Shown: positions 1-64,000 of the stretch, one piece after another
Numbering within the stretch: the first letter of the stretch is position 1
Layout of the letters: each line of letters begins with the position of its first letter
DNA from: an uncultured Succinivibrio sp.
GTDB lineage: Bacteria > Pseudomonadota > Gammaproteobacteria > Enterobacterales > Succinivibrionaceae
Length of the DNA stretch: 64,000 nt
NCBI GenBank assembly: GCA_934218695.1
Contig: CAKQDA010000010.1
Location: forward strand, 1-64,000
Reading direction: 5' to 3'
Translations under genes and position numbers: made by a program
The notes under the pieces: generated by a model
What the model was told of the DNA's origin: nothing
What the model saw: the letters and a program-made list of their open reading frames with translations, nothing else
Databases searched by the model: none

Positions 1-80
1 GTATACTCTTCTTTATCGGAACTTAACAGACTGTCTAGGTTAACTTTATTTTTGTTAGCCTTGACTTCATCTTTCTTCAT
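1..80 (-). CDS. Start of an unidentified protein, cut by the window edge
   Basis: Reading leftward from an ATG at 80, an open frame of 26 codons runs off the left edge of the window. The visible N-terminus (MKKDEVKANKNKVNLDSL...) is strongly charged and lysine-rich, with no signal peptide or known motif. It starts just beyond the efp terminator hairpin, so it is either read through from efp or has a promoter overlapping that hairpin. The Shine-Dalgarno sequence is weak. The product cannot be named, and the frame could be fortuitous. Confidence 0.35.
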   Translation of the reverse strand, partial: MKKDEVKANKNKVNLDSLLSSDKEEY

Positions 81-98
81 AAGTTAATTTCATAACAA

Positions 99-134
99 AA
101 CCCCATTATCAATCATGTGATCAATAATGGGGTT
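99..134 (-). terminator. Rho-independent terminator after efp
   Basis: Perfect 11-bp stem (AACCCCATTAT at 99-109 with ATAATGGGGTT at 124-134) around a 14-nt loop. On the minus strand it is followed by TTTTGTT. It lies 37 bases past the efp stop codon, in the right orientation to end efp transcription. Confidence 0.75.
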
Positions 135-171
135 CATACTAAAATGCCGTTTTTTTATGAGCGAAGTTTAA

Positions 172-735
172 TTAAACACGCTTCTTGAATTCATTGGTAC
201 GAGTATCGATTTCGATCTTGTCGCCAATGTTTACGAAATCAGGTACTGAAATTACATAACCTGTTCCTGCTAAGCGGGCTGGTTTTACAACCTTACCTGA
301 GGTATCGCCTTTAACAGCTGGTTCGGTGTATTCAACTTCACGAACGATTGTGATTGGTAACTCAACTGAAATTGCTTTACCGTTGTAGAAAGTAACCTGA
401 CAAACGTCTTCCATACCATCAATTAAGTAATTTAAAACGTCACCCATGTTGTCTTTTTCGATTTCGTACTGGTTGAACTCTTCGTCCATGAATACGTATA
501 GAGGATCACCATAGTATGAGTATGTGCAATCCTTGTGCTCTAAGATAACGTCATCTAAACGATCATCTGCACGGAATACAGTCTCAGTACCGCCGTTTGA
601 CAGAAGATTCTTTAATTTCATCTTAACAACTGCTGCATTACGACCTGATTTGCTGTACTCAGCCTTCTGAACAACCATTGGGTTGCCGTTTAACATAATT
701 ACGTTGCCAGTACGGATTTCTTGAGCTAACTTCAT
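172..735 (-). CDS. efp: Elongation factor P (Arg32 type)
   Basis: EF-P, 187 residues, the usual length. It enters the ribosomal E site and relieves stalling at polyproline. The KOW-like N domain (about 1-64) is followed by two OB-like domains. The tip of the N-domain loop reads KSGRN, which puts an arginine at residue 32. In this EF-P subfamily Arg32 is rhamnosylated by EarP rather than the lysine being beta-lysylated by EpmA/B. The earP gene is the next gene upstream, which fits. A 231-bp gap separates the two, so efp probably has its own promoter; that gap holds the direct repeat TATAAAACTG twice, which I cannot interpret. Confidence 0.97.
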
Positions 736-966
736 TGTAAAAACCTTTAACTTTATAAAAAGAAATTAAGGCAAGATCTATATCTTAGCCATTCAAAACA
801 ATATAAATGTCTATTGTTAAGATGCCTTTCTGACCATTGCCTATATAAAACTGACTGTATAAAACTGTATAGTATGATAAGCACAGTCTTATCTGAAAAG
901 AACATCTCTATTTACCTAAAAAGGTAAATTTAACGTACTATTTTAACAGATCTAAGGATCTTTTAA

Positions 967-2034
967 TCAAGAAAAATGTTTTTTTTCTCTTATAAAATCG
1001 AGAAGGTTGTCTGTCAGTGAACCTAAAGATAAAAGGTGATTTTGCCATTCTTTAGTAATAAGTTTCCACTTGTCGATAAATGAATTAATATCAAAATTAT
1101 TAATAAAATCTGAAGATCCGTTATAACTTAATGTAAGTTGTCTTAAAATTTCTACTGAATTTTTATCCGAACATACTTCATCCATTCTGTCAAAAAGAGC
1201 ATTTATTTTATCAAGATGTGCGTTTTCATCTTGAGGATATATATTCCATAAAAATGGTCTTCCTGTAAGCATTGCTCTTACTATTGAATCCTCTCCTCTA
1301 ACGAGATTTATATAGGATCCTACTAACAGAGAATCATATTGATCCTGATCAACCATTGGCGAAACTTTAAATATTAAGTTGTTTTTTATATAGGTATTGC
1401 CTACTTTTAAGTTTAGTTTTAAAAGTTTATTTATGTTATCAAGAGGTTTTCCTTCAAATAAGAATACTGTTATTCTCATTTTTTTTATATTTGACAGATC
1501 TGACAGTTGATTTAAGAAGTAAGCAATTTTTGTGTTTTCATAGCTGAATAACGTTACATAACAGTTATGATCCTTATTATTTTGATTTTTTATCTTATTT
1601 AATAAATTATCTTCAATGACCAGTCCACCAGTTTTTTCTGTAAAACCTGGAAAAAAGAAAAATGATTCTATCCCATCAGAATAAGAAGGTAATTTATGAC
1701 AGTCATCGGCAAAAGATTCAGCTGTTAAATATTCCAGGTTTATTACTAAGATTTTATTTTTTCTTATATAAGAATAAATAAATTCTGGAAGTCTTACGGA
1801 AAAGGCTTGTATAACCGTATCTTTAAATTCCAGATTATAATCACTTGTTGGCCACTCTGATATTTTTAGATAATCATTTTCAAGATCTTCTTTTTGTATG
1901 ATTTTTTTTATTGTTTTTAAATCATTACAATAGAGATTAACTTTTATATTTTTTTTGCAAATATCTCTTCCTAAACGAAGACAGACACCTGCATCTCCAT
2001 AATTATCTATTACATCACAAAAAATATTAATCAT
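967..2034 (-). CDS. earP: EF-P arginine-32 rhamnosyltransferase
   Basis: EarP (DUF2331), 355 residues. It transfers rhamnose from dTDP-L-rhamnose to Arg32 of EF-P in the cytoplasm. The N-terminus carries the family signature with two aspartates (D10 and D14 in VIDNYGDAGVC), matching the catalytic pair known from the family. The C-terminal Rossmann half has RGEDS (246-250) and IYPQDE (265-270), which contact the nucleotide sugar in solved EarP structures. It is adjacent to efp, whose product has Arg at position 32, so the two form a matched pair. It diverges from nrdD across a 248-bp AT-rich promoter region. Confidence 0.95.
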   Translation of the reverse strand: MINIFCDVIDNYGDAGVCLRLGRDICKKNIKVNLYCNDLKTIKKIIQKEDLENDYLKISEWPTSDYNLEFKDTVIQAFSVRLPEFIYSYIRKNKILVINLEYLTAESFADDCHKLPSYSDGIESFFFFPGFTEKTGGLVIEDNLLNKIKNQNNKDHNCYVTLFSYENTKIAYFLNQLSDLSNIKKMRITVFLFEGKPLDNINKLLKLNLKVGNTYIKNNLIFKVSPMVDQDQYDSLLVGSYINLVRGEDSIVRAMLTGRPFLWNIYPQDENAHLDKINALFDRMDEVCSDKNSVEILRQLTLSYNGSSDFINNFDINSFIDKWKLITKEWQNHLLSLGSLTDNLLDFIREKKHFS

Positions 2035-2165
2035 TTTTTACTTAACATAAACTCTTTATTTTTAGGCATTTATTTAGTTGTCAATACAAACATAAATGAA
2101 TTGTTTTATTAGTTTTACAAAATGAGCTGTCAAGCTAATTTAGAAAAATTTAAAAAATTTTAATG

Positions 2166-2194
2166 TTGAATTAGGTAACTCTATTGTACATAAT
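2166..2194 (+). promoter_or_regulatory. Possible nrdD promoter
   Basis: TTGAAT (2166-2171) and CATAAT (2189-2194) with a 17-bp spacer lie 88 bp upstream of nrdD in the earP-nrdD divergent region. I looked for FNR-like (TTGAT-N4-ATCAA) and NrdR-like boxes and saw no clear copy. Assigned by eye only. Confidence 0.35.
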
Positions 2195-2282
2195 ATAACG
2201 CAGTAAATATCAATTTAACCATCTGATTTATATAGAAAAAATATAACTATATAATATTAAATAAAAAAATTCTGGACTAAAA

Positions 2283-4553
2283 ATGATTAGATTTATTGTT
2301 AAGAGAGACGGCCGAAAAGTGTCCTTTAATGAGGACAAAATATCCAATGCAATAAGAAAAGCTCTTATTTCAGCACACCCTGATGATAAATCAACTTCTC
2401 AGTATGAGGAAGAATTAGTCGAGAAATTAACAAGACGTGTTGTTTCAGATATTGAAAAACAGAATTTAGAAGAACCTACTGTAGAAAATACACAGGATAT
2501 TATTGAGAAAGTATTAATTCAGGAAGGAATGGCATCTGAGGCTAAGAATTTTATTCTTTACCGTCAGAACAGAACTAATGTCAGAAACTACAATACTGAC
2601 TTAACAAAAATTTATCGTGATTTAACATCAAAGAGCACAGCAGATATGGATTTAAAGCGTGAAAACGCTAATATCGATGCAAATGCTCCTATGGGATTGA
2701 TGTTACGCTTTGGATCAGAAGGTTCTAAAGATTACGTTAGAAGATATGTTTTAAGACCAGAACACTCAATTGCTCATTCTCGTGGTGATATTCATATTCA
2801 CGATTTAGACTTCTACATGCTAACTATCAATTGCTGTCAGATTGGTTTAAAAGATCTGTTTAAACGTGGTTTCAGCACTGGACATGGTTTTTTACGTGAA
2901 CCTCAGTCTATTCAGTCTGCAGCAGCTCTTTGCTGTATAGCAATTCAGTCTAATCAGAATGATATGCATGGTGGTCAGTCAATTCCTTTATTTGAGTATG
3001 ATTTGGCACCATATGTTGCTATTTCTTATTCAAAGCACCTGTGTAAGGTAATATGCATCTGTTTAAGAGATGACAATGCCGATGTGTCTGAATTAAAGTC
3101 ATACTGCAAAGAACTGTATGAAAAGTATGATACCTGCCTGTCAGATGAAGTTCAGTCTCTGATTAAAGCTAAAGTTACAGATGTTTTAAGAAAATACAGT
3201 GACAACGATTCAGATGTATCTAAAAACGCAGATTACATCATGTCTGAATCTATTAAATTAACTGAACGTGAAACATATCAGGCCATGGAAGCCTTGATTC
3301 ATAATTTAAACTCTATGCAATCAAGAGCCGGTGCACAGGTTCCTTTCTCTTCAATCAACTATGGTACAGGTACACAACCTGAACACAGAATGATTATGAA
3401 GAATGTTTTACTTGCTACAGATGCAGGTTTAGGTGGAGGTGAAACACCTATCTTCCCTGTACAGATCTTTAAAGTAAAAGACGGTATCAATACAAAGAAA
3501 GGCGATCCTAACTATGATCTGTTTGAATTAGCATGTAAAGTGTCAGCAAAGAGATTGTTCCCTAACTTCTCTTTCCTAGATGCTCCTTATAATGCTAAAT
3601 ATTACAAACCAGGTCATCCTGAGACTGAAGTAGCTCTAATGGGGTGCCGTACACGTGTTGTATCAAACTATTATGACAAGACCAAGGAAATTATTCCTGG
3701 ACGTGGAAATCTCTCCTTTACAACAATCAATTTACCTAGACTTGCAATCGAAGCACATGGTTCTATAAGCAAATTCTTTGAATCATTAGACAAGATGATT
3801 TATATGGTGTTTGATCAGTTAATGGATCGTTTTGAAGTCATTGCTAAAAAGCAGGTTTTAAATTATCCGTTCTTAATGGGACAAGGTGTTTGGGTAGATT
3901 CAGACAGATTAAATCCAGAAGATACAATTGAAGACGTTATAAAAAACGGTACTATGTCAGTTGGCTTTATCGGTTTGGCTGAATGTCTGGTGGCTTTAAT
4001 AGGCAAACACCATGGTGAGAGTAAAGAAGCTTATGACTTAGGTTATAAGATTATTAAACATATGAGAGATTTAACTGATAAACATACTGTTGATACGGGA
4101 TTGAATTTCTCTTTATTCTCAACTCCAGCTGAAGGTTTATCAGGAAGATTCGTTAAAATTGATAAGAGACTGTATGGTTCTATTCCTGGTGTTACTGATC
4201 GTGAATATTACACAAACAGTTTCCATGTTCCTGTTTATTACGAAATTTCAGCAGCTGATAAGATTAAGACTGAAGGTCCTTTCCATGCATTGTGCAATGC
4301 TGGTTCAATCTCTTATGTAGAAATGGATGGCGATTTAACAAAGAATGTCGAAGCATTTAAGAATGTAATTTTATACATGAAAGAGTGTGGTGTAGGATAC
4401 GGTTCTATTAATCACCCTGTTGATCGCTGCCCTGTATGTAATTATGTAGGAATCATCGGTGATGTTTGTCCTAGATGTGGTCGTAAGGATGGCGAAGGTG
4501 TAAGCATTGAGCGTTTAAGAAAGCTTGGTGTTGGTTGCATCTGCACTGGTTAG
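2283..4553 (+). CDS. nrdD: Anaerobic class III ribonucleotide reductase, large part lacking the glycyl-radical segment
   Basis: NrdD, 756 residues. It reduces ribonucleoside triphosphates to deoxynucleotides without oxygen. An N-terminal ATP-cone (about 1-95, starting IRFIVKRDGRKVSF) is followed by the catalytic 10-stranded barrel. Near the C-terminus a four-cysteine zinc site is intact (C716, C719, C729, C732). The protein then stops after GEGVSIERLRKLGVGCICTG. The normal radical-bearing RRxTGYLVGT segment is absent here; it is found in a separate frame at 4668-4826. The start follows a weak Shine-Dalgarno (GGACTAAAA). Either the enzyme works as two chains or this gene is a recent breakage; the sequence of both parts looks well conserved, which favours function. 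Confidence 0.95.
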   Translation: MIRFIVKRDGRKVSFNEDKISNAIRKALISAHPDDKSTSQYEEELVEKLTRRVVSDIEKQNLEEPTVENTQDIIEKVLIQEGMASEAKNFILYRQNRTNVRNYNTDLTKIYRDLTSKSTADMDLKRENANIDANAPMGLMLRFGSEGSKDYVRRYVLRPEHSIAHSRGDIHIHDLDFYMLTINCCQIGLKDLFKRGFSTGHGFLREPQSIQSAAALCCIAIQSNQNDMHGGQSIPLFEYDLAPYVAISYSKHLCKVICICLRDDNADVSELKSYCKELYEKYDTCLSDEVQSLIKAKVTDVLRKYSDNDSDVSKNADYIMSESIKLTERETYQAMEALIHNLNSMQSRAGAQVPFSSINYGTGTQPEHRMIMKNVLLATDAGLGGGETPIFPVQIFKVKDGINTKKGDPNYDLFELACKVSAKRLFPNFSFLDAPYNAKYYKPGHPETEVALMGCRTRVVSNYYDKTKEIIPGRGNLSFTTINLPRLAIEAHGSISKFFESLDKMIYMVFDQLMDRFEVIAKKQVLNYPFLMGQGVWVDSDRLNPEDTIEDVIKNGTMSVGFIGLAECLVALIGKHHGESKEAYDLGYKIIKHMRDLTDKHTVDTGLNFSLFSTPAEGLSGRFVKIDKRLYGSIPGVTDREYYTNSFHVPVYYEISAADKIKTEGPFHALCNAGSISYVEMDGDLTKNVEAFKNVILYMKECGVGYGSINHPVDRCPVCNYVGIIGDVCPRCGRKDGEGVSIERLRKLGVGCICTG

Positions 4554-4570
4554 CAGTTATCCAATTTAAT

Positions 4571-4607
4571 AAAACCTTCATGACATTATAGAATTAATGG
4601 AGGTTTT
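4571..4607 (+). terminator. Terminator-like hairpin between nrdD and its radical domain
   Basis: AAAACCTTCAT (4571-4581) pairs with ATGGAGGTTTT (4597-4607) with one G-U pair, enclosing a 15-nt loop and followed by a short U-rich run (GUUUUCU). It sits 17 bases after the nrdD stop and about 60 bases before the separate glycyl-radical frame. It could partly uncouple the two transcripts or mark a processing site. Confidence 0.55.
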
Positions 4608-4667
4608 CTATAATCTAAATATTAAAAATAACTTATAACGTATTATTATTTCAGGAGAATGAGTATT

Positions 4668-4826
4668 ATGCAGACAAGACTACATGCAAAAAATGGTGTT
4701 GTAGGTGAAGGTGTTAAGTTCGAGAGAATCAGACGTGTTACTGGTTATCTTGTAGGTACATTAGATCGCTTTAATGATGGCAAGAGAGCTGAAGAAAGAG
4801 ATCGTGTTAAGCACATGTCTGTATAA
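4668..4826 (+). CDS. Stand-alone glycyl-radical domain of class III ribonucleotide reductase
   Basis: A 52-residue frame whose middle and end match the C-terminus of full-length bacterial NrdD: FERIRRVTGYLVGTLDRF, then the conserved tail AEERDRVKH. G26 (in RVTGY) is the expected radical-carrying glycine activated by NrdG. The start at 4668 has a strong Shine-Dalgarno (AGGAG at 4653-4657, 10-nt spacer). An in-frame ATG at 4659 is too close to that site. It ends 6 bases before nrdG, so domain and activase are translated together. By analogy with GrcA/YfiD for pyruvate formate-lyase, I infer that it docks onto NrdD in trans. No other function is apparent. A split gene is clear; two-chain activity is inference. 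Confidence 0.85.
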   Translation: MQTRLHAKNGVVGEGVKFERIRRVTGYLVGTLDRFNDGKRAEERDRVKHMSV

Positions 4827-4832
4827 GTTAAG

Positions 4833-5363
4833 ATGGATGATATAGATTTATCTGTATTAGATAATACAACCTTAAGAATAGCCGGTGCCGTTAAAGAGTC
4901 TATTGTAGATGGCCCCGGTATTAGGTATGTTATTTTTACTCAAGGATGTCCTTTTCATTGTAAAGGTTGCCATAATGTACAGGCTCAGCCTTTAAACGGT
5001 GGAATGGATGTATCCTTAAGAGTTCTTTATGAAGAATTTTGCTCCAATCCTTTAGTTACCGGTGTAACTTTCTCTGGAGGAGAGCCTTTTATCCAATCTA
5101 AATCTTTGGCTGTTTTAGCCAATGTCTTAAAAAAGAAAAATTACTCAATTTGGGTATATTCTGGTTTTACTTTTGATAAACTAGAAAATGATTCCATCAG
5201 AAGACAGTTACTTGAACTTGTTGACGTTGTAGTTGACGGTCCTTTTGTTATGTCAAAAAAATCTTTGGAATTAGATTTTAGGGGATCATCAAATCAGCGA
5301 ATAATCAATGTTCAGGAATCTTTAAAACAACATAAAGTTGTTTTAATGGAAGGATACAAATAA
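4833..5363 (+). CDS. nrdG: Anaerobic ribonucleotide reductase activating protein
   Basis: Radical SAM activase of class III RNR, 176 residues. It uses a [4Fe-4S] cluster and S-adenosylmethionine to generate the glycyl radical. The cluster cysteines are C39, C43 and C46 (GCPFHCKGCHN), the CX3CX2C pattern. The SGGEPF motif (81-86) forms part of the SAM site. It follows the 52-residue glycyl-radical domain by 6 bases and is followed 6 bases later by pqiA, so it appears to belong to a longer operon. Here its substrate would be the separate small domain rather than full-length NrdD. Confidence 0.95.
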   Translation: MDDIDLSVLDNTTLRIAGAVKESIVDGPGIRYVIFTQGCPFHCKGCHNVQAQPLNGGMDVSLRVLYEEFCSNPLVTGVTFSGGEPFIQSKSLAVLANVLKKKNYSIWVYSGFTFDKLENDSIRRQLLELVDVVVDGPFVMSKKSLELDFRGSSNQRIINVQESLKQHKVVLMEGYK

Positions 5364-5369
5364 TAAAAA

Positions 5370-6569
5370 TTGCATAAGACTGTTGTGTGCAGATCCTGCG
5401 ATTTAGCGGTTTCCATCACTCAAATAAAAAAACATTATGACTGCATCTGTCCTAGGTGTGGTCGAAAGTTAATTTCTAATAGTCTTGTAAGAGAAAGTGA
5501 CGTTGCTATAGTCGCTTTTGCAGCCCTTATATTTCTCTTTATCAGCATTGTTGAACCTTTTATGTCTATTTCCGTAATGGGGACTGGTGCAGCAATGTCT
5601 TTAACCTCGATTGTTTCCATTTTAAATAAGCAATGGGGTTCTTTACTTTATGTGTTTCTATTTTTTACATTCTTTTCTCCTGTATCTGTCCTTTCAATAA
5701 TTGTATTTATAGGCGGATTAAAATATAAACCTAACGTACTTTTAGCAAAGTTCTACAGTTTTAACCATAGTATGTGTATGGTTGATGTCTTTGTTTTAGG
5801 TATTGTAGTAAGTTTAATTAAATTAACAGCGCTTGCTGATGTGACTTTTTATGTAGGTTTTTATACTACTTTTATTTTTTCTGTTCTGATGATCTGGTGT
5901 TGTCTAAAATTTAATCCTTCATTACTTTGGGAAAAAATCAAGAATCAGTCTAAGTTAGATTTAGTAGCTGGAAAATCAGCTATGAGTCAGTTCTATAAAG
6001 TATGCCTTGAATGTGGATATGTATTTAAAGCAAAGGATGATATTGATATTTGTCCAAGATGTAAAACTCAAGTTTCCTACAGACGGAAAAATTGCATTTC
6101 TAAAAGTTTGGCTTTACTAATATCTGCTCTAATCCTTTATCTGCCTTCAAATATGTATCCTGTTATGTACACTGAATTTTTAGGTTCTGATACAGGATCT
6201 AATATCATTGAAGGTGTTATAGAAATGTGGCAAATGAACTCATATTTTGTTTCATTTGTAATTTTGTTGGCCTCTATTTTTATACCTGCATTTAAGATTT
6301 GTTCAATGCTCTTTATTCTGTATGCAACAAAATTTTCAAAAATTGTTGTTCATAAGAGAGTAAGCAGGTTATACAGATTTGTTGTTTTTATTGGAAGATG
6401 GTCTCTGATAGACGTTTATGTTGTTATCATCATGTCTTCCATCGTTAAGATTGGTAATTTGTTGGACATTGAGCCAGGATTTGCAATCATTTGTTTCTGC
6501 AGCGTAGTTATTATTACTGTTTTTTCTGCTGAAACTTTTGATGAAAGGCTGATATGGAATAAGGTTTAA
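5370..6569 (+). CDS. pqiA: PqiA family inner-membrane protein
   Basis: Paraquat-inducible protein A, 399 residues, part of the PqiABC envelope lipid-transport system. Two similar halves each begin with a zinc-ribbon-like cysteine set (C7/C10/C27/C30 and C212/C215/C228/C231) followed by about four transmembrane helices (first near 46-62). The start is a TTG at 5370, 6 bases after nrdG, because the first cysteine pair lies immediately downstream and no ATG precedes it. pqiB begins 2 bases after its stop, so translation is coupled. Confidence 0.9.
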   Translation: MHKTVVCRSCDLAVSITQIKKHYDCICPRCGRKLISNSLVRESDVAIVAFAALIFLFISIVEPFMSISVMGTGAAMSLTSIVSILNKQWGSLLYVFLFFTFFSPVSVLSIIVFIGGLKYKPNVLLAKFYSFNHSMCMVDVFVLGIVVSLIKLTALADVTFYVGFYTTFIFSVLMIWCCLKFNPSLLWEKIKNQSKLDLVAGKSAMSQFYKVCLECGYVFKAKDDIDICPRCKTQVSYRRKNCISKSLALLISALILYLPSNMYPVMYTEFLGSDTGSNIIEGVIEMWQMNSYFVSFVILLASIFIPAFKICSMLFILYATKFSKIVVHKRVSRLYRFVVFIGRWSLIDVYVVIIMSSIVKIGNLLDIEPGFAIICFCSVVIITVFSAETFDERLIWNKV

Positions 6570-6571
6570 TT

Positions 6572-8134
6572 ATGGATGAGATTAAAACTGCAAAGTTAAG
6601 AAAACACAAGATCTCGTTATATTGGTTGGTTCCAATAATTGCTCTGATTGCCACCGTCATTCTTATCTGGGAAAATTCGTTTAACAAGGGACCTCTGGTT
6701 TTACTGCATATGGATGATGCTTCTGGCATTGAATCTGGAAAAACTGTAGTTAAGTTCAGATCAGTTGATGTTGGTGTTGTAGAGTCTGTTTCTTTGTCTA
6801 AGGATTTTTCTGGTGCGATAGCTAAAGTCAGAATGTACAGTGATACTGATGATCTGTTAAATGAGGATTCACTGTTTTGGATTGTAAAACCAAGAATTCA
6901 ATATCACAGTATTACTGGTCTGGAAACTATTTTATCAGGTTCATATATTCAGATTTATAAAGGAAAATCAGACAAATATTCAACAGAATTTGTGTCACTA
7001 AAAGATGCTCCATTAGGTTTGGATGAGAATGGAATACCAATAAAACTGTTTGGACATACAATAGGTGTTATACCAAATGGAACACAGATTAACTATAAAG
7101 GTTTCAATATTGGTATGGTTGTAAGTTCATCCTATGATACTGATAAGGATGATGTTGTATACAATGCATTAATCAGAAAATCATATTCAGATCTTGTTAA
7201 CTCAAACTCTGTATTTTGGGTAGATTCTGGATTTGATTTTAGCCTTAGTCCTTCAGGTGTTAATTTTAGAGTTCCAAATTTAGAAAATATTATTTCAGGA
7301 AGTATCAACGTAAATCAATTTTCAAACGATAAAGGAAATCCTTTAAAACCAAATGATTCTTTTGATGTTTATAAAGATAAAAATGCTGCTAAATATGAAA
7401 ATTTAAAGGACAATCCAAAATTTGTTGTTTTAATTGAAAATGATGTCAAAAACATTGCTGTTGGCAGTAAGGTTTACTTTAGGGGAATGAATATAGGTCA
7501 GGTTATTAAAATACCTTGGTATGAAAAAGATTCTGAGGTATTTGACTACAAAAATAAGATCCCTGCTTTAATTGTATTGGATACTGACAAGGAAAGTTCC
7601 ATAAAGGCTAAAAGTGTATTCGCACAAAATTTGAAAAATAATACTTTATGTGCTCAAATTGATAATACCAGCCTTATTGCATCTGGAAACATTATCAAAT
7701 TATTTATACAGCCTCATAGTAAATGTCATTCTAAAAACACCTTATATAGAAATGTTGATGTAATTCCATTAGTTAAAAATGATAATATGGTGGAAGAATT
7801 ACAGGTTTTTGCTAAGAAATTAAATTCTCTTGATTTAAATGCTGTTACTAATAATCTAAACTCAACACTTTTGAGTTTGAATAGCACTTTAAAATCAATT
7901 AAGAATGTTACAGATTCTGTTAATAAACAGCAGACTGTAGATAATTTAAACAGTGTTCTTGAAAGCTACAGCAAAAATTCAGAACTGTATAAATCATTAC
8001 TGGATGTTTCTAATAAGTTGAATCAGTCTATCAATGAGCTAAATCCAACAATAAAGAAAGTTGGACAAAAGAGTAATTCATTGGTTTTTTCATCTGAAGA
8101 AAAAGACATCGAACCCAAGATTTCTGAGAGGTAA
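6572..8134 (+). CDS. pqiB: PqiB MCE-domain lipid transport protein
   Basis: MCE protein, 520 residues, slightly shorter than the E. coli homologue. One N-terminal transmembrane helix (about 14-33) anchors it in the inner membrane. Three MCE repeats follow, each with the DASGIESGKTVVKFRSV-type lead-in (first near 47; later ones near 160 and 290). The C-terminal region (about 400-500) is Asn/Leu/Ser-rich and probably helical, matching the needle that spans the periplasm in E. coli PqiB. It lies between pqiA and pqiC. Confidence 0.93.
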   Translation: MDEIKTAKLRKHKISLYWLVPIIALIATVILIWENSFNKGPLVLLHMDDASGIESGKTVVKFRSVDVGVVESVSLSKDFSGAIAKVRMYSDTDDLLNEDSLFWIVKPRIQYHSITGLETILSGSYIQIYKGKSDKYSTEFVSLKDAPLGLDENGIPIKLFGHTIGVIPNGTQINYKGFNIGMVVSSSYDTDKDDVVYNALIRKSYSDLVNSNSVFWVDSGFDFSLSPSGVNFRVPNLENIISGSINVNQFSNDKGNPLKPNDSFDVYKDKNAAKYENLKDNPKFVVLIENDVKNIAVGSKVYFRGMNIGQVIKIPWYEKDSEVFDYKNKIPALIVLDTDKESSIKAKSVFAQNLKNNTLCAQIDNTSLIASGNIIKLFIQPHSKCHSKNTLYRNVDVIPLVKNDNMVEELQVFAKKLNSLDLNAVTNNLNSTLLSLNSTLKSIKNVTDSVNKQQTVDNLNSVLESYSKNSELYKSLLDVSNKLNQSINELNPTIKKVGQKSNSLVFSSEEKDIEPKISER

Positions 8135-8136
8135 AA

Positions 8137-8670
8137 ATGAAAAAAATCAGCTTAACAGTTATTACCTCAGTATTGTTGTGTTCAATGCCATGTGCATGCG
8201 TTTCTAATCATGTAAATTACGACAGATACTCATTAACTGAAGATATAAGTTCTTCTTCTTTTATTGTAAAAAGAAATTTAAATGTTGAACTTAATAATGT
8301 TTTAAATGACGGTGGCATTGTAATTAAGACTTCAGACGTAAGTTTACAGTCAGCTAACAATCACCGCTGGGCATCTGATTTAAAGGAACAATTAAAGGTT
8401 CTTTTAAATGACTCTTTAGATAAAGGGCATATAAGTTCAGATCTATCTTTAAATGTTTACGTAAGCAAGTTTTACGGCACTACAGACGGCAATTGCATCA
8501 TAGATATGAGTATAGATTCATTTAAAAATGGAAAGGCTCTATTTTCAAAAAATTACAGTTTCAACAAACGACAGAGTAAAGATGGATATCAATCTCTGGT
8601 TGACAGTCTTAAATATGGATTTGAGTCATTGAGTAAAGAAATATCCAATGATTTAAAAAAATATAACTAA
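8137..8670 (+). CDS. pqiC: PqiC outer-membrane lipoprotein
   Basis: PqiC/YmbA family, 177 residues. It should cap the PqiB needle at the outer membrane. The short N-terminal hydrophobic segment ends PCAC, and C21 is the likely lipidated cysteine because the following CVSNHVNYDRYSL aligns with the start of mature E. coli PqiC. The lipobox lacks the usual Leu/Val at -3, so processing may be weak or use a variant site. It starts 2 bases after the pqiB stop and is the last gene of the operon. Confidence 0.85.
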   Translation: MKKISLTVITSVLLCSMPCACVSNHVNYDRYSLTEDISSSSFIVKRNLNVELNNVLNDGGIVIKTSDVSLQSANNHRWASDLKEQLKVLLNDSLDKGHISSDLSLNVYVSKFYGTTDGNCIIDMSIDSFKNGKALFSKNYSFNKRQSKDGYQSLVDSLKYGFESLSKEISNDLKKYN

Positions 8671-8707
8671 AAGGAAGAGTAAAAGTCAGTATTACTTATC
8701 AAGTGCA

Positions 8708-8729
8708 GCACCAGACCTATGTCTGGTGC
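8708..8729. terminator. Hairpin between convergent pqiC and mnmE
   Basis: Perfect 9-bp stem GCACCAGAC / GTCTGGTGC with a 4-base loop. It lies between two converging genes but lacks a T-tract on either side, so the terminator role is inferred from position. Confidence 0.5.
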
Positions 8730-8764
8730 GTAATATGGTAAAAAGTTTGATTACTCTGAAAGGT

Positions 8765-10138
8765 TTATTTACCAATACAGAAAGTACTGAAAATTTTACC
8801 TAAGATATCATCAGAGGTTACTTTTCCTGTAATTTCACCTAAATGGTCCTGAGCTTCTTTTATTTCTTGGGCGCACAGTACTAAATCACCTGTTTTGATG
8901 ATTTCTATTGCATTTTCAATGTGTTTATATGAGTTTTCAAGCTCAGTCAGATGTCTTCTTCTTGCAATGAACATTCCTTCAACAGGAGTAATCTGTAGTA
9001 AATCAGCAAGTTTCTTCTTGAGTTCATCAAGACCATCTTCATTCTTGGTTGATGATGCAATCTTATTAAATGCTATAAATGGATCTTTTGATAAAAGATC
9101 TTTTACCTCTTGGCATGTGCCTTTATCTGACTTTGAAACAACTACCAGAATTCTATTTTCGTTGGATTCAAATTCTTTTACTTTTTTTAGTGTTTCTAAG
9201 GCATCTGTTGGAACAGTTGAACCATCTAACATAAAGATCACAAGATCTGCTTTTTTCAGTTCATCGATAGCTTTTTTTATACCAATAGCCTCAATTTCAT
9301 CTGCAGGTGTATCTCTGATACCTGCCGTATCAGTAATAACTACTGGAACTCCCTCAATTTCAATTTGGGCAGTTAGTACATCTCTTGTTGTGCCTGGTAT
9401 GTTTGTAACAATAGCCTTATCAGAACCTGCAAGAGCATTTAGTAAGCTTGATTTACCTGCGTTTGGAGCTCCAGCCAGTACTATTCTTGCGCCTTCATTT
9501 AATTTGACACCCTGATTGGCTATCTTTAAAGTTTTTGCTGCTAATTGCTCTATATCATGTAAAGCAAGATCTGTTTTTCCTGATTCAAAGAAGTCTTCGT
9601 GTTCTTCTGGAAAATCTAGGCAAGCTTCAAGTCTTACTCTAAAGTTTGTGATTTGCTCTGATAATGAAGTTAAGTTTTCTGAAAAAGCTCCTTCAAGTGA
9701 AGCTAAAGCAGCTTTAGCAGCGCTTTGCGACCCTGCAGAAATAAGATCTTCTACTGCTTCAGCTGCAGTCAAATCCATCTTATTATTTAAAAAAGCTCTT
9801 TTTGTGAATTCTCCTGGCTCAGCCTGTCTGACACCATCGATACTCAGGACTGCATTTAATACTCTTTGTGGAGCAATGTTTCCGCCGTGCCCCTGTAATT
9901 CGATGACATCTTCGCCAGTGTATGAATTCGGTGAAGAAAAATATAAAAGCACACCTTCATCTATGACTTCATCTTTTAATTTGAACTGTTTGAAATAAGC
10001 CTTACGAGCTTTTGGTGTGATATTGGTTAAGGTTTTTGCTACTGTTAAAGCCTGAGGACCAGAAACTCTCACAATAGCAATGCCACCCCTGCCATGTGGG
10101 GTAGCGATTGCTGCAATTGTATCTTCGATTGTAGACAT
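8765..10138 (-). CDS. mnmE: tRNA modification GTPase MnmE
   Basis: MnmE (TrmE), 457 residues. With MnmG it installs the cmnm5/mnm5 group on wobble U34 of several tRNAs. The N-terminal folate-binding domain (about 1-120) is followed by a helical domain split by a Ras-like G domain: P-loop GAPNAGKS (223-230), GTTRD (249-253), DTAG (270-273). The C-terminus ends in FCIGK with the essential cysteine C454. It is the last gene of the rpmH-rnpA-yidD-yidC-mnmE group, 6 bases after yidC. Confidence 0.97.
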   Translation of the reverse strand: MSTIEDTIAAIATPHGRGGIAIVRVSGPQALTVAKTLTNITPKARKAYFKQFKLKDEVIDEGVLLYFSSPNSYTGEDVIELQGHGGNIAPQRVLNAVLSIDGVRQAEPGEFTKRAFLNNKMDLTAAEAVEDLISAGSQSAAKAALASLEGAFSENLTSLSEQITNFRVRLEACLDFPEEHEDFFESGKTDLALHDIEQLAAKTLKIANQGVKLNEGARIVLAGAPNAGKSSLLNALAGSDKAIVTNIPGTTRDVLTAQIEIEGVPVVITDTAGIRDTPADEIEAIGIKKAIDELKKADLVIFMLDGSTVPTDALETLKKVKEFESNENRILVVVSKSDKGTCQEVKDLLSKDPFIAFNKIASSTKNEDGLDELKKKLADLLQITPVEGMFIARRRHLTELENSYKHIENAIEIIKTGDLVLCAQEIKEAQDHLGEITGKVTSDDILGKIFSTFCIGK

Positions 10139-10144
10139 GAATTA

Positions 10145-11767
10145 TTACTTTGCGGCTGAAGCTTTCTTTAAGCTTAATCCACGCTTTTCTAAAGATCTAA
10201 AAATAATGAACTGCTGGAAAATTGTGAAGCTGTTTGAAACTAGCCAATACAGAGTCAAACCAGCAGGGAATGTACAGAACATGAATGTAAACACAAAAGG
10301 CATTGCCATAAATACTTTCTTCTGAATAGGATCAGTAATTGGTGTAGGTGACATCTTCTGTAACAGGAACATTGAAATACCGTACAGAATTGGCAATACA
10401 AAGTAAGGATCTTTTACAGATAAATCGGTGATCCATAAAATGAAGCTTGACTGTCTTAATTCTGTTGATTCCATTAATGTCCAGTACAGGGCAATGAATA
10501 TTGGCATCTGAATTAACAGAGGTAAGCATCCACCTAAAGGATTAACCTTTTCAGATTTGTACAGTTTCATAGTCTCTGCACCAATCTTCTGTCTGTCATC
10601 CTTATAACGCTCTTTTATCTCCATTAATTTAGGTTGGAGTAATCTCATTTTTGCCATTGAGGTGTACTGTGCCTTTGTGAGAGGGAACATAACACTTCTA
10701 ACAATAAGCGTCAGAACGATAATTGAGAAACCCCAGTTACCAATTAATCCGTGAATAAAGTTCAGGATCTTGAATAATGGAATTGATATGAACCATAACC
10801 AGCCGTAATCAACTGTTAAGTCAAGGTTGTCTGCAACTTCAGACATGGCTTCCTGATTTTTAGGTCCAACCCACAGTTTTGCAGATAGTGTTTTTTCACT
10901 GTCAGCTTTAACAACTGTATTCTGAGTTCTGATTCCAATGATTGCTGCTGTGTTCTTTTCTGCAGAACCAGAATAGATAACGTTTGATGTATCGTTGTCT
11001 CCACTTACCCAGGCTGACACGAAGTAGTGCTGAATCATAGCAACCCAACCCGATTTTGTTGAAACATTATACTTTGTATCATCAACAATTTTGTCTAATG
11101 TTGCTTTCTCATATCTGCTGCTGTCTGATGAGTAAGCTGTACCTCTATAAGCACTTGCTACCATGCCAAAGCTTGAATTGTTCTTTAAGTATGAATCATC
11201 TTCAGACTGTTTTAACTGACCGTACATGCAAAGATTCAAATCTTTGCCACTGTTGTTTTGAATGTCATATTTAACATTTACAACGTATGAATTTCTATCA
11301 ATGATGAATGTCTTTATGTAGGTAACATCATCTTTTTCATACTTTAAAACTGCTTCAACACTGTTTTCGCCGTCTTTAATTGCATATTCAGTTTTATCTG
11401 TAACGTATTCAGGTCTTGATAGATTATCAATGCCATCTTTGCCTGCCAAACCACTCTGAGCCTGATAGATAAATTGAGGTGTTGTCATTAACATATGAAA
11501 AGGATCGTCTTTATCCTGTTCTTGTTTTATATCCAGCAATTTAGCATCGATTATGTCACCGCCCTGCAGGTTGATGGTTAATTCAAGTTTATCACTTACA
11601 AGTTTAATAACCTTTCCTACTGCAGTATTTGAATTGATTTCTTGTGACTGCTGAATTGTTGCCTGCTCTAATTTTTGATCATTAGCTTTGTCTGAATTCC
11701 AGTCCCAGAATAGAAACATGGCGGCGCACAGTAGCAGAATAAATATAAGATTTCTTTGTTGTTCCAT
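10145..11767 (-). CDS. yidC: Membrane protein insertase YidC
   Basis: YidC/OxaA, 540 residues, Gram-negative type. It inserts and folds inner-membrane proteins alone or with SecYEG. A first transmembrane helix (about 7-24) precedes a large periplasmic beta domain (about 50-330). The conserved five-helix insertase core follows, including the cytoplasmic hairpin near LLQPKLMEIKERYKDDRQ. A basic tail ends the protein. It is flanked by yidD and mnmE in the order usual near the origin of gammaproteobacteria. Confidence 0.97.
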   Translation of the reverse strand: MEQQRNLIFILLLCAAMFLFWDWNSDKANDQKLEQATIQQSQEINSNTAVGKVIKLVSDKLELTINLQGGDIIDAKLLDIKQEQDKDDPFHMLMTTPQFIYQAQSGLAGKDGIDNLSRPEYVTDKTEYAIKDGENSVEAVLKYEKDDVTYIKTFIIDRNSYVVNVKYDIQNNSGKDLNLCMYGQLKQSEDDSYLKNNSSFGMVASAYRGTAYSSDSSRYEKATLDKIVDDTKYNVSTKSGWVAMIQHYFVSAWVSGDNDTSNVIYSGSAEKNTAAIIGIRTQNTVVKADSEKTLSAKLWVGPKNQEAMSEVADNLDLTVDYGWLWFISIPLFKILNFIHGLIGNWGFSIIVLTLIVRSVMFPLTKAQYTSMAKMRLLQPKLMEIKERYKDDRQKIGAETMKLYKSEKVNPLGGCLPLLIQMPIFIALYWTLMESTELRQSSFILWITDLSVKDPYFVLPILYGISMFLLQKMSPTPITDPIQKKVFMAMPFVFTFMFCTFPAGLTLYWLVSNSFTIFQQFIIFRSLEKRGLSLKKASAAK

Positions 11768-11787
11768 TTGGATAACCTTAAAGGCGA

Positions 11788-12030
11788 TTACTTAAATTTT
11801 TTAGGTATAGGATCATACCCACCAGGGTTTAAAGGATGACAGCGACAGATCCTCTTAAAACCAAGATAGATTCCTTTGACTAAGCCCCATTCTCTTATTG
11901 CTTCAAGAGTGTATTGTGAACAGCTAGGGTAAAAACGGCAATGCTGTCCTAGAATAGGACTAATGAAGATTTGATAGAAGCGGATCAGATAGATCGCTAT
12001 TTTTCCAAACGGTGAGATATTTGTTGCCAT
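11788..12030 (-). CDS. yidD: Membrane protein insertion efficiency factor YidD
   Basis: YidD, 80 residues, a small membrane-associated protein that assists YidC insertion. It has the family core [20 protein letters not shown] and [11 protein letters not shown] near the C-terminus. Its start overlaps the end of rnpA by 34 bases, which is common for this gene pair. yidC follows after 20 bases. Confidence 0.95.
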
Positions 12031-12356
12031 AATCGTTTAAATATAGCACTTAGTTCAGAATTGCTTATATCTTCTATTTTTGGTCTTGCGATAACTACAA
12101 GATCAATATGTTGAAGAGAATGTTGGTTTAATCTGAAAGTCTCTCTGGCAATACGCTTAACACGATTTCGCCAAACAGCTCTTTTTAAAACTTTTTTAGG
12201 TACAACCAAGCCCAGCCTAGAACACTGAGATTCTTTGTTTTTGCGTGCAAGAACAAGAACTCCAGTAGCGCTGGCACGGACTGGGTTTGCGAATACCTTA
12301 TCGTATTCCTCGGTTGACAGTATTCTGACAGACCGAGGAAAGGTATTATTAGCCAT
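11997..12356 (-). CDS. rnpA: Ribonuclease P protein component
   Basis: RNase P protein C5, 119 residues. It binds the catalytic RNA (rnpB, not in this window) to mature tRNA 5' ends. The RNR motif is [10 protein letters not shown] (63-72), and the upstream LGLVVPKKV segment belongs to the central cleft. The start overlaps rpmH by 8 bases, so the two genes are translationally coupled. Confidence 0.96.
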
Positions 12357-12492
12357 TAACGGTTGTTAAACGCTTACGACCCTTGGCACGGCGACGGGAA
12401 AGAACTTTACGACCGTCAGCAGTACGCATACGTACACGGAAACCGTGGGTGCGCTTACGCTTAGTTACGTTTGGCTGGAAAGTACGCTTCAT
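12349..12492 (-). CDS. rpmH: Ribosomal protein L34
   Basis: L34, 47 residues, highly basic: [19 protein letters not shown], then [20 protein letters not shown] and a tail ending TVNG. The frame opens at the ATG complementary to 12490-12492 and ends in TAA at 12351-12349. It is the first gene of the leftward operon, with a promoter about 85 bases upstream, and it diverges from dnaA. Confidence 0.97.
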
Positions 12493-12696
12493 TTGAAACT
12501 CCAACGACGGTACTACCGCCTAATTACACGGTGAATATATTAATAATGAAATTCACTATTAATTCAAAGTACGACATTTTACATTGTAAATGCTATTAAG
12601 GTCAACACCGTTTTTGTGCTAAAATAGCGTGCTACTAATTTTAACCCATTAATTATGATTAATAATCTATTTTTATAACTATAAAAAGGGCCTTTT
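12493..12696. other. rpmH-dnaA intergenic region, candidate origin neighbourhood
   Basis: A 204-bp AT-rich gap between divergent rpmH and dnaA, the place where gene orientation flips. This arrangement often holds or flanks oriC. I found no TTATNCACA DnaA box here on either strand, so the origin itself may lie elsewhere (for example next to mnmG). A TGCTAAAAT extended -10 at 12617-12625 could serve dnaA. Confidence 0.35.
12576..12605 (-). promoter_or_regulatory. rpmH operon promoter
   Basis: On the minus strand TTGACC (12605-12600) and TAAAAT (12581-12576) are separated by 18 bp. This gives an mRNA leader of about 75 bases before rpmH. It is a good sigma-70 match in the expected place. Confidence 0.6.
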
Positions 12697-14151
12697 ATGG
12701 ATTTGGATCAGGTCTGGAAAGACGCTATTGCCAATGTTAAAAGCAAGATCACTGATTTAAGAGATCAAAGTGTCGTTCAGTGTATTGAAACTCAGTGTTC
12801 TTTTGAAATATCCAGCAATAACATTGTTTTTATTTGTAATAATGATCTGGCATCAAAATTATTGCCAATTTATGTATCTCAGTTATTTATTGAAATCACC
12901 AACTTACTAGGTGTTCAGAATTACGGTTTACAGATGATAATGGCAGGCAATAGACCAAATCAGGCACCGTCACAGTTTGATCGAACTCAGCATGATCAGC
13001 TTAATTATGAAGATACTAATCGTTCTTCAGTTATTTCTCATCCTCCATTTACTCCTAGGGATAATATTGTTCAGCCGAAAAATAATTCAATACAAAGGCC
13101 TAGAATCACTGACAATATTGATCCAAATAAAACTTTTGAAAATTACGTTACAGATCCTGAAAATAAGATAGCTATTGCCGCTGCTATAAGAATTGCAGAA
13201 ACACCTGGTTCTGATAATTTCAATCCTTTTTATATTTATGGAGGATCTGGATTAGGAAAGACACATATTTTATGGGCGATTGCAAACAAAATTCGTGAAA
13301 CTAAACCTAATGTTTCTGTTATATATATCAGAGCAGAAGAATTTATTAGAAGATACGTTGATTCTATGTCTGTAAAGACTTCTTTTGCACCTCAGCAGGT
13401 GCACTTTCAAGATATGTTTACCCAATATGATGTGTTCATAATGGATGATATTCAAAGTCTTACAAAAGGCGACAAAGCCAGAGATACTTTCTTTGATATT
13501 ATTGCTAATTTTCTGGATATAAAAGGCAAACAGTTAATTCTGGCTTCTGATGTAGCTCCAGGTAATTTAAAGAATTTCTCTGAAAGACTTGTTACCAGAT
13601 TTGGTTCTGGAATTTGTAGTGAAATCTATCCTCCAAGTTCTGAAACCAGAACTGCTATCATCTTAAGAAAGTGCAATGAATTAAATTTCAAACTTCCAGA
13701 TTCTGTTGTTGAATATATTGCAACTAATATTCGATCAAGCGTACGTGAAATTGAAGGAGCAATAAAAACCTTAAAGTCCCATGTGGAAGTTAAAGGAAGT
13801 ATGATTACTTATGATGAGGCTGTAAAAAGTCTGTCTAATCTAGTCAATAAAACAAGTAACAACACTACTGTTGATAGTATTAAAGATAGAGTTGCTAAAG
13901 AATTTGAAGTTACAATAGAATCTTTAGAATCTGCGTCTAGAAAAAAGAACATATCTCAGGCTCGTTCAATTGCTATTGCACTAGCTCATGAACTTATCCC
14001 TACATTATCAAGTAGTGACTTAGGAAGAGCATTTAATAAAGATCACTCATCTGTTCTTGCTGCTATCAATAGAGTTGAAGAGTGGAAGGTTAAGGATAAA
14101 GATATGAATATGCTTTATCAGAAATTAATACTTTCTCTTAAGAAGAATTAA
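12697..14151 (+). CDS. dnaA: Chromosomal replication initiator DnaA
   Basis: DnaA, 484 residues. It opens oriC and loads the helicase. Domain I is about 1-85 and a variable Asn/Gln-rich linker spans about 86-140. The AAA+ domain has Walker A GGSGLGKT (182-189) and Walker B IMDD near 250. The C-terminal DNA-binding domain has the signature KDHSSVLAAI (about 449-458). The linker is rich in Asn, Gln, Arg and Pro, as is common. dnaN follows after 17 bases. Confidence 0.98.
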   Translation: MDLDQVWKDAIANVKSKITDLRDQSVVQCIETQCSFEISSNNIVFICNNDLASKLLPIYVSQLFIEITNLLGVQNYGLQMIMAGNRPNQAPSQFDRTQHDQLNYEDTNRSSVISHPPFTPRDNIVQPKNNSIQRPRITDNIDPNKTFENYVTDPENKIAIAAAIRIAETPGSDNFNPFYIYGGSGLGKTHILWAIANKIRETKPNVSVIYIRAEEFIRRYVDSMSVKTSFAPQQVHFQDMFTQYDVFIMDDIQSLTKGDKARDTFFDIIANFLDIKGKQLILASDVAPGNLKNFSERLVTRFGSGICSEIYPPSSETRTAIILRKCNELNFKLPDSVVEYIATNIRSSVREIEGAIKTLKSHVEVKGSMITYDEAVKSLSNLVNKTSNNTTVDSIKDRVAKEFEVTIESLESASRKKNISQARSIAIALAHELIPTLSSSDLGRAFNKDHSSVLAAINRVEEWKVKDKDMNMLYQKLILSLKKN

Positions 14152-14168
14152 AATCAGGAGATTTAATT

Positions 14169-15305
14169 ATGAAGTTTAGCGTATTGCTGTCATCTATCAG
14201 CAAACAGTTATCTGAAATTGCAAGTATTGCTGGTTCTTCAACTAATAAAGATGACATAACTCAAAACATCCTTATTAAAGTTGCTGATTCAATTCTCGTT
14301 TTAAAAGCCACTAATTACAATATTGAGCTTCAGACAGAGATCCCATTAACAGACGTTATTTCTGAAGGTGAGATCACTGTTAACGCAAATAAGCTTAAAG
14401 AAACTCTATCTAACTTAGATCAAAATAATTTAGTAAATTTTGACTTTGATGAACAGAATAATTTATTAGTTCTTTCAAATGGAAGTACGAACTTTGAAAT
14501 TCGTACCAAATCTTCGATTGATTTTCCTTCTTTTGAAATGGAAGATATTGAGCACACCATTGTTTTAAAACAAAAACAGTTAAAGTCAATCATTGATTCA
14601 TGCCTTTTATGTGTTTCAAATGAAGATTTTAGAGATTATCTAAGGGGTGTTCGCTTTGAGGTGAATGGTTCAAAATTAGAGATCTTTACTTCAGATGGTC
14701 ACAGAATGGCTATCCTTGAGACTCAGTTAGATAATCCTTCTACAGATCCAGAGCCTTTTGGCGTAATTTTAACTAAAAGATGCGCTTCTCAGCTGGCAAA
14801 GATTGTAAACGAAGAAGCTGATTCTGATGTTACTCTGTCATTTACAAAAAATGCTGTTCAGACTTCTTGCAATAACTACAAAATGAACTCTAAACTGATC
14901 AATTGCGGTTATCCTAATGTTAGAACTGTAATTCCAAAGACTATTGATTCAATTGTTTCTATTCCTAAAGATACTTTCACTAATCTTATTAAACAGGTTT
15001 CTGTACTTTCTTCAAAGAGAGTCAACGGTGTTACCTTTACCTTCGGTGACGGTCAGGTTACTTTAAGATCTGAAAACTCTGAACATGAAGTTGCTACAGC
15101 TTCTTTGGCTTTGCCTGATGCTCAGTCAAATATTGAGATTTCTTTAAATGCTCAGTATGTTAGAGACATTTTGGGGGTCATTAAAACAGATCAGGTACTG
15201 TTCTGCTTTAGTCAGCCTATGGTTCATGTTTTAATAAAACCTGAAACTGAAGTTAATGATCAGGGTGTTAAAGCAAGCTACATTATTAGTAAAGTTGTGG
15301 TTTAA
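14169..15305 (+). CDS. dnaN: DNA polymerase III beta clamp
   Basis: Sliding clamp, 378 residues (E. coli 366). It encircles DNA and tethers polymerase III. Three repeated clamp domains of about 120 residues are evident. The opening MKFSVLLSSISKQLSEI and the central FRDYLRGVRFEV stretch are typical. A Shine-Dalgarno (AGGAG) lies 8 bases upstream. It follows dnaA in the classic order, and a strong hairpin separates it from recF. Confidence 0.97.
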   Translation: MKFSVLLSSISKQLSEIASIAGSSTNKDDITQNILIKVADSILVLKATNYNIELQTEIPLTDVISEGEITVNANKLKETLSNLDQNNLVNFDFDEQNNLLVLSNGSTNFEIRTKSSIDFPSFEMEDIEHTIVLKQKQLKSIIDSCLLCVSNEDFRDYLRGVRFEVNGSKLEIFTSDGHRMAILETQLDNPSTDPEPFGVILTKRCASQLAKIVNEEADSDVTLSFTKNAVQTSCNNYKMNSKLINCGYPNVRTVIPKTIDSIVSIPKDTFTNLIKQVSVLSSKRVNGVTFTFGDGQVTLRSENSEHEVATASLALPDAQSNIEISLNAQYVRDILGVIKTDQVLFCFSQPMVHVLIKPETEVNDQGVKASYIISKVVV

Positions 15306-15315
15306 CCTTTATTCT

Positions 15316-15342
15316 AAGGTAGCTTTAATTTAAGGCTACCTT
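15316..15342 (+). terminator. Strong intrinsic terminator or attenuator before recF
   Basis: AAGGTAGC (15316-15323) pairs with GCTACCTT (15335-15342). The stem extends inward by TTTA/TAAG pairs to about 12 bp around a 3-base loop and runs into a TTTTT tract. It ends only 9 bases before the recF ATG at 15352. Confidence 0.75.
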
Positions 15343-15351
15343 TTTACCTTC

Positions 15352-16431
15352 ATGAAAATTACTCATCTCAGAATATTAAACTACAGAAATATCTCTTCAT
15401 TAGATATTGTTCCATCTAATTTTTTTAATGTTATTTATGGAAAAAATGGTTCTGGAAAAACTTCCTTGCTAGAAGCAATATCGTACTTAGGATATGGAAG
15501 ATCTTTTCGTGATTCGCGTTATCAGTCATTAATTCGCGAAGGGCAACCTTTTTTTGCAATATCTTCCGATGTTTTAAGAGACAGTACAAATCTATCAGAT
15601 AGTCTTGGTATCTGCAGATATAGAAACCGTAATCAGAATCTAGAGATCTCTATTAACTCAAATAAAAGTTCTAGACTGGTTGATTTGGTTGATAAAATTT
15701 CAATTCAGGTTATACATCCTCAAGGCATTGATCTCATTTTAGGTGGCCCTGAAAATAGGCGTAATTTTGTAGATTGGGGGGCTTATTATTCTTTTCCTCA
15801 TTTTAAAGACTGCTGGTATAGGTATAAAAAGCTTCTATCTCAACGTAACTCAATGCTAAAACGAAAAGATCCAATAGAAAATATTCAATTTTGGGATGAC
15901 GAATTGTCTAAAGTAAGTGAAGAAATTACAACTTTTAGGGAACATTATGTCGATCTCATAAAGCCAATTCTTTTGCAAAAATTAAAGTCTTTTTTACCTC
16001 AATTTGAGTTCGAAATTTTATTCTCAAAAGGCTGGGAAAATGGCTTGCAGTTGCGGTCTGTACTTAACTTAAATATTGAAAAAGATAGAGTTTTAGGGTA
16101 TACTTTTTATGGTTGTCACAGAGCAGAATTACGAATTAGATGTAATAACTTTTCTGCTAGTGAAACCCTGTCTAGAGGACAATTAAAATTACTAGTTTGT
16201 GCAATGAGACTCTCTCAAGGTTACCTTTTAAAACAACAAGTGGGAAAAAATTGCATATATCTAATAGATGACTTAAGTTCTGAACTTGATGCTAATTCTA
16301 GAATGTTATTGCTTAATGAACTAAAAGAATGTAATAGCCAAGTTTTTTTGACAAATATTTCCAAGAACTTAGAAATTCCAAGTTGTTCTGAAAATTCTTT
16401 TATCAATATTGAAGAATCTATAGAGCCTTAA
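15352..16431 (+). CDS. recF: DNA repair and replication protein RecF
   Basis: RecF, 359 residues, an SMC-like ATPase that helps load RecA at gaps. Walker A is GKNGSGKT (30-37), the ABC-type signature LSRGQ is near 270, and Walker B LIDDLSSELD is near 301-310. The ATG at 15352 has no Shine-Dalgarno and lies right after a terminator hairpin. Expression must come from read-through or leaderless translation, consistent with the low levels usual for RecF. Confidence 0.95.
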   Translation: MKITHLRILNYRNISSLDIVPSNFFNVIYGKNGSGKTSLLEAISYLGYGRSFRDSRYQSLIREGQPFFAISSDVLRDSTNLSDSLGICRYRNRNQNLEISINSNKSSRLVDLVDKISIQVIHPQGIDLILGGPENRRNFVDWGAYYSFPHFKDCWYRYKKLLSQRNSMLKRKDPIENIQFWDDELSKVSEEITTFREHYVDLIKPILLQKLKSFLPQFEFEILFSKGWENGLQLRSVLNLNIEKDRVLGYTFYGCHRAELRIRCNNFSASETLSRGQLKLLVCAMRLSQGYLLKQQVGKNCIYLIDDLSSELDANSRMLLLNELKECNSQVFLTNISKNLEIPSCSENSFINIEESIEP

Positions 16432-18882
<2,451 letters not shown>

Positions 18883-18910
18883 TATTTCTCAATTCTTAAC
18901 TTTCAATCAA

Positions 18911-18930
18911 GGCTCTTAATTTAAAGAGCC
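18911..18930 (+). terminator. gyrB terminator
   Basis: GGCTCTT (18911-18917) pairs with AAGAGCC (18924-18930) around AATTTA, followed by TTTCTTT. It lies 28 bases after the gyrB stop. Confidence 0.8.
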
Positions 18931-18945
18931 TTTCTTTATTAACGA

Positions 18946-18961
18946 TGTTCCATGTGGAACA
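18946..18961. promoter_or_regulatory. parS-like centromere site 1
   Basis: TGTTCCATGTGGAACA, one base from the perfect palindrome TGTTCCACGTGGAACA. The Pseudomonas-type ParB site has the TGTTCCACGTGGAAC core. It lies just after the gyrB terminator. No parA or parB gene is in this window. Confidence 0.8.
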
Positions 18962-19084
18962 TTTTTTTTCTCAATTGCAAAAACAATTCTAAATTTTATA
19001 AAATCGTTTTTAACGATTAATTTTAAGAATCAATTGTATGTGATAAGCAATTTTGACAAATTGTTATTACATTTCATATATTAA

Positions 19085-19291
19085 CTAGTGTTCCATGTAG
19101 AACATTACTAATCTGAATTTGAAAGGCTGGATCATATACAAAGAAATAATCACTCTGAAAAGAAAATGTAGGATTTCATTTTGAGCATATGCTTTTGGTG
19201 TTATATCCAGCTGAAATGTTCTAGATAGATCATTAATCTCTGAAGTAATCAATACAGATGGCCAGTTATTATAGATATTTGAACTGTTAAC
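19085..19291 (-). pseudogene. Open fragment resembling part of a phage baseplate protein
   Basis: A 68-codon open stretch without a start codon on the minus strand. It contains NNWPSVLITSEINDLSRTFQ, which has the pattern W-x-S-x-x-(V/I)-T-x-x-I-x-x-(L/A)-x-x-F-x-L seen at the start of Mu-like baseplate hub proteins. It ends inside parS site 2. It may be a relic of a prophage gene. The resemblance is from memory and the fragment is short. Confidence 0.25.
19089..19104. promoter_or_regulatory. parS-like centromere site 2 (degenerate)
   Basis: TGTTCCATGTAGAACA, two changes from the perfect palindrome, 143 bp after site 1. It is the weakest copy of the four and may have lower ParB affinity. Confidence 0.65.
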
Positions 19292-19320
19292 TTATGCTGT
19301 ACTGTATTTTATTGATCATT

Positions 19321-19346
19321 AAAAAGCCCACAATTAAGAGGGCCTC
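19321..19346 (-). terminator. Weak terminator after the broken lipoprotein gene
   Basis: On the minus strand GCCC and GGGC pair around about 10 bases and are followed by TTTTT. It lies just beyond the stop codon of the lipoprotein pseudogene, in the right orientation. The stem is short. Confidence 0.4.
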
Positions 19347-19361
19347 CATAAAAATTAAGAA

Positions 19362-19628
19362 CTAGTATTTCACACTTTTAATAGAATCATCAGAATGTTG
19401 TATACAGCGATAGTCTTTGCCATCTATCGTTATTTTTGTTCCTCTACTCATAGGATCAATCATACTATTGACTCTAGCTACTTTTAACTGTTCTTCCAAT
19501 GAACCAAGCTGTGCAAAGTCCTCATCTTCCCAATTACAATCTTCTGTAAAGCCATCTTTGGGAGAACAATAAGCATTTTCACATCCGATTGATTACAACA
19601 AAGCCATTATAACTGTTAAATTTTTCAT
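19362..19628 (-). pseudogene. Small lipoprotein gene with a stop codon in the signal peptide
   Basis: A good Shine-Dalgarno (AAGGA, 8-base spacing) precedes ATG at 19628. The frame reads MKNLTVIMALL, a TAA stop at codon 12, then SIGC and 72 further open codons to TAG at 19362. Without the stop this is a lipoprotein signal peptide with lipobox SIGC (lipid cysteine C16), followed by a small acidic domain with three further cysteines (C21, C31, C75). TTA-to-TAA is a plausible single change. The family is unknown to me. A terminator-like sequence follows. Confidence 0.6.
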
Positions 19629-20020
19629 ATCAACTATCCTTCTTTTCTTGAATTATAGTTTAATAATTAATGCTGTTACGTCTTAACTTTTAGTGGCAAT
19701 ACGTTAAATTTTGTTGAGCGATATATTCGTCATCTGATTGATATGATGAACATTTCTTATTATTCCGTTTGATGCTCATTGCAAAGGTGGAGAACTTTGG
19801 AAGATGATAGATAGTACATATTTCAGTACTGAATCTTAATCATCTGAGAGGTTTGTTGTTACGTGATTTGGATTATAACGATTTTGTTTTCTTGTAATTT
19901 ATTTCTATCTGCGTCATGTGCAGATACTGAAAAAATATTTTAACTAATTTTTATTGAAAGTTTAATATCTATATATGAAAAAACTCAATATATAAGATTT
20001 GTTACTACAAATTGTTAACT

Positions 20021-20069
20021 AATTATGTTCCACATGGAACATTAAGGCGAAAAATAACAGTATCAAAAT
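20021..20069. repeat. parS-bearing direct repeat, copy A
   Basis: This segment and 21511-21558 share about 44 of 49 bases, starting AATTATGTTCCAC and continuing past the palindrome through AAGGCGAAAAA and GTATC. The two copies flank the transposase remnant. Confidence 0.7.
20026..20041. promoter_or_regulatory. parS-like centromere site 3
   Basis: TGTTCCACATGGAACA, the exact reverse complement of site 1. It is embedded in a repeat of about 48 bp shared with site 4. Confidence 0.8.
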
Positions 20070-20310
20070 TAACCTTTCTTACATACCAAATTCAAAAAAA
20101 ACTGTAGTAGATGGTATGGGGATTGTGTTTGCGCTGTCATATAATTAAATAACGATGTGTGAAATCAAATCACGTTGTGAAATACAGGATCGATGAAGTA
20201 CAGATCTCATGACATTTTTCTTGAAAATGAAAAGATGTTATTTAATGAGTGGTATGAGTTAATTTTTAAGAGAGGTTTAAGTCCAGCTACCTTCATAATG
20301 TTATTGATAG

Positions 20311-21360
20311 CTAAGATACCTTCAGTAACGGAACAATTCTTTTTTTTCTGTTTTGCAGTCTTGTTCCTGTCAGATAATCATTAGAGTGATACAACATGAT
20401 CTCATCACCAATCCTACTTGCCAGAACCTTTGCTCCAGACAGACTGTCAGAGATATTTTCAATGCTCATAGGTATGCCGTTTTGTTTGAGTTTGAATTCC
20501 ATGAGTCTGAATATAGATTGGTAAAGAGATAAAGCAACAAGATATGACCTCTGATATTTTCAGGAGTGTAAACATACAATTGTGCTCATTACAGTAATCT
20601 GTAATAAGTTTAAAAGCTTCACTTTTTAACTTTGCATCATGGTTGAAAAGCTGTTTCTCCTCATCTGATAAAGGAGTCTCGAAATATAAACTGGTTACAT
20701 CATAGAACATCATGGTGTTCTTACGATTGGTGATTTCATGAGTCCTTCTGCTGAAATTTCTTACAATGGTGTCTTTATGTTTACTTAGGAATGTTAAAGC
20801 AGCATACAGAATGTTTCTTGATATACCTTCTAGAGGTTGAGAAATGAAACCTGTTCTTGCAGCGTAGGCATCTTTGACTGAACGAGGATCTGGTACCATA
20901 CATCCTGCAAGGTAGAATATTGCTCTGTTTAGGTCAAACTCTCATTTTGAATTATATGCTACAGATTGAACATGGTTCTTTCAAGCTTTAAGTCATTTCT
21001 CCATAAGCACTTAAATGTTCAAGTATGTAACATAACAGAGGGTAAGGATTAGAAGCATCTGTTTCACTCTCACTAGACCATTCGAGTGCATTAACAAGGT
21101 TCGATGCTGTACTCTGCTGACTGTGAACATCATTATATTACTTTTCATCAGCAGAAAAACTTACATGCTTTTATTTAAGCTTGCTTATAGCATTAAGATC
21201 GGAAGCTGAAAGCTCCGAAAGTTTGCCTAGCTTTTCTATAATTTCCTGTTTAATCGTTATACCTACTCTTACCGATCTGTACAGGTAAACATACTCAAAT
21301 CCTTTTTTACCAGACAGTCTGAGGAATATGGAACAATCCTCAAAACTCAACTGTATTGGA
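20311..21360 (-). pseudogene. Degenerate IS1634-like transposase
   Basis: On the minus strand, several short frames add up to a transposase of the IS1634 (IS4 superfamily) type. An N-terminal piece (about 21350-21180) reads KKGFEYVYLYRSVRVG and then QEIIEKLGKLSEL. The middle (20899-20459) holds the YDVTSLYFE catalytic-core motif. A C-terminal piece (20502-20311) reads EFKLKQNGIPMSIENI. At least three stops and two frameshifts break it, so it is dead. Ends and inverted repeats are no longer recognisable. Confidence 0.7.
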
Positions 21361-21510
21361 TTATCTCAAATATTTAACACAATTTTCATTACATAATTAC
21401 TAAAATTCAAAATTTCAAAAATTAAGCCAGCATGCGTTTTACGGGCTCTTTTAGTCAATTTTTGCTAGGAAAGTTAGGAGATTGTGATTTGTTTCTACGA
21501 ATTTAGAAAG

Positions 21511-21558
21511 AATTATGTTCCACGTGGAACATAAAGGCGAAAAAAACGGTATCTAAAG
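21511..21558. repeat. parS-bearing direct repeat, copy B
   Basis: Second copy of the repeat at 20021-20069. It overlaps the glyS terminator, so copy A probably derives from duplication of the region just downstream of glyS. Confidence 0.7.
21516..21531. promoter_or_regulatory. parS centromere site 4 (perfect palindrome)
   Basis: TGTTCCACGTGGAACA, a perfect 16-bp palindrome and the best parS match of the four. It lies just beyond the glyS terminator. Confidence 0.85.
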
Positions 21559-21570
21559 TAAGATACCGTT
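21545..21570 (-). terminator. glyS terminator
   Basis: AACGGTATCT (21545-21554) pairs with AGATACCGTT (21561-21570) around 6 bases. Reading leftward it is followed by TTTTTT. It lies about 20 bases past the glyS stop. Confidence 0.8.
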
Positions 21571-21590
21571 TTTGAGTGGGGAATACTGAA

Positions 21591-23657
21591 TTAGTAGAGA
21601 ACAGAAATGTCTGCAGTCTTTCCTATTAAGTCATGTAACGAAATTAATAAATGTAAACGATTTTCTTTAATTTGAGGATCGTCTGCATTTACCATTACAT
21701 GTTCGAAGAAATTGTCAACTGGTTCTTTCAATTCTGAGAGAGTTGCCAATGCGCTTGTATAGTCACCTTCAGAGTAAAAGTTGTTTACTTTTGGTGTGAT
21801 GTTCTCTAATGCAGAGGCAAGGGCAATTTCATCTTTTTCAGATAGTAAGTTCTTATTAACTGCGCCTTCGCAAACATTAGCTTTGCTTAAAATATTGTAA
21901 ATTCGCTTGTAAGCAGATGCAAGATTTTCAGCTGCAGGCAAATCCTTAAATGATTTTACTGCTCGTACTCTCTTATCAAAATCTAAAAGATTCTCTGGCT
22001 TAGTTGAAAGTACGGCAAGGAATATAGATGCTTCGATACCATGATCTTGATAGTAAGCCTTGAGACGGTTGTATACAAAGTTAACAACCTGATCTTTAGT
22101 AGAATCAGATTTAATTTTTGTTCCTAAAATTTTGCAAGCTTCTTCAATCACAGAAACAAAATTGAAGTCCAAGTTGTTCTCTAAAACAATTCTGATCAAG
22201 CCAATTGCGGCTCTTCTTAAACCAAAAGGATCCTTGTCTCCCTTTGGTAACTGATTAATGCCGAAAATACCGACAAGCGTTGTTATTTTTTCAGCTAAGC
22301 TTACAGCCATTTCGACTGGTTTGGTTGGAATACTATCTCCAGCATATCTTGGTAAATATTGTTCAAAGATTGCTTGTGATACATCCTTATCTTCGCCATC
22401 CAACTCAGCGTAATGCATACCCATTACACCTTGAGTATCGGTAAATTCTGTTACCATAGTTGATGCAAGGTCGCATTTTGCCAAATGAGCGGCTCTTGAT
22501 GATTTTGTTTCATCAGCGCCAATTAATTTAGCTATGTAAACAGCAAGTTTTTCAACACAATCAGATCTAAAAGCTACGGTTCCGATGTCTTTCTGATAAA
22601 CGATATTCTTTAATTTATCGAAGAAATACTCTAATGAGTGCTTTCTATCAGTATTAAAGAAGAATTCTGCATCTGACAGACGTGGTCTAACAACTCTTTC
22701 GTTACCAGAAATCAAAGAAGATGGATCTTCTGGATTAATATTAGAAGCAAAAGCAAATGCAGGTAATAGTTTGTTGTTCTGATCATAGATTGGGAAGTAT
22801 TTCTGATCACCCTTCATTGTATAAACAAGAGCTTCAGCAGGCACCTTTAAGAACCTTTCTTCGAATGTGGCCTTAAAGATGTGAGGTTCTTCTACAATTG
22901 ATGTAACCTCTTCAACAAGAGAATCATCAAGATCAGCTTTACCGTTAACTGAATTCGCAATATCAGTAACCTGTTTTATGATTGATTGCTTTCTTTCTTC
23001 ATAGTCAGCGACAACACAGCCTTCATTCTTCAACTGTTCTACGTATGTGTCAGCAGATTTTAAGTTAACCTTAGGTGAACCTAAGAATCTGTGTCCATTA
23101 ATTGTTTTGGATGACTCAACACCAAGAATGCTACCTGAAATGAGCTCTTCTCCATATAACATACATAATGTATGTACAGGACGAACAAACTCTTCGCGCT
23201 TATTTCCCCAATGCATTAAGCGAGGGATTGGAAGTGCTTTTAGTGCATTCTTAAACATTTCAGGAACCACGTTTACTGTTTCCTGTCCTTTCTTGGTGGT
23301 CTTTACATAAAGCCACTCACCTTTATCTGTCTTTAATCTGTCTGCCTGTTCTACGGTGATTCCGTTAGCTTTTGCCCATCCTAAAGCAGCTTTAGTAGGT
23401 GCTCCATTTGCATCAAATGCTGCTTTAACTGCAGGTCCTTTGATTTCTACTTCTTTGTCTTCTTGCTTGTCAGACAAGTCAGAAATAAATAGAGCTAACC
23501 TTCTTGGTGTGGCGTACCATTTAGACCCTGAAAATGATAATCCTTCATCCTTTAACTGTTTAACGAAAGAATCATGAAGTGATTGTGCAAGGTTACGCAA
23601 TGATTTTGGTGGTAACTCTTCTGTTCCTAATTCCAATAATAAATTCTTTGTAGTCAT
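21591..23657 (-). CDS. glyS: Glycyl-tRNA synthetase beta subunit
   Basis: GlyS, 688 residues (E. coli 689). With GlyQ it forms the bacterial alpha2beta2 enzyme that charges tRNA-Gly. It opens with LLLELGTEELPPKSL, the standard start. The middle contains the HD-like hydrolase-derived domain, and the C-terminal DALR-like anticodon-binding domain covers about 570-688. The glyQ gene ends 15 bases upstream. Confidence 0.97.
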   Translation of the reverse strand: MTTKNLLLELGTEELPPKSLRNLAQSLHDSFVKQLKDEGLSFSGSKWYATPRRLALFISDLSDKQEDKEVEIKGPAVKAAFDANGAPTKAALGWAKANGITVEQADRLKTDKGEWLYVKTTKKGQETVNVVPEMFKNALKALPIPRLMHWGNKREEFVRPVHTLCMLYGEELISGSILGVESSKTINGHRFLGSPKVNLKSADTYVEQLKNEGCVVADYEERKQSIIKQVTDIANSVNGKADLDDSLVEEVTSIVEEPHIFKATFEERFLKVPAEALVYTMKGDQKYFPIYDQNNKLLPAFAFASNINPEDPSSLISGNERVVRPRLSDAEFFFNTDRKHSLEYFFDKLKNIVYQKDIGTVAFRSDCVEKLAVYIAKLIGADETKSSRAAHLAKCDLASTMVTEFTDTQGVMGMHYAELDGEDKDVSQAIFEQYLPRYAGDSIPTKPVEMAVSLAEKITTLVGIFGINQLPKGDKDPFGLRRAAIGLIRIVLENNLDFNFVSVIEEACKILGTKIKSDSTKDQVVNFVYNRLKAYYQDHGIEASIFLAVLSTKPENLLDFDKRVRAVKSFKDLPAAENLASAYKRIYNILSKANVCEGAVNKNLLSEKDEIALASALENITPKVNNFYSEGDYTSALATLSELKEPVDNFFEHVMVNADDPQIKENRLHLLISLHDLIGKTADISVLY

Positions 23658-23672
23658 GATTAAATCCCGATC

Positions 23673-24593
23673 TTACTTTGCAGGCTCATTTTTGCACATT
23701 GGGAAACCTAAAGCTTCTCTTGATTTGTAATATGCCTCAGCAACAGCCTTAGATAATGTTCTGATTCTTAGAATAAAACGCTGTCTTTCTGTTACAGAAA
23801 TGGCATGTCTAGCATCTAGTAAATTAAAGCAGTGCGCTGCTTTTAGAATTCTTTCGTAAGCTGGTAAAGGTAGAGGCTTCTCAAGATTTAACAGATCGCT
23901 GCTTTCTTTTTCCATCTGATCAAACATCTTGAATAAGAAATCTGTATCTGCGTATTCAAAGTTATAAGTAGACTGTTCAACTTCGTTTTGGTGGAAAACA
24001 TCACCATATGTAACGTCGCCATTTGCAGTGTGAGCCCAGATTAAATCGTATACAGTCTTTTTCTTTTGAATGTACATTGCCAGTCTTTCTAGACCGTATG
24101 TTAATTCTCCGGTTACAGGGAAGCATTCAAGACCGCCAACCTGCTGGAAATATGTAAACTGTGAAACTTCCATTCCGTTTAACCAGATTTCCCAACCAAG
24201 ACCCCATGCACCTAAAGTAGGATTTTCCCAGTTGTCTTCAACAAATCTGATGTCATTTTCGGTAGGATCGAAACCTAATTCCTTTAATGAGCCTAAATAG
24301 AGTTCCTGAATGTTATCTGGAGAAGGTTTTAAAATTACCTGAAACTGATAATAATGTTGTAATCTATTAGGGTTTTCGCCATATCTACCATCAGTTGGTC
24401 TTCTTGAAGGCTGGACATATGCACATGAAATTGGTTCTGGTCCTAATGATCTTAAGAAAGTCATAGGATGTGAAGTTCCAGCTCCCACTTCCATATCAAA
24501 TGGTTCAGCAATCATGCAACCATGACGCATCCAATAATCTTGAAGGGTAAGAATTAAGCCCTGAAATGTTTGAAGGTCGTATTTGTTAGACAT
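23673..24593 (-). CDS. glyQ: Glycyl-tRNA synthetase alpha subunit
   Basis: GlyQ, 306 residues, the catalytic class II synthetase subunit that forms glycyl-adenylate. Conserved stretches include [12 protein letters not shown] at the start, [20 protein letters not shown] and [20 protein letters not shown]. The tail is slightly extended. Genes glyQ-glyS form a leftward operon with no visible T-box leader, as expected for this phylum. Confidence 0.97.
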
Positions 24594-24730
24594 CTGAATT
24601 AAACCTTACAAAAAAAATATTAAGTGAGTGATTGAACTCACATCGAAAATGAAAATATGCTACATTTTACCATTAAAGGCTTGATTTTTGCTTTTTTTAA
24701 TAAAAAAGGAACACCTTTTTTGGGATGAAT

Positions 24731-24958
24731 TTATTCTTTCTTTTTAACTACGAAGAGATAAGGATTTTTCTTGTTTGGCATTGAAACAAGGGAGTGATTC
24801 ATAAACTTGCAAAAGGCAGGAATATCTCTTAAAGAAACAGGATCGTCAGACAATAACTCTATCACTTGGCCTGGTTGAGCAGATCTCACTGCATTGCGTA
24901 AAAGCGTTAGAGGTTCTGGACAGCTAAGTCCACGACAATCCAGTTTCACAGTATCCAT
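24731..24958 (-). CDS. tusA: Sulfur carrier protein TusA
   Basis: TusA, 75 residues. It carries persulfide sulfur from IscS towards tRNA 2-thiolation. The CPEP motif (SCPEPL) places the sulfur-accepting cysteine at C13; a second cysteine is C8. The DDPVSLRDIPAFCKFMNH stretch is typical of TusA rather than YeeD. It stands alone between glyQ and the tRNA gene. Confidence 0.88.
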   Translation of the reverse strand: MDTVKLDCRGLSCPEPLTLLRNAVRSAQPGQVIELLSDDPVSLRDIPAFCKFMNHSLVSMPNKKNPYLFVVKKKE

Positions 24959-25035
24959 AAAATGCAGCCTTCAGCATAGCGTTATTGATTGTTAATAATT
25001 TTACAAAAATTTTCAGTAGAAAACTAAAAAAAATG

Positions 25036-25063
25036 TTGTCATTTCAAAAAAGATCAGTATAAT
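25036..25063 (+). promoter_or_regulatory. tRNA-Thr promoter
   Basis: TTGTCA (25036-25041) and TATAAT (25058-25063) with a 16-bp spacer, followed by a GC-rich discriminator (GGTCCCCG). This is the usual layout for a stringently controlled stable-RNA promoter, 17 bases before the tRNA. Confidence 0.75.
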
Positions 25064-25080
25064 AGGTCCCCGTGAAGTGT

Positions 25081-25156
25081 GCTGGCATAGCTCAGTTGGT
25101 AGAGCACCTGTTTTGTAAACAGGGGGTCGTGGGTTCAAGCCCTACTGCCAGCACCA
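25081..25156 (+). tRNA. tRNA-Thr (anticodon UGU)
   Basis: A complete cloverleaf of 76 bases: acceptor GCTGGCA/TGCCAGC, D arm GCTC/GAGC, anticodon stem CCTGT/ACAGG with loop TTTGTAA giving anticodon TGT, T stem GTGGG/CCTAC with TTCAAGC, discriminator A and an encoded CCA. It reads ACA codons (and other ACN by wobble). Confidence 0.97.
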
Positions 25157-25474
25157 TTCCTTCCTAATTTTCTAGTTTTCCCCTGTTTAATAAAACCTTT
25201 TCCTAATAATTTTGTTCGTTGAATTCCTAAGATCTCGTTTTTAATCTTACAGATCCGATGAGATCATAACAATTCATAAAAAGTTCAGACTCTTGGTTCA
25301 TGTCTGCTTTTTTACCTGCTGTTAATGACGCTCCTTTAACTTACAGCAAATACTTCCGGTGATTTTGAATTATATACAGCATGCATTTATGCAAAATTTT
25401 CGTAACTTGATCATAGTTTCTGTTACCAACGGTTATCTATGCTATATAATTTCGGTGTACAAAGGAGATTTAAA
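25157..25474. other. tRNA-Thr to mutM gap with no gene seen
   Basis: About 320 bp of AT-rich sequence without a convincing frame. A TATAAT at 25445-25450, with a poor -35 16 bp upstream, may be the mutM promoter. No terminator-grade hairpin was seen after the tRNA. Confidence 0.5.
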
Positions 25475-26293
25475 ATGCCTGAATTGCCAGAAGTTGAAGT
25501 TACTAAAAGAGGAATTGAAAAGACTCTTTTGAATTCAGTTATAAAAACAGTCAATTTTGATGATAAATCGCTTAGGAAACCATTTTCAAATGACTTGCAT
25601 AAACTTGAAGGTTCAACTGTTTCTGACATTTCCAGACGTGGAAAATACATAATAATTACTACCGATAAAGGATACTTGCTGTTGCATTTAGGAATGACCG
25701 GTCATCTGAGAGTTCTAGATGAAAATGAACCAATGCACATACATGACCATTTTGAGGTGGTAACAACGGCAGGCAAAGCTGTCAGGCTGAATGATATAAG
25801 ACGCTTTGGGCTTGTCATGTATTTTTCCTTAAACAATTCCCCTTACCTTAATGAACCACTAAAAGATTTGGGACCTGAGCCTTTTTCAGATGAATTTAAT
25901 GGGGAATACTTATTTAAGAGATTATCTAAGTTAAAAAAGAGTATAAAACAGGCGTTGATGGACAATGCTGTTGTTGTAGGTGTTGGTAATATATATGCAT
26001 CAGAAGTCTTATTTGCCAGCAGGATAAGTCCTGAAAGAAAATCAAATAGTGTTACTAAAAAAGAGTGTTCGGTTATAGTAGACAATATTAGAAAAATATT
26101 GTCTGAATCAATTAAAAAAGGTGGAACTACAATACGTGACTTTTCAGGAGCAGACGGAAAATTAGGTTACTTTGTCCAGAATTTATTTGTGTACGGACAT
26201 GAAGGTGAGCCTTGTAAGATATGCAATACTCCAATTAAAAGTATTGTCCAGGGCCAACGCTCTACCTTCTTTTGTCCTCACTGTCAAAAATAG
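25475..26293 (+). CDS. mutM: Formamidopyrimidine-DNA glycosylase MutM
   Basis: MutM (Fpg), 272 residues. It removes 8-oxoguanine and cleaves the abasic site. The start is set at 25475 because the mature protein must begin PELPEVE with Pro2 as the Schiff-base nucleophile, and AAAGGAG lies 7 bases upstream. An upstream in-frame ATG at 25439 would bury that proline. The C-terminal zinc finger cysteines are C247, C250, C267 and C270. coaD converges from the right. Confidence 0.97.
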   Translation: MPELPEVEVTKRGIEKTLLNSVIKTVNFDDKSLRKPFSNDLHKLEGSTVSDISRRGKYIIITTDKGYLLLHLGMTGHLRVLDENEPMHIHDHFEVVTTAGKAVRLNDIRRFGLVMYFSLNNSPYLNEPLKDLGPEPFSDEFNGEYLFKRLSKLKKSIKQALMDNAVVVGVGNIYASEVLFASRISPERKSNSVTKKECSVIVDNIRKILSESIKKGGTTIRDFSGADGKLGYFVQNLFVYGHEGEPCKICNTPIKSIVQGQRSTFFCPHCQK

Positions 26294-26310
26294 TTTTGAA
26301 ACGGAATTGT

Positions 26311-26787
26311 TTATTTAGACTGATTAACAAACCTATAAACAGCATCTGGAACGAATTTGGAAATATCTCCTTTGTGGATTATTACCTCTCTAACTAACGT
26401 TGATGATATAAATGAAACAGCAGAATTAGTTGGAAGCATTACAATTTCCATATCAGGCATTGCTAATCTGTACATGCCTGCAAGCTGAGTCTCATAGTCA
26501 TAATCTGCAACCGTTCTGAATCCTCTCACAAGAATATTGGCATTTTTCTCTTTTAGAAAATCTACCAGCATTCCACTGAAACCTGTGACTGAAACATTCA
26601 AAAGTTCTTTGGTTGACTCCTTACAAAGTAATACTCGAGTATTCAAATCAAAAAGAGTATTCTTTGAAGGACTTTTGGCTACAGCTATAATAACTTCATC
26701 AAAAATTTTAGAAGCTCTTTTTATGATATCCAAATGGCCTAAAGTTAATGGATCGAAGGTACCTGGAAAAACAGCTAATGTCTGCAT
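26311..26787 (-). CDS. coaD: Phosphopantetheine adenylyltransferase
   Basis: CoaD, 158 residues. It converts 4'-phosphopantetheine and ATP to dephospho-CoA. The nucleotidyltransferase motif FPGTFDPLTLGH (7-18) and the distal ISSTLVRE motif are both present. It starts 2 bases after the opsX stop, so the two are co-translated, matching the coaD link to LPS genes in E. coli. Confidence 0.97.
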   Translation of the reverse strand: MQTLAVFPGTFDPLTLGHLDIIKRASKIFDEVIIAVAKSPSKNTLFDLNTRVLLCKESTKELLNVSVTGFSGMLVDFLKEKNANILVRGFRTVADYDYETQLAGMYRLAMPDMEIVMLPTNSAVSFISSTLVREVIIHKGDISKFVPDAVYRFVNQSK

Positions 26788-26789
26788 GA

Positions 26790-27845
26790 TTAAATACTAT
26801 ATTCCTCGCATGCTTTGTTAAAAGAGTTTATTACGTCATCAATTTGAATATGCTGCATGGCATTTTCATCATGGACTCTATATCTCCATCCGGGAGTTTT
26901 CCCAAGAAGTTCTTTTGTTGCGACCTGTTGGTAAACACTTACTTCTAAATTACGATAATTCCAGGATCCAACTCTGTCAGGATTATGAATAGCAAATAAT
27001 CCAATCACAGGAATGTTTAGTGATGAAGCTAGGTGCATTGCTGCACTGTCTGGAGAAAGTACTAAAGATGCTTTACTGATAACTGCCGCTAAAATTCTCA
27101 GAGAGGTTTTTCCACAAAGATTTTCACATCTATTATGAGTATTTTTATTTATCTCATCGCAAAGATGCTCCTCATATTCAGAATTTGAACCTAATATGAC
27201 AACGTGAAATCCTTTGTCAATTGCATAATTAGCGAGTTTTGAATACCCTTCTACAGTCCAGTTTTTGGCTTTTTTTGCTGAAGCAGGAGCAATTGCAAAT
27301 ACTTTTTTGTTTTCAGCTTTGATGAGATTATCTGCTGTATCTAATTCTTTATTTGATAGTCTGTAGTTCCAGCTAGGTTTTAAATCTGTAAATCCTGTCT
27401 GGTGTGCAAAGGCTAAAAATCCTGCTAAAACATGAGGATTATCAGGTGACTTGATCTGTCTGTTAATAAAAAATATCTGACCTTCTCTTCGTCGTTGAGA
27501 ATCATATCCATATTTTAACCTAGCCTTTATAAAGAGGGATAAAATGGATGCCTTTATAGAAGTTTGCAGATTAAATAATGCATCAAACTTTTTCTTTTTT
27601 AAATTCTTATACAACTGGAATCCTGCTTTTAAGAGACCTAATTTTTTTATGTCAACAGTTTCCATTGGGATCAGAGGACATCCGTTCTCATCAATAAACA
27701 ATGAAGAGAATCTTTTGTCGACAACAAAGTGAACATCCAGATCTTTATACTTTTCATTCAAGGCATTAGCTAAGCCGAATGCATTTATACAGTCACCTAA
27801 TGCTGAAAGTCGCAAAATACAAACAGATTTGATTTGATTTTTCAT
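26790..27845 (-). CDS. opsX: Lipopolysaccharide heptosyltransferase I (OpsX-like)
   Basis: GT-B glycosyltransferase of family 9, 351 residues. It should add the first heptose to Kdo in the LPS inner core. N-terminal LRLSALGDCINAFGL is the family start. The middle has RREGQIFFINRQI and NPHVLAGFLAFA, which match Haemophilus OpsX as I recall it. C-terminal SPDSAAMHLASSLNIPVIG is the ADP-heptose site. Grouping with kdkA, waaA, waaF and hldD supports an inner-core role. It is cytoplasmic with no transmembrane segment. Confidence 0.85.
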   Translation of the reverse strand: MKNQIKSVCILRLSALGDCINAFGLANALNEKYKDLDVHFVVDKRFSSLFIDENGCPLIPMETVDIKKLGLLKAGFQLYKNLKKKKFDALFNLQTSIKASILSLFIKARLKYGYDSQRRREGQIFFINRQIKSPDNPHVLAGFLAFAHQTGFTDLKPSWNYRLSNKELDTADNLIKAENKKVFAIAPASAKKAKNWTVEGYSKLANYAIDKGFHVVILGSNSEYEEHLCDEINKNTHNRCENLCGKTSLRILAAVISKASLVLSPDSAAMHLASSLNIPVIGLFAIHNPDRVGSWNYRNLEVSVYQQVATKELLGKTPGWRYRVHDENAMQHIQIDDVINSFNKACEEYSI

Positions 27846-27945
27846 AAAACTCCAAAATTTTACGATCTTAATTGTAGCATTATTACCTGTCTCATTCTAA
27901 GATAGCTCATGTAAAGGAAATAGATAGTTGTGTGTAATAAGGAAT

Positions 27946-28692
27946 ATGGCAGTGGCTACCTTTTATAAAGAAAAAATTAATGACGCAACCTATATCGTGA
28001 CATCTTCATTTGAAAAAACAGATGAAAGCCAAAAAAGCAGTTATTATGAAAGCTTTTTTGATAGAGACGAAATTACAAAAAGCAGCAGGACAACCTATTG
28101 TATTGGTAGAGGACAGACGCTTTTATACATTAAAGACGGAAAAGACCTGGTGTTAAGACATTACAGACGAGGTGGTTTTTTTGGAAAGTTAATTAAAGAC
28201 AGTTTTTTTATTTTTGAAAAAAATGCTCATAGAGCATTTGATGAATTCAAACTGCTTGATTATATGCTATCAAAAGGATTACCTGTTCCAAAACCTGTGA
28301 TTGCAAGAGAAAAAAAAGGCTTATTATCAGTAACTCAGGATATTGTCATTGAAAGGATGAACGGCTATAGAGACTTATCCTATGTGATCTCTAAAAGAGA
28401 GCTTACTCAGGAAGAGTATTCAAATATCGGAAGAACAGTTTCGTTGTTTTTTAAAGAGAATATTCTGCATACAGATCTTAATATCAGAAATATTCTGATG
28501 AATGATGAGGGAAAAGTTGCAATCATAGATTTTGACAAATGCTGTTGTACCAGATTGAATGATGAAATGAAAAAATATATGTTAGACAGGTTGTTAAGAT
28601 CTTTTAAGAAAGAGGTTACAAGAGATTTAACAAAAAAGATTTATTTTAATGAGATCAATTTTATATTTTTGAAAAATAACGCTCTTTTATAA
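27946..28692 (+). CDS. kdkA: 3-deoxy-D-manno-octulosonic acid (Kdo) kinase
   Basis: KdkA, about 248 residues. It phosphorylates the single Kdo of Haemophilus-type LPS at position 4. The kinase-like fold shows HTDLNIRNILM (catalytic loop) and IIDFDKC (metal-binding Asp). The start is uncertain: TTG at 27928 has AAAGGA upstream, ATG at 27946 has AAGGA only 2 bases away, and GTG at 27952 has AAGGA at 8 bases. It diverges from opsX. Presence with a WaaA suggests a phosphorylated mono-Kdo core. Confidence 0.85.
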   Translation: MAVATFYKEKINDATYIVTSSFEKTDESQKSSYYESFFDRDEITKSSRTTYCIGRGQTLLYIKDGKDLVLRHYRRGGFFGKLIKDSFFIFEKNAHRAFDEFKLLDYMLSKGLPVPKPVIAREKKGLLSVTQDIVIERMNGYRDLSYVISKRELTQEEYSNIGRTVSLFFKENILHTDLNIRNILMNDEGKVAIIDFDKCCCTRLNDEMKKYMLDRLLRSFKKEVTRDLTKKIYFNEINFIFLKNNALL

Positions 28693-28758
28693 AAAAACTT
28701 TTGTAAAATTGAACTGATATTAAAAGATTAGAGGCAGGAGTAAATCTCTTGAAAAAAA

Positions 28759-29304
28759 ATGGTTGGAAAGAAAACATTAGTTATAGTTGATCATCCTACA
28801 TATGACAGGTCTAACGCAAACCGTCGCCTTGTAGAAGAAATGAGGAAATATCCTGACGATATTGTTATCCATAATTTACAGAGTGCGTACCCAACTGGGA
28901 CTATTGACGTTGCCAAGGAACATTGTCTGGTAGATAACACTGGTTCAATCATATTCCAGTTTCCATTATATTGGTTTACATGCCCTCCTAAGACAAAAGA
29001 ATGGTTTGACAAGGTGTTAACTGCCGGCTGGGCATTTGCTGGAGCATATCACTTAGAGGGTAAAAAAGTAGGTATTGCTGTAACCTGTGGAAGTGAAGAG
29101 AAAGATTACACTTCAGAAGGTGTTCATCACCGTTCAGTTGAAGAATACTTATGCTCAATACAGAAATCTCTTGAAATGTGCAAAGCTGACTATGCGGGGA
29201 TGTTTGCCATTTATGGAATTAAGAATGATGATAAGGAAACAGCTCAGAGAATTGCTCAAGGAGCAAAAGAATATATTGAGTTTATTAACTCAGTAAGAGC
29301 CTGA
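28759..29304 (+). CDS. NAD(P)H-dependent flavoprotein, quinone reductase/KefF family
   Basis: Flavodoxin-2 fold, 181 residues. It is probably an FMN- or FAD-dependent NAD(P)H quinone or general oxidoreductase. The hallmark QFPLYWFTCPPKTKEWFDKV, with the PPKTKEWFD loop, contacts the flavin, and VTCGSEEKDYTSEG follows. KefF and MdaB-like enzymes share this pattern. No kefC potassium channel gene is adjacent, so a specific role cannot be assigned. A weak Shine-Dalgarno precedes it. Confidence 0.8.
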   Translation: MVGKKTLVIVDHPTYDRSNANRRLVEEMRKYPDDIVIHNLQSAYPTGTIDVAKEHCLVDNTGSIIFQFPLYWFTCPPKTKEWFDKVLTAGWAFAGAYHLEGKKVGIAVTCGSEEKDYTSEGVHHRSVEEYLCSIQKSLEMCKADYAGMFAIYGIKNDDKETAQRIAQGAKEYIEFINSVRA

Positions 29305-29320
29305 TTGTCATTGGTTTAGA

Positions 29321-29348
29321 TCTACTAGCCTTGCAGAAGGCTAATAGA
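29321..29348. terminator. Hairpin between convergent flavoprotein gene and waaA
   Basis: TAGCCTT (29326-29332) pairs with AAGGCTA (29337-29343), and TCTA/TAGA pairs outside one mismatch give about 11 bp in total. T-tracts are weak, so the terminator role rests on its place between converging genes. Confidence 0.5.
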
Positions 29349-29355
29349 TTCCTTT

Positions 29356-30633
29356 CTAGTAGAGCAGTTTATTTAGCTGTTCCAATGTTTTGTTTAAAGC
29401 CCCTCGTCCCTGTTGCTGTATATCCAGAGCTTTTATTCCAGTCTTTTTTAACAGCTCTCTATCTGAAATCAGTTTTATGATGTATTTTGCAAGTTTGTTG
29501 CAGTCTTCTGCCAAGTATGCGCCACCGTGTTCAATGAGTTTATCAAACTGTTCTGTAAAGTTGTGATAGTCAGGGCCTGTTAACACAGGTAAAGAGAAAA
29601 AGGCAGGTTCCAAAGGATTGTGTCCTCCAATATTTGTAAAACTTCCTCCCATAAGAACGAGATCACAAAGTCCAAAATATGATTCAATTTCACCAATTGT
29701 GTCGCCGACTAATACATCACCATTAAAGTCAGACAAAGATTTCAATGCGCTCTTTCTAACGTATGTGACCCCCAGTTTTTCCAGATACTCACAGGATAAT
29801 GTTCCGGAACTCTGGTGCCTTGGAACTATGATAAGTCTTAAATCTTTTATAGTTTCTTTTGCTTTTAGATACGCGTCAATGACAGTATGCTCTTCTCCGT
29901 CGTGAATACTGATTGCACCAAATACGCTGTTGCCTAAAAGTTGATCTTTTATTTTTTTAGAGTCATTGAACATATATTCTCTGGGCTTTAAATCGTATTT
30001 AATGTTACCTGTTACCATTACATTTTGTTTTGGTACTCCAATTTTAATAAATCTGTTCTTGTCATTCTCAGTAATACACATTACTTTTGAAAGGTTGCCT
30101 GATATCAGATCTTCAACTAGAACCTTATGTTTTAAGTAGCTCTCGCAGTTTTCTTCCTGCATTCTTGCATTTACAATTGCAATTTTGCATCCGTGTTTCT
30201 TTGTAAGCCCGAGCATATTAGGCCAGAGCTCAGTATCGATTATAATCAGAGCTTTGGGATTAAAAGATCTTAAAAAACCGGTTACAGATAATGGAGAATC
30301 TAATGGTGAGAACACTACCTTAATACCTTTTAAGGACTTTGCCGCATTTAGCCCTGTGGTTGTCATTGTAGTTAAGACGATATTTTCATTAGGATGTTGT
30401 TTCTTAAATTCTGCTACCAAGGGTTTAATTGCATTTATCTCACCAACAGAAGCTCCATGAAACCATATGCAACTATCAAAACTGTCAGAATGGCACCCTA
30501 AAAGTTCAAAAATTCTTCTGCCATAAGGAGGATCTTTTCTTTTTTTATAAGCAAGATAACCTGCACCTAAAGGTGCAGTCAGAGTAGTAAGTGTCTTGTA
30601 AATAAATAGTGCTAGTCTTGAAGAAAAATGCAT
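29356..30633 (-). CDS. waaA: Kdo transferase WaaA
   Basis: WaaA (KdtA), 425 residues. It attaches Kdo from CMP-Kdo to lipid IVA at the inner membrane. It has an N-terminal membrane anchor (about 7-25), WFHGASVGEINAIKPL with the catalytic acid Glu, and a C-terminal half with GGSFTNIGGHNPLEPA, the nucleotide-sugar site. Whether it adds one or two Kdo cannot be read directly, but the kdkA gene nearby favours one. waaF lies 9 bases upstream. Confidence 0.96.
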   Translation of the reverse strand: MHFSSRLALFIYKTLTTLTAPLGAGYLAYKKRKDPPYGRRIFELLGCHSDSFDSCIWFHGASVGEINAIKPLVAEFKKQHPNENIVLTTMTTTGLNAAKSLKGIKVVFSPLDSPLSVTGFLRSFNPKALIIIDTELWPNMLGLTKKHGCKIAIVNARMQEENCESYLKHKVLVEDLISGNLSKVMCITENDKNRFIKIGVPKQNVMVTGNIKYDLKPREYMFNDSKKIKDQLLGNSVFGAISIHDGEEHTVIDAYLKAKETIKDLRLIIVPRHQSSGTLSCEYLEKLGVTYVRKSALKSLSDFNGDVLVGDTIGEIESYFGLCDLVLMGGSFTNIGGHNPLEPAFFSLPVLTGPDYHNFTEQFDKLIEHGGAYLAEDCNKLAKYIIKLISDRELLKKTGIKALDIQQQGRGALNKTLEQLNKLLY

Positions 30634-30642
30634 GATCCTACC

Positions 30643-31689
30643 TTAAATTTTAACGAGAGTCTTAAGCTTTTCTATTACAGTTTCTGGTTTTATTCCCTTC
30701 AGGCAGGCGTAAGTTCCATATTTACAGGTTCTCTCAAAGCATGGGTGGCACTTCTCATCAGATTCAACGCAGATAGCTTTATCTGATAGCGGTGGAGTGT
30801 AGTTTGTTGAGGTTGAGCCGAAGATACATACCTGAGGGATATCTGCTGCAGCTACGGTGTGCATAAGACCAGAGTCATTGCATACTGCAGCTGTACACTG
30901 TCCTACAATATCAAGAGCTTCAGTAAGATTTGTTTTTCCTGCAATATTGATAAAGTACTGCCGGGATTCATCTTTGAGTTTGTTGTAGATTGCTTCTACA
31001 GTAGGTATATCTTTTGCTGAACCCAACCCGACAACCATACCTCCATTGCTTATCCAGTAGTCTGATACTGCAGCGAAGTATTCAACCGGCCATAATTTTG
31101 CCGGACCGTAGTTTGCTCCGCAACCTAAAACTAAAGCTTTGCGGGAAAAGTCCAGATTCAGCTCCTCAGCTCTGCTCTCATTGAGCTTTTTTATAACTAA
31201 TTTTGGATAATCAAATTTTGGCAGATCTGATGCGGTTCTGACTTTGTCTTTATTAAAGGCAAGTGCCACATAACGCTCGACCATGTAAGGGAAATCTTTT
31301 TTGTTTGAGCGCATATTATTCAGAATAAAATATCTGGATTCTCCCTTAAATCCCCTTCTGTCAGGGATATTGGCAAACAGTGCAATAAGTGCTGATTTTA
31401 ATGAATTAGGTAGAACAATCACACAGTCATAGTTGCCTGCTCTTAATTTTTTCCCTTCTTCATAACGTTTTTTTAAGTCAAAAGCTCCATGCCCAAATGG
31501 ATTGATGATTTTGTTATCGATTTCTTCCATTCTGTCCAGAATCGGCAAGGTGTATTTGGGAGCATAAACATCAATCGAACAGAGAGGATCGAGTTTTTTC
31601 AACATTTTTAAGAGGCTTTGAGACATGATGAGATCTCCAAGCCATGATGGGGAAATAATAAGATATTTTTTTGAAACTGTATCTGCCAT
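30643..31689 (-). CDS. waaF: LPS heptosyltransferase II
   Basis: WaaF, 348 residues from the ATG at 31689 (same length as in E. coli). It adds the second heptose to the LPS core. The start MADTVSKKYLIISPSWLGD is preferred over an upstream ATG at 31767, which would add 26 residues not seen in the family. C-terminal CNDSGLMHTVAAADIPQVCI and the CHPCFERTC cysteine cluster match WaaF. It forms a leftward pair with waaA and diverges from hldD. Confidence 0.93.
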   Translation of the reverse strand: MADTVSKKYLIISPSWLGDLIMSQSLLKMLKKLDPLCSIDVYAPKYTLPILDRMEEIDNKIINPFGHGAFDLKKRYEEGKKLRAGNYDCVIVLPNSLKSALIALFANIPDRRGFKGESRYFILNNMRSNKKDFPYMVERYVALAFNKDKVRTASDLPKFDYPKLVIKKLNESRAEELNLDFSRKALVLGCGANYGPAKLWPVEYFAAVSDYWISNGGMVVGLGSAKDIPTVEAIYNKLKDESRQYFINIAGKTNLTEALDIVGQCTAAVCNDSGLMHTVAAADIPQVCIFGSTSTNYTPPLSDKAICVESDEKCHPCFERTCKYGTYACLKGIKPETVIEKLKTLVKI

Positions 31690-31845
31690 AATTTCTAAGC
31701 TTCTGATTATTGTTGCATCTTTTATCTTTTGACTTATTGGGGTTGCTGAGAAATAGAAATAAGTCATACAAAAAAGTACTATTGTGATGATTTATCGTTA
31801 TTAGATATTATAATTGAGAAATCAAAGTCAACTAAGGAAATTAAC

Positions 31846-32808
31846 ATGATTATTGTAACAGGTGGTTGCGGTTTTATCGGTTCAAATATCGTAAAACATT
31901 TAAATGATAGAGGTATCAAGGACATTTTAGTTGTTGATAACCTTACTAATGGTCATAAATTCATCAATCTAACAGATCTTGATATTGCAGATTACATGGA
32001 TAAAGAAGATTTTCTGCAGTTGGTTTTAAATGAAAAAGCTTTCGATGCAAAATATGGTACAAAGAACATCGAAGCTATTTTCCATGAAGGAGCCTGCTCT
32101 TCCACAACAGAGTGGAATGGTAAGTACATCATGAAGAATAACTATGAATATACAGTCAACCTCTTTGAGTTTGCAGTAGCTCATAGAATTCCTTTCTTCT
32201 TTGCTTCTTCAGCCTCTACATACGGTGATGGAAACGTCTACGTTGAGGACAGAGAGAATGAAGGTCCACTAAACGTATACGGCTATTCTAAGTTCCTGTT
32301 TGATGAATATGTAAGAAGACGTCTTCCAAACCTAAAATCACAGGTTGTCGGTTTAAGATACTTCAATGTTTACGGTCCAAGAGAAGGTCATAAAGGCACA
32401 ATGGCATCCGTAGCTTTTCATCTGAACAATCAGATGTTAAAGGGCGAAAATCCAAAATTGTTTGAAGGAACCGACGGTTATGAAAATGGCGGTCAGATGC
32501 GTGACTTCGTTTATGTTGGTGATGTAGCCGAAGTTAATCTGTGGTTCCTAGAACACAAAGGACCATCTGGAATCTATAACTGCGGTACTGGCAGAGCTGA
32601 GCCTTTCTTAAATATTGCAAAAGCTGTAATTAAGCATTTTGGTAGAGGTGAGGTTGAGTTTATTCCTTTCCCTGATCACTTAAGAGGACATTACCAGTGT
32701 TTTACACAGGCTGATTTAACTCAGCTACGTAATGCCGGTTGTGATGTTGAGTTCAAAACTGTGGCTCAGGGCGTTGCAGAGTATCTCAAATGGCTCAATT
32801 CGAAATAG
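31846..32808 (+). CDS. hldD: ADP-glyceromanno-heptose 6-epimerase
   Basis: HldD (RfaD), 320 residues. It makes ADP-L-glycero-D-manno-heptose, the donor used by OpsX and WaaF. The N-terminal Rossmann motif GGCGFIGSN binds NADP. The SDR catalytic pair lies in YGYSK, with SSASTYG before it. AAGGAAA precedes the ATG. Its 3' end overlaps glpG by 19 bases, so the two are translationally coupled. Confidence 0.97.
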
Positions 32809-33653
32809 TTGACGATTTTACCTACGAAGTATGCCTTCTCCCAAAAGAGAAGGCTTTGGGCTTTGTAGATTATCTTGCGTCAATAGGTATTAAGGCTAAA
32901 GCTAAAGAAAGTATGACAGGACGTTGTACTGTCTTTGTAACTAACAGCTTTGATATGAGCAGAGCTAAAAGAGAAGTTTTAAAATACGCCAACTCTCCTT
33001 TTGATGCAAAATTTACTCAGGCTTCCTGGAATAAGGGCAAGACTATTCGCAGAGAAAAGCGGCTTAATGTGGGAATGCTGTTTCCTCTGTTTTTTGATAT
33101 TTCATCAATTACAACCTTAGTTGAGATCATCTGTATTGCAGTCTATGTGTTATCTTTAATTGATGACTCTCTGGTTATTCAGTATTTAGCTTTAGGTAAA
33201 GCTGAAATTTTCAGCAGCATAACTGACTACTATAAACTTTTAACTCCGACATTTGTTCATTTCTCCTTCATTCATATAGCTTTCAATCTGGTGATGTTTG
33301 AGGCTATGGCAAGGCCAATCGAAAGAACCTTTGGAAAAGTAAAATTCTTTTCACTGTTTATCAGTGTTGCTTTACTGTCTAATGTTGTACAGTACTGCTT
33401 TATGACAGATATGAATGGTTATTTTGGTGGGCTGTCAGGTGTTGTATACGGTGTTATAGGTTATTCAGGAGTACTTTCAAGACGCAAAGATCTTCCTCCA
33501 TCCTTTAATATTCCACCTGGACTGCTTACAGTGAGTGTGATCTTTATTTTTATAAGTTTCTTCATGGGAGGAATAGCCAACCTTTGCCATATAGGTGGAC
33601 TTGTGGTTGGAATGCTGTGGGGCTATTTTGATTTGAGAAAATTAAAGTTATGA
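32790..33653 (+). CDS. glpG: Rhomboid protease GlpG
   Basis: GlpG, 287 residues. It is an intramembrane serine protease of the inner membrane. The cytoplasmic N-terminal GlpG domain (about 1-85) precedes six transmembrane helices. The catalytic dyad is S216 (GGLSGVVYG) and H267 (NLCHIGG). The oxyanion residues H162 and N166 are in place. It overlaps the end of hldD, an unusual partner; glpEGR genes are absent, so the link is probably only expression coupling. Confidence 0.95.
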
Positions 33654-33709
33654 AGCTCTTTTAAGTTTGTTTTGAAATTTTAATAACTTATGCTTCTCTT
33701 ATGAGAACA

Positions 33710-33747
33710 AAAATGCCACCTTGCAGTTTGTTGCTTGGTGACATTTT
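33710..33747. terminator. Bidirectional terminator between glpG and gpmI
   Basis: AAAATGCCACC (33710-33720) pairs with GGTGACATTTT (33737-33747) with one mismatch and a 16-base loop. A-rich and T-rich flanks make it usable from both sides. Confidence 0.65.
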
Positions 33748-33775
33748 ACTTAACCAGTTGTAACTGACAAATTAA

Positions 33776-35317
33776 CTAGTCTGCTAGTTTTACAATTGAT
33801 TTACCGGTCATCTCAGCAGGTACATCAATACCCTTTAGATATAACATGGTAGGAGCGATATCAGACAGGCGACCGTCGGTACGCATTGTTGCTTTTCTGC
33901 CGAAGTAGATGAAAGGAACTGGCAGGTTGGTGTGGGCAGTGTAAGGAACACCAGTTTGTAGATCCTTCATTCTCTCACAGTTACCGTGGTCAGCAGTGAT
34001 TAAGCACTCACCATCAACTTTCTTTAATGACTCGATTACACGACCGATGCAGTGATCAACTGCTTCGCAGGCCTTAACAGCAGCATCAAATACGCCAGTA
34101 TGACCAACCATATCACCGTTAGGGTAGTTGCATATAATCATGTCGTATTTTCCTGACTCAATAGCAGTACATAACTTGTCTGTTAACTCTGTTGAGCTCA
34201 TCTCTGGCTGCAGGTCATAAGTTGCAACCTTAGGACTCTGGATAAGAATTCTGTCTTCGCCAGGGAACTGTGTTTCAACACCACCGTTGAAGAAGAAGGT
34301 TACGTGAGCGTATTTTTCAGTCTCAGAAATACGTAACTGAGTCATTCCCTTCTTAGATAACCACTCACCTAAGGTATTGGTTAAATCCTCTGGTGGGTAA
34401 GCACAATCTGTCTTAATGTCGGCAGCGTACTGGGTTAACATTACGAAGCTTGCTAATTTTGGTTTAACTTCACGCTTGAAACCAGTGAATTCTGCATCGG
34501 AGTTTACAAAAGAGCGTGTGATCTGACGAGCGCGGTCAGCACGGAAGTTCATGAAAACTAATGAGTCACCATCCTGTAAAGGAGCCTTTTCTCCAATTAC
34601 AGATGCTTTTACGAACTCATCGTTCTCATCACGAGCGTAAGCTGCATCTAAAGCTTCATCAGCTGTTGCAAAAGGTGCAAACTGGCTCTTAGCCTGAGTT
34701 AACAGGTCATAAGCCTGCTGAACACGATCCCAGCGGTTATCACGATCCATTGCATAGTAACGTCCAACCATGGTAGCGATACGACCAACACCAGCTTCCT
34801 TGAATGCATTCTCGATAACCTTGATGTAATTATGTGCTGAGCGTGGAGCAACGTCACGACCGTCAGTGAATGCATGGAAGTAAACTTTCTTTGCGCCGCG
34901 CTGAGCTGCAAGCTTAATCATTGCAACAATATGGTCCTGATGAGAATGAACTCCGCCAGGAGACATTAAACCCATGATGTGAACTGCTTTGTCAGCTTTA
35001 ACGGCAGCATCAACTGCTTTGCATAAGGTTTCGTTTTTGAAGAAGTCACCATCTTCAATTGCTTTACCAATTCTGGTTAATTCCTGATAAACAATACGAC
35101 CTGCACCAATGTTGGTGTGACCTACTTCAGAGTTACCCATCTGACCTGCAGGCAGACCTACATCAATACCTGAAGCCTGAATGTCAGTGTGAGCATAGTT
35201 TGCTTCAAGGTTGTCTAGGTTTGGTGTCTTTGCAGCTGCTACAGCATTAAAATCTTTGATAGGATTGTCTCCCCAACCATCCATGATAATTAGGGCTAAA
35301 GGTTTCTTTTTTGTCAT
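33776..35317 (-). CDS. gpmI: 2,3-bisphosphoglycerate-independent phosphoglycerate mutase
   Basis: GpmI, 513 residues from the ATG at 35317 (E. coli about 514). It interconverts 3- and 2-phosphoglycerate using two Mn ions. It has the alkaline-phosphatase-like start [12 protein letters not shown], the phospho-serine motif [14 protein letters not shown] and the metal site ADHGNCERM. An in-frame ATG at 35332 would add five residues. The upstream region is a long A/T run with no clear Shine-Dalgarno. Codon choice looks like that of a highly expressed gene. Confidence 0.96.
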
Positions 35318-35680
35318 ACTTGTTGTACTCATCAAAAAAATAAAAAAAATAGCTGGCATTATTTTACAGTTTTTTTGTAGCGTTTTAATGAGTTTTTAAA
35401 GCAATTTTATCAATTTGGTAAAATAGTTAGTCTAAACTAACTTGGTAAAGGCAAATATATTCACTGTTTGTTTGAACAGAATTAGACTAAAGTTAGGACA
35501 GAAATGACATTTTTAACAATTTTCTGCAGCCCTAATTTTTGAAAATTATCATGCAAAATGATTCTAGGATGCATTAAACCTAGCAAATGTGAGCTTAGAT
35601 GTTTTTGTCAGAGCACTTGTTATGCTAAAATTCTGCATTAAACATTTTTGACAAGTTTTTTGACAACAAGAGGTGTCATT
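35318..35680. other. gpmI-yibN divergent regulatory region
   Basis: About 360 bp without a gene. It has a poly-T/A stretch near 35335-35380, an inverted repeat AGTTAGT/ACTAACT at 35425-35442, a related element near 35482-35496, and the yibN promoter at 35605-35631. Confidence 0.5.
35605..35631 (+). promoter_or_regulatory. yibN-secB-gpsA promoter
   Basis: TTGTCA (35605-35610) and TAAAAT (35626-35631) with a 15-bp spacer. A TGC just before the -10 makes it an extended -10 promoter, 50 bases before the GTG start of yibN. Confidence 0.5.
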
Positions 35681-36145
35681 GTGGGTGATTTATTCTCATC
35701 TGACAATTTAGAACAATATATTGAATTTGCCAGTCGCCACCAAATCATGGTACTGGTTTTTATAGCCCTGTTTTGTGCTTTAATTTACACTCAAGTTCGC
35801 ATTATGATTGCTAGAGTTAAGAAATTAGGTTCAAATGCGGCAACTGTAATGGTAAATCGTGAAAATGGTGTTTATGTTGATGTAAGAGCAAATAATCTGT
35901 TCTCACAGGGGCATATTGCAGGCTCAGTAAACATTACTTTACAGGATATCAAATCAGGAAAACTCAATAGAATCGACAGCTACAAGGATAGACCTGTTAT
36001 TCTTGTTGGCAAAGATAAGATGGATTCAGATTGTTTCAACGGAGCTGTTTCATTGAAAAAACAGGGTTACACCAAAGTATTTACTTTAGATGGTGGTATT
36101 ACTCAGTGGTCAATGGATAACCTACCTCTGTCAAACAAAAATTAA
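35681..36145 (+). CDS. yibN: Rhodanese-like membrane protein YibN
   Basis: YibN family, 154 residues from GTG at 35681, chosen because AGAGG lies 8 bases upstream; a TTG at 35648 is possible. One transmembrane helix (about 22-40) is followed by a cytoplasmic rhodanese domain with VDVRANNLFSQGHIAGSVN. The usual active-site cysteine is missing (VILVGKDKMDS), as it also is in E. coli YibN, so it is probably not a sulfurtransferase. It leads the secB-gpsA operon. Confidence 0.88.
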   Translation: MGDLFSSDNLEQYIEFASRHQIMVLVFIALFCALIYTQVRIMIARVKKLGSNAATVMVNRENGVYVDVRANNLFSQGHIAGSVNITLQDIKSGKLNRIDSYKDRPVILVGKDKMDSDCFNGAVSLKKQGYTKVFTLDGGITQWSMDNLPLSNKN

Positions 36146-36167
36146 TTTAATCATAAGGAAATAAAAA

Positions 36168-36683
36168 ATGTCTGACAACGCAAATACACAAAATCAGAAC
36201 ACAGATCAGCCTGCATTTGATATCGTAAGAATCTATGCTAAAGACTGCTCATTAGAGACCCCTAATCTTCCAGGTTTATTTACAAAAGAGTGGAAGCCTG
36301 AGATCAAGATTGATTTTGATGCAAAAACCCAGAATATTGCTGAGGACAACTATGAGGTTGATCTGAGAGTTACTGTAACCTGCACATTAGATAAAGAAAC
36401 TGCATTTATTTGTGAAGTTCATCAGGCAGGTATCTTCTTGGTTCACAAGGTAGATAAAGAATCAGCTGAGTACTTATTAAACGGTGTAGCTCCTAATATT
36501 CTGTACCCATATGCAAGAGAACATATTGCTTCATTAATTAGTAGAGCATCTTTCCCTCCATTTAATCTGCGTCCATTAAACTTTGAAGCTATGTTCAGAG
36601 CTCACAAAGCTGAAGAGGCTGCTAAAGCCCAGCAGTCAGACGTAGCAAACGGCGAAGCTAAGAACGAGGCTCCACAGGCTTAG
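36168..36683 (+). CDS. secB: Protein-export chaperone SecB
   Basis: SecB, 171 residues. It is a tetrameric chaperone that keeps preproteins unfolded and delivers them to SecA. The core has VRIYAKDCSLETPNLPGLF and the LNGVAPNILYPYAREHI stretch that is near-invariant, then FPPFNLRPLNFEAMF. The C-terminal tail is Ala/Glu-rich and ends without the strongly basic SecA-binding tail of some homologues. AAGGAAA precedes the ATG. gpsA follows after 11 bases. Confidence 0.96.
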   Translation: MSDNANTQNQNTDQPAFDIVRIYAKDCSLETPNLPGLFTKEWKPEIKIDFDAKTQNIAEDNYEVDLRVTVTCTLDKETAFICEVHQAGIFLVHKVDKESAEYLLNGVAPNILYPYAREHIASLISRASFPPFNLRPLNFEAMFRAHKAEEAAKAQQSDVANGEAKNEAPQA

Positions 36684-36694
36684 TTGAGCGAACT

Positions 36695-37699
36695 ATGTCT
36701 GAATATTCCTGTTCTTTAAGTGTGATAGGTGCCGGTTCCTACGGTACCTCTCTAGCACAATCTACAGCATCAAAAGGTTTACCTGTGATGCTGTGGTGCC
36801 GTAATCCTGTTAACGCAGAAAAAATGCAGCGGGACCGCGTCAATGAAAAGTACCTTCCTGGCATAAGATTTAAAGATACACTAACCGTATCAAGTTCATT
36901 GGAAGAGGTTGTAAAGGCTTCAAAGAATGTTCTGGTAGTTGTACCATCTCATACTTTTGCTCAGGTGCTTGCCTCAATTAAACCTTTTTTAAACTCTGAT
37001 CATAGAATTGCCTGGGCTACTAAAGGCCTGGATAAATCTTCGGGCAGATTATTAAGTGATGTAGCTGAAGATATTTTAGGTTCATCTACACCTATGGCTG
37101 CACTGTCTGGACCAACCTTTGCTATTGAACTTGCAAAAGGACTGCCAACAGCCATAGCCATGGCAGGAACTGATGAACAGTTCATTAAAGAATTTTCTGA
37201 GTTGATGCATACCAAGACTTTCAGAATTTACGGAAGTGATGATTTATTAGGTCTTCAGCTTGGTGGTGCTATTAAAAACGTTATTGCAATAGGTTCAGGT
37301 CTTTCTGATGGTTTGGGCTATGGAGCTAATGCAAGAACTGCTCTTATTACCCGCGGTTTAGTGGAAATGACAAGATTTGGAGTGGCTTTTGGCGCTACTC
37401 CAAAATCATTTATGGGGTTGTCTGGATTGGGAGATCTTATTCTTACCTGTACTGATAATCAGTCACGTAATCGCCGTTTTGGCTACTATCTGGGTCAGGG
37501 GTTTTCCTGTCAGGAAGCTTTAGACAAGATCGGTCAGGTGGTTGAAGGTTACACCATGAGTGCAGTTGTAAAAGATCTCTGTGAAAAACTATCCGTGCAG
37601 ATGCCTATCTGTACTGAAGTTTACAATGTTCTGTATAAAGGGAAATCAGGAAGAGAGGCTGCGATGTCTCTATTAAGCAGAGAACAGAAATCTGAATAA
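36695..37699 (+). CDS. gpsA: Glycerol-3-phosphate dehydrogenase [NAD(P)+]
   Basis: GpsA, 334 residues. It makes sn-glycerol 3-phosphate for phospholipid synthesis from dihydroxyacetone phosphate. N-terminal GAGSYGTSLA is the nucleotide-binding loop, and AALSGPTFAIELAKGLPTA and GLSGLGDLILTCT are signature segments. It is the last gene of yibN-secB-gpsA. In E. coli grxC lies between yibN and secB, but here it is missing. Confidence 0.97.
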   Translation: MSEYSCSLSVIGAGSYGTSLAQSTASKGLPVMLWCRNPVNAEKMQRDRVNEKYLPGIRFKDTLTVSSSLEEVVKASKNVLVVVPSHTFAQVLASIKPFLNSDHRIAWATKGLDKSSGRLLSDVAEDILGSSTPMAALSGPTFAIELAKGLPTAIAMAGTDEQFIKEFSELMHTKTFRIYGSDDLLGLQLGGAIKNVIAIGSGLSDGLGYGANARTALITRGLVEMTRFGVAFGATPKSFMGLSGLGDLILTCTDNQSRNRRFGYYLGQGFSCQEALDKIGQVVEGYTMSAVVKDLCEKLSVQMPICTEVYNVLYKGKSGREAAMSLLSREQKSE

Positions 37700-37720
37700 T
37701 TCATGATCTTTTAAGAAAAA

Positions 37721-37741
37721 AAACGGACCACAGGTCCGTTT
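37721..37741. terminator. Bidirectional terminator between gpsA and nfuA
   Basis: AAACGGACC (37721-37729) pairs with GGTCCGTTT (37733-37741) around 3 bases. T-run TTTT lies on the right and an A-run on the left, so it can serve both converging genes. Confidence 0.85.
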
Positions 37742-37759
37742 TTTGTTAAGAAGTAATTG

Positions 37760-38350
37760 TTAACCGTAAGTTTGGTCAGTAACTTCATGTGCAGTAACAT
37801 CAACAACGTCTTTTATCATACCAGGGAATGCCTGATTTAACTGAGTCTGGATTCCTTCCTTTAAAGTTACTCCCACCATTGAGCAGCCAAGGCAACCACC
37901 AGTGAACTTGACTTTTACGATGCCATCATCTGTAACATCAACCAATGAGACAGCACCACCGTGTGCTGCCAAAGAAGGACTTACTGTGGAATCGATGAAT
38001 TTCTTCAAACGATCAAACAGAGTTGCATCTGCAGGCAGATCCTGTTTATTAAGGTTAGGGGCATGGAAAGTCAGCAGGTCTTCACCATCATCGTTCTTTG
38101 TTAAATCGATAACTGAATCATCCAGATATTCAGACACAGAACTGTCGATTACAATTTCAAAGCCCTTCATCTGAAAGTGCTCATCGTTAGAGGTGATGTA
38201 CTCTTTAGGACAATATAAAATTCCACACTGGACGCCTGGTGTGCCAACATTAGATGCAGTAAGACGGATAGCCAAACCTTCCATCTTCTGCTTGTTAATG
38301 ATGTTTAAAAAGTATTCTTGTGCTTTATTGCTAACACTAATTTTACTCAT
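37760..38350 (-). CDS. nfuA: Fe-S biogenesis protein NfuA
   Basis: NfuA, 196 residues. It carries a [4Fe-4S] cluster between monomers and delivers it to apo-enzymes under stress. The N-terminal part is a degenerate A-type carrier domain (1-about 100). The C-terminal Nfu domain has GGCLGCSMVGVTLKEG with cluster cysteines C153 and C156. It is a single gene converging on gpsA. Confidence 0.95.
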   Translation of the reverse strand: MSKISVSNKAQEYFLNIINKQKMEGLAIRLTASNVGTPGVQCGILYCPKEYITSNDEHFQMKGFEIVIDSSVSEYLDDSVIDLTKNDDGEDLLTFHAPNLNKQDLPADATLFDRLKKFIDSTVSPSLAAHGGAVSLVDVTDDGIVKVKFTGGCLGCSMVGVTLKEGIQTQLNQAFPGMIKDVVDVTAHEVTDQTYG

Positions 38351-38598
38351 AGGAACCTTTTTGCTGTGCCGAAAATTTCAGTTCGGACTTCTGTTAATCA
38401 AAAATCATTTGTGCTTCATTGTATATGATTTTTGACTTTTTTCAGCTTTACAAAAACTAAATAAAAAAAATTTTCAAAGTTGATAAATATTGATCGATTT
38501 ATTTTTTAAAAAATATGCACAAATTTTCAAATTACGGTAAAATCAGAGATGTAACTATAGAAACCTGAGTCTCACTCAGATAACACGTGGAGAAAAAA

Positions 38599-40206
38599 AT
38601 GAGCTTATTTGAAGAGCTTGATTTAGCTAAGTATGGTATCAGCGGTGCAGCTGAGATCGTTCACAACCCATCATATGAGACCTTATTCGCAGAAGAGACC
38701 AAAGCAGGTCTAGACGGCTACGACAAGGGCTACCAGACTGAGATGGGTGCTGTAGATGTAATGACTGGTGTTTATACTGGTCGTTCTCCTAAGGATAAGT
38801 TCATCGTTAAGGATGACACCTCAAAGGATACTTTCTGGTGGACAACCGATGAGTTCAAGAATGATAACAAGCCTCTATCAACAGAGTCTTGGAATGAGTT
38901 AAAGAAGTTAGCAGGCAAAGAGCTGTCAAACAAGAAGTTATATGTTGTTGATGGTTTCTGTGGTGCTAACGCAAACACCCGTATGGCAATTCGTTTCGTT
39001 GTAGAGGTTGCATGGCAGGCTCACTTCGTAACCAATATGTTCATTCGTCCATCAGCTGAAGAGTTAAAGAACTTCAAGCCTGATTTCGTAGTTTTAAACG
39101 CTTCAAAGGCAAAAGTTGAGAACTACAAAGAGTTAGGTTTAAATTCAGAGACTGCAGTTGTATTCAACTTAACTGAGCGTATGCAGTTAATCCTGAACAC
39201 CTGGTACGGTGGTGAGATGAAGAAAGGTATGTTCTCAATGATGAACTACTTCTTACCATTAAAGGGCATCGCTGCAATGCACTGTTCTGCAAACACCGAT
39301 AAGGAAGGCAAGAATACAGCTATCTTCTTCGGTCTGTCAGGTACTGGTAAGACCACCCTTTCAACAGATCCAAAGCGTTTACTGATCGGTGACGATGAGC
39401 ACGGCTGGGATGATGAAGGCGTATTCAACTTCGAAGGTGGTTGCTATGCTAAGGTAATCAACCTGTCAAAGGAAAACGAGCCTGATATTTGGGCAGCAAT
39501 CAAGCGTGACGCTCTGTTAGAGAACGTAACAGTTGATGCAAATGGTAAGATCGATTTCACTGACAAGTCAGTAACCGAGAATACCCGTGTTTCATACCCA
39601 ATTTACCACATCAAGAACATCGTAAAGCCAATTTCAAAGGGCCCTGCTGCTAAGCGCGTAATCTTCTTATCAGCTGATGCTTTCGGTGTATTACCTCCAG
39701 TATCAATCCTTGATAAAGAGCAGACTCAGTACTACTTCTTATCAGGCTTCACAGCTAAGTTAGCTGGTACAGAGCGTGGTATTACCGAGCCTACCCCAAC
39801 CTTCTCATCATGCTTCGGCGCTGCTTTCTTATCATTACCTCCAACTAAGTACGCAGAAGTACTTGTTAAGAGAATGGAGCAGTCAGGTGCTAAGGCATAC
39901 TTAGTAAACACTGGTTGGAATGGTACCGGCAAGCGTATCTCTATTAAGGATACCCGTGGTATTATCGATGCAATCTTAGACGGTTCAATCGATACTGCTG
40001 AGACCAAGACAATCCCTGTATTTTCATTCAAGGTTCCAACAGCATTACCAGGCGTTGATTCTAAGATCTTAGATCCACGTGACACCTATGCAGATGCTTC
40101 ACAGTGGGATGCAAAGGCTAAGGACTTAGCTGAGCGCTTCATCAAGAACTTCAAGAAGTTCGAAGCTTTAGGTGGTAACCTAGTTAAGGCTGGTCCACAG
40201 TTATAA
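38599..40206 (+). CDS. pckA: Phosphoenolpyruvate carboxykinase (ATP)
   Basis: PckA, 535 residues from ATG 38599, with GTGGAG as its Shine-Dalgarno. An in-frame GTG at 38587 lies inside that site and is unlikely. It interconverts PEP + CO2 + ADP and oxaloacetate + ATP. In succinate-forming rumen bacteria it runs in the carboxylating direction. The P-loop is [18 protein letters not shown], the metal and oxaloacetate sites include [16 protein letters not shown] and LIGDDEHGW. Codon use is strongly biased, implying very high expression. The sequence closely resembles the Anaerobiospirillum enzyme as I recall it. Confidence 0.98.
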
Positions 40207-40232
40207 TCTGATTTTTTAGATTAAACTGAAAT

Positions 40233-40259
40233 AACCCGGTACATTTGATGTACCGGGTT
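40233..40259 (+). terminator. pckA terminator
   Basis: AACCCGGTACA (40233-40243) pairs with TGTACCGGGTT (40249-40259) around 5 bases, followed by TTAAGTTTTTT. An 11-bp GC-rich stem 26 bases past the stop. Confidence 0.85.
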
Positions 40260-40279
40260 TTAAGTTTTTTAGGAGCTAT

Positions 40280-40900
40280 ATGGGTAAGCCATTTGTAACA
40301 AGAGAAGGTTATGACCAACTTCATAAAGAGTTAAATTATCTTTGGGAAGTAAAAAGACCTGAAATTACACAGAAAGTCAGCTGGGCTGCAAGTCTTGGTG
40401 ACAGATCAGAGAATGCTGATTATCACTATAACAAACGTTTACTGGGGCAGATTGACAGACGTATTAGATATTTAAGACACTGCATGAATGATCTGCAGGT
40501 TATTGAATACAACAAACAGCAGGAAGGTCGAGTTTTCTTTGGTGCCTATGTGGAAATCGAATCTGACGATGATGGCTCCAAGCTGCAGATCAGAATTGTC
40601 GGATCCGATGAGATTTTTGGTAGATCAAACTGTATTTCTGTAGATGCCCCTATGGCCAGAGCTTTACTTGGTAAATCAGTAGATGATGATGCGGAGGTTG
40701 TTACTCCTCATGGAAAGAGATTGTGGTACGTAAATAAAATCTCTTATAAAAAACCAGAATGGTTTGAAGAACAGCCGATAGTTGAGAATTCTTTAGCCTC
40801 TGACGACAACGAAGAAGTAGTTGTTGAGGAAATGTCCGAAGAAGAACAAAAGAAGATTGAACAGGAGTATTTAAAGACTCTAGTTCAGGAAAATGAATAA
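40280..40900 (+). CDS. greB: Transcription elongation factor GreB with acidic tail
   Basis: GreB, 206 residues; the family norm is about 160. It rescues backtracked RNA polymerase by stimulating RNA cleavage. The coiled-coil tip has the acidic pair in LGDRSENADYHYNK, and RIRYLRHCM follows, typical of GreB. The FKBP-like C-domain ends near 160. An extra tail of about 45 residues, rich in Glu and Asp (VVVEEMSEEEQKKIEQEY), follows. AGGAGC precedes the ATG. The tail is unusual; its role is unknown. Confidence 0.95.
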   Translation: MGKPFVTREGYDQLHKELNYLWEVKRPEITQKVSWAASLGDRSENADYHYNKRLLGQIDRRIRYLRHCMNDLQVIEYNKQQEGRVFFGAYVEIESDDDGSKLQIRIVGSDEIFGRSNCISVDAPMARALLGKSVDDDAEVVTPHGKRLWYVNKISYKKPEWFEEQPIVENSLASDDNEEVVVEEMSEEEQKKIEQEYLKTLVQENE

Positions 40901-40935
40901 ACTCAGTAAATCAAGATATTGAGGACTGACAGACC

Positions 40936-41478
40936 TTAGGCAGAGACATTGACACTCATGCCTAAGTTAAACTTAGGTCTGCTACTGTTGTATCTATTGG
41001 CAATAGCTTTTGAGCTGTACCCATCTCCTTTTTGCCTTTTGTCTTCAGCATCCTGCGAAAATGAGGCCCCTGTAGAGGAGCCAAATGAGCCTCCTAATGC
41101 GGCATTCATGGAGCCTGACGCAGTGACATTCTGTCCAAGACTTGCTCCTGTGGCTGAAGAACTGGATGATGCCTTTCCTCCACCAGAGCCTTTTACTTCT
41201 TTTGTATCTTCTTTCTTATCTGTTTTTGAGGTTTCTTTTTTAGAAGTTACCTTCTCTCCATTGGTTTTGATTAAAACATCAGCTTGTATGAAGAGATTTG
41301 TGTTTACTGGAGCAGTTTGTACACTGCCTTGAGATACTGCTGCATTACCTGAGGATTGGGCGTTCTGGCTGATTTGAGGTATGGTTTCGCGGGCCATACT
41401 GTCTCTACGGGCTTCCTGTGCTGCATGAGGTACGCCCGCCGTAACTATGTTGCTAATGGTACTTGTTGCAATATCCAT
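40936..41478 (-). CDS. Unknown low-complexity protein
   Basis: A 180-residue protein not clearly assigned. The N-terminal third has ATSTISNIVTAGVPHAAQEA and then RRDSMARETIPQI, reminiscent of the opening of SprA-related (putative metalloprotease) proteins, but no HExxH zinc motif is present. The middle is Lys/Glu-rich and then Gly/Ser/Ala-rich. It ends NLGMSVNVSA. There is no signal peptide. A modest Shine-Dalgarno (AGGC) lies upstream. It converges on greB. It could be an adhesin-like or scaffold protein; this is a guess. Confidence 0.6.
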   Translation of the reverse strand: MDIATSTISNIVTAGVPHAAQEARRDSMARETIPQISQNAQSSGNAAVSQGSVQTAPVNTNLFIQADVLIKTNGEKVTSKKETSKTDKKEDTKEVKGSGGGKASSSSSATGASLGQNVTASGSMNAALGGSFGSSTGASFSQDAEDKRQKGDGYSSKAIANRYNSSRPKFNLGMSVNVSA

Positions 41479-41568
41479 AGTTAAAGCCTAAAAGACAGAT
41501 CTATTCATTACATACTTTATCGGTATTTTTGTACTGAATATTTAATGCTAAATTTTTAAGAATATCAG

Positions 41569-42366
41569 TTAGTTAGAATTTTTTATAAAAAGTCTGATAA
41601 TTTTTGACAGTTCCTCTCCTTCTGTCAGGAAAGGCATGTGTGCTGAATTTTGCAGAACTGCACACAGGTGATAATTCTGATCCATAATTTTGGAAGCAAT
41701 CTCTTGATTAACTAGTCTGTCCTTAGCACCAAAAATATGAAAACATGGGATCCTAAGATTGAAGAATGCTTCTCTGTGATCAGAGTAGGCCATCTTAAAC
41801 AGGCCGTTTCTTAATACCTGTGGATCGATGTCTCCCATTTTATCGCAGGCTTCAAGTATGAACCTGTTTTGCTCTGGTGTAAGGCATCCTCCCTGAGTTT
41901 GCATTTTGAAGAATAATTTAATTGAACGAATATTTCGTCCTTCATCAAACAGCTTTAAGCATTTAACTACATATCTGTAGTCAAAACCAGGCCAGTTTGG
42001 ATCTGAAGGAAAACGTGGAGTGCCACAGATTGAGATAAACCTATTAATCTTTTTTTCTGTATCTGCGTAGCATGCACAACTTGCAGCTAATGTACTCAGT
42101 GACCAGGAGATAAGAGTGCAATTATCAGGTATTGAATTAAGGATGAGATTGGCAGTCTGTCTTGTAGAGATTGAAAACTGCTTTAAGTCAGCTGATTTCC
42201 CATATCCTGGCATATCAAGCATGGTTACGTTGTAATCGGGGAATAACGAGACAAATGGTTTTAAAAAATTAGAATCTGTAGCCCAGCCTGGAGTTATAAC
42301 TAGCTTGGGAGCTTCAGGATCTCCGTATTGAGTGAAACCGAGTTTAAGATTATCTGTAATATTCAT
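41569..42366 (-). CDS. bioH: BioH-like pimeloyl-ACP methyl ester esterase
   Basis: Alpha/beta hydrolase, 265 residues from ATG 42366. It should free pimeloyl-ACP for biotin synthesis. The likely triad is S89 (SWSLSTL), D216 (GAKDRLV) and H243 (SAHMPF), in the BioH spacing, and LDMPGYGKSAD matches BioH. An upstream in-frame ATG at 42429 lies inside ribB and would translate through a terminator stem, so it is rejected. The ATG comes directly after the ribB terminator T-run and has no Shine-Dalgarno. Confidence 0.8.
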   Translation of the reverse strand: MNITDNLKLGFTQYGDPEAPKLVITPGWATDSNFLKPFVSLFPDYNVTMLDMPGYGKSADLKQFSISTRQTANLILNSIPDNCTLISWSLSTLAASCACYADTEKKINRFISICGTPRFPSDPNWPGFDYRYVVKCLKLFDEGRNIRSIKLFFKMQTQGGCLTPEQNRFILEACDKMGDIDPQVLRNGLFKMAYSDHREAFFNLRIPCFHIFGAKDRLVNQEIASKIMDQNYHLCAVLQNSAHMPFLTEGEELSKIIRLFIKNSN

Positions 42367-42372
42367 ATAAAA

Positions 42373-42392
42373 AGCGCTGCATAGGCAGCGCT
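42373..42392 (-). terminator. ribB terminator abutting the bioH start
   Basis: AGCGCTGC (42373-42380) pairs with GCAGCGCT (42385-42392) around a 4-base loop. On the minus strand the T-run TTTTAT follows immediately, then the bioH ATG. Confidence 0.8.
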
Positions 42393-42400
42393 GTCTTAAA

Positions 42401-43051
42401 CTAGATATTCTTTTCTTTGCGGTAAGCAATCAGGTCTTCGATTGAAAGACAGGTTAAATCATGCTCCATTGCAAATGTTGTTACACGTGGTAATTTAGCC
42501 ATCAGACCATCAGGTGCACACAGTTCACAAAGAATACCAGCTGGTGCAAAAGCAGCAAGACGTGCAAGATCTACAGATGCTTCAGTATGACCATCGCGCT
42601 CTAAAACACCGCCTTTCTTTGCTACTAATGGGAACATATGGCCAGGGCTTGCCAGATCTTCAGGCTTACCGTCAGGATTGATAACAGCTTTAATAGCCTT
42701 AACGCGGTCAGGTGCGCTAACTCCTGTAGTTACACCTTTTGCTGCATCTACGGAAATGGTAAATGCAGTGCCGTAAACAGAAGTATTGTGCTCAACCATC
42801 ATTGGCAGATTCATACGTTTTGCCTGCTCAGCTTCGATACAAACGCACACAATACCTGAACATTCACGGATCATGAAAGCCATCTGAGCATCAGTAACTG
42901 TTTCTGCTGCGTAAATTAAATCGCCTTCATTTTCTCTATCTTCGTTATCAACAACAAGTACACCACGACCTTTCTTTAAGGCAGCGATAGCTGCTTCAAC
43001 ACGATCATTTGCAGTGTGACCGAAATTTTCTAACAGATTTTTAAAGCTCAT
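42401..43051 (-). CDS. ribB: 3,4-dihydroxy-2-butanone 4-phosphate synthase
   Basis: RibB, 216 residues, without a fused GTP cyclohydrolase II domain. It makes the four-carbon unit of riboflavin from ribulose 5-phosphate. It has [18 protein letters not shown] (the metal and substrate loop), TGVSAPDR and HMFPLVAK, and [15 protein letters not shown]. It lies 10 bases after pdxJ and ends in a terminator. No FMN riboswitch leader was seen upstream, as the gene is downstream of pdxJ. Confidence 0.96.
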
Positions 43052-43061
43052 TTTTACCTCA

Positions 43062-43805
43062 TTACTTCTGTGAGTTGTTGCGGGCTTTTTCCATGATTTC
43101 TTTCATGGTCTTTACAGCCTCAGGCAAGCCTGTGAAAATTGCACGTGCGATGATGCTGTGTCCAATGTTCAATTCATTCATTTGTGGGATAGCAGCAATT
43201 GCAGCTACATTATTATAGTTGAGTCCATGTCCAGAATTAACTCCAAGTCCAACTGAGTCAGCGTATGCTGCCATCTCAGTTAATACTTTAAGCTCTTCAT
43301 TGACAGCTTTTTCATTGGTGGCATTTGCGTAGCGTCCTGTGTGGAATTCAACAAAAGGTGCGCCGACTTTTACAGCAGCATCAATCTGTTCTTTGACAGG
43401 ATCGATGAATAAAGAGCAGACAGTGCCTACATTATCGAGCTTGTTAATTGCCTTCTCGATTTTATCCATGTTGGATAGAACATCAAGGCCACCTTCTGTA
43501 GTAACCTCTTCTCTTCTTTCAGGCACCATGCACACTTTTTGAGGAGCTACTGCAACAGCGATAGATAAAATATCATCAGTTACGGCCATCTCTAGATTTA
43601 AAGAGGTTTTTACTGTTTCCCTGATGATCCTTACATCTCTGTCAGTGATATGTCTTCTGTCCTCACGTAAGTGAGTTGTTATGCTGTCTGCTCCTGCAAG
43701 TTCAGCAATAGCTGCTGCAGTTACAGGATCAGGGTAATTTGTTCCACGTGCATTACGTACGGTAGCAACGTGATCGATGTTAACTCCAAGAAAAATAGGC
43801 TTCAT
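43062..43805 (-). CDS. pdxJ: Pyridoxine 5'-phosphate synthase
   Basis: PdxJ, 247 residues. It condenses 3-hydroxy-1-aminoacetone phosphate with deoxyxylulose 5-phosphate to give PNP, the last step of DXP-dependent vitamin B6 synthesis. It opens [17 protein letters not shown] with the conserved His and Arg; [12 protein letters not shown] is the second signature. The [14 protein letters not shown] stretch forms the phosphate site. It forms a leftward vitamin operon with ribB. Confidence 0.97.
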
Positions 43806-44076
43806 TTTTTATCATGTCCTAAGTTGAAACTTCTTATTATTATAACTTGATAAAGATCAAATTTTTGTCTTTTTATAGCGTCTTTTTTATCTTTTTTTCC
43901 GTTTATCATTTGTTATCTGTATCACAAGTGCATAATTCAAAATTTCTTAAATATGAATATTTCAGTTAAGATTGAAGTAGAACATACAAAACATCAATAT
44001 TTAGACAAACAATAAAATTAGTTATAAATGAAACCTTTCTTTGAGAGATCAAAGACTATTTTGAGGAAGTTTTGTT

Positions 44077-45012
44077 ATGGCCAAAATTTTAAATTATGGT
44101 TCTTTAAATATTGATTATGTGTATGAAGTCCCTCATTTCGTAACTCCTGGTGAAACACTTCAATCTAGAGGAAGAAATATTTTTGCAGGTGGAAAAGGTC
44201 TTAATCAGTCTGTCGCATTAGCCAGAGCTGGTGGTGATGTATATCATGCTGGTGCCGTAGGTAAAGCAGACGGACAGATTCTCATTAACGTACTTACTGA
44301 AAATAAGATCAACTCAGACTTCTTAAAGCAAAGAGATGAAACTAGTGGTCATACCATTATTCAGGTAGATGATAATGGTCAGAACTGTATTATTCTATAT
44401 GGCGGTTCAAACAAAACCATTACAACTGAGGATATAGATGAAACCCTATCTCATTTTGAAAAGGGCGATTATCTAGTTCTGCAAAATGAGACTAATAACA
44501 TCGAATGCATGATCAATAAGGCATACGAAAAAGGCTTAAAGGTTTGTTTTAATGTTTCTCCATATTCTGATGAATTATTGAAATTACCTTTAGGCAAATG
44601 CTCTTACCTGATTGTAAATGAGATCGAAGGTTCTTCAATGGTATCAAAGCCTGCTGATACTGATCCTTATGAGTTAATTGATGAACTTACAAAGAAGTAT
44701 CCAAATTCTTCTTTTGTGTTAACTTTAGGTTCTCGAGGCTCAATCTTAAAACAGGTAGGATGTGATCCTATTTCTTGTAAGTCTTTCAAGGTTCAGGCTG
44801 TAGATACAACAGCTGCAGGTGACACCTTCTTAGGTTATCTAATTACTAATTTAGCAACAGGAATGAATCCTGCGCTTGCTATTAAATGTGCAACAGCAGC
44901 ATCAGCTTTAGCAGTACAGACTAAAGGTGCAACTCCTTCTATTCCAAAGGCTAATGCTGTCTTAGATTTCATTAAGAAATCAAAAGTTGACGTTTTAGTA
45001 GATAAGCTCTAG
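44077..45012 (+). CDS. rbsK: Ribokinase-type PfkB sugar kinase
   Basis: PfkB family kinase, 311 residues. It most likely phosphorylates ribose. The front half has [16 protein letters not shown] and the [16 protein letters not shown] signature of ribokinases. The C-terminal [13 protein letters not shown] motif places the catalytic base at D249. It is followed directly by an rbsD relic, which supports ribose as substrate. No rbsABC transporter or rbsR is next to it. A clear Shine-Dalgarno (GAGGAAG) precedes it. Confidence 0.88.
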
Positions 45013-45022
45013 GAGAAATAAA

Positions 45023-45424
45023 ATGAAAAAGATTGTTTGCTTAAATTCAGAATTATCATATGTAATCTCAAAATTAGGCCATTTTGATACACTAACTATC
45101 GGCGATTGTGGATTGCCTGTACCTTAAGGAGTCCAAAGAATCGACCTTGCAGTTACTTATGGTGTTCCTTCATTTGATGATGTTTTCAAAGTTGTCGATG
45201 CAGAAGCTAAATTCCAGAAAGTAACTATTGCCTCTGAGGCAAAAGAAGCAAATCCAGCTTTCTACCAAAAGCTCCATGAATGGGCTAAACTCAATGGAGT
45301 TGAGGTTGTAGAAGTACCTTATGAGCAGTTCAAAAAACTATCAGCATCAAGTGTTGCTATAGTAAGAACTGTTGAGTGCAAGCCATTTAGCAATGTTATC
45401 TTAGAGTCAAATGTATCTTTCTAA
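45023..45424 (+). pseudogene. rbsD: D-ribose pyranase RbsD with a premature stop
   Basis: The frame has an AGGAG ribosome site and aligns with RbsD through [20 protein letters not shown] and beyond. H20 and D28, residues used in the pyranase site, are kept. Codon 35 is TAA (45125-45127), where homologues usually have a Lys. The frame then continues open for 98 codons (GVQRIDLAVTYGVPSFDDV... to VECKPFSNVILESNVSF). A single base change explains it. No restart codon follows in frame nearby, so the product is probably lost. Confidence 0.85.
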
Positions 45425-45460
45425 GTCAGGTTTATTTCTTAAGGTTGTCTTTAACTAGAT

Positions 45461-45898
45461 ATGGATGATTCTAAAGAAAAACAACAGAAAATCCTGCCAT
45501 TGTCATACGGACTGGGACTAGTCAAAGAATTAGTTCCAGTGCCTACTCATATCTTTAAATCAGACAATCACTACTATGAGAAGTTTGATAGAGAAGAAGT
45601 CGATGAATGGAATGTTCTAAAAACAGACTATGAATTTAGAAAAAAGATCCTAAAAGAAGTCAAAGAAAAGAATATTGTTATCATTAACGAAGAACAACCT
45701 GTGTTATTTGGTGGCGTTAAGTGTACTGATGACTTATTTTTAGTTATAGGTCCAGTTGTAATTACTCAAGTTGATCAGAATTTTACTAAATTATATGCCT
45801 TAAAGCATAAAGCTAACAATGTAAGCTTGTTTTACATTGATGTGAAAAAGTTAGCTTCAATTCTTCTGCTTATTTACAGTTCAATTACAGATAAATAG
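45461..45898 (+). pseudogene. N-terminal part of an AraC-type regulator, truncated
   Basis: A 145-residue frame. The segment DDLFLVIGPVVITQV, then LFYIDVKKLASILLLIYSSI, resembles the sensor half of YSIRK/AraC-type regulators with a LYIGPI-type motif. The helix-turn-helix half is missing. The frame stops 4 bases before an IS66 remnant on the other strand, so an insertion and later deletion probably cut the gene. It may still be expressed. The Shine-Dalgarno is weak. The name rests on pattern memory and is tentative. Confidence 0.45.
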
Positions 45899-45901
45899 TA
45901 A

Positions 45902-46205
45902 CTATTTAGAACCCTCACCCAAAATAATTTTAGCATTACCGGAAAAAGCAGCAGTTAAAGCATCAAATGCGTTAATACCATGCTTGTTTCCGGTACTAAT
46001 GAAAGACATTATTTTGAGGTAGTCCTGAGCTCCTTTAATACTTCTACCCCCCCTGAGACTTTCGTCTTTGTTTTTACATTGCGAACATCACGCTCTGCCT
46101 GATTGTTATCAAAAGGCACGGCAAAGTTATGTGCAAATCGGCACACGTCATCCTTGAACTTTTTGAGTCGTCCAATCAGAGCTCTGGTCTTACTTCTCCA
46201 TTAGC
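45902..46205 (-). pseudogene. IS66-family transposase C-terminal remnant
   Basis: On the minus strand the end of an IS66 transposase can be read: [20 protein letters not shown], a frameshift in the G-run near 46048, and then [20 protein letters not shown], ending in TAG at 45902. [11 protein letters not shown] is the conserved IS66 motif with the catalytic Glu. Only about 100 residues remain; the upstream part and the terminal repeats are gone. Confidence 0.8.
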
Positions 46206-46536
46206 AAACAATGATTATGTACTGCTTTTGGTAAAACATTAAAATCTAACCTTATGTTATTTGTTGCCCCTGATTCATGCAGGGGACTTTGTGTTTATCT
46301 TAGCGTAAATAAAGAATGATAATAAAGTCAGATGATAATTTGGTTGAGACGACTTTGCGAAAAGGGCATAACCTCTTTTAAGTAAAAAGTCGGAGAAACT
46401 TAAATATAAAGGATAACTGCAAGAGATTGATTGAATTCCGGGAATGCAATAGCAGTACTCACCGGAATCGTTAAGAGTGGCATGGAAAGATAGAATATTA
46501 AGAGGTCCTTGCTTCCCTCTTCTCAAGCTGTTTCCT
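46206..46536. other. Gap downstream of the MFS gene, no gene seen
   Basis: About 330 bp. It holds a hairpin CCCCTG (46267-46272) / CAGGGG (46280-46285) and a second AAGAGG/CCTCTT stem (46500-46521) that could end the leftward transporter gene. A 94-codon leftward frame here overlaps the transporter and has no support. Confidence 0.5.
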
Positions 46537-47727
46537 TTATGACTTTTGTAGTGTTGCACTACTTTCTTTAACTCTCAGAATCACAACTGTGGCTAAGATC
46601 ATGGTTGAAAAGATCCAGACAATCAGAGACTGCTGCAGTCCAATGTAATCTCCTAACCATCCTACAAAAACAGATAAAGCGTAACCAATGCCAAATGTAA
46701 ATCCCAACATCATTGATGTGGCAAAGGAATCGGCATGTGGTAACAGCTTTTGCGCCCAAACTATAGCAGGAGGTGTAGAACCGTAAAGACCGACACCTGC
46801 AAGGAAAATACTTACATAGGAGAGAACTGAATCATCCGCTTTGTACATGAATATAGCCATCATGGCGATAGTTAATGCGTATGAATACACAATCAGCGTC
46901 TTTAATTTGAACCTGGTTGAAATAGCCCCTACAAGCATTCCTCCTGTTGCTGTTCCAATTAGTAGGGTCATAAGAACAGATGAGGCACTAACAGATGAGA
47001 TACCTTTTTCTGCATATAAAAGAGGTATGAAGATAACCAAAGAGCAATAGCATACTGCTCTTAAACCTATGGAAGAGACAAGTAACAGGAATGGTTTATT
47101 GGAAATAATCTTCTTTAAAGAGATGATCTGAGCTGCATTTTCTGGTTTTGGTTTAGAGTACAGACCGCGCTTGAAAAGCAGTAAGGTGGTGACTACAGGG
47201 ATTACTGCAAGGTAGATAATCTCTTCCTGTGTGAAATATTCAAGGTATAAAGCTGTAATAAATGGAGCAACAGCAAAGCCTATATTTCCACCTACGATAA
47301 ACAGACTTGTAGCCAGAACCTCTTTTCCTTTTGGAGAAATTATAGGAACCATACCTCCGGCAATAGGATGGAAACCAGAAGAACAGATACCTGACAGGAA
47401 AATAATGATCACAAGTAACCATTCTGATGAGCAAAGTCCAACAGCACTTGCCAGAACTCCTCCTGTAAAAATTGAAATTGGGAGTATTATTCCAAGATTG
47501 TGTTTATCTGCCGCAATTCCGATAGGTGCCTGCAAGAATGAGGCACTTACCTGAAATATCATATAGAGCAGACCGCACTGCGAGTATGAAAGTCCGAATT
47601 TTAAAGCCAGAAGAGGCAGAAGAACAGGTAACAGGTTGCAATAAAAATCGCCTACAAAATGGCTCCAGCTTGCAACAGCAATATTGCCCCAGCCTCTCTT
47701 TGGAGCTGGGATTGAATTTAAGTCCAT
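46537..47727 (-). CDS. MFS transporter, fosmidomycin-resistance (Fsr) type
   Basis: Major facilitator transporter, 396 residues with about 12 transmembrane helices. The N-terminal SWSHFVGDFYCNLLPVLLPL and the FHPIAGGMV stretch in the fourth-fifth helix region are characteristic of the Fsr group of drug exporters. The substrate cannot be told from sequence. It lies 33 bases downstream of hslO on the same strand and may be read with it. Confidence 0.82.
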   Translation of the reverse strand: MDLNSIPAPKRGWGNIAVASWSHFVGDFYCNLLPVLLPLLALKFGLSYSQCGLLYMIFQVSASFLQAPIGIAADKHNLGIILPISIFTGGVLASAVGLCSSEWLLVIIIFLSGICSSGFHPIAGGMVPIISPKGKEVLATSLFIVGGNIGFAVAPFITALYLEYFTQEEIIYLAVIPVVTTLLLFKRGLYSKPKPENAAQIISLKKIISNKPFLLLVSSIGLRAVCYCSLVIFIPLLYAEKGISSVSASSVLMTLLIGTATGGMLVGAISTRFKLKTLIVYSYALTIAMMAIFMYKADDSVLSYVSIFLAGVGLYGSTPPAIVWAQKLLPHADSFATSMMLGFTFGIGYALSVFVGWLGDYIGLQQSLIVWIFSTMILATVVILRVKESSATLQKS

Positions 47728-47760
47728 TTTTATCTTCTTTGAATTTTTTACTTTGATTAC

Positions 47761-48633
47761 TTACTGAGAAATCCTGTGCAAAATCTCAGTTAGTTCATCT
47801 CTGGAAAAGTCGTACTTTTTGCCACAGTGCTGACAGGTCATAGAGGTACCACCGTCTTTTTCTATTAAATCCTTTAATTCATCTGGAGTTAACTGAGCTA
47901 ATGCTGCTTCACATCTCTGCTTTGAACATACACACTGGAATTTAACTTCGTGCTGCCCGAATACCTTTACTTCTTCATGGGCAAATAACCTTGACAGTGA
48001 CTCTTCTAAAGGAAGTTCAAACAGTTCCTTTTCACTTAAGGTATCTGTAAGTACTGACAGGTGCTCTAAAGATTCCATGTTATTCTTAATCTCAGGGATG
48101 ATCTGCAGCATTACACCACCAGACTGAACTGTTTCCATGTCAGTTTTGATAAAGAACCTTGTAGGTAACTGCTGAGATTCCTTAAAGTAGTCCTCTAAGG
48201 TAGCACTGATGGATTCTGGGTTAATAGCCACAATACCTTGCCACTTAGGACCGTCTTTAGGAAATACGGAAAGAACTAAAACAGAGTCTTTTCCGCAAAG
48301 TTCTCCTAATGAGGCATTATCTTCAATAGCAATACCATCGTTTAATGAAGCGGAACCATAAAAAGACAGATCCTGTCTGATGTTAATCAGGGCATATTTT
48401 AATGGAGAAGAACTGTTTCCTCTGAGCTGAACCATAATTTCAGAGCCGTCCTTTAGAGTGGCGGCAACCAGTACAGATGCTACAGCCAGTTCCATCATGG
48501 TCTTTTTAAGACATTGTGGATAGTCTTTGTGCAACAGCTCTTCAAACGGTGTTTTTAACTTAACAATTTCCCCCCTTACACCGTGATTGTCGAATAAAAA
48601 TCTTTCTACACTGTTATTTTCAAAAGTTTGCAT
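47761..48633 (-). CDS. hslO: Redox-regulated chaperone Hsp33
   Basis: Hsp33, 290 residues from ATG 48633. An upstream ATG at 48648 overlaps hslR and is less likely. It holds unfolded proteins during oxidative stress. The C-terminal zinc redox switch is C234, C236, C267 and C270, the CXC-X30-CXXC pattern. The N-terminal FLFDNHGVRGEIVKL is the usual opening. The gene runs with hslR as in E. coli. Confidence 0.95.
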   Translation of the reverse strand: MQTFENNSVERFLFDNHGVRGEIVKLKTPFEELLHKDYPQCLKKTMMELAVASVLVAATLKDGSEIMVQLRGNSSSPLKYALINIRQDLSFYGSASLNDGIAIEDNASLGELCGKDSVLVLSVFPKDGPKWQGIVAINPESISATLEDYFKESQQLPTRFFIKTDMETVQSGGVMLQIIPEIKNNMESLEHLSVLTDTLSEKELFELPLEESLSRLFAHEEVKVFGQHEVKFQCVCSKQRCEAALAQLTPDELKDLIEKDGGTSMTCQHCGKKYDFSRDELTEILHRISQ

Positions 48634-48637
48634 CGTA

Positions 48638-49036
48638 TTACCATCCATATTTCATACTGATTAGAGCGCGTCTTTCTTTTTTATTTGGCTTTTCATCAGG
48701 GTGTGGTGCCAAAAGCGCATTGATTTTTATCTGCTCTAACTGTTTTTCTCTTAATTTAATACTTTCATCTGTTTCCTGATAGAGAGTTTGAGCCTGTACA
48801 GCTGGTCCCCTGACATCAGATATCTTTAATATTTCTACTTCCTTTCTGACATTTCCCTGAAGAATTTTTACTAATGCCCCAATTTCAACTGTTCTTGAAG
48901 GTTTTGCTTTGACTCCGTTATAGTCAACCTTTCCACCTTCAATCATTGATCTTGCAATGCTTCTGGTTTTGTAAAAACGGGCCGCCCACAACCATTTGTC
49001 CAGGCGGACCTCTTCTTGTGCATTATTTTTATGCAT
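48638..49036 (-). CDS. hslR: Ribosome-associated heat-shock protein Hsp15
   Basis: Hsp15, 132 residues from ATG 49036, chosen because AAGGAAAG lies upstream; an ATG at 49057 would sit before that site. It binds 50S subunits with stalled nascent chains. It has an S4 RNA-binding domain: VRLDKWLWAARFYKTRS through EGGKVDYNGVKAKPSRTV. The basic C-terminal tail is typical. It diverges from nudE; in E. coli igaA lies between nudE and hslR but is absent here. Confidence 0.93.
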   Translation of the reverse strand: MHKNNAQEEVRLDKWLWAARFYKTRSIARSMIEGGKVDYNGVKAKPSRTVEIGALVKILQGNVRKEVEILKISDVRGPAVQAQTLYQETDESIKLREKQLEQIKINALLAPHPDEKPNKKERRALISMKYGW

Positions 49037-49093
49037 TAATCTCTTTCCTTCTGTCATGAAGAAATTTATCTTTTCAAGTGATAAAGTATAACA

Positions 49094-49687
49094 ATGAATT
49101 ATAAAAAATTGGCGGTATATATGGATCTTTCTGCTTTAAAAAAACAAACACCTGCTATTCTCTCCAAAAGGAGAGAGAAAGTTTCTAACTTTTTCACCGT
49201 AGAACAGCTAGATCTTCAGTTTTCTAATAACAAGAAAATGACATATGAACGCTTAGCAGGCGGAAACGGAGCAATCCTTGCTGTGCCATTTGATGGCAGG
49301 GATTTTTATCTGACATCTGAATATGCCTGTGGTTTTGAAAGATATGAACTGGGCTTTGTTAAGGGAAAAATAGATAACGGCGAAGCTCCAAAAGAAGCTT
49401 GCAATCGTGAACTCAAAGAAGAAATTGGCTTTGGCGCAAAGACTGTCAGAACCTTAAGAAATGAAATGACTGTAGCCCCTGGAATGCTGCAGTTAAAGAT
49501 GTATACATTCTTATGTATGGATCTCTTTCCAATGCAGCTGGAAGGTGATGAACCTGAACCAATTAACATTATCAAGGTAAGTCCAAGAGAAGCTAAGGAG
49601 CTGATTTTTGACATTGATTCACCGTTAACTGAAGCCAGAGCAATTGCCTCTTTAACTCTGGCAATGAATAAACTAGGAATGTTGTAA
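49094..49687 (+). CDS. nudE: ADP compounds hydrolase NudE
   Basis: Nudix hydrolase, 197 residues. It hydrolyses ADP-ribose, NADH and Ap3A. The Nudix box is G-x5-E-x7-REL-x2-EEIGF, in GKIDNGEAPKEACNRELKEE. The strand before it (YELGFVKG) and the LEGDEPEPI C-terminal stretch match NudE. ATG 49124 is an alternative start with GGCGG upstream. Divergent hslR-hslO supports the assignment, as the genes are also near each other in E. coli. Confidence 0.92.
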   Translation: MNYKKLAVYMDLSALKKQTPAILSKRREKVSNFFTVEQLDLQFSNNKKMTYERLAGGNGAILAVPFDGRDFYLTSEYACGFERYELGFVKGKIDNGEAPKEACNRELKEEIGFGAKTVRTLRNEMTVAPGMLQLKMYTFLCMDLFPMQLEGDEPEPINIIKVSPREAKELIFDIDSPLTEARAIASLTLAMNKLGML

Positions 49688-49702
49688 AATAGGCTCACAT
49701 TT

Positions 49703-49725
49703 TTTTGCACATGTATGTGGCAAAA
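49703..49725 (+). terminator. Probable nudE terminator
   Basis: TTTTGCACAT (49703-49712) pairs with ATGTGGCAAAA (49715-49725) with one bulge. It lacks an immediate T-run, though TTTTTT occurs 6 bases later. Confidence 0.5.
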
Positions 49726-49740
49726 CCAGAGTTTTTTGTG

Positions 49741-49757
49741 AGAAAATGTCATTTTCT
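49741..49757. promoter_or_regulatory. Palindrome upstream of argF
   Basis: AGAAAATG-T-CATTTTCT, a perfect 17-bp inverted repeat with a single central base, about 110 bp before argF. It is not an ARG box of the E. coli type. It could be an operator. Confidence 0.3.
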
Positions 49758-49869
49758 AGCAAGTTCATATATATTTGCTATTATTGTTTACATACAGAAA
49801 TAATTCTGTTGAGTTTTATTCTTTTTAACTGCAAGGTTTATGACTTTGCCCGTCGCATGGGAGCTTGTG

Positions 49870-50778
49870 ATGCGTCACTTATTAACAGGCTTTGAATTTA
49901 GCCAGGACGAATATTTAGACATTTTAGATACTGCTGCTGCAATGAAGAAGGATCCTAAGAAATACAATCAGGTTCTTGCAGGCCGGAGTGGAGCTATCAT
50001 GTTTGAAAAGCCTTCCCTGAGAACAAGAACAACCTTTGAGTTGGCTTTCTATCGTTTAGGCGGTCATGGTGTTTATCTTGATTTAAAAAATGGCGAACTC
50101 GGTCACAGAGAAACTATCGCTGACTACTCACGCAATTTGTGCCGCTGGGTAGACTGTCTTGTTGGCCGTGTATTCGCTCAGAGTACTTTAGAGGAATTGG
50201 TCAAGTACGGTTCTGTCCCTGTAATTAATGCTTTATCAGATCTTTATCACCCAGCTCAGGCTATGGCTGATTACTTAACTATCAGAGAGCATTTAGGAAA
50301 GATAAAAGGTGTTAAGGTCGCTTATGTTGGTGATGGTAACAATGTAACAAATTCCCTTTTTGTTGCAGGCGCTATCTTAGGTGCAAATGTTACCTGCTTC
50401 AGTCCTGAAAACTGTTCACCAGATGCAGCTGTATTTATCAAGGCAAATGAGATTGCTAAGAAGAACGGTTGCACTTTAGCTGTGGAAAACGATATCAGTA
50501 AGTTAAAAGATTTCGACGTGATTTATACAGATACTTGGGTATCAATGGGTGACAATACTCCTCTTGATACTGTTAGAAAGAAGTATATGCCATATCAGAT
50601 TAACCAGAATCTGGTTGACCAGTCAGGAGCTCAGATTGTAATGCACTGTCTGCCAGCTCACCGTGGATATGAAATCACAGACGAGGTTATGGACGGTCCT
50701 AAGTCAGTTGTATTTGATGAAGCTGAGAACCGTTTACATATTCATATGGCAGTACTTGCCAAACTAATTAATGCTTAA
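49870..50778 (+). CDS. argF: Ornithine carbamoyltransferase
   Basis: OTCase, 302 residues from ATG 49870, which has GGGAG 6 bases upstream; ATG 49840 has a poorer site and adds 10 residues. It makes citrulline from ornithine and carbamoyl phosphate. Carbamoyl phosphate site: EKPSLRTRTTFE. The motif HPAQAMADY and the ornithine-side loop HCLPAHRGYEIT are kept; SMGD is the SMG loop. It heads argF-argG. Confidence 0.95.
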   Translation: MRHLLTGFEFSQDEYLDILDTAAAMKKDPKKYNQVLAGRSGAIMFEKPSLRTRTTFELAFYRLGGHGVYLDLKNGELGHRETIADYSRNLCRWVDCLVGRVFAQSTLEELVKYGSVPVINALSDLYHPAQAMADYLTIREHLGKIKGVKVAYVGDGNNVTNSLFVAGAILGANVTCFSPENCSPDAAVFIKANEIAKKNGCTLAVENDISKLKDFDVIYTDTWVSMGDNTPLDTVRKKYMPYQINQNLVDQSGAQIVMHCLPAHRGYEITDEVMDGPKSVVFDEAENRLHIHMAVLAKLINA

Positions 50779-50797
50779 TCATTGAGGATATAAAGCA

Positions 50798-52033
50798 ATG
50801 TTAAAACACGAAAACAAGCACTACAAGAAAGTTGTATTAGCATATTCTGGTGGTCTAGACACATCTACCATCGTACCATGGTTAAAAGAGAACTATGGTG
50901 ATTGTGAAGTTATCTGCTTCGTTGCAGATGTTGGTCAGGAAAGAGAAGATCTTGAAGGCATCGAGCAGAAGGCAAAGCAGTCTGGTGCAAGCAAGTGCAT
51001 TGTTAAGGATTTGAGAGAAGAGTTCGTAAAGGACTATGTTTTCGAAGCAATGAAGACTGGTGCTATTTACGAGGGTGAGTACTTATTAGGTACAGCTATT
51101 GCACGTCCTGTAATTGCAAAGGCAATGGTAGAGTGTGCTCTGGCTGAAGGTGCTGATGCTATTGCTCACGGAGCAACTGGTAAAGGTAACGATCAGGTTC
51201 GTTTCGAAAGCGCAGTTGCAGCTTTAGCTCCACAGCTGGATGTTATCGCTCCATGGCGTATCTGGGATATGCAGTCTCGTGAAGAGTTATTAGCATACTG
51301 CGAGAAGCACCACGTTCCATGTAAGGCTACTTTAAAGAAGATCTACAGCCGTGATGCAAACTGCTTACACATCTCAACCGAGGGTGGTGAGTTAGAGAAT
51401 ACCTGGAATGCTCCTTCAGAGAATGTATGGGTATGGACAACTGATCCTGAGAAAGCTCCAGATACCCCAGAAACATTTGAGTTAACCATTGCAAACGGCT
51501 ATGTAACCGAGATCAATGGTGAGAAGATGACTCCTTTCCACATCATTGAGAAGTTAAATGAGATCGGTGCTCGCAACGGTGTAGGTCGTATTGACATCAC
51601 TGAGAACCGTTTAGTTGGTATGAAGTCTCGCGGTTGCTATGAAACCCCAGGCGGAACCATTATTTACAAGGCTTTACGTGCTATCGAACAGCTGGTTTTA
51701 GACAAGGCAACCAGAGTTTTCCGTGAGCACTTAGCTGTTGAGTTTGCTCAGTTAGTATATGATGGCCGCTGGTTTACCCGTCTTCGTGAGATCTTATTAG
51801 CTTCTGCTGATAACATGGCTAAGGACGTTAATGGTAAGGTTGTTGTTAAGTTATATAAGGGCAACATTGAGATCATCCAGAAGGATTCTCCAAACAGCCT
51901 GTTTAACTTCGACTTCGTAACCTTCGGTGCAGATGAGGTTTATAGCCAGGCTGACGCAGAAGGCTTCATCCGTCTGTACTCATTACCAAGCAGAATTCGT
52001 GCTATCAATGAGAATGCAAAGAAGAATAAGTAA
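50798..52033 (+). CDS. argG: Argininosuccinate synthase
   Basis: ArgG, 411 residues. It joins citrulline and aspartate using ATP. P-loop [15 protein letters not shown] near the N-terminus and the [13 protein letters not shown] substrate segment identify it. GAGGAT precedes the start, 19 bases after argF. Codon bias suggests high expression. A terminator follows. Confidence 0.97.
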
Positions 52034-52053
52034 TCTTTGCTAATTCGCATATA

Positions 52054-52088
52054 AATACGGTTCAAGGAGTTTTTCTTTGAGCCGTATT
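52054..52088 (+). terminator. argG terminator
   Basis: AATACGGTTCAA (52054-52065) pairs with TTGAGCCGTATT (52077-52088) with one G-U, 11-base loop, followed by TTTG. It lies between argG and argH. Confidence 0.75.
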
Positions 52089-52155
52089 TTTGATCTAATT
52101 TGGGTGTTTTTGAAGCTAGTATTCAACAGCACCATTGATTTAAATAGAGGCAAAT

Positions 52156-53541
52156 ATGGCTTTATGGGGCGGTAGGTTCACACAAGGACCAGATCAGAGA
52201 TTTAAGGATTACAACGATTCTCTGAAGTTTGACTATCGTATGGCTTTAGAAGATATCGAAGGTTCAATTTGTTGGGCTGATGCTATCTACAAAGCAGGTG
52301 TTTTAACTGAGCAGGAAAACAAAGATTTAAAGAAAGCTTTAAATGAGCTACATGAAGAAGTATCTAAAGATATTCATTCAATTGCTACAGCAGGTGATGA
52401 GGATATCCATTCTTATGTAGAGCGTAGACTGATTGAGAAGGTTGGTAATTTGGGTAAGAAGTTACACACTGGTCGTAGTCGTAATGATCAGGTAGCTTTA
52501 GATCTGAAATTATGGTGCCGTAAAGCAGTTGCTGATGTTAAAAAGGCAATTGTTCATCTGCAAAAAGAATTAGTAAAAGTAGCAGAAGAGAACCAAGGCA
52601 AGATCTTCCCAGGATATACTCATTTACAGAGAGCACAGCCTGTAACTTTTTCTCACTGGATTTTAGCTTATGTTCAGATGTTTGAAAGAGATTACCAGAG
52701 ATTACTCAATGCTGATGAACTGATGGAAACCTCCCCATTAGGATCAGCAGCCTTAGCTGGTACTGCCTATAACATTGACAGAGATGAACTAGCTCGTGAT
52801 CTTGGCTTTAAGAGCGCTACAAGAAACAGTCTTGATGGTGTGTCAGACCGTGACCATGTTATGGAACTGTTATCATGCGCAAGTATCTCTATGGTTCACT
52901 TATCAAGACTGGCTGAGGATTTAATTATCTATAATTCTGGTGAAGCTAAATTCGTTGAATTATCAGATAAAGTAACTTCAGGCTCATCTTTAATGCCTCA
53001 GAAAAAGAACCCTGATGCCTTAGAGTTAATCCGCGGTAAGTGCGGTCGTGTTGTTGGTGCTTTAACTGGTATGCTGGTAACCTGCAAGGCTTTACCATTA
53101 GCATACGATAAGGATCTTCAGGAAGATAAAGAGCGTCTATTTGATGCTATTGATACTTGGCATGACAGCTTATACATGGCTTCATTAGTATTTGAAGGTA
53201 TCAAGCTAAACGAGAAGAATGCAATAGAAGCTGCTAAAGGCGGTTATTCAAATGCAACAGAGTTAGCTGATTACTTAGTGTCAAAGGGCATTCCTTTCCG
53301 TGAGGCTCACTCAATTGTAGGAAGAATCGTGCTCTTTGCTATTTCAAAGCAGAAAGCATTAGAAGATTTATCTGTAGCTGAGTACAAAGAGTTCTCAGAT
53401 GTAATTGGTGAGGATGTATATCCATCATTACAGTTAGAGAATATCTTAAACAAGCGTAACATCATCGGCGGTGTTGCTCCTTCTCAGACTAAAGTAGAAA
53501 TCGAAAACTTAAAGAAACTTCTATCTTCAAGAGAAGGCTAA
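52156..53541 (+). CDS. argH: Argininosuccinate lyase
   Basis: ArgH, 461 residues, the standard length. It splits argininosuccinate into arginine and fumarate. The family signature [12 protein letters not shown] carries the catalytic Ser; [13 protein letters not shown] and [11 protein letters not shown]-like stretches are also present (here [13 protein letters not shown]). AGAGGC precedes the ATG. It has its own terminator. The fumarate can feed succinate formation. Confidence 0.97.
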
Positions 53542-53549
53542 TCCTAATT

Positions 53550-53578
53550 TAAGGAGATCTTTCATTAAGATCTCCTTA
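53550..53578 (+). terminator. argH terminator-like hairpin
   Basis: TAAGGAGATCTT (53550-53561) pairs perfectly with AAGATCTCCTTA (53567-53578) around 5 bases. The T-tract after it is poor, so it may need Rho or act as a 3' end stabiliser. Confidence 0.65.
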
Positions 53579-53765
53579 GCTTTCAAAGTTCCTCATAAAT
53601 TCTCTGCACCAAAATAGCTTAATTCGAGCTATTTCTCGCTTTAATTTAATGCAAATAAGATTGTTTTTGTGCAATTAACTTTTGTCTTATATTTCTAGAT
53701 TACCATTTAAGAGAACTTAAATTATTTTCATGTTGTTAAAGACAACTAACGACAAGGAGCAGAGT

Positions 53766-54092
53766 ATGTTAGCAGTTACCGCAATCATAAGACCTGAAAA
53801 AATCATAGATGTTCAAGATGCTCTGTACTCTAAAGGGTTCTGTGCAATGACCAAGACTAATGTGTCAGGCCGAGGTAAAGAGAGAGGCATTAAAGTTGGT
53901 GATGTGCTTTACCAAGAAATGACTAAGATTATGATTTATATGGTCGTTGAGGATGATGAAAAAGATATAGTTGTGGATACAATTATGCAAAGTGCTATGA
54001 CTGGTGAGAGCGGAAATCCTGGTGATGGTAAAATCTTTGTAACCCCTGTTTATGAGTCCTACACTATTAGTTCTCAATCACTCGATTTGTAG
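53766..54092 (+). CDS. PII signalling protein, NifI-like
   Basis: PII family, 108 residues from ATG 53766, which has AAGGAG 6 bases upstream; an earlier in-frame ATG at 53730 lies before that site. It opens VTAIIRPEKIIDVQDAL. The T-loop region is VSGRGKERGIKVGDVLYQEM, of the NifI1 pattern (GRGKxRGIxVG) rather than that of GlnB/GlnK. The B-loop reads TGESGNPGDGKIFV, three residues longer than TGxxGDGKIFV. No nif gene or amtB is nearby. Lying after argH, it might sense nitrogen or energy state for arginine synthesis; this is inference. Confidence 0.85.
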   Translation: MLAVTAIIRPEKIIDVQDALYSKGFCAMTKTNVSGRGKERGIKVGDVLYQEMTKIMIYMVVEDDEKDIVVDTIMQSAMTGESGNPGDGKIFVTPVYESYTISSQSLDL

Positions 54093-54109
54093 GCTTGTCC
54101 AAAAGGAAA

Positions 54110-54131
54110 AGGCATATCCTTGGATATGCCT
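54110..54131 (-). terminator. dut terminator
   Basis: AGGCATATCC (54110-54119) pairs with GGATATGCCT (54122-54131) around 2 bases (4 after unpairing). On the minus strand it is followed by TTTTCCTTTT, 7 bases past dut. Confidence 0.7.
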
Positions 54132-54137
54132 AAATCA

Positions 54138-54593
54138 CTAGATACCTGTAGAACCGAAGCCTTTTACCCCTCGCCCTGACTCCATATCGAAGTTATCGGT
54201 TATCTCAAGATTTGCATGAAGAACAGGCACGAACAGCATTTGTGCTACTCTGTCTCCAACACTAATTTTGAAAGGTTCATTCGAATGATTCCACAGTGGC
54301 ATCATTAGTGGTCCTTGATAGTCAGCATCGATGACACCTGTAAGGTTACTTAAAACAATGCCATGTTTATAACCTAGACCTGATCTTGGGACGATTAGTG
54401 CAGTTACATTAGGATCTGCAATATGCATTGCAAAGCCTGTGTTAACCATTTTTACTTCACCTGGATTTAGCACAAAGTCACTGTCAACCATGGCTCTTAA
54501 ATCCATTCCAGCTGACAGCGCTGTCTCATATTGAGGAAGTGGAAAATCACCACCCAATCTCTTGTCTAAAATTTTAATTTTAATATTTAGCAT
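54138..54593 (-). CDS. dut: dUTP pyrophosphatase
   Basis: dUTPase, 151 residues, trimeric type. It hydrolyses dUTP and provides dUMP for dTMP synthesis. Motifs: SAGMDLRA (1), PRSGLGYKHGIVLSNLTGVID (2 and 3), and RVAQMLFVPV (4). The Gly-rich C-terminal motif 5 is GRGVKGFGSTG. It lies 3 bases after coaBC, as in E. coli. Confidence 0.97.
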   Translation of the reverse strand: MLNIKIKILDKRLGGDFPLPQYETALSAGMDLRAMVDSDFVLNPGEVKMVNTGFAMHIADPNVTALIVPRSGLGYKHGIVLSNLTGVIDADYQGPLMMPLWNHSNEPFKISVGDRVAQMLFVPVLHANLEITDNFDMESGRGVKGFGSTGI

Positions 54594-54596
54594 GTT

Positions 54597-55904
54597 TTAG
54601 TTCTTTTTTGCGGCCTTGAAAATTAGTTCCATTAAGCAAGCAGCAATATTGGCCTTTGATTGCTTATCAAAGTGAGCTACTTTACCGTCCTTGTCAAATA
54701 CAGTAACCTCATTGTTTTCACTGTTAAAGCCGATATCCAGTCTTGATACATCATTTAAGACAATAAGATCAAGATTCTTTCTTTCAAGCTTCTTTTTAGC
54801 ATGCTCTTCACCATTATTGGTTTCAGCAGCAAATCCTACAGTGAATGGACGGTTAACTTCTCTCTTACCCACAGTTGCAAGAATATCCGGATTCTTTACA
54901 AGCTTCAGGGTAATTGAGTCTGTATCATCATTTTTCTTGATTTTAATAGGAGATACGTTTTCAACTCTAAAATCAGCAACAGCTGCAGTACCAATCATAA
55001 TATCTGTCTTAGTTACAAACTCTTCTACAGCATGCAACATCTGCACGGCACTCTTTACGTCAATTCTTCTTACGCCCTTTGGAGTTGGAAGATTTACAGG
55101 ACCTGAAATTAAGGTTACGTCTGCACCTAATGCACTGGCAGCCTCTGCCATATAGAATCCCATCTTGCCTGAGCTGTTATTTGAAATATAGCGGACAGGA
55201 TCAATAGGTTCCTCTGTTGGTCCTGCTGTGATCAGCACTTTAAAACCAACGCCAAATGATTTTGGTAACAGTTTGGTCTGAGTCAGCTCAAGTGGACTCT
55301 TAGGTGAAGGAAGTCTTTCCTGATTATTTTCGATAAGCTCAGATTTTGTGGTTATGCGCGATGCAAATATTGAGCAAATATCTTTATATAAGTCTTCAGG
55401 CTCTTTCATTCTGCCTGTGCCAAAGGTTCCACAGGCAAGCTCTCCTGATGCTGGCGTAATTACATAAATACCGCGTCTTAGAAGGGTATTAATATTATCC
55501 TGTGTTGCAATGTTATTAAACATATTAGTGTTCATTGCCGGAGCTACAACGACAGGACAGGTTGAAGCAAGAGTAACAGCTGTCAGCATGTTATCAGCCA
55601 TGCCGGTAGCAATTTTAGCAATGGTATTGGCTGTGGCAGGTGCTATCAGAACCATATCAGCATTTGTAGCAAGAGAAATGTGAGAAATGCTTTTGCTGTC
55701 TTCAAAAATACCTACACTTACCGGGTGTCCTGATAAGGCTTCAAATGTAGATTTTCCAATTAGATTTGTGGCAGCTTCAGTCATGCAGACATAAACGTCT
55801 GCTCCACCCTTTATTAGAAGACGGCAAAGAGTGCATGCCTTGTAAGCTGCAATTCCTCCTGTCACACCCAAAACTATTTTACGATTTTTTAGTTGAGTAT
55901 CCAT
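54597..55904 (-). CDS. coaBC: Bifunctional phosphopantothenoylcysteine decarboxylase/synthetase
   Basis: CoaBC (Dfp), 435 residues. It joins 4'-phosphopantothenate with cysteine (CoaB, using CTP) and decarboxylates the product (CoaC, FMN). The N-terminal CoaC half starts LGVTGGIAAYKACTL and holds APAMNTNMF. The CoaB half begins near 220 (VLITAGPTEEPIDPVRYISN). The middle linker is slightly long (about 185-220). It overlaps dut closely, so they form one operon. Confidence 0.97.
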   Translation of the reverse strand: MDTQLKNRKIVLGVTGGIAAYKACTLCRLLIKGGADVYVCMTEAATNLIGKSTFEALSGHPVSVGIFEDSKSISHISLATNADMVLIAPATANTIAKIATGMADNMLTAVTLASTCPVVVAPAMNTNMFNNIATQDNINTLLRRGIYVITPASGELACGTFGTGRMKEPEDLYKDICSIFASRITTKSELIENNQERLPSPKSPLELTQTKLLPKSFGVGFKVLITAGPTEEPIDPVRYISNNSSGKMGFYMAEAASALGADVTLISGPVNLPTPKGVRRIDVKSAVQMLHAVEEFVTKTDIMIGTAAVADFRVENVSPIKIKKNDDTDSITLKLVKNPDILATVGKREVNRPFTVGFAAETNNGEEHAKKKLERKNLDLIVLNDVSRLDIGFNSENNEVTVFDKDGKVAHFDKQSKANIAACLMELIFKAAKKN

Positions 55905-56236
55905 TTTGACATCTCCATTGGTGAAATTAAATTCTAACTAACAGATTATACAGTTCTTTTTTAATAATTAATCGTGATTAATTATCAACATTGATTTTAC
56001 ATATCTATTAATATATAATTTACAGTTACCACGAAACTAGGATAGACGTAGTCTATTCTTTGTATTGTCAAAGTCTCGTATAATTTAAGCCTAAAGTTGT
56101 CCTAAAATTAATATTTTTTAGGATATAGTCTTCTTTTGTGTTAGAATACGTGCACTTTGTTTGACCTATTAATCAATCTCAGCGTGATGCTGATTTTGAG
56201 AATGTATTAATTTAATTTTTTGGAGTGTGAGATAAC
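55905..56236. other. coaBC-rpmB divergent region, promoters only
   Basis: About 330 bp AT-rich, no gene. TGTTAGAAT (56139-56147) is a likely extended -10 for rpmB. Inverted repeats ATAGAC/GTCTAT (56042-56056) and TCCTAAAA/TTTTAGGA (56100-56123) lie upstream of it and could be operator sites. Confidence 0.45.
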
Positions 56237-56473
56237 ATGTCCAGAGTTTGCCAAGTTACGGGCAAGCGCCCAGCAGTGGGTAACCTACGTTCCCACGCAA
56301 AGAATGCGGCTAAGCGTCGTTTTCTTCCTAATTTAAAATATCACCGTTTCTGGGTTGAGAGTGAAGGTCGTTTCGTAAGACTTCGTGTTTCAACTAAGGG
56401 TATGCGTATCATCGATAAGAACGGCATTGATGCTGTTTTAGCAGATATGCGCGCAAACGGCGTTAGAGTTTAA
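56237..56473 (+). CDS. rpmB: Ribosomal protein L28
   Basis: L28, 78 residues. It starts [16 protein letters not shown] with the usual glycine-rich front and ends in a helical region. GGAGTG lies 11 bases before the ATG. rpmG follows after 11 bases in the standard pair. In E. coli mutM and coaD follow this pair; here they are 30 kb away in a separate cluster. Confidence 0.97.
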
Positions 56474-56484
56474 AGGAGTCTAAA

Positions 56485-56655
56485 ATGGCTAAGAAAGGCG
56501 GTCGTGAAAAAATCCGTTTAAATTCAACAGCAGGTACTGGTCACTTCTACACAACTGACAAAAACCGTCGTACAACTCCAGGTAAGATGGAGATGATGAA
56601 GTACGATCCAGTTGTTCGCCAGCACGTACTGTACAAAGAAGGCAAGATTAAGTAA
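56485..56655 (+). CDS. rpmG: Ribosomal protein L33
   Basis: L33, 56 residues: [20 protein letters not shown], then [20 protein letters not shown], ending in YKEGKIK. It lacks the CxxC pairs, so it is the zinc-free form, like E. coli L33. AAGGAG lies upstream, and its reading frame follows rpmB closely. A terminator follows. Confidence 0.96.
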
Positions 56656-56691
56656 TTAAATCTTGAATGAACTTTTGCAAAAGTTTATTTA

Positions 56692-56713
56692 AGCCTCAGC
56701 TTATGCTGGGGCT
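56692..56713 (+). terminator. rpmB-rpmG terminator
   Basis: AGCCTCAGC (56692-56700) pairs with GCTGGGGCT (56705-56713) around TTAT, one G-U, followed by TTTTTGTT. Confidence 0.85.
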
Positions 56714-56896
56714 TTTTGTTGGTTGAAATCTCACCTTACTATTTAATCCCATTCAGTTTTTTATTCCTAACATTTACGCACTTATTTAGTTAACAGAAAA
56801 AAACTAATTTTAAGCTAAGTAATTAATATGTATAATTACAGCGCTTTTGGTATTGTTATTTTATTGAACAAAATTTTCATAAACGTTGAAAATTCG

Positions 56897-56926
56897 TTAA
56901 TACAAAAAATATAAAAGTGATAAAAT
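56897..56926 (+). promoter_or_regulatory. ompA promoter
   Basis: TTAATA (56897-56902) and an extended -10 TGATAAAAT (56918-56926) with an 18-bp spacer, giving a leader of about 90 bases before ompA. A long leader is usual for ompA, where it stabilises the mRNA. Confidence 0.45.
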
Positions 56927-57022
56927 GCATATAAAAGCAGTTTGATGGGAAAATTATTAACAGTTTTTCTGTCAAAGAAAAATAATTAATTTTTTTTATT
57001 CGAGTGTAATCGAAAGGAAAAG

Positions 57023-58069
57023 ATGATGAAAACTAAGTTATTAGCTTTAGCTGTTTCCGCAGCAGTTGTTTCATTCTCAGCTAACGCAGCTGTTGAAGAT
57101 ACATGGTCTTTAGGTGCATCAGCAGGTTGGAACCATGTTTTTGACAGTGGTTTAGATAATACTATTATTGATGTTTCAGACAAGAATGGTTATGGCTTCA
57201 AGTTAAACGGTGAGTACAATTTTACTGATTGGTTCGCTTTAGGTTTAGGTTATGACTACTTAAACGGCTCAAAATTAGAAGCTAAAGATAATTTAGGCGG
57301 TTATATCTATTCAGCCGATGCCAAGCTTCATTCAAATACCATTGAAGCATACGGCCGTTTCGCTTTACCTTTAGATACCAATGGCTCAGATATCTTCTTC
57401 AAAGTAGGTCCTACCTGGAACAGATCATCAATTGATGGTGATAATTACACTCAGTGGGGTGCTGTTATCGGTTTAGGCGGACAGTGGGCTCTTAACGAGA
57501 GCTTATCAATCCGTGCAGGTTATGATTACTTATACAAAACCTTACGCGAAAATAATATTGGTGCAAGATTAAGTAACGGTTTATTATATGTTGGTGTACA
57601 GTACACCTTTGGTGCTCCAGCTCCTGTAGCTCCAGCTCCAGTTGCTGCTCCTGTTGAGAAGAAGACTGTTCGTGTAACAGAGAACCACAGTCTGGCTGCT
57701 GGCTTATTATTCCCATTTGATGGTTCAACCTTATCATCACAGGGTAAGAAAGCAATCTCTGACGTTGTAGCTTCATCAAAGAACTTACAGAACACTGAAT
57801 TCGAAGTTTACGGTTACACTGATCGTATTGGTTCAGATGCTTACAATCAGAAGTTATCTCAGAAGCGTGCTGATGCAGTAACTTCAGAGTTACAGGCAGA
57901 GGGTGTAAATACTGTTAAGGCTTCAGAGGGCCGCGGTGAAGCTTCTCCTGTAACCGGCAACAAGTGTGATACAGTGAAGGGCCGTCAAGCTGTAATCGAC
58001 TGCCTAGCACCAGATCGTCGTGTTGAGATTGTTGTTACCGGTGATACCGTTAAAGAAGAGCAGGAATAA
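57023..58069 (+). CDS. ompA: Outer membrane protein A
   Basis: OmpA, 348 residues. A signal peptide of about 22 residues ends SANA|A. An eight-stranded barrel (about 24-195) is followed by a Pro/Ala hinge (APAPVAPAPVAAPV) and a periplasmic OmpA-C peptidoglycan domain. That domain has GYTDRIGSDAYNQKLSQKRA and LAPDRRVEI, with the Asp and Arg that bind diaminopimelate. A second ATG at 57026 has better spacing to AAAGGA. Codon bias indicates very high expression. Confidence 0.95.
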   Translation: MMKTKLLALAVSAAVVSFSANAAVEDTWSLGASAGWNHVFDSGLDNTIIDVSDKNGYGFKLNGEYNFTDWFALGLGYDYLNGSKLEAKDNLGGYIYSADAKLHSNTIEAYGRFALPLDTNGSDIFFKVGPTWNRSSIDGDNYTQWGAVIGLGGQWALNESLSIRAGYDYLYKTLRENNIGARLSNGLLYVGVQYTFGAPAPVAPAPVAAPVEKKTVRVTENHSLAAGLLFPFDGSTLSSQGKKAISDVVASSKNLQNTEFEVYGYTDRIGSDAYNQKLSQKRADAVTSELQAEGVNTVKASEGRGEASPVTGNKCDTVKGRQAVIDCLAPDRRVEIVVTGDTVKEEQE

Positions 58070-58101
58070 TTTCTAACTGAAAAGTTAGTTATTCCTAAAG
58101 A

Positions 58102-58125
58102 AAACCCAGCTTAAGCTGGGTTTTT
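58102..58125 (+). terminator. ompA terminator
   Basis: AAAACCCAGCTT (58102-58113) and AAGCTGGGTTTT (58114-58125), a perfect inverted repeat, followed by TTTT. It lies 32 bases past the stop. Confidence 0.85.
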
Positions 58126-58184
58126 TTATGACAATGAAAAAACGCTACATCAAGTAGCATTTAAAAGACTTTGCTTAATTTTTA

Positions 58185-59330
58185 TTATTCATCAGCCTTT
58201 TCTATGCCATCAATCATCTGCTGATAGTATGAAACAGCAGCACTGTCTGGATTAAGCATTACTTCCTTGAACATATGCTTGATCTGCTCTAAAACAGATG
58301 CTCTGCAGATGAATACAAGCTGAGATTTCTTCTCTCCCTCAGGCCACTCTTTCAGTTCTGCTAAAGGGTATAGATTTCCTAATACTCCGTGTATTACTAT
58401 TGGCTTGTCCTGTCCTTTCAGATCAATAATACCTTTAATTCTTAAAATTGAATCACCATACTGATCTTGGACTGTTGAAATTCCTGATAACAGTGCTAAA
58501 GGTTCAATTGGTTCATCAAATTCAAGACAGAATGAGTCAATATCTGAGTGCGCGATGATCTTAGGTTTTGATACGCCTATGGCGCCATTTACAGATGCAG
58601 GACGAAATGATGAGGCTAAGTTAGGTGACTTAATATTAAGCCATGATGAAACTTTCTTGTCATATGCCTGATTTGCGTTCTTGTAAGGACCAATATCAAA
58701 CAGGATCTTAGGAGAGATGTTTCCTTTGACAGCAGGGAAGATTTTTGCAGATGGGTTTATCTTTGCACTGATTTCGTAAATAGCGTCAAGCTCATCTGAA
58801 TCAATAAGATCTGTCTTACTTACAATTACGATATCAGCTAAAGCGATTTGCTTAACAGCTTCATACTGTTTCTTTAGCTGTTCTCTTACGAACATACCAT
58901 CTAAAACAGTGATAGTACCATCATGATAGTAATGATCTAAAAGAAAATCGTCATTATTTAAAGTACCAATGACACCAGCAGGATCTGCTAAGCCTGTAGT
59001 CTCAATGATGACTCTCTTAAAAGCGGGTATATCTCCTCTCTGAGCCTTGATGAAGTTGGTTGCTAAACTGTCAACTAAAGCTCCCTGCAAAGAACAGCAG
59101 ATACATCCTGACTGTAATAGTACAACAGAAGAGTCAACAGCCTCGACCAGCTCATGATCTAAGCCCACATCGCCAAATTCATTGATGAGCACAAGTGTGT
59201 CTTTGAATTCAGGACTGTTTACCCAGTGATTTAATAAAGTGGTTTTACCGCTTCCTAAAAAGCCTGTTATGATATTGACGGGGATCTTGTTCTCGTCGTT
59301 TTCTGCAGTATTTTCTGCGTTGTCTGACAT
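58185..59330 (-). CDS. COG0523 (CobW/ZNG1) family GTPase
   Basis: G3E GTPase, 381 residues, a metal chaperone-like protein. P-loop GFLGSGKT (23-30), CICC metal site (C76, C78, C79), NEFGDVGLDHE switch region and SKTD base-specificity motif. The CobW C-terminal domain follows (about 255-365). The metal (zinc, cobalt or iron) cannot be told. No Zur operator or cobalamin genes are nearby. A hydrolase gene lies 11 bases upstream on the same strand. Confidence 0.88.
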   Translation of the reverse strand: MSDNAENTAENDENKIPVNIITGFLGSGKTTLLNHWVNSPEFKDTLVLINEFGDVGLDHELVEAVDSSVVLLQSGCICCSLQGALVDSLATNFIKAQRGDIPAFKRVIIETTGLADPAGVIGTLNNDDFLLDHYYHDGTITVLDGMFVREQLKKQYEAVKQIALADIVIVSKTDLIDSDELDAIYEISAKINPSAKIFPAVKGNISPKILFDIGPYKNANQAYDKKVSSWLNIKSPNLASSFRPASVNGAIGVSKPKIIAHSDIDSFCLEFDEPIEPLALLSGISTVQDQYGDSILRIKGIIDLKGQDKPIVIHGVLGNLYPLAELKEWPEGEKKSQLVFICRASVLEQIKHMFKEVMLNPDSAAVSYYQQMIDGIEKADE

Positions 59331-59341
59331 GGTTAATTATC

Positions 59342-60304
59342 CTAATCAAATAGAAAATCTAATGCGTTCGACAGTGATCTTATCCTAAATTCGTCGCTTT
59401 CGTTAATTAAATCATGATAAGCATTATCAATTATTTCGAATTTTGGCCGAATTGGATCTCCCTGATGTTTCTCAAAGAAATGTTCTGCTACTGCTGTACT
59501 TACAACTTTATCCTTACCGGCACTTTGGCAGTATACAGGAATAGTAAAAGTAAATGTCGAGTCTATGATTTCCATTTGTTTTCGCATTGCTTCCTTTACA
59601 AAGCGATAAGTAGGGCCACCTATAGTTAGCTCAGGATGTTTTTTATAATAGTCATGGTAGGCTTCGTATCTTTCCTTACTGTGACTATGGTGGTTAATTT
59701 CAAAAGGAACCTTTTTGTATTCTTTTCCGTGTGGAGTGTACATGGTAGACAGAACAGGCAATGAGCCAAATGTCATTACAAGACCGGTTAACAGCGGTTT
59801 GGGAAGATTAAAAAATGGCCACAAATAAGGTGCTATTAGGGCTGCTCTTGAAGGTTTGTTTTTGAAATTCTTGATGATATCCAAGGATATTAGTCCACCA
59901 AGAGAAAAGGCTAACAGTTTATAATTACTGATATTAAGTTTATCAAGAATAAACAGATCGTCTTTGGTCAAATCTTCAAAACAGTTGATATGACATTTTT
60001 GAGGATCCTGTAATAATCTGGTTGATTCAGCTTGCCCACGTGCAAAAGGGATCACAGCTGAGATATTTAATAAATTTAACGTATATAGGAATTCTGCAAA
60101 TTTGTGAGGAATTTCGCCTCTTCCAGGAATAATGACCAAAGTATCTTTTGCATCGTCTGCATCCATTTTTGCCACAGTCACTTTGTAGTCATCTTTGTTT
60201 TTAAAGGATAGATTTCTGACTTTGCTTTTATAGAAATCTTCGATATCTGAGCGCTCTTTTTCCAGAGCTTCAGTGGAGAGAAAAGAATCTTCAAATTTGT
60301 TCAT
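59342..60304 (-). CDS. PldB-like alpha/beta hydrolase
   Basis: Serine hydrolase, 320 residues, of the lysophospholipase L2/monoacylglycerol lipase group. The nucleophile is S134 (AFSLGGL; the first Gly of GxSxG is Ala). GGPTYRFVKEA and PVYCQSAGKDKVVS match PldB-like proteins. The N-terminal part is an added helical segment (1-50) with no signal peptide. Likely acts on lysophospholipids at the inner membrane; substrate is inferred. It is followed by the COG0523 gene. Confidence 0.75.
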   Translation of the reverse strand: MNKFEDSFLSTEALEKERSDIEDFYKSKVRNLSFKNKDDYKVTVAKMDADDAKDTLVIIPGRGEIPHKFAEFLYTLNLLNISAVIPFARGQAESTRLLQDPQKCHINCFEDLTKDDLFILDKLNISNYKLLAFSLGGLISLDIIKNFKNKPSRAALIAPYLWPFFNLPKPLLTGLVMTFGSLPVLSTMYTPHGKEYKKVPFEINHHSHSKERYEAYHDYYKKHPELTIGGPTYRFVKEAMRKQMEIIDSTFTFTIPVYCQSAGKDKVVSTAVAEHFFEKHQGDPIRPKFEIIDNAYHDLINESDEFRIRSLSNALDFLFD

Positions 60305-60372
60305 ATAAGTTATGTATATCCTCTATGTCTGTATATACACAATATATGATTTAACCATAAATGAAAACAGAA

Positions 60373-62541
60373 CTATCGGCGACGATAGATAGTGATCACA
60401 TTTGGAACAGCTTTAATTCGCTTGATAACGCTGGCTAAGTGCAATCTGTCTCTTACTGTAACAATCAGATTCATAACAAAGGTTGTTTCATCCTTCTGAT
60501 CAGAATTAATGCTTTCTATTCTGGAACCTGCAACGTCAACTGCATTAGATATTTCGGAAACAATTCCCTGTCTATTCTCAAGTTCAATTAAAAGACCTGT
60601 TTTAAATTCCATATTTGCTGTAACAGCATAATTCCAGCTTACATTTAGAGATTTTGAAGGAACCTTATCTGATTCTCTGAAATTTTTACAGTTGGCTGTG
60701 TGAATTACGATTCCTCGACCCTGTGCAATATGCGCGATGATATCATCGCCAGGAATAGGCATACAGCATTGTGCAAAAGTAAAAGGCATACCACCTGTAC
60801 CTTTGACAGGAAGTTCATGATGGTTATGGGTATTTGGATCAAGAAACTTTGCTACGGCAACAGTTAAAATATTACCCATAGCAATATCACAGAAGAGAGT
60901 CTTTAAATCAGGTTCTTTAAAGTTCTCAAGAATATTGTCAATCTGTTCCTGTGTGAGAGCATCAATACGCTGTGACTTAAGTGTATTCTGAAGCAGTCTT
61001 CTGCCGATTAGCTGGCATTCCTGGGTTCTCAATCCCTTCAGGTACTGTCTGATTGATGATCTTGCTTTTGATGTCACTACAGTAGACAGCCAAATAGCAT
61101 TTGGGCAGGCATTCTGTGAGGTAATAATCTCAACAGACTGTCCTGAATCCAAACTTCTTGAAAGAGGATATACATGGTGATTTACTCTTGCTCCAATACA
61201 ATGGTTTCCAATATCAGTATGGAGTGCATAGGCAAAATCAACAGGTGTGGCGCCTTTTGGCAAGTTATAAATAGTGCCGTCAGGGGTGAATACAAAGATT
61301 GAGTCAGGAAACAGATCTGTTTTTACATCTTCTACAAATTCCATAGAAGAACCGGCACTCTGCTGCAGATCTATAAGGTTCTTAATCCAGTCTTGGGCAT
61401 TCTTTTGTGAGGCAGTTGAAACAGCCTGAGATCCGTTTTCTTTATAAGCCCAGTGAGCTGCAACTCCTCGTGCTGCCATCTGATCCATAAATTCTGTCCT
61501 AATTTGGATCTCGATAGGAACACCGTGCGGTCCGACTAAAGAAGTGTGAAGAGACTGGTAGCCGTTGAGCTTGGGAATAGCAATGTAATCTTTAAATCCG
61601 TTTGGCCGAGGCTTAAACAGATTGTGCATCTGACCTAATACCCTATAACAGGTATCGACGTCCTTTAGAATGATCCTAAAGCCGTATACATCCATGATCT
61701 CACGGAACTGCAACTCCTTTTTTACCATTTTTCTATAAATGGAATAGAGTCGTTTTTCTCTTCCTGAGACTCTGGCTTCAATATGTGATTCTTTCAGTCT
61801 TGCTTTTATTGCTTCGAGAATATTTGAAACCACTTCCTTACGGTTATTTCTCGCTCTTGTAACTGCGGCTTTCAGAACTCTATAGCGCATTGGGTATATA
61901 GACGCCATACAGAGCTCTTCAAGTTCAGCTCGGATATCAGAAATACCTAAACGATTGGCAATAGGGACGAAAACTTCTAGAGTCTCTTTGGCGATACGAA
62001 CTCTTTTATCAGGTCTAAGTGCACCTAAGGTGCGCATATTATGAGTTCTATCTGCTAACTTTATAAGGATGACTCGAATATCCTTGGTCATTGCAAGGAT
62101 CATCTTTCTAAAGTTTTCCATCTGAGCTTCTTTGTAGTCATGAAAACGTAACTTGTCGAGTTTGGTTACACCTTCTACGATTTCATTTACGGTAGGGCCG
62201 AACTCATCTTCAAGCATTTTGCTTGTAATAAAAGTGTCTTCAACTACATCATGCAACAATGCCGCCTGAACAGACTCTACGTCAAGATGCATCTGCGCAA
62301 TGACTGTAGCTACAGCAATCGGATGGATGATATATGGTTCACCTGAAGCTCTTTTTTGCTCTCGGTGAGCAATATCTGCGACATAAAATGTTCTGTCGAT
62401 TAAGGTAATAGCTTTTTCAGGAAGGTATGAGCACAAGAGAGCTCTTAAATGCTCATAATAAGAAAAGTTTGGAGAGGAAAGTGCCTGATTTAACGGCGTA
62501 ATACCTTCACATTTGGGAATAGTACGTGTTTCCTCTCCCAT
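60373..62541 (-). CDS. spoT: Bifunctional (p)ppGpp synthetase/hydrolase SpoT
   Basis: SpoT, 722 residues. The N-terminal HD hydrolase is intact (H73, H97-D98, in LLHDVVEDT), which sets it apart from RelA. Next are the synthetase domain (YGFRIILKDVDTCY, NGYQSLHTSL), TGS (about 400-460), a helical region, and a C-terminal ACT domain. It controls the stringent and starvation response. It starts 11 bases after rpoZ, as in E. coli. Confidence 0.96.
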   Translation of the reverse strand: MGEETRTIPKCEGITPLNQALSSPNFSYYEHLRALLCSYLPEKAITLIDRTFYVADIAHREQKRASGEPYIIHPIAVATVIAQMHLDVESVQAALLHDVVEDTFITSKMLEDEFGPTVNEIVEGVTKLDKLRFHDYKEAQMENFRKMILAMTKDIRVILIKLADRTHNMRTLGALRPDKRVRIAKETLEVFVPIANRLGISDIRAELEELCMASIYPMRYRVLKAAVTRARNNRKEVVSNILEAIKARLKESHIEARVSGREKRLYSIYRKMVKKELQFREIMDVYGFRIILKDVDTCYRVLGQMHNLFKPRPNGFKDYIAIPKLNGYQSLHTSLVGPHGVPIEIQIRTEFMDQMAARGVAAHWAYKENGSQAVSTASQKNAQDWIKNLIDLQQSAGSSMEFVEDVKTDLFPDSIFVFTPDGTIYNLPKGATPVDFAYALHTDIGNHCIGARVNHHVYPLSRSLDSGQSVEIITSQNACPNAIWLSTVVTSKARSSIRQYLKGLRTQECQLIGRRLLQNTLKSQRIDALTQEQIDNILENFKEPDLKTLFCDIAMGNILTVAVAKFLDPNTHNHHELPVKGTGGMPFTFAQCCMPIPGDDIIAHIAQGRGIVIHTANCKNFRESDKVPSKSLNVSWNYAVTANMEFKTGLLIELENRQGIVSEISNAVDVAGSRIESINSDQKDETTFVMNLIVTVRDRLHLASVIKRIKAVPNVITIYRRR

Positions 62542-62552
62542 ATTGAGATCTC

Positions 62553-62837
62553 CTAGTTGAACATCTCAACGCCGTCGATAGGAGCAAACTCATTGTCAGC
62601 AGGATGCACTGATGAGTCTCTTAAGTGCTCTTTACGGTCTTGCTTATCTAAAAATTCTTTTGTGATAAGTCCTTCTTCAATCTCACGTAAAGCGATAACT
62701 GTTGGCTTATCCTTTTCTTCTTCTACAAGAGGATTGCTGCCAGATGCAATCTGACGAGCGCGACGGGCTGCAAGTAAAACTAAATCAAAACGATTGCCAA
62801 CTTTTGCAACTGCATCTTCAACGGTAACTCTAGCCAT
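62553..62837 (-). CDS. rpoZ: RNA polymerase omega subunit
   Basis: RpoZ, 94 residues. [20 protein letters not shown] and [12 protein letters not shown] are near-invariant. It helps assemble beta-prime and forms part of a (p)ppGpp site, so pairing with spoT in one operon makes sense. A possible -10 TATAAT on the minus strand lies at 63057-63052, with a poor -35. Confidence 0.96.
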
Positions 62838-63139
62838 TTATGCGTACCTTCATAAAACTAAGGTTTTTATTTATCCAAATCTTATTTTAATTCTAACACC
62901 TGGAACGAAAAAAACTATTGTTTACTGAAAAACAAATCTATATGCCTTTTTTAGTCAAAAAACTGCACCTCAAACGTTATGCCTGAGTTGTTATGACTCA
63001 AATCGTGAAAAAAAGGCAGGTATGTTTTGAGTAAGACACAAAACTCACGCCATTATACACGAAATTTAAGGATTCAATGGACAAAATATTAATCTTTCGT
63101 CATGTTTGAGCCTTATTATTGTCAGTTTATGCAGGATTC
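62838..63139. other. gmk-rpoZ gap
   Basis: About 300 bp without a gene, between gmk and rpoZ (both leftward). It holds the possible rpoZ -10 at 63052-63057 and an imperfect repeat of CTGAG/CTCA near 62982-63000. No clear gmk terminator is seen. Confidence 0.45.
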
Positions 63140-63754
63140 TTATAAACTGAATTTTTCTTTAATGATGTGCTCCTGTTTGGATGTTTTCTGACGGTTTGAA
63201 AGAATAATTGAGCGCATATTTAAAAGACTTTCATCAAAGTCATCATTTACAATGACATAATCATATTCATTGTAGTGAGAAATTTCATTTACAGCTTTGC
63301 TCATTCTTTTTTCAATAACTTCAGGAGCATCTGTAGCTCTGGTTACTAAACGGCGGTTTAACTCTTCTAGGGAAGGTGGAACAATAAAAATTCCTTTAGC
63401 ATTAGGTGTCTGCTTCCTAATCTGACGGGCTCCCTGCCAGTCGATATCTAAAAGAACATCTTTTCCTTCATTAAGCCACTGTTCAACAATTTCTCTGGAT
63501 GTCCCGTAATAGTGGTCAAAGACATGAGCATATTCATAGAAAGCATTCCTTTTGATTAGTTTTTCAAACTCTTCATTAGAAATGAAGTGATAGCTTACAT
63601 GATCAATTTCACCTGGTCTTGGTTCTCTTGTGGTATGGGACACAGACAGCCTTAACTTGTCATCTAAATTAAAACGTTTTAACAGAGCATCGATGAGTGA
63701 TGATTTTCCAGCACCTGAAGGTGCTGATACGATAAATAATGTTCCTTTATTCAT
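63140..63754 (-). CDS. gmk: Guanylate kinase
   Basis: Gmk, 204 residues. It phosphorylates GMP and dGMP to the diphosphates. P-loop [10 protein letters not shown] (10-19), GMP-binding [11 protein letters not shown] and the [10 protein letters not shown] lid region are standard. It starts within the end of the engB frame (8-base overlap). In E. coli gmk is followed by rpoZ-spoT; here the same order is kept with a 302-bp gap. Confidence 0.97.
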
Positions 63755-64000
63755 TTTTATTTTCGTCGTCGGTATGGAATAGTGTAAACCAGTTTTTCAA
63801 AACAGCTCTGACTTCATCTACACCAATTTTTTTGAGAGCGGAAAAAGCAATAATAGTGAAGTTACCTCCAAACTCGCTTAATTGAGTTCTAACTTCACCT
63901 ACCATTTCTTTTCTTTTATTAACACCAAACTTGTCAGCTTTTGTCAGAAGAATCAGGCATGGCAGATTTGCTGCAATTGACCAGTCTATGATCATTCTGT
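63747..64000 (-). CDS. engB: Ribosome biogenesis GTPase EngB, C-terminal part
   Basis: The frame is open to the right window edge, so only the last 84 or so residues are seen. [20 protein letters not shown] carries the TKAD base-specificity motif, and [19 protein letters not shown] matches the end of YihA/EngB. Its tail overlaps the start of gmk. The P-loop half lies outside the window. Confidence 0.88.

Follow-up and report, generated by a model that had tools for sequence, protein, structure and literature searches.

A probable two-chain class III ribonucleotide reductase with a separate glycyl-radical subunit in Succinivibrionaceae

Introduction

The closest described systems are the class III ribonucleotide reductases (RNRs) NrdD/NrdG, which are represented by the models NF005497 and PF13597 and by structures from T4, Prevotella copri and Thermotoga maritima. 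NrdD catalysis requires the glycyl-radical domain. The locus described here resembles these enzymes in body sequence, ATP-cone, catalytic cysteines, zinc ribbon and NrdG neighbour, and the radical motif RRVTGYL of its 52-residue protein belongs to the class III NrdD family. What sets it apart is that the glycyl-radical domain forms a protein by itself, encoded by a gene of its own that also has paralogues.

Small autonomous glycyl-radical proteins that copy the C-terminal end of an enzyme occur in bacteria and phages, as GrcA/YfiD of E. coli and Y06I of phage T4, and the 52-residue protein likewise is small, stands alone and carries a glycyl-radical motif. However, GrcA/YfiD and Y06I serve pyruvate formate-lyase (PFL), whereas the likely target here is ribonucleotide reductase, and in contrast to the GrcA case the main enzyme in the split genomes itself lacks a radical domain. 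Identification as a GrcA/PFL-type spare part is not borne out by the family scans, which gave no PF01228 or GrcA match for the 52-residue protein at E values up to 1; the best matches were NrdD models. As far as the accessible part of Andorfer et al. 2021 (PMC8683613) goes, only the two PFL spare parts had been validated, and spare parts of other glycyl-radical enzymes were considered possible.

RNR genes in pieces are known as well. Phage nrdD genes are split by introns, homing endonucleases and inteins (PMC3653736, PMC12363816), and nrdA of phage Aeh1 is in pieces too (PMC3653736); in the accessible portions of these papers the breaks are mostly ascribed to mobile elements, and that of phiAS4 is left unexplained. 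The break described here, in contrast, lies at a domain border and is conserved across a family, with a spacer down to 18 nt and a radical piece that is also found solitary. The split class II enzyme NrdJab (PMC9669993) is likewise a two-chain RNR across a lineage, but it belongs to another RNR class and its second chain is no glycyl-radical carrier. The initial annotation of this DNA knew of no described case of a detached NrdD radical subunit, and none was found in the literature that we searched.

The split nrdD locus

The window analysed here, a stretch of DNA of 64 kb, contains an NrdD body, a short ORF and nrdG (Table 1). The body is matched by NF005497 with 1037.7 bits (cut-off 764) over model positions 1–715 of 746 and by PF13597 with 618.4 bits (cut-off 26.2) over positions 1–532 of 562, and its ATP-cone is matched too. 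The covalent C-terminal glycyl-radical domain is absent, the NF005497 match stopping at position 715. Residue C184 we take to be the active-site cysteine of the NrdD barrel. The MGCRT segment around C455 aligns with MGCRS of T4 NrdD, and C455 is presumably the finger-loop cysteine that receives the thiyl radical in NrdDs. Alignment A1, from which the invariant columns were taken, has 56 rows and was left unfolded; the radical segment is misaligned in it. A related C-terminal tail was found again in other split bodies. A conserved redox CxC in this tail is common to many of them and is missing in one (L011), and we therefore do not regard it as functional.

Table 1. Features of the nrdD–nrdG region, in window coordinates.
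Feature	Position	Strand	Details
nrdD body (ATP-cone, catalytic barrel, zinc ribbon; no glycyl-radical domain)	2283..4553	+	756 aa, stop TAG
C184 codon, conserved barrel cysteine	2832..2834	+	invariant column, alignment A1
C455 codon (MGCRT), conserved finger-loop cysteine	3645..3647	+	invariant column, alignment A1
Zinc ribbon CPVC ... CPRC	4428..4478	+	sequence; C719, C729 and C732 invariant in A1
C-terminal tail GEGVSIERLRKLGVGCICTG where the radical domain would be	4491..4550	+	20 residues after zinc site
AGGAG ribosome-binding site of small ORF	4653..4657	+	sequence
Predicted stand-alone NrdD glycyl-radical subunit	4668..4826	+	52 aa; NF005497, PF13597, dN/dS
Gly26 codon (RRVTGYL), presumed radical glycine	4743..4745	+	G821 in read-through numbering; invariant in A3 (48 rows)
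nrdG, radical SAM activase	4833..5363	+	TIGR02491, 145 bits (cut-off 126.1)

The small ORF matches NF005497 at positions 710–744 of 746 (E 1.7e-12) and PF13597 at 532–562. With the body covering NF005497 positions 1–715, the two products complement each other almost exactly. The initial annotation had described an NrdD that ends after its zinc site, followed by a separate frame with its own AGGAG that encodes the NrdD glycyl-radical segment 6 bases before nrdG; all these elements were found where it had placed them, the body ending in a 20-residue tail past its zinc site. A second radical ORF or a second body was not found within the window. A further ATG lies at 4659, upstream of the small-ORF start ATG at 4668. 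Promoter-like sites in the window occur at chance level, and a spacer hairpin acting as attenuator was rejected, since the fold is no better than that of shuffled sequences (z -0.66).

The break is repeated in relatives. The set of Succinivibrionaceae-type loci comprised 35 entries (L001–L034 and L040), a few of which bear broader or odd source labels. One of them, L030, is cut by a contig end, and all 34 informative loci are broken like the window, which is what the initial annotation had suggested looking for and which rules out an assembly or frameshift error as the cause. Purine-rich sites similar to AGGAG precede most of the small-ORF homologues. Named strains with a detached radical subunit are Succinivibrio dextrinosolvens DSM 3072 and Anaerobiospirillum succiniciproducens DSM 6400.

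Proposed mechanism

The arrangement is probably that of a two-chain class III RNR, composed of a body and a separate radical subunit that is charged by NrdG and replaceable after cleavage by oxygen. The body chain would provide the ATP-cone, the barrel with the catalytic cysteines and the zinc ribbon, and the glycyl-radical hairpin would be a separate subunit of about 50 residues whose loop enters the barrel. NrdG would charge the radical subunit, after which the radical would be handed to the body cysteine. The radical subunit would be made from its own start beside nrdD–nrdG and, in most such genomes, from additional loci or prophages as well. In view of these separate and further radical genes, we propose that a fresh subunit could take the place of an oxygen-cleaved one, with no need to make the 756-residue body anew. 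We infer that the two chains bind, that the radical is installed in trans and that subunits are exchanged, with exchange or repair following oxygen damage.

In a superposition on T4 NrdD (1h7b), a tethered AlphaFold model fits with 1.8 Å over 522 residues (model 132..828, chain 26..587), the superposed span ending inside the radical loop. This model was built with fused homologues in the alignment; a control model, with an alignment from which these were left out, had pLDDT values of 28–49 at residues 811–847, which include the radical loop, and left the loop unplaced. Since the docking leans on fused homologues and the control does not place the loop, the models give no independent proof of binding.

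Such a system would represent a naturally detached radical subunit, conserved across a family, of an essential DNA-precursor enzyme. It would allow direct tests of whether the radical is installed in trans, whether subunits are exchanged after oxygen damage and whether phages exploit the dNTP synthesis of their hosts. Annotation based on the body alone would call this type of RNR truncated.

Radical gene copies in bacteria and viruses

A possible, though less probable, alternative is an obligate two-subunit enzyme in which the radical subunit is tightly bound and not exchanged, the split being a neutral fission without a repair role. Among 56 family genomes that were surveyed, 36 have a split body, and each of these 36 also has a stand-alone radical gene. 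An obligate pair would agree with the seven split-body genomes in which only one radical gene was seen and with the position of the linked copy inside the nrdD–nrdG cluster, an NrdG motif being present within 1.5 kb in 29 of 34 Succinivibrionaceae-type loci. It is harder to reconcile with the other 29 split-body genomes, which have at least two radical genes, the extra copies lying elsewhere in the genome, some on other contigs than nrdD. It also does not explain why 42 of the 44 virus records with a radical gene, which may be fragments, have no NrdD body match, nor why some Clostridia combine a fused NrdD with a separate radical ORF. The latter was found in one family, in which 12 of 61 genomes have a full-length NrdD frame as well as a separate radical-domain frame of 94–137 residues. 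These three observations give indirect support to a replaceable subunit. With extra gene copies, and with the radical gene alone in phages, the radical tip resembles a replaceable part, although the copies in phages and the additional ones in these genomes may serve other functions.

Chances are evenly balanced that several anaerobe lineages use an exchangeable RNR radical carrier, with a shared pool of linked, separate and phage versions competing for the same body, and that phages with just the subunit of about 50 residues use it to activate or repair dNTP synthesis of the host at very small coding cost, as an RNR counterpart of GrcA and T4 Y06I.

Conservation of the break

It is very improbable that recoding, splicing or an intein unites the two frames in one chain, or that the break is an assembly error. 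Both ORFs of the window share one reading frame, separated by a spacer of 114 nt, and intron- and intein-split phage nrdD genes are known, as the accessible part of PMC3653736 describes. In the relatives, however, the spacers range from 18 to 372 nt, all three relative frames occur, the stops are TAA, TAG or TGA, and each small ORF has an ATG at roughly the same place. With spacer and frame varying in this way, a sequencing error is excluded, and joining is refuted for the relatives with frame differences. A mobile element fits poorly, because the spacers are in many of the loci too short for an intron, intein or homing endonuclease. Radical copies on other contigs and the phage contig L122, where a gene stands between body and radical ORF, argue against joining as well.

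Least credible is the view of the body as a remnant, decaying or not catalytic, with the small ORF left over: the body does lack the radical domain, but its catalytic residues are invariant, strong purifying selection acts on the small gene (29 of 43 positions are invariant among 35 sequences, and the median dN/dS is 0.04), and a class I/II RNR large subunit (PF02867) was not found in 24 of the 36 split-body genomes, an absence that rests mostly on draft genomes. The PF02867-negative genomes include S. dextrinosolvens DSM 3072 and a genome (G035) that carries nrdD and its two radical genes on a single contig of 3.47 Mb. The remaining 12 do have a class I/II large subunit, and the split enzyme is therefore not their sole RNR. 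An unbroken NrdD, as a full-length PF13597 match, was found in none of the 36, again mostly drafts; a second full-length nrdD elsewhere in the genome, named in the initial annotation as evidence against a split enzyme, thus did not turn up in these genomes. In one of them (G015), PF13597 gave a second match, which is partial (positions 164–504).

Origin of the split

The scope of the initial annotation was too narrow, since the arrangement is not confined to Succinivibrionaceae: it was also seen in phages and in all 20 Clostridia loci examined, which were picked for short frames. The source name Butyricicoccus is also borne by stand-alone radical proteins. Weak stand-alone frames in Heliobacterium (L267) and Defluviitalea (L266), the latter one of seven short-frame genomes counted, were given no weight.

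The split NrdD of Succinivibrionaceae may derive from Clostridia-like bacteria. One origin for all splits was rejected, as the tree needs seven label changes, at least four of which are forced by supported branches. A short tail motif, a loose pattern defined post hoc, was found in 17 of 18 distinct Succinivibrionaceae-type tails, 18 of 22 from Clostridia and 4 of 14 from phages. The common motif hints at one older origin for the bodies of the Succinivibrionaceae type, those of Clostridia and a few from phages; the other phage splits look independent.

An NrdD split over two ORFs

The initial annotation held that NrdD ends after its zinc site and that a separate 52-residue ORF with its own AGGAG site supplies the radical domain, and profile coverage in the window bears this out. 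The NrdD body covers positions 1-715 of the 746 of NCBIfam NF005497 and the small ORF positions 710-744 (E 1.7e-12); in Pfam NRDD (562 positions) the respective ranges are 1-532 and 532-562. Because the coverage by both models is complementary, the two ORFs sum to one complete NrdD. The body tail that follows the zinc ribbon reads GEGVSIERLRKLGVGCICTG. Family scans with E up to 1 gave no PFL-type Gly_radical or GrcA row for the 52-residue protein. In class III RNR the radical is made by NrdG on the glycine of RRVTGYL and then oxidises the cysteine of the finger loop. The split NrdD has both halves of the radical machinery intact, on two chains.

Features of the nrdD locus in the window
Feature	Position	Strand	Description
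nrdD body	2283-4553	+	ORF: ATP-cone, catalytic barrel, zinc ribbon, 20-residue tail, stop
Radical ORF, 52 residues	4668-4826	+	AGGAG at 4653-4657
nrdG	4833-5363	+	

Conservation of the break in relatives

The best 80 of 104 relatives from a scan of one-genome-per-species contigs include 35 Succinivibrionaceae-type loci (L001-L034 and L040, a few with broader or odd labels). The homologue search proposed in the initial annotation recovered the same break: leaving out L030, where the contig ends inside nrdD, all 34 informative loci are interrupted at the same body position and have a separate radical ORF downstream. The spacers range from 18 to 372 nt (with the ATG picked by script), all three relative reading frames are present, TAA, TAG and TGA are all used as body stop codons, and a purine-rich site lies upstream of most small ORFs. 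A sequencing or assembly error is ruled out as the cause of the break, since 34 relatives are alike and their spacers, frames and stops vary. Among 35 small ORFs, window included, 29 of the 43 aligned codons encode invariant residues, and the median dN/dS is 0.043 where dS could be measured (226 of 595 pairs), the other pairs being saturated at synonymous sites or too similar.

A PF13597 search of 56 genomes from the S. dextrinosolvens family found a body without radical domain in 36 (including G039, where it lies in contig pieces), an unbroken NrdD in 14 (including G056, matched from position 107) and no body in six, three of which have the radical gene only. All 36 split genomes carry a stand-alone radical gene and 29 carry two or more. 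The reading of the initial annotation would have been undercut by a second full-length nrdD; in these 36 relatives the PF13597 search found no unbroken NrdD, and in G015 a second, partial match occurs besides the split body. Of the 14 unbroken-NrdD genomes one, G050, shows a radical gene, carried by a phage contig. The class I/II large subunit (PF02867) was detected in 12 of the 56 genomes, each of them split, and the split NrdD is therefore the sole RNR found in 24 of 36, a count that rests mostly on draft assemblies. In G035, one of these 24, a single contig of 3.47 Mb holds nrdD together with both radical genes.

Distribution and history

Among 185 Gammaproteobacteria genomes the stand-alone form was found only in S. 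dextrinosolvens and a fused match in one other, E. coli-type NrdD ends being too distant for the small-protein query. In class Clostridia 59 of 196 genomes match, mostly inside full-length frames, and in seven the match lies in a short frame of 54-104 aa (stop to stop). The family of G228 gave matches in 51 of 61 genomes. The best match is in a short frame (59-165 aa) in 35 of these, 34 of which have no full-length-frame match (the exception is G516); in another 12 genomes a full-length frame is accompanied by a separate frame of 94-137 aa. In the family of G275, 29 of 60 genomes match, 11 of them best in a short frame of 57-73 aa. Butyricicoccus is among the source names of close radical proteins. 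All 20 fetched Clostridia loci, picked for short frames (17 from the G228 family, three from the G275 family), are split, the radical ORF lying next to the body on the same strand.

A tree of 111 bodies, made by a quick search in which the program flagged long branches, unites the Succinivibrionaceae-type split bodies in a single group of 30 rows (SH-aLRT 99). Long branches separate this group from nine unbroken NrdDs of the same family, which are placed far off beside a T4-like phage NrdD from Aeromonas; as these nine of the 14 belong to a distant T4-like lineage, the family has two unlike NrdD solutions. The best non-family rows among the best 80 of 104 relatives are Clostridia (53-55% identity). 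The split label requires seven changes on the tree, at least four of them forced by supported branches, and none of 500 label shuffles reached seven. On a simple reading, the split genera would have acquired a Clostridia-like NrdD, and the two parts would have been joined or separated several times, often in phages; the tree allows either direction of change.

G-x-G or G-x-N just upstream of FxRIRR occurs in 157 of 181 stand-alone proteins versus eight of 70 fused ones, counts that exclude ORFs lacking the motif looked for (4 stand-alone, 15 fused) and draw on related rows, many collected with a stand-alone query. A tail like GEGV(S/P)xEKLxxL after the zinc ribbon is common to Succinivibrionaceae-type and Clostridia split bodies (window 4491-4550; L258-L260, L270-L289) and looks like the radical subunit's own start (GEGVxFERIRR). 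It is possibly a docking helix or a duplication scar.

A possibly replaceable radical subunit

The initial annotation compared the radical subunit to GrcA/YfiD of PFL. As described in PMC8683613, PFL is cut by oxygen at its radical glycine and the cut end is replaced by E. coli YfiD and T4 Y06I. A detached subunit would allow simple replacement of an oxygen-cut radical end of NrdD, and the extra and phage radical copies fit this inferred role. Full-text searches, covering few subscription papers, gave no paper describing a detached NrdD radical domain or NrdD spare part in its title or the start of its abstract. Other papers considered are PMC12288474, PMC11528403, PMC1524935 and PMC9669993.

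Radical copies that lie apart from nrdD (L081-L091, with most of L123-L141) code for proteins like MENYCRLRPNHAGIVGQGVKFERIRRVTGYLVGTLDRFN... An NrdG motif follows within 1.5 kb of 29 of the 34 Succinivibrionaceae-type copies that are linked to nrdD and of 14 of the 23 from Clostridia. Of the testable copies, none of the 29 apart from nrdD and one of the 72 in viruses is followed by such a motif. The extra copy has similar neighbours in six Succinivibrionaceae loci (L082, L084, L090, L123, L125, L139): relatives of genes for a zinc protease, a 7TM-transglutaminase and a 267-271-residue protein that has no Pfam match (families scanned for L123 only); accD is also nearby in four. G044 appears, judged by the nrdD region, to be the genome of L001, the window's closest relative. 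One of its copies (L138), with a tail-fibre gene nearby, has the same radical ORF as the virus contig L183, which encodes an integrase, an anti-repressor and a reverse transcriptase. L183:3434-8737 is prophage-like, with the radical gene between the reverse transcriptase and the anti-repressor/integrase end. In G025 two radical ORFs lie about 3.6 kb apart on one contig (L126:5613-5849 and 9250-9486).

In the Clostridia locus L262 a fused NrdD is directly followed by a radical protein (101-aa frame), a layout that is literally that of an enzyme plus spare part. Stand-alone radical proteins of a second type (L261-L263 and L122:8420-8680) range from 86 aa to about 100 aa, share a similar N-terminal part and sometimes adjoin a fused NrdD (L262).

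Phages and virus contigs

The virus loci L142-L255, with a few contigs counted twice, hold 113 radical ORFs: 22 are fused to a body, the remaining 91 stand alone in the locus. Whole records, which may be fragments, were searched for 44 of 80 loci. No NrdD body was found in 42 of these 44; in the other two the body lacks the radical domain and the radical ORF lies separately, and one of them, G077, has the body itself in two frames. The phage contig in G050 (L122:5323-9761) carries a split nrdD in the order body (612 aa), peptidoglycan-binding-domain gene, 86-aa radical protein, small ORF and nrdG-like ORF, the last recognised by motif only. Some of the virus contigs matched by this body are fused and some split. 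L122 was assigned by binning to a genome whose host nrdD is unbroken.

In PMC3653736 and PMC12363816, known split phage nrdD genes are ascribed to introns, inteins or endonucleases, and the split nrdD of phiAS4 is left unexplained. In Eggerthella phage EL753P1 (OP172808; L256) the nrdD body contains a large insertion; downstream, a 49-aa frame bearing a degenerate radical motif overlaps a gene annotated as hypothetical protein.
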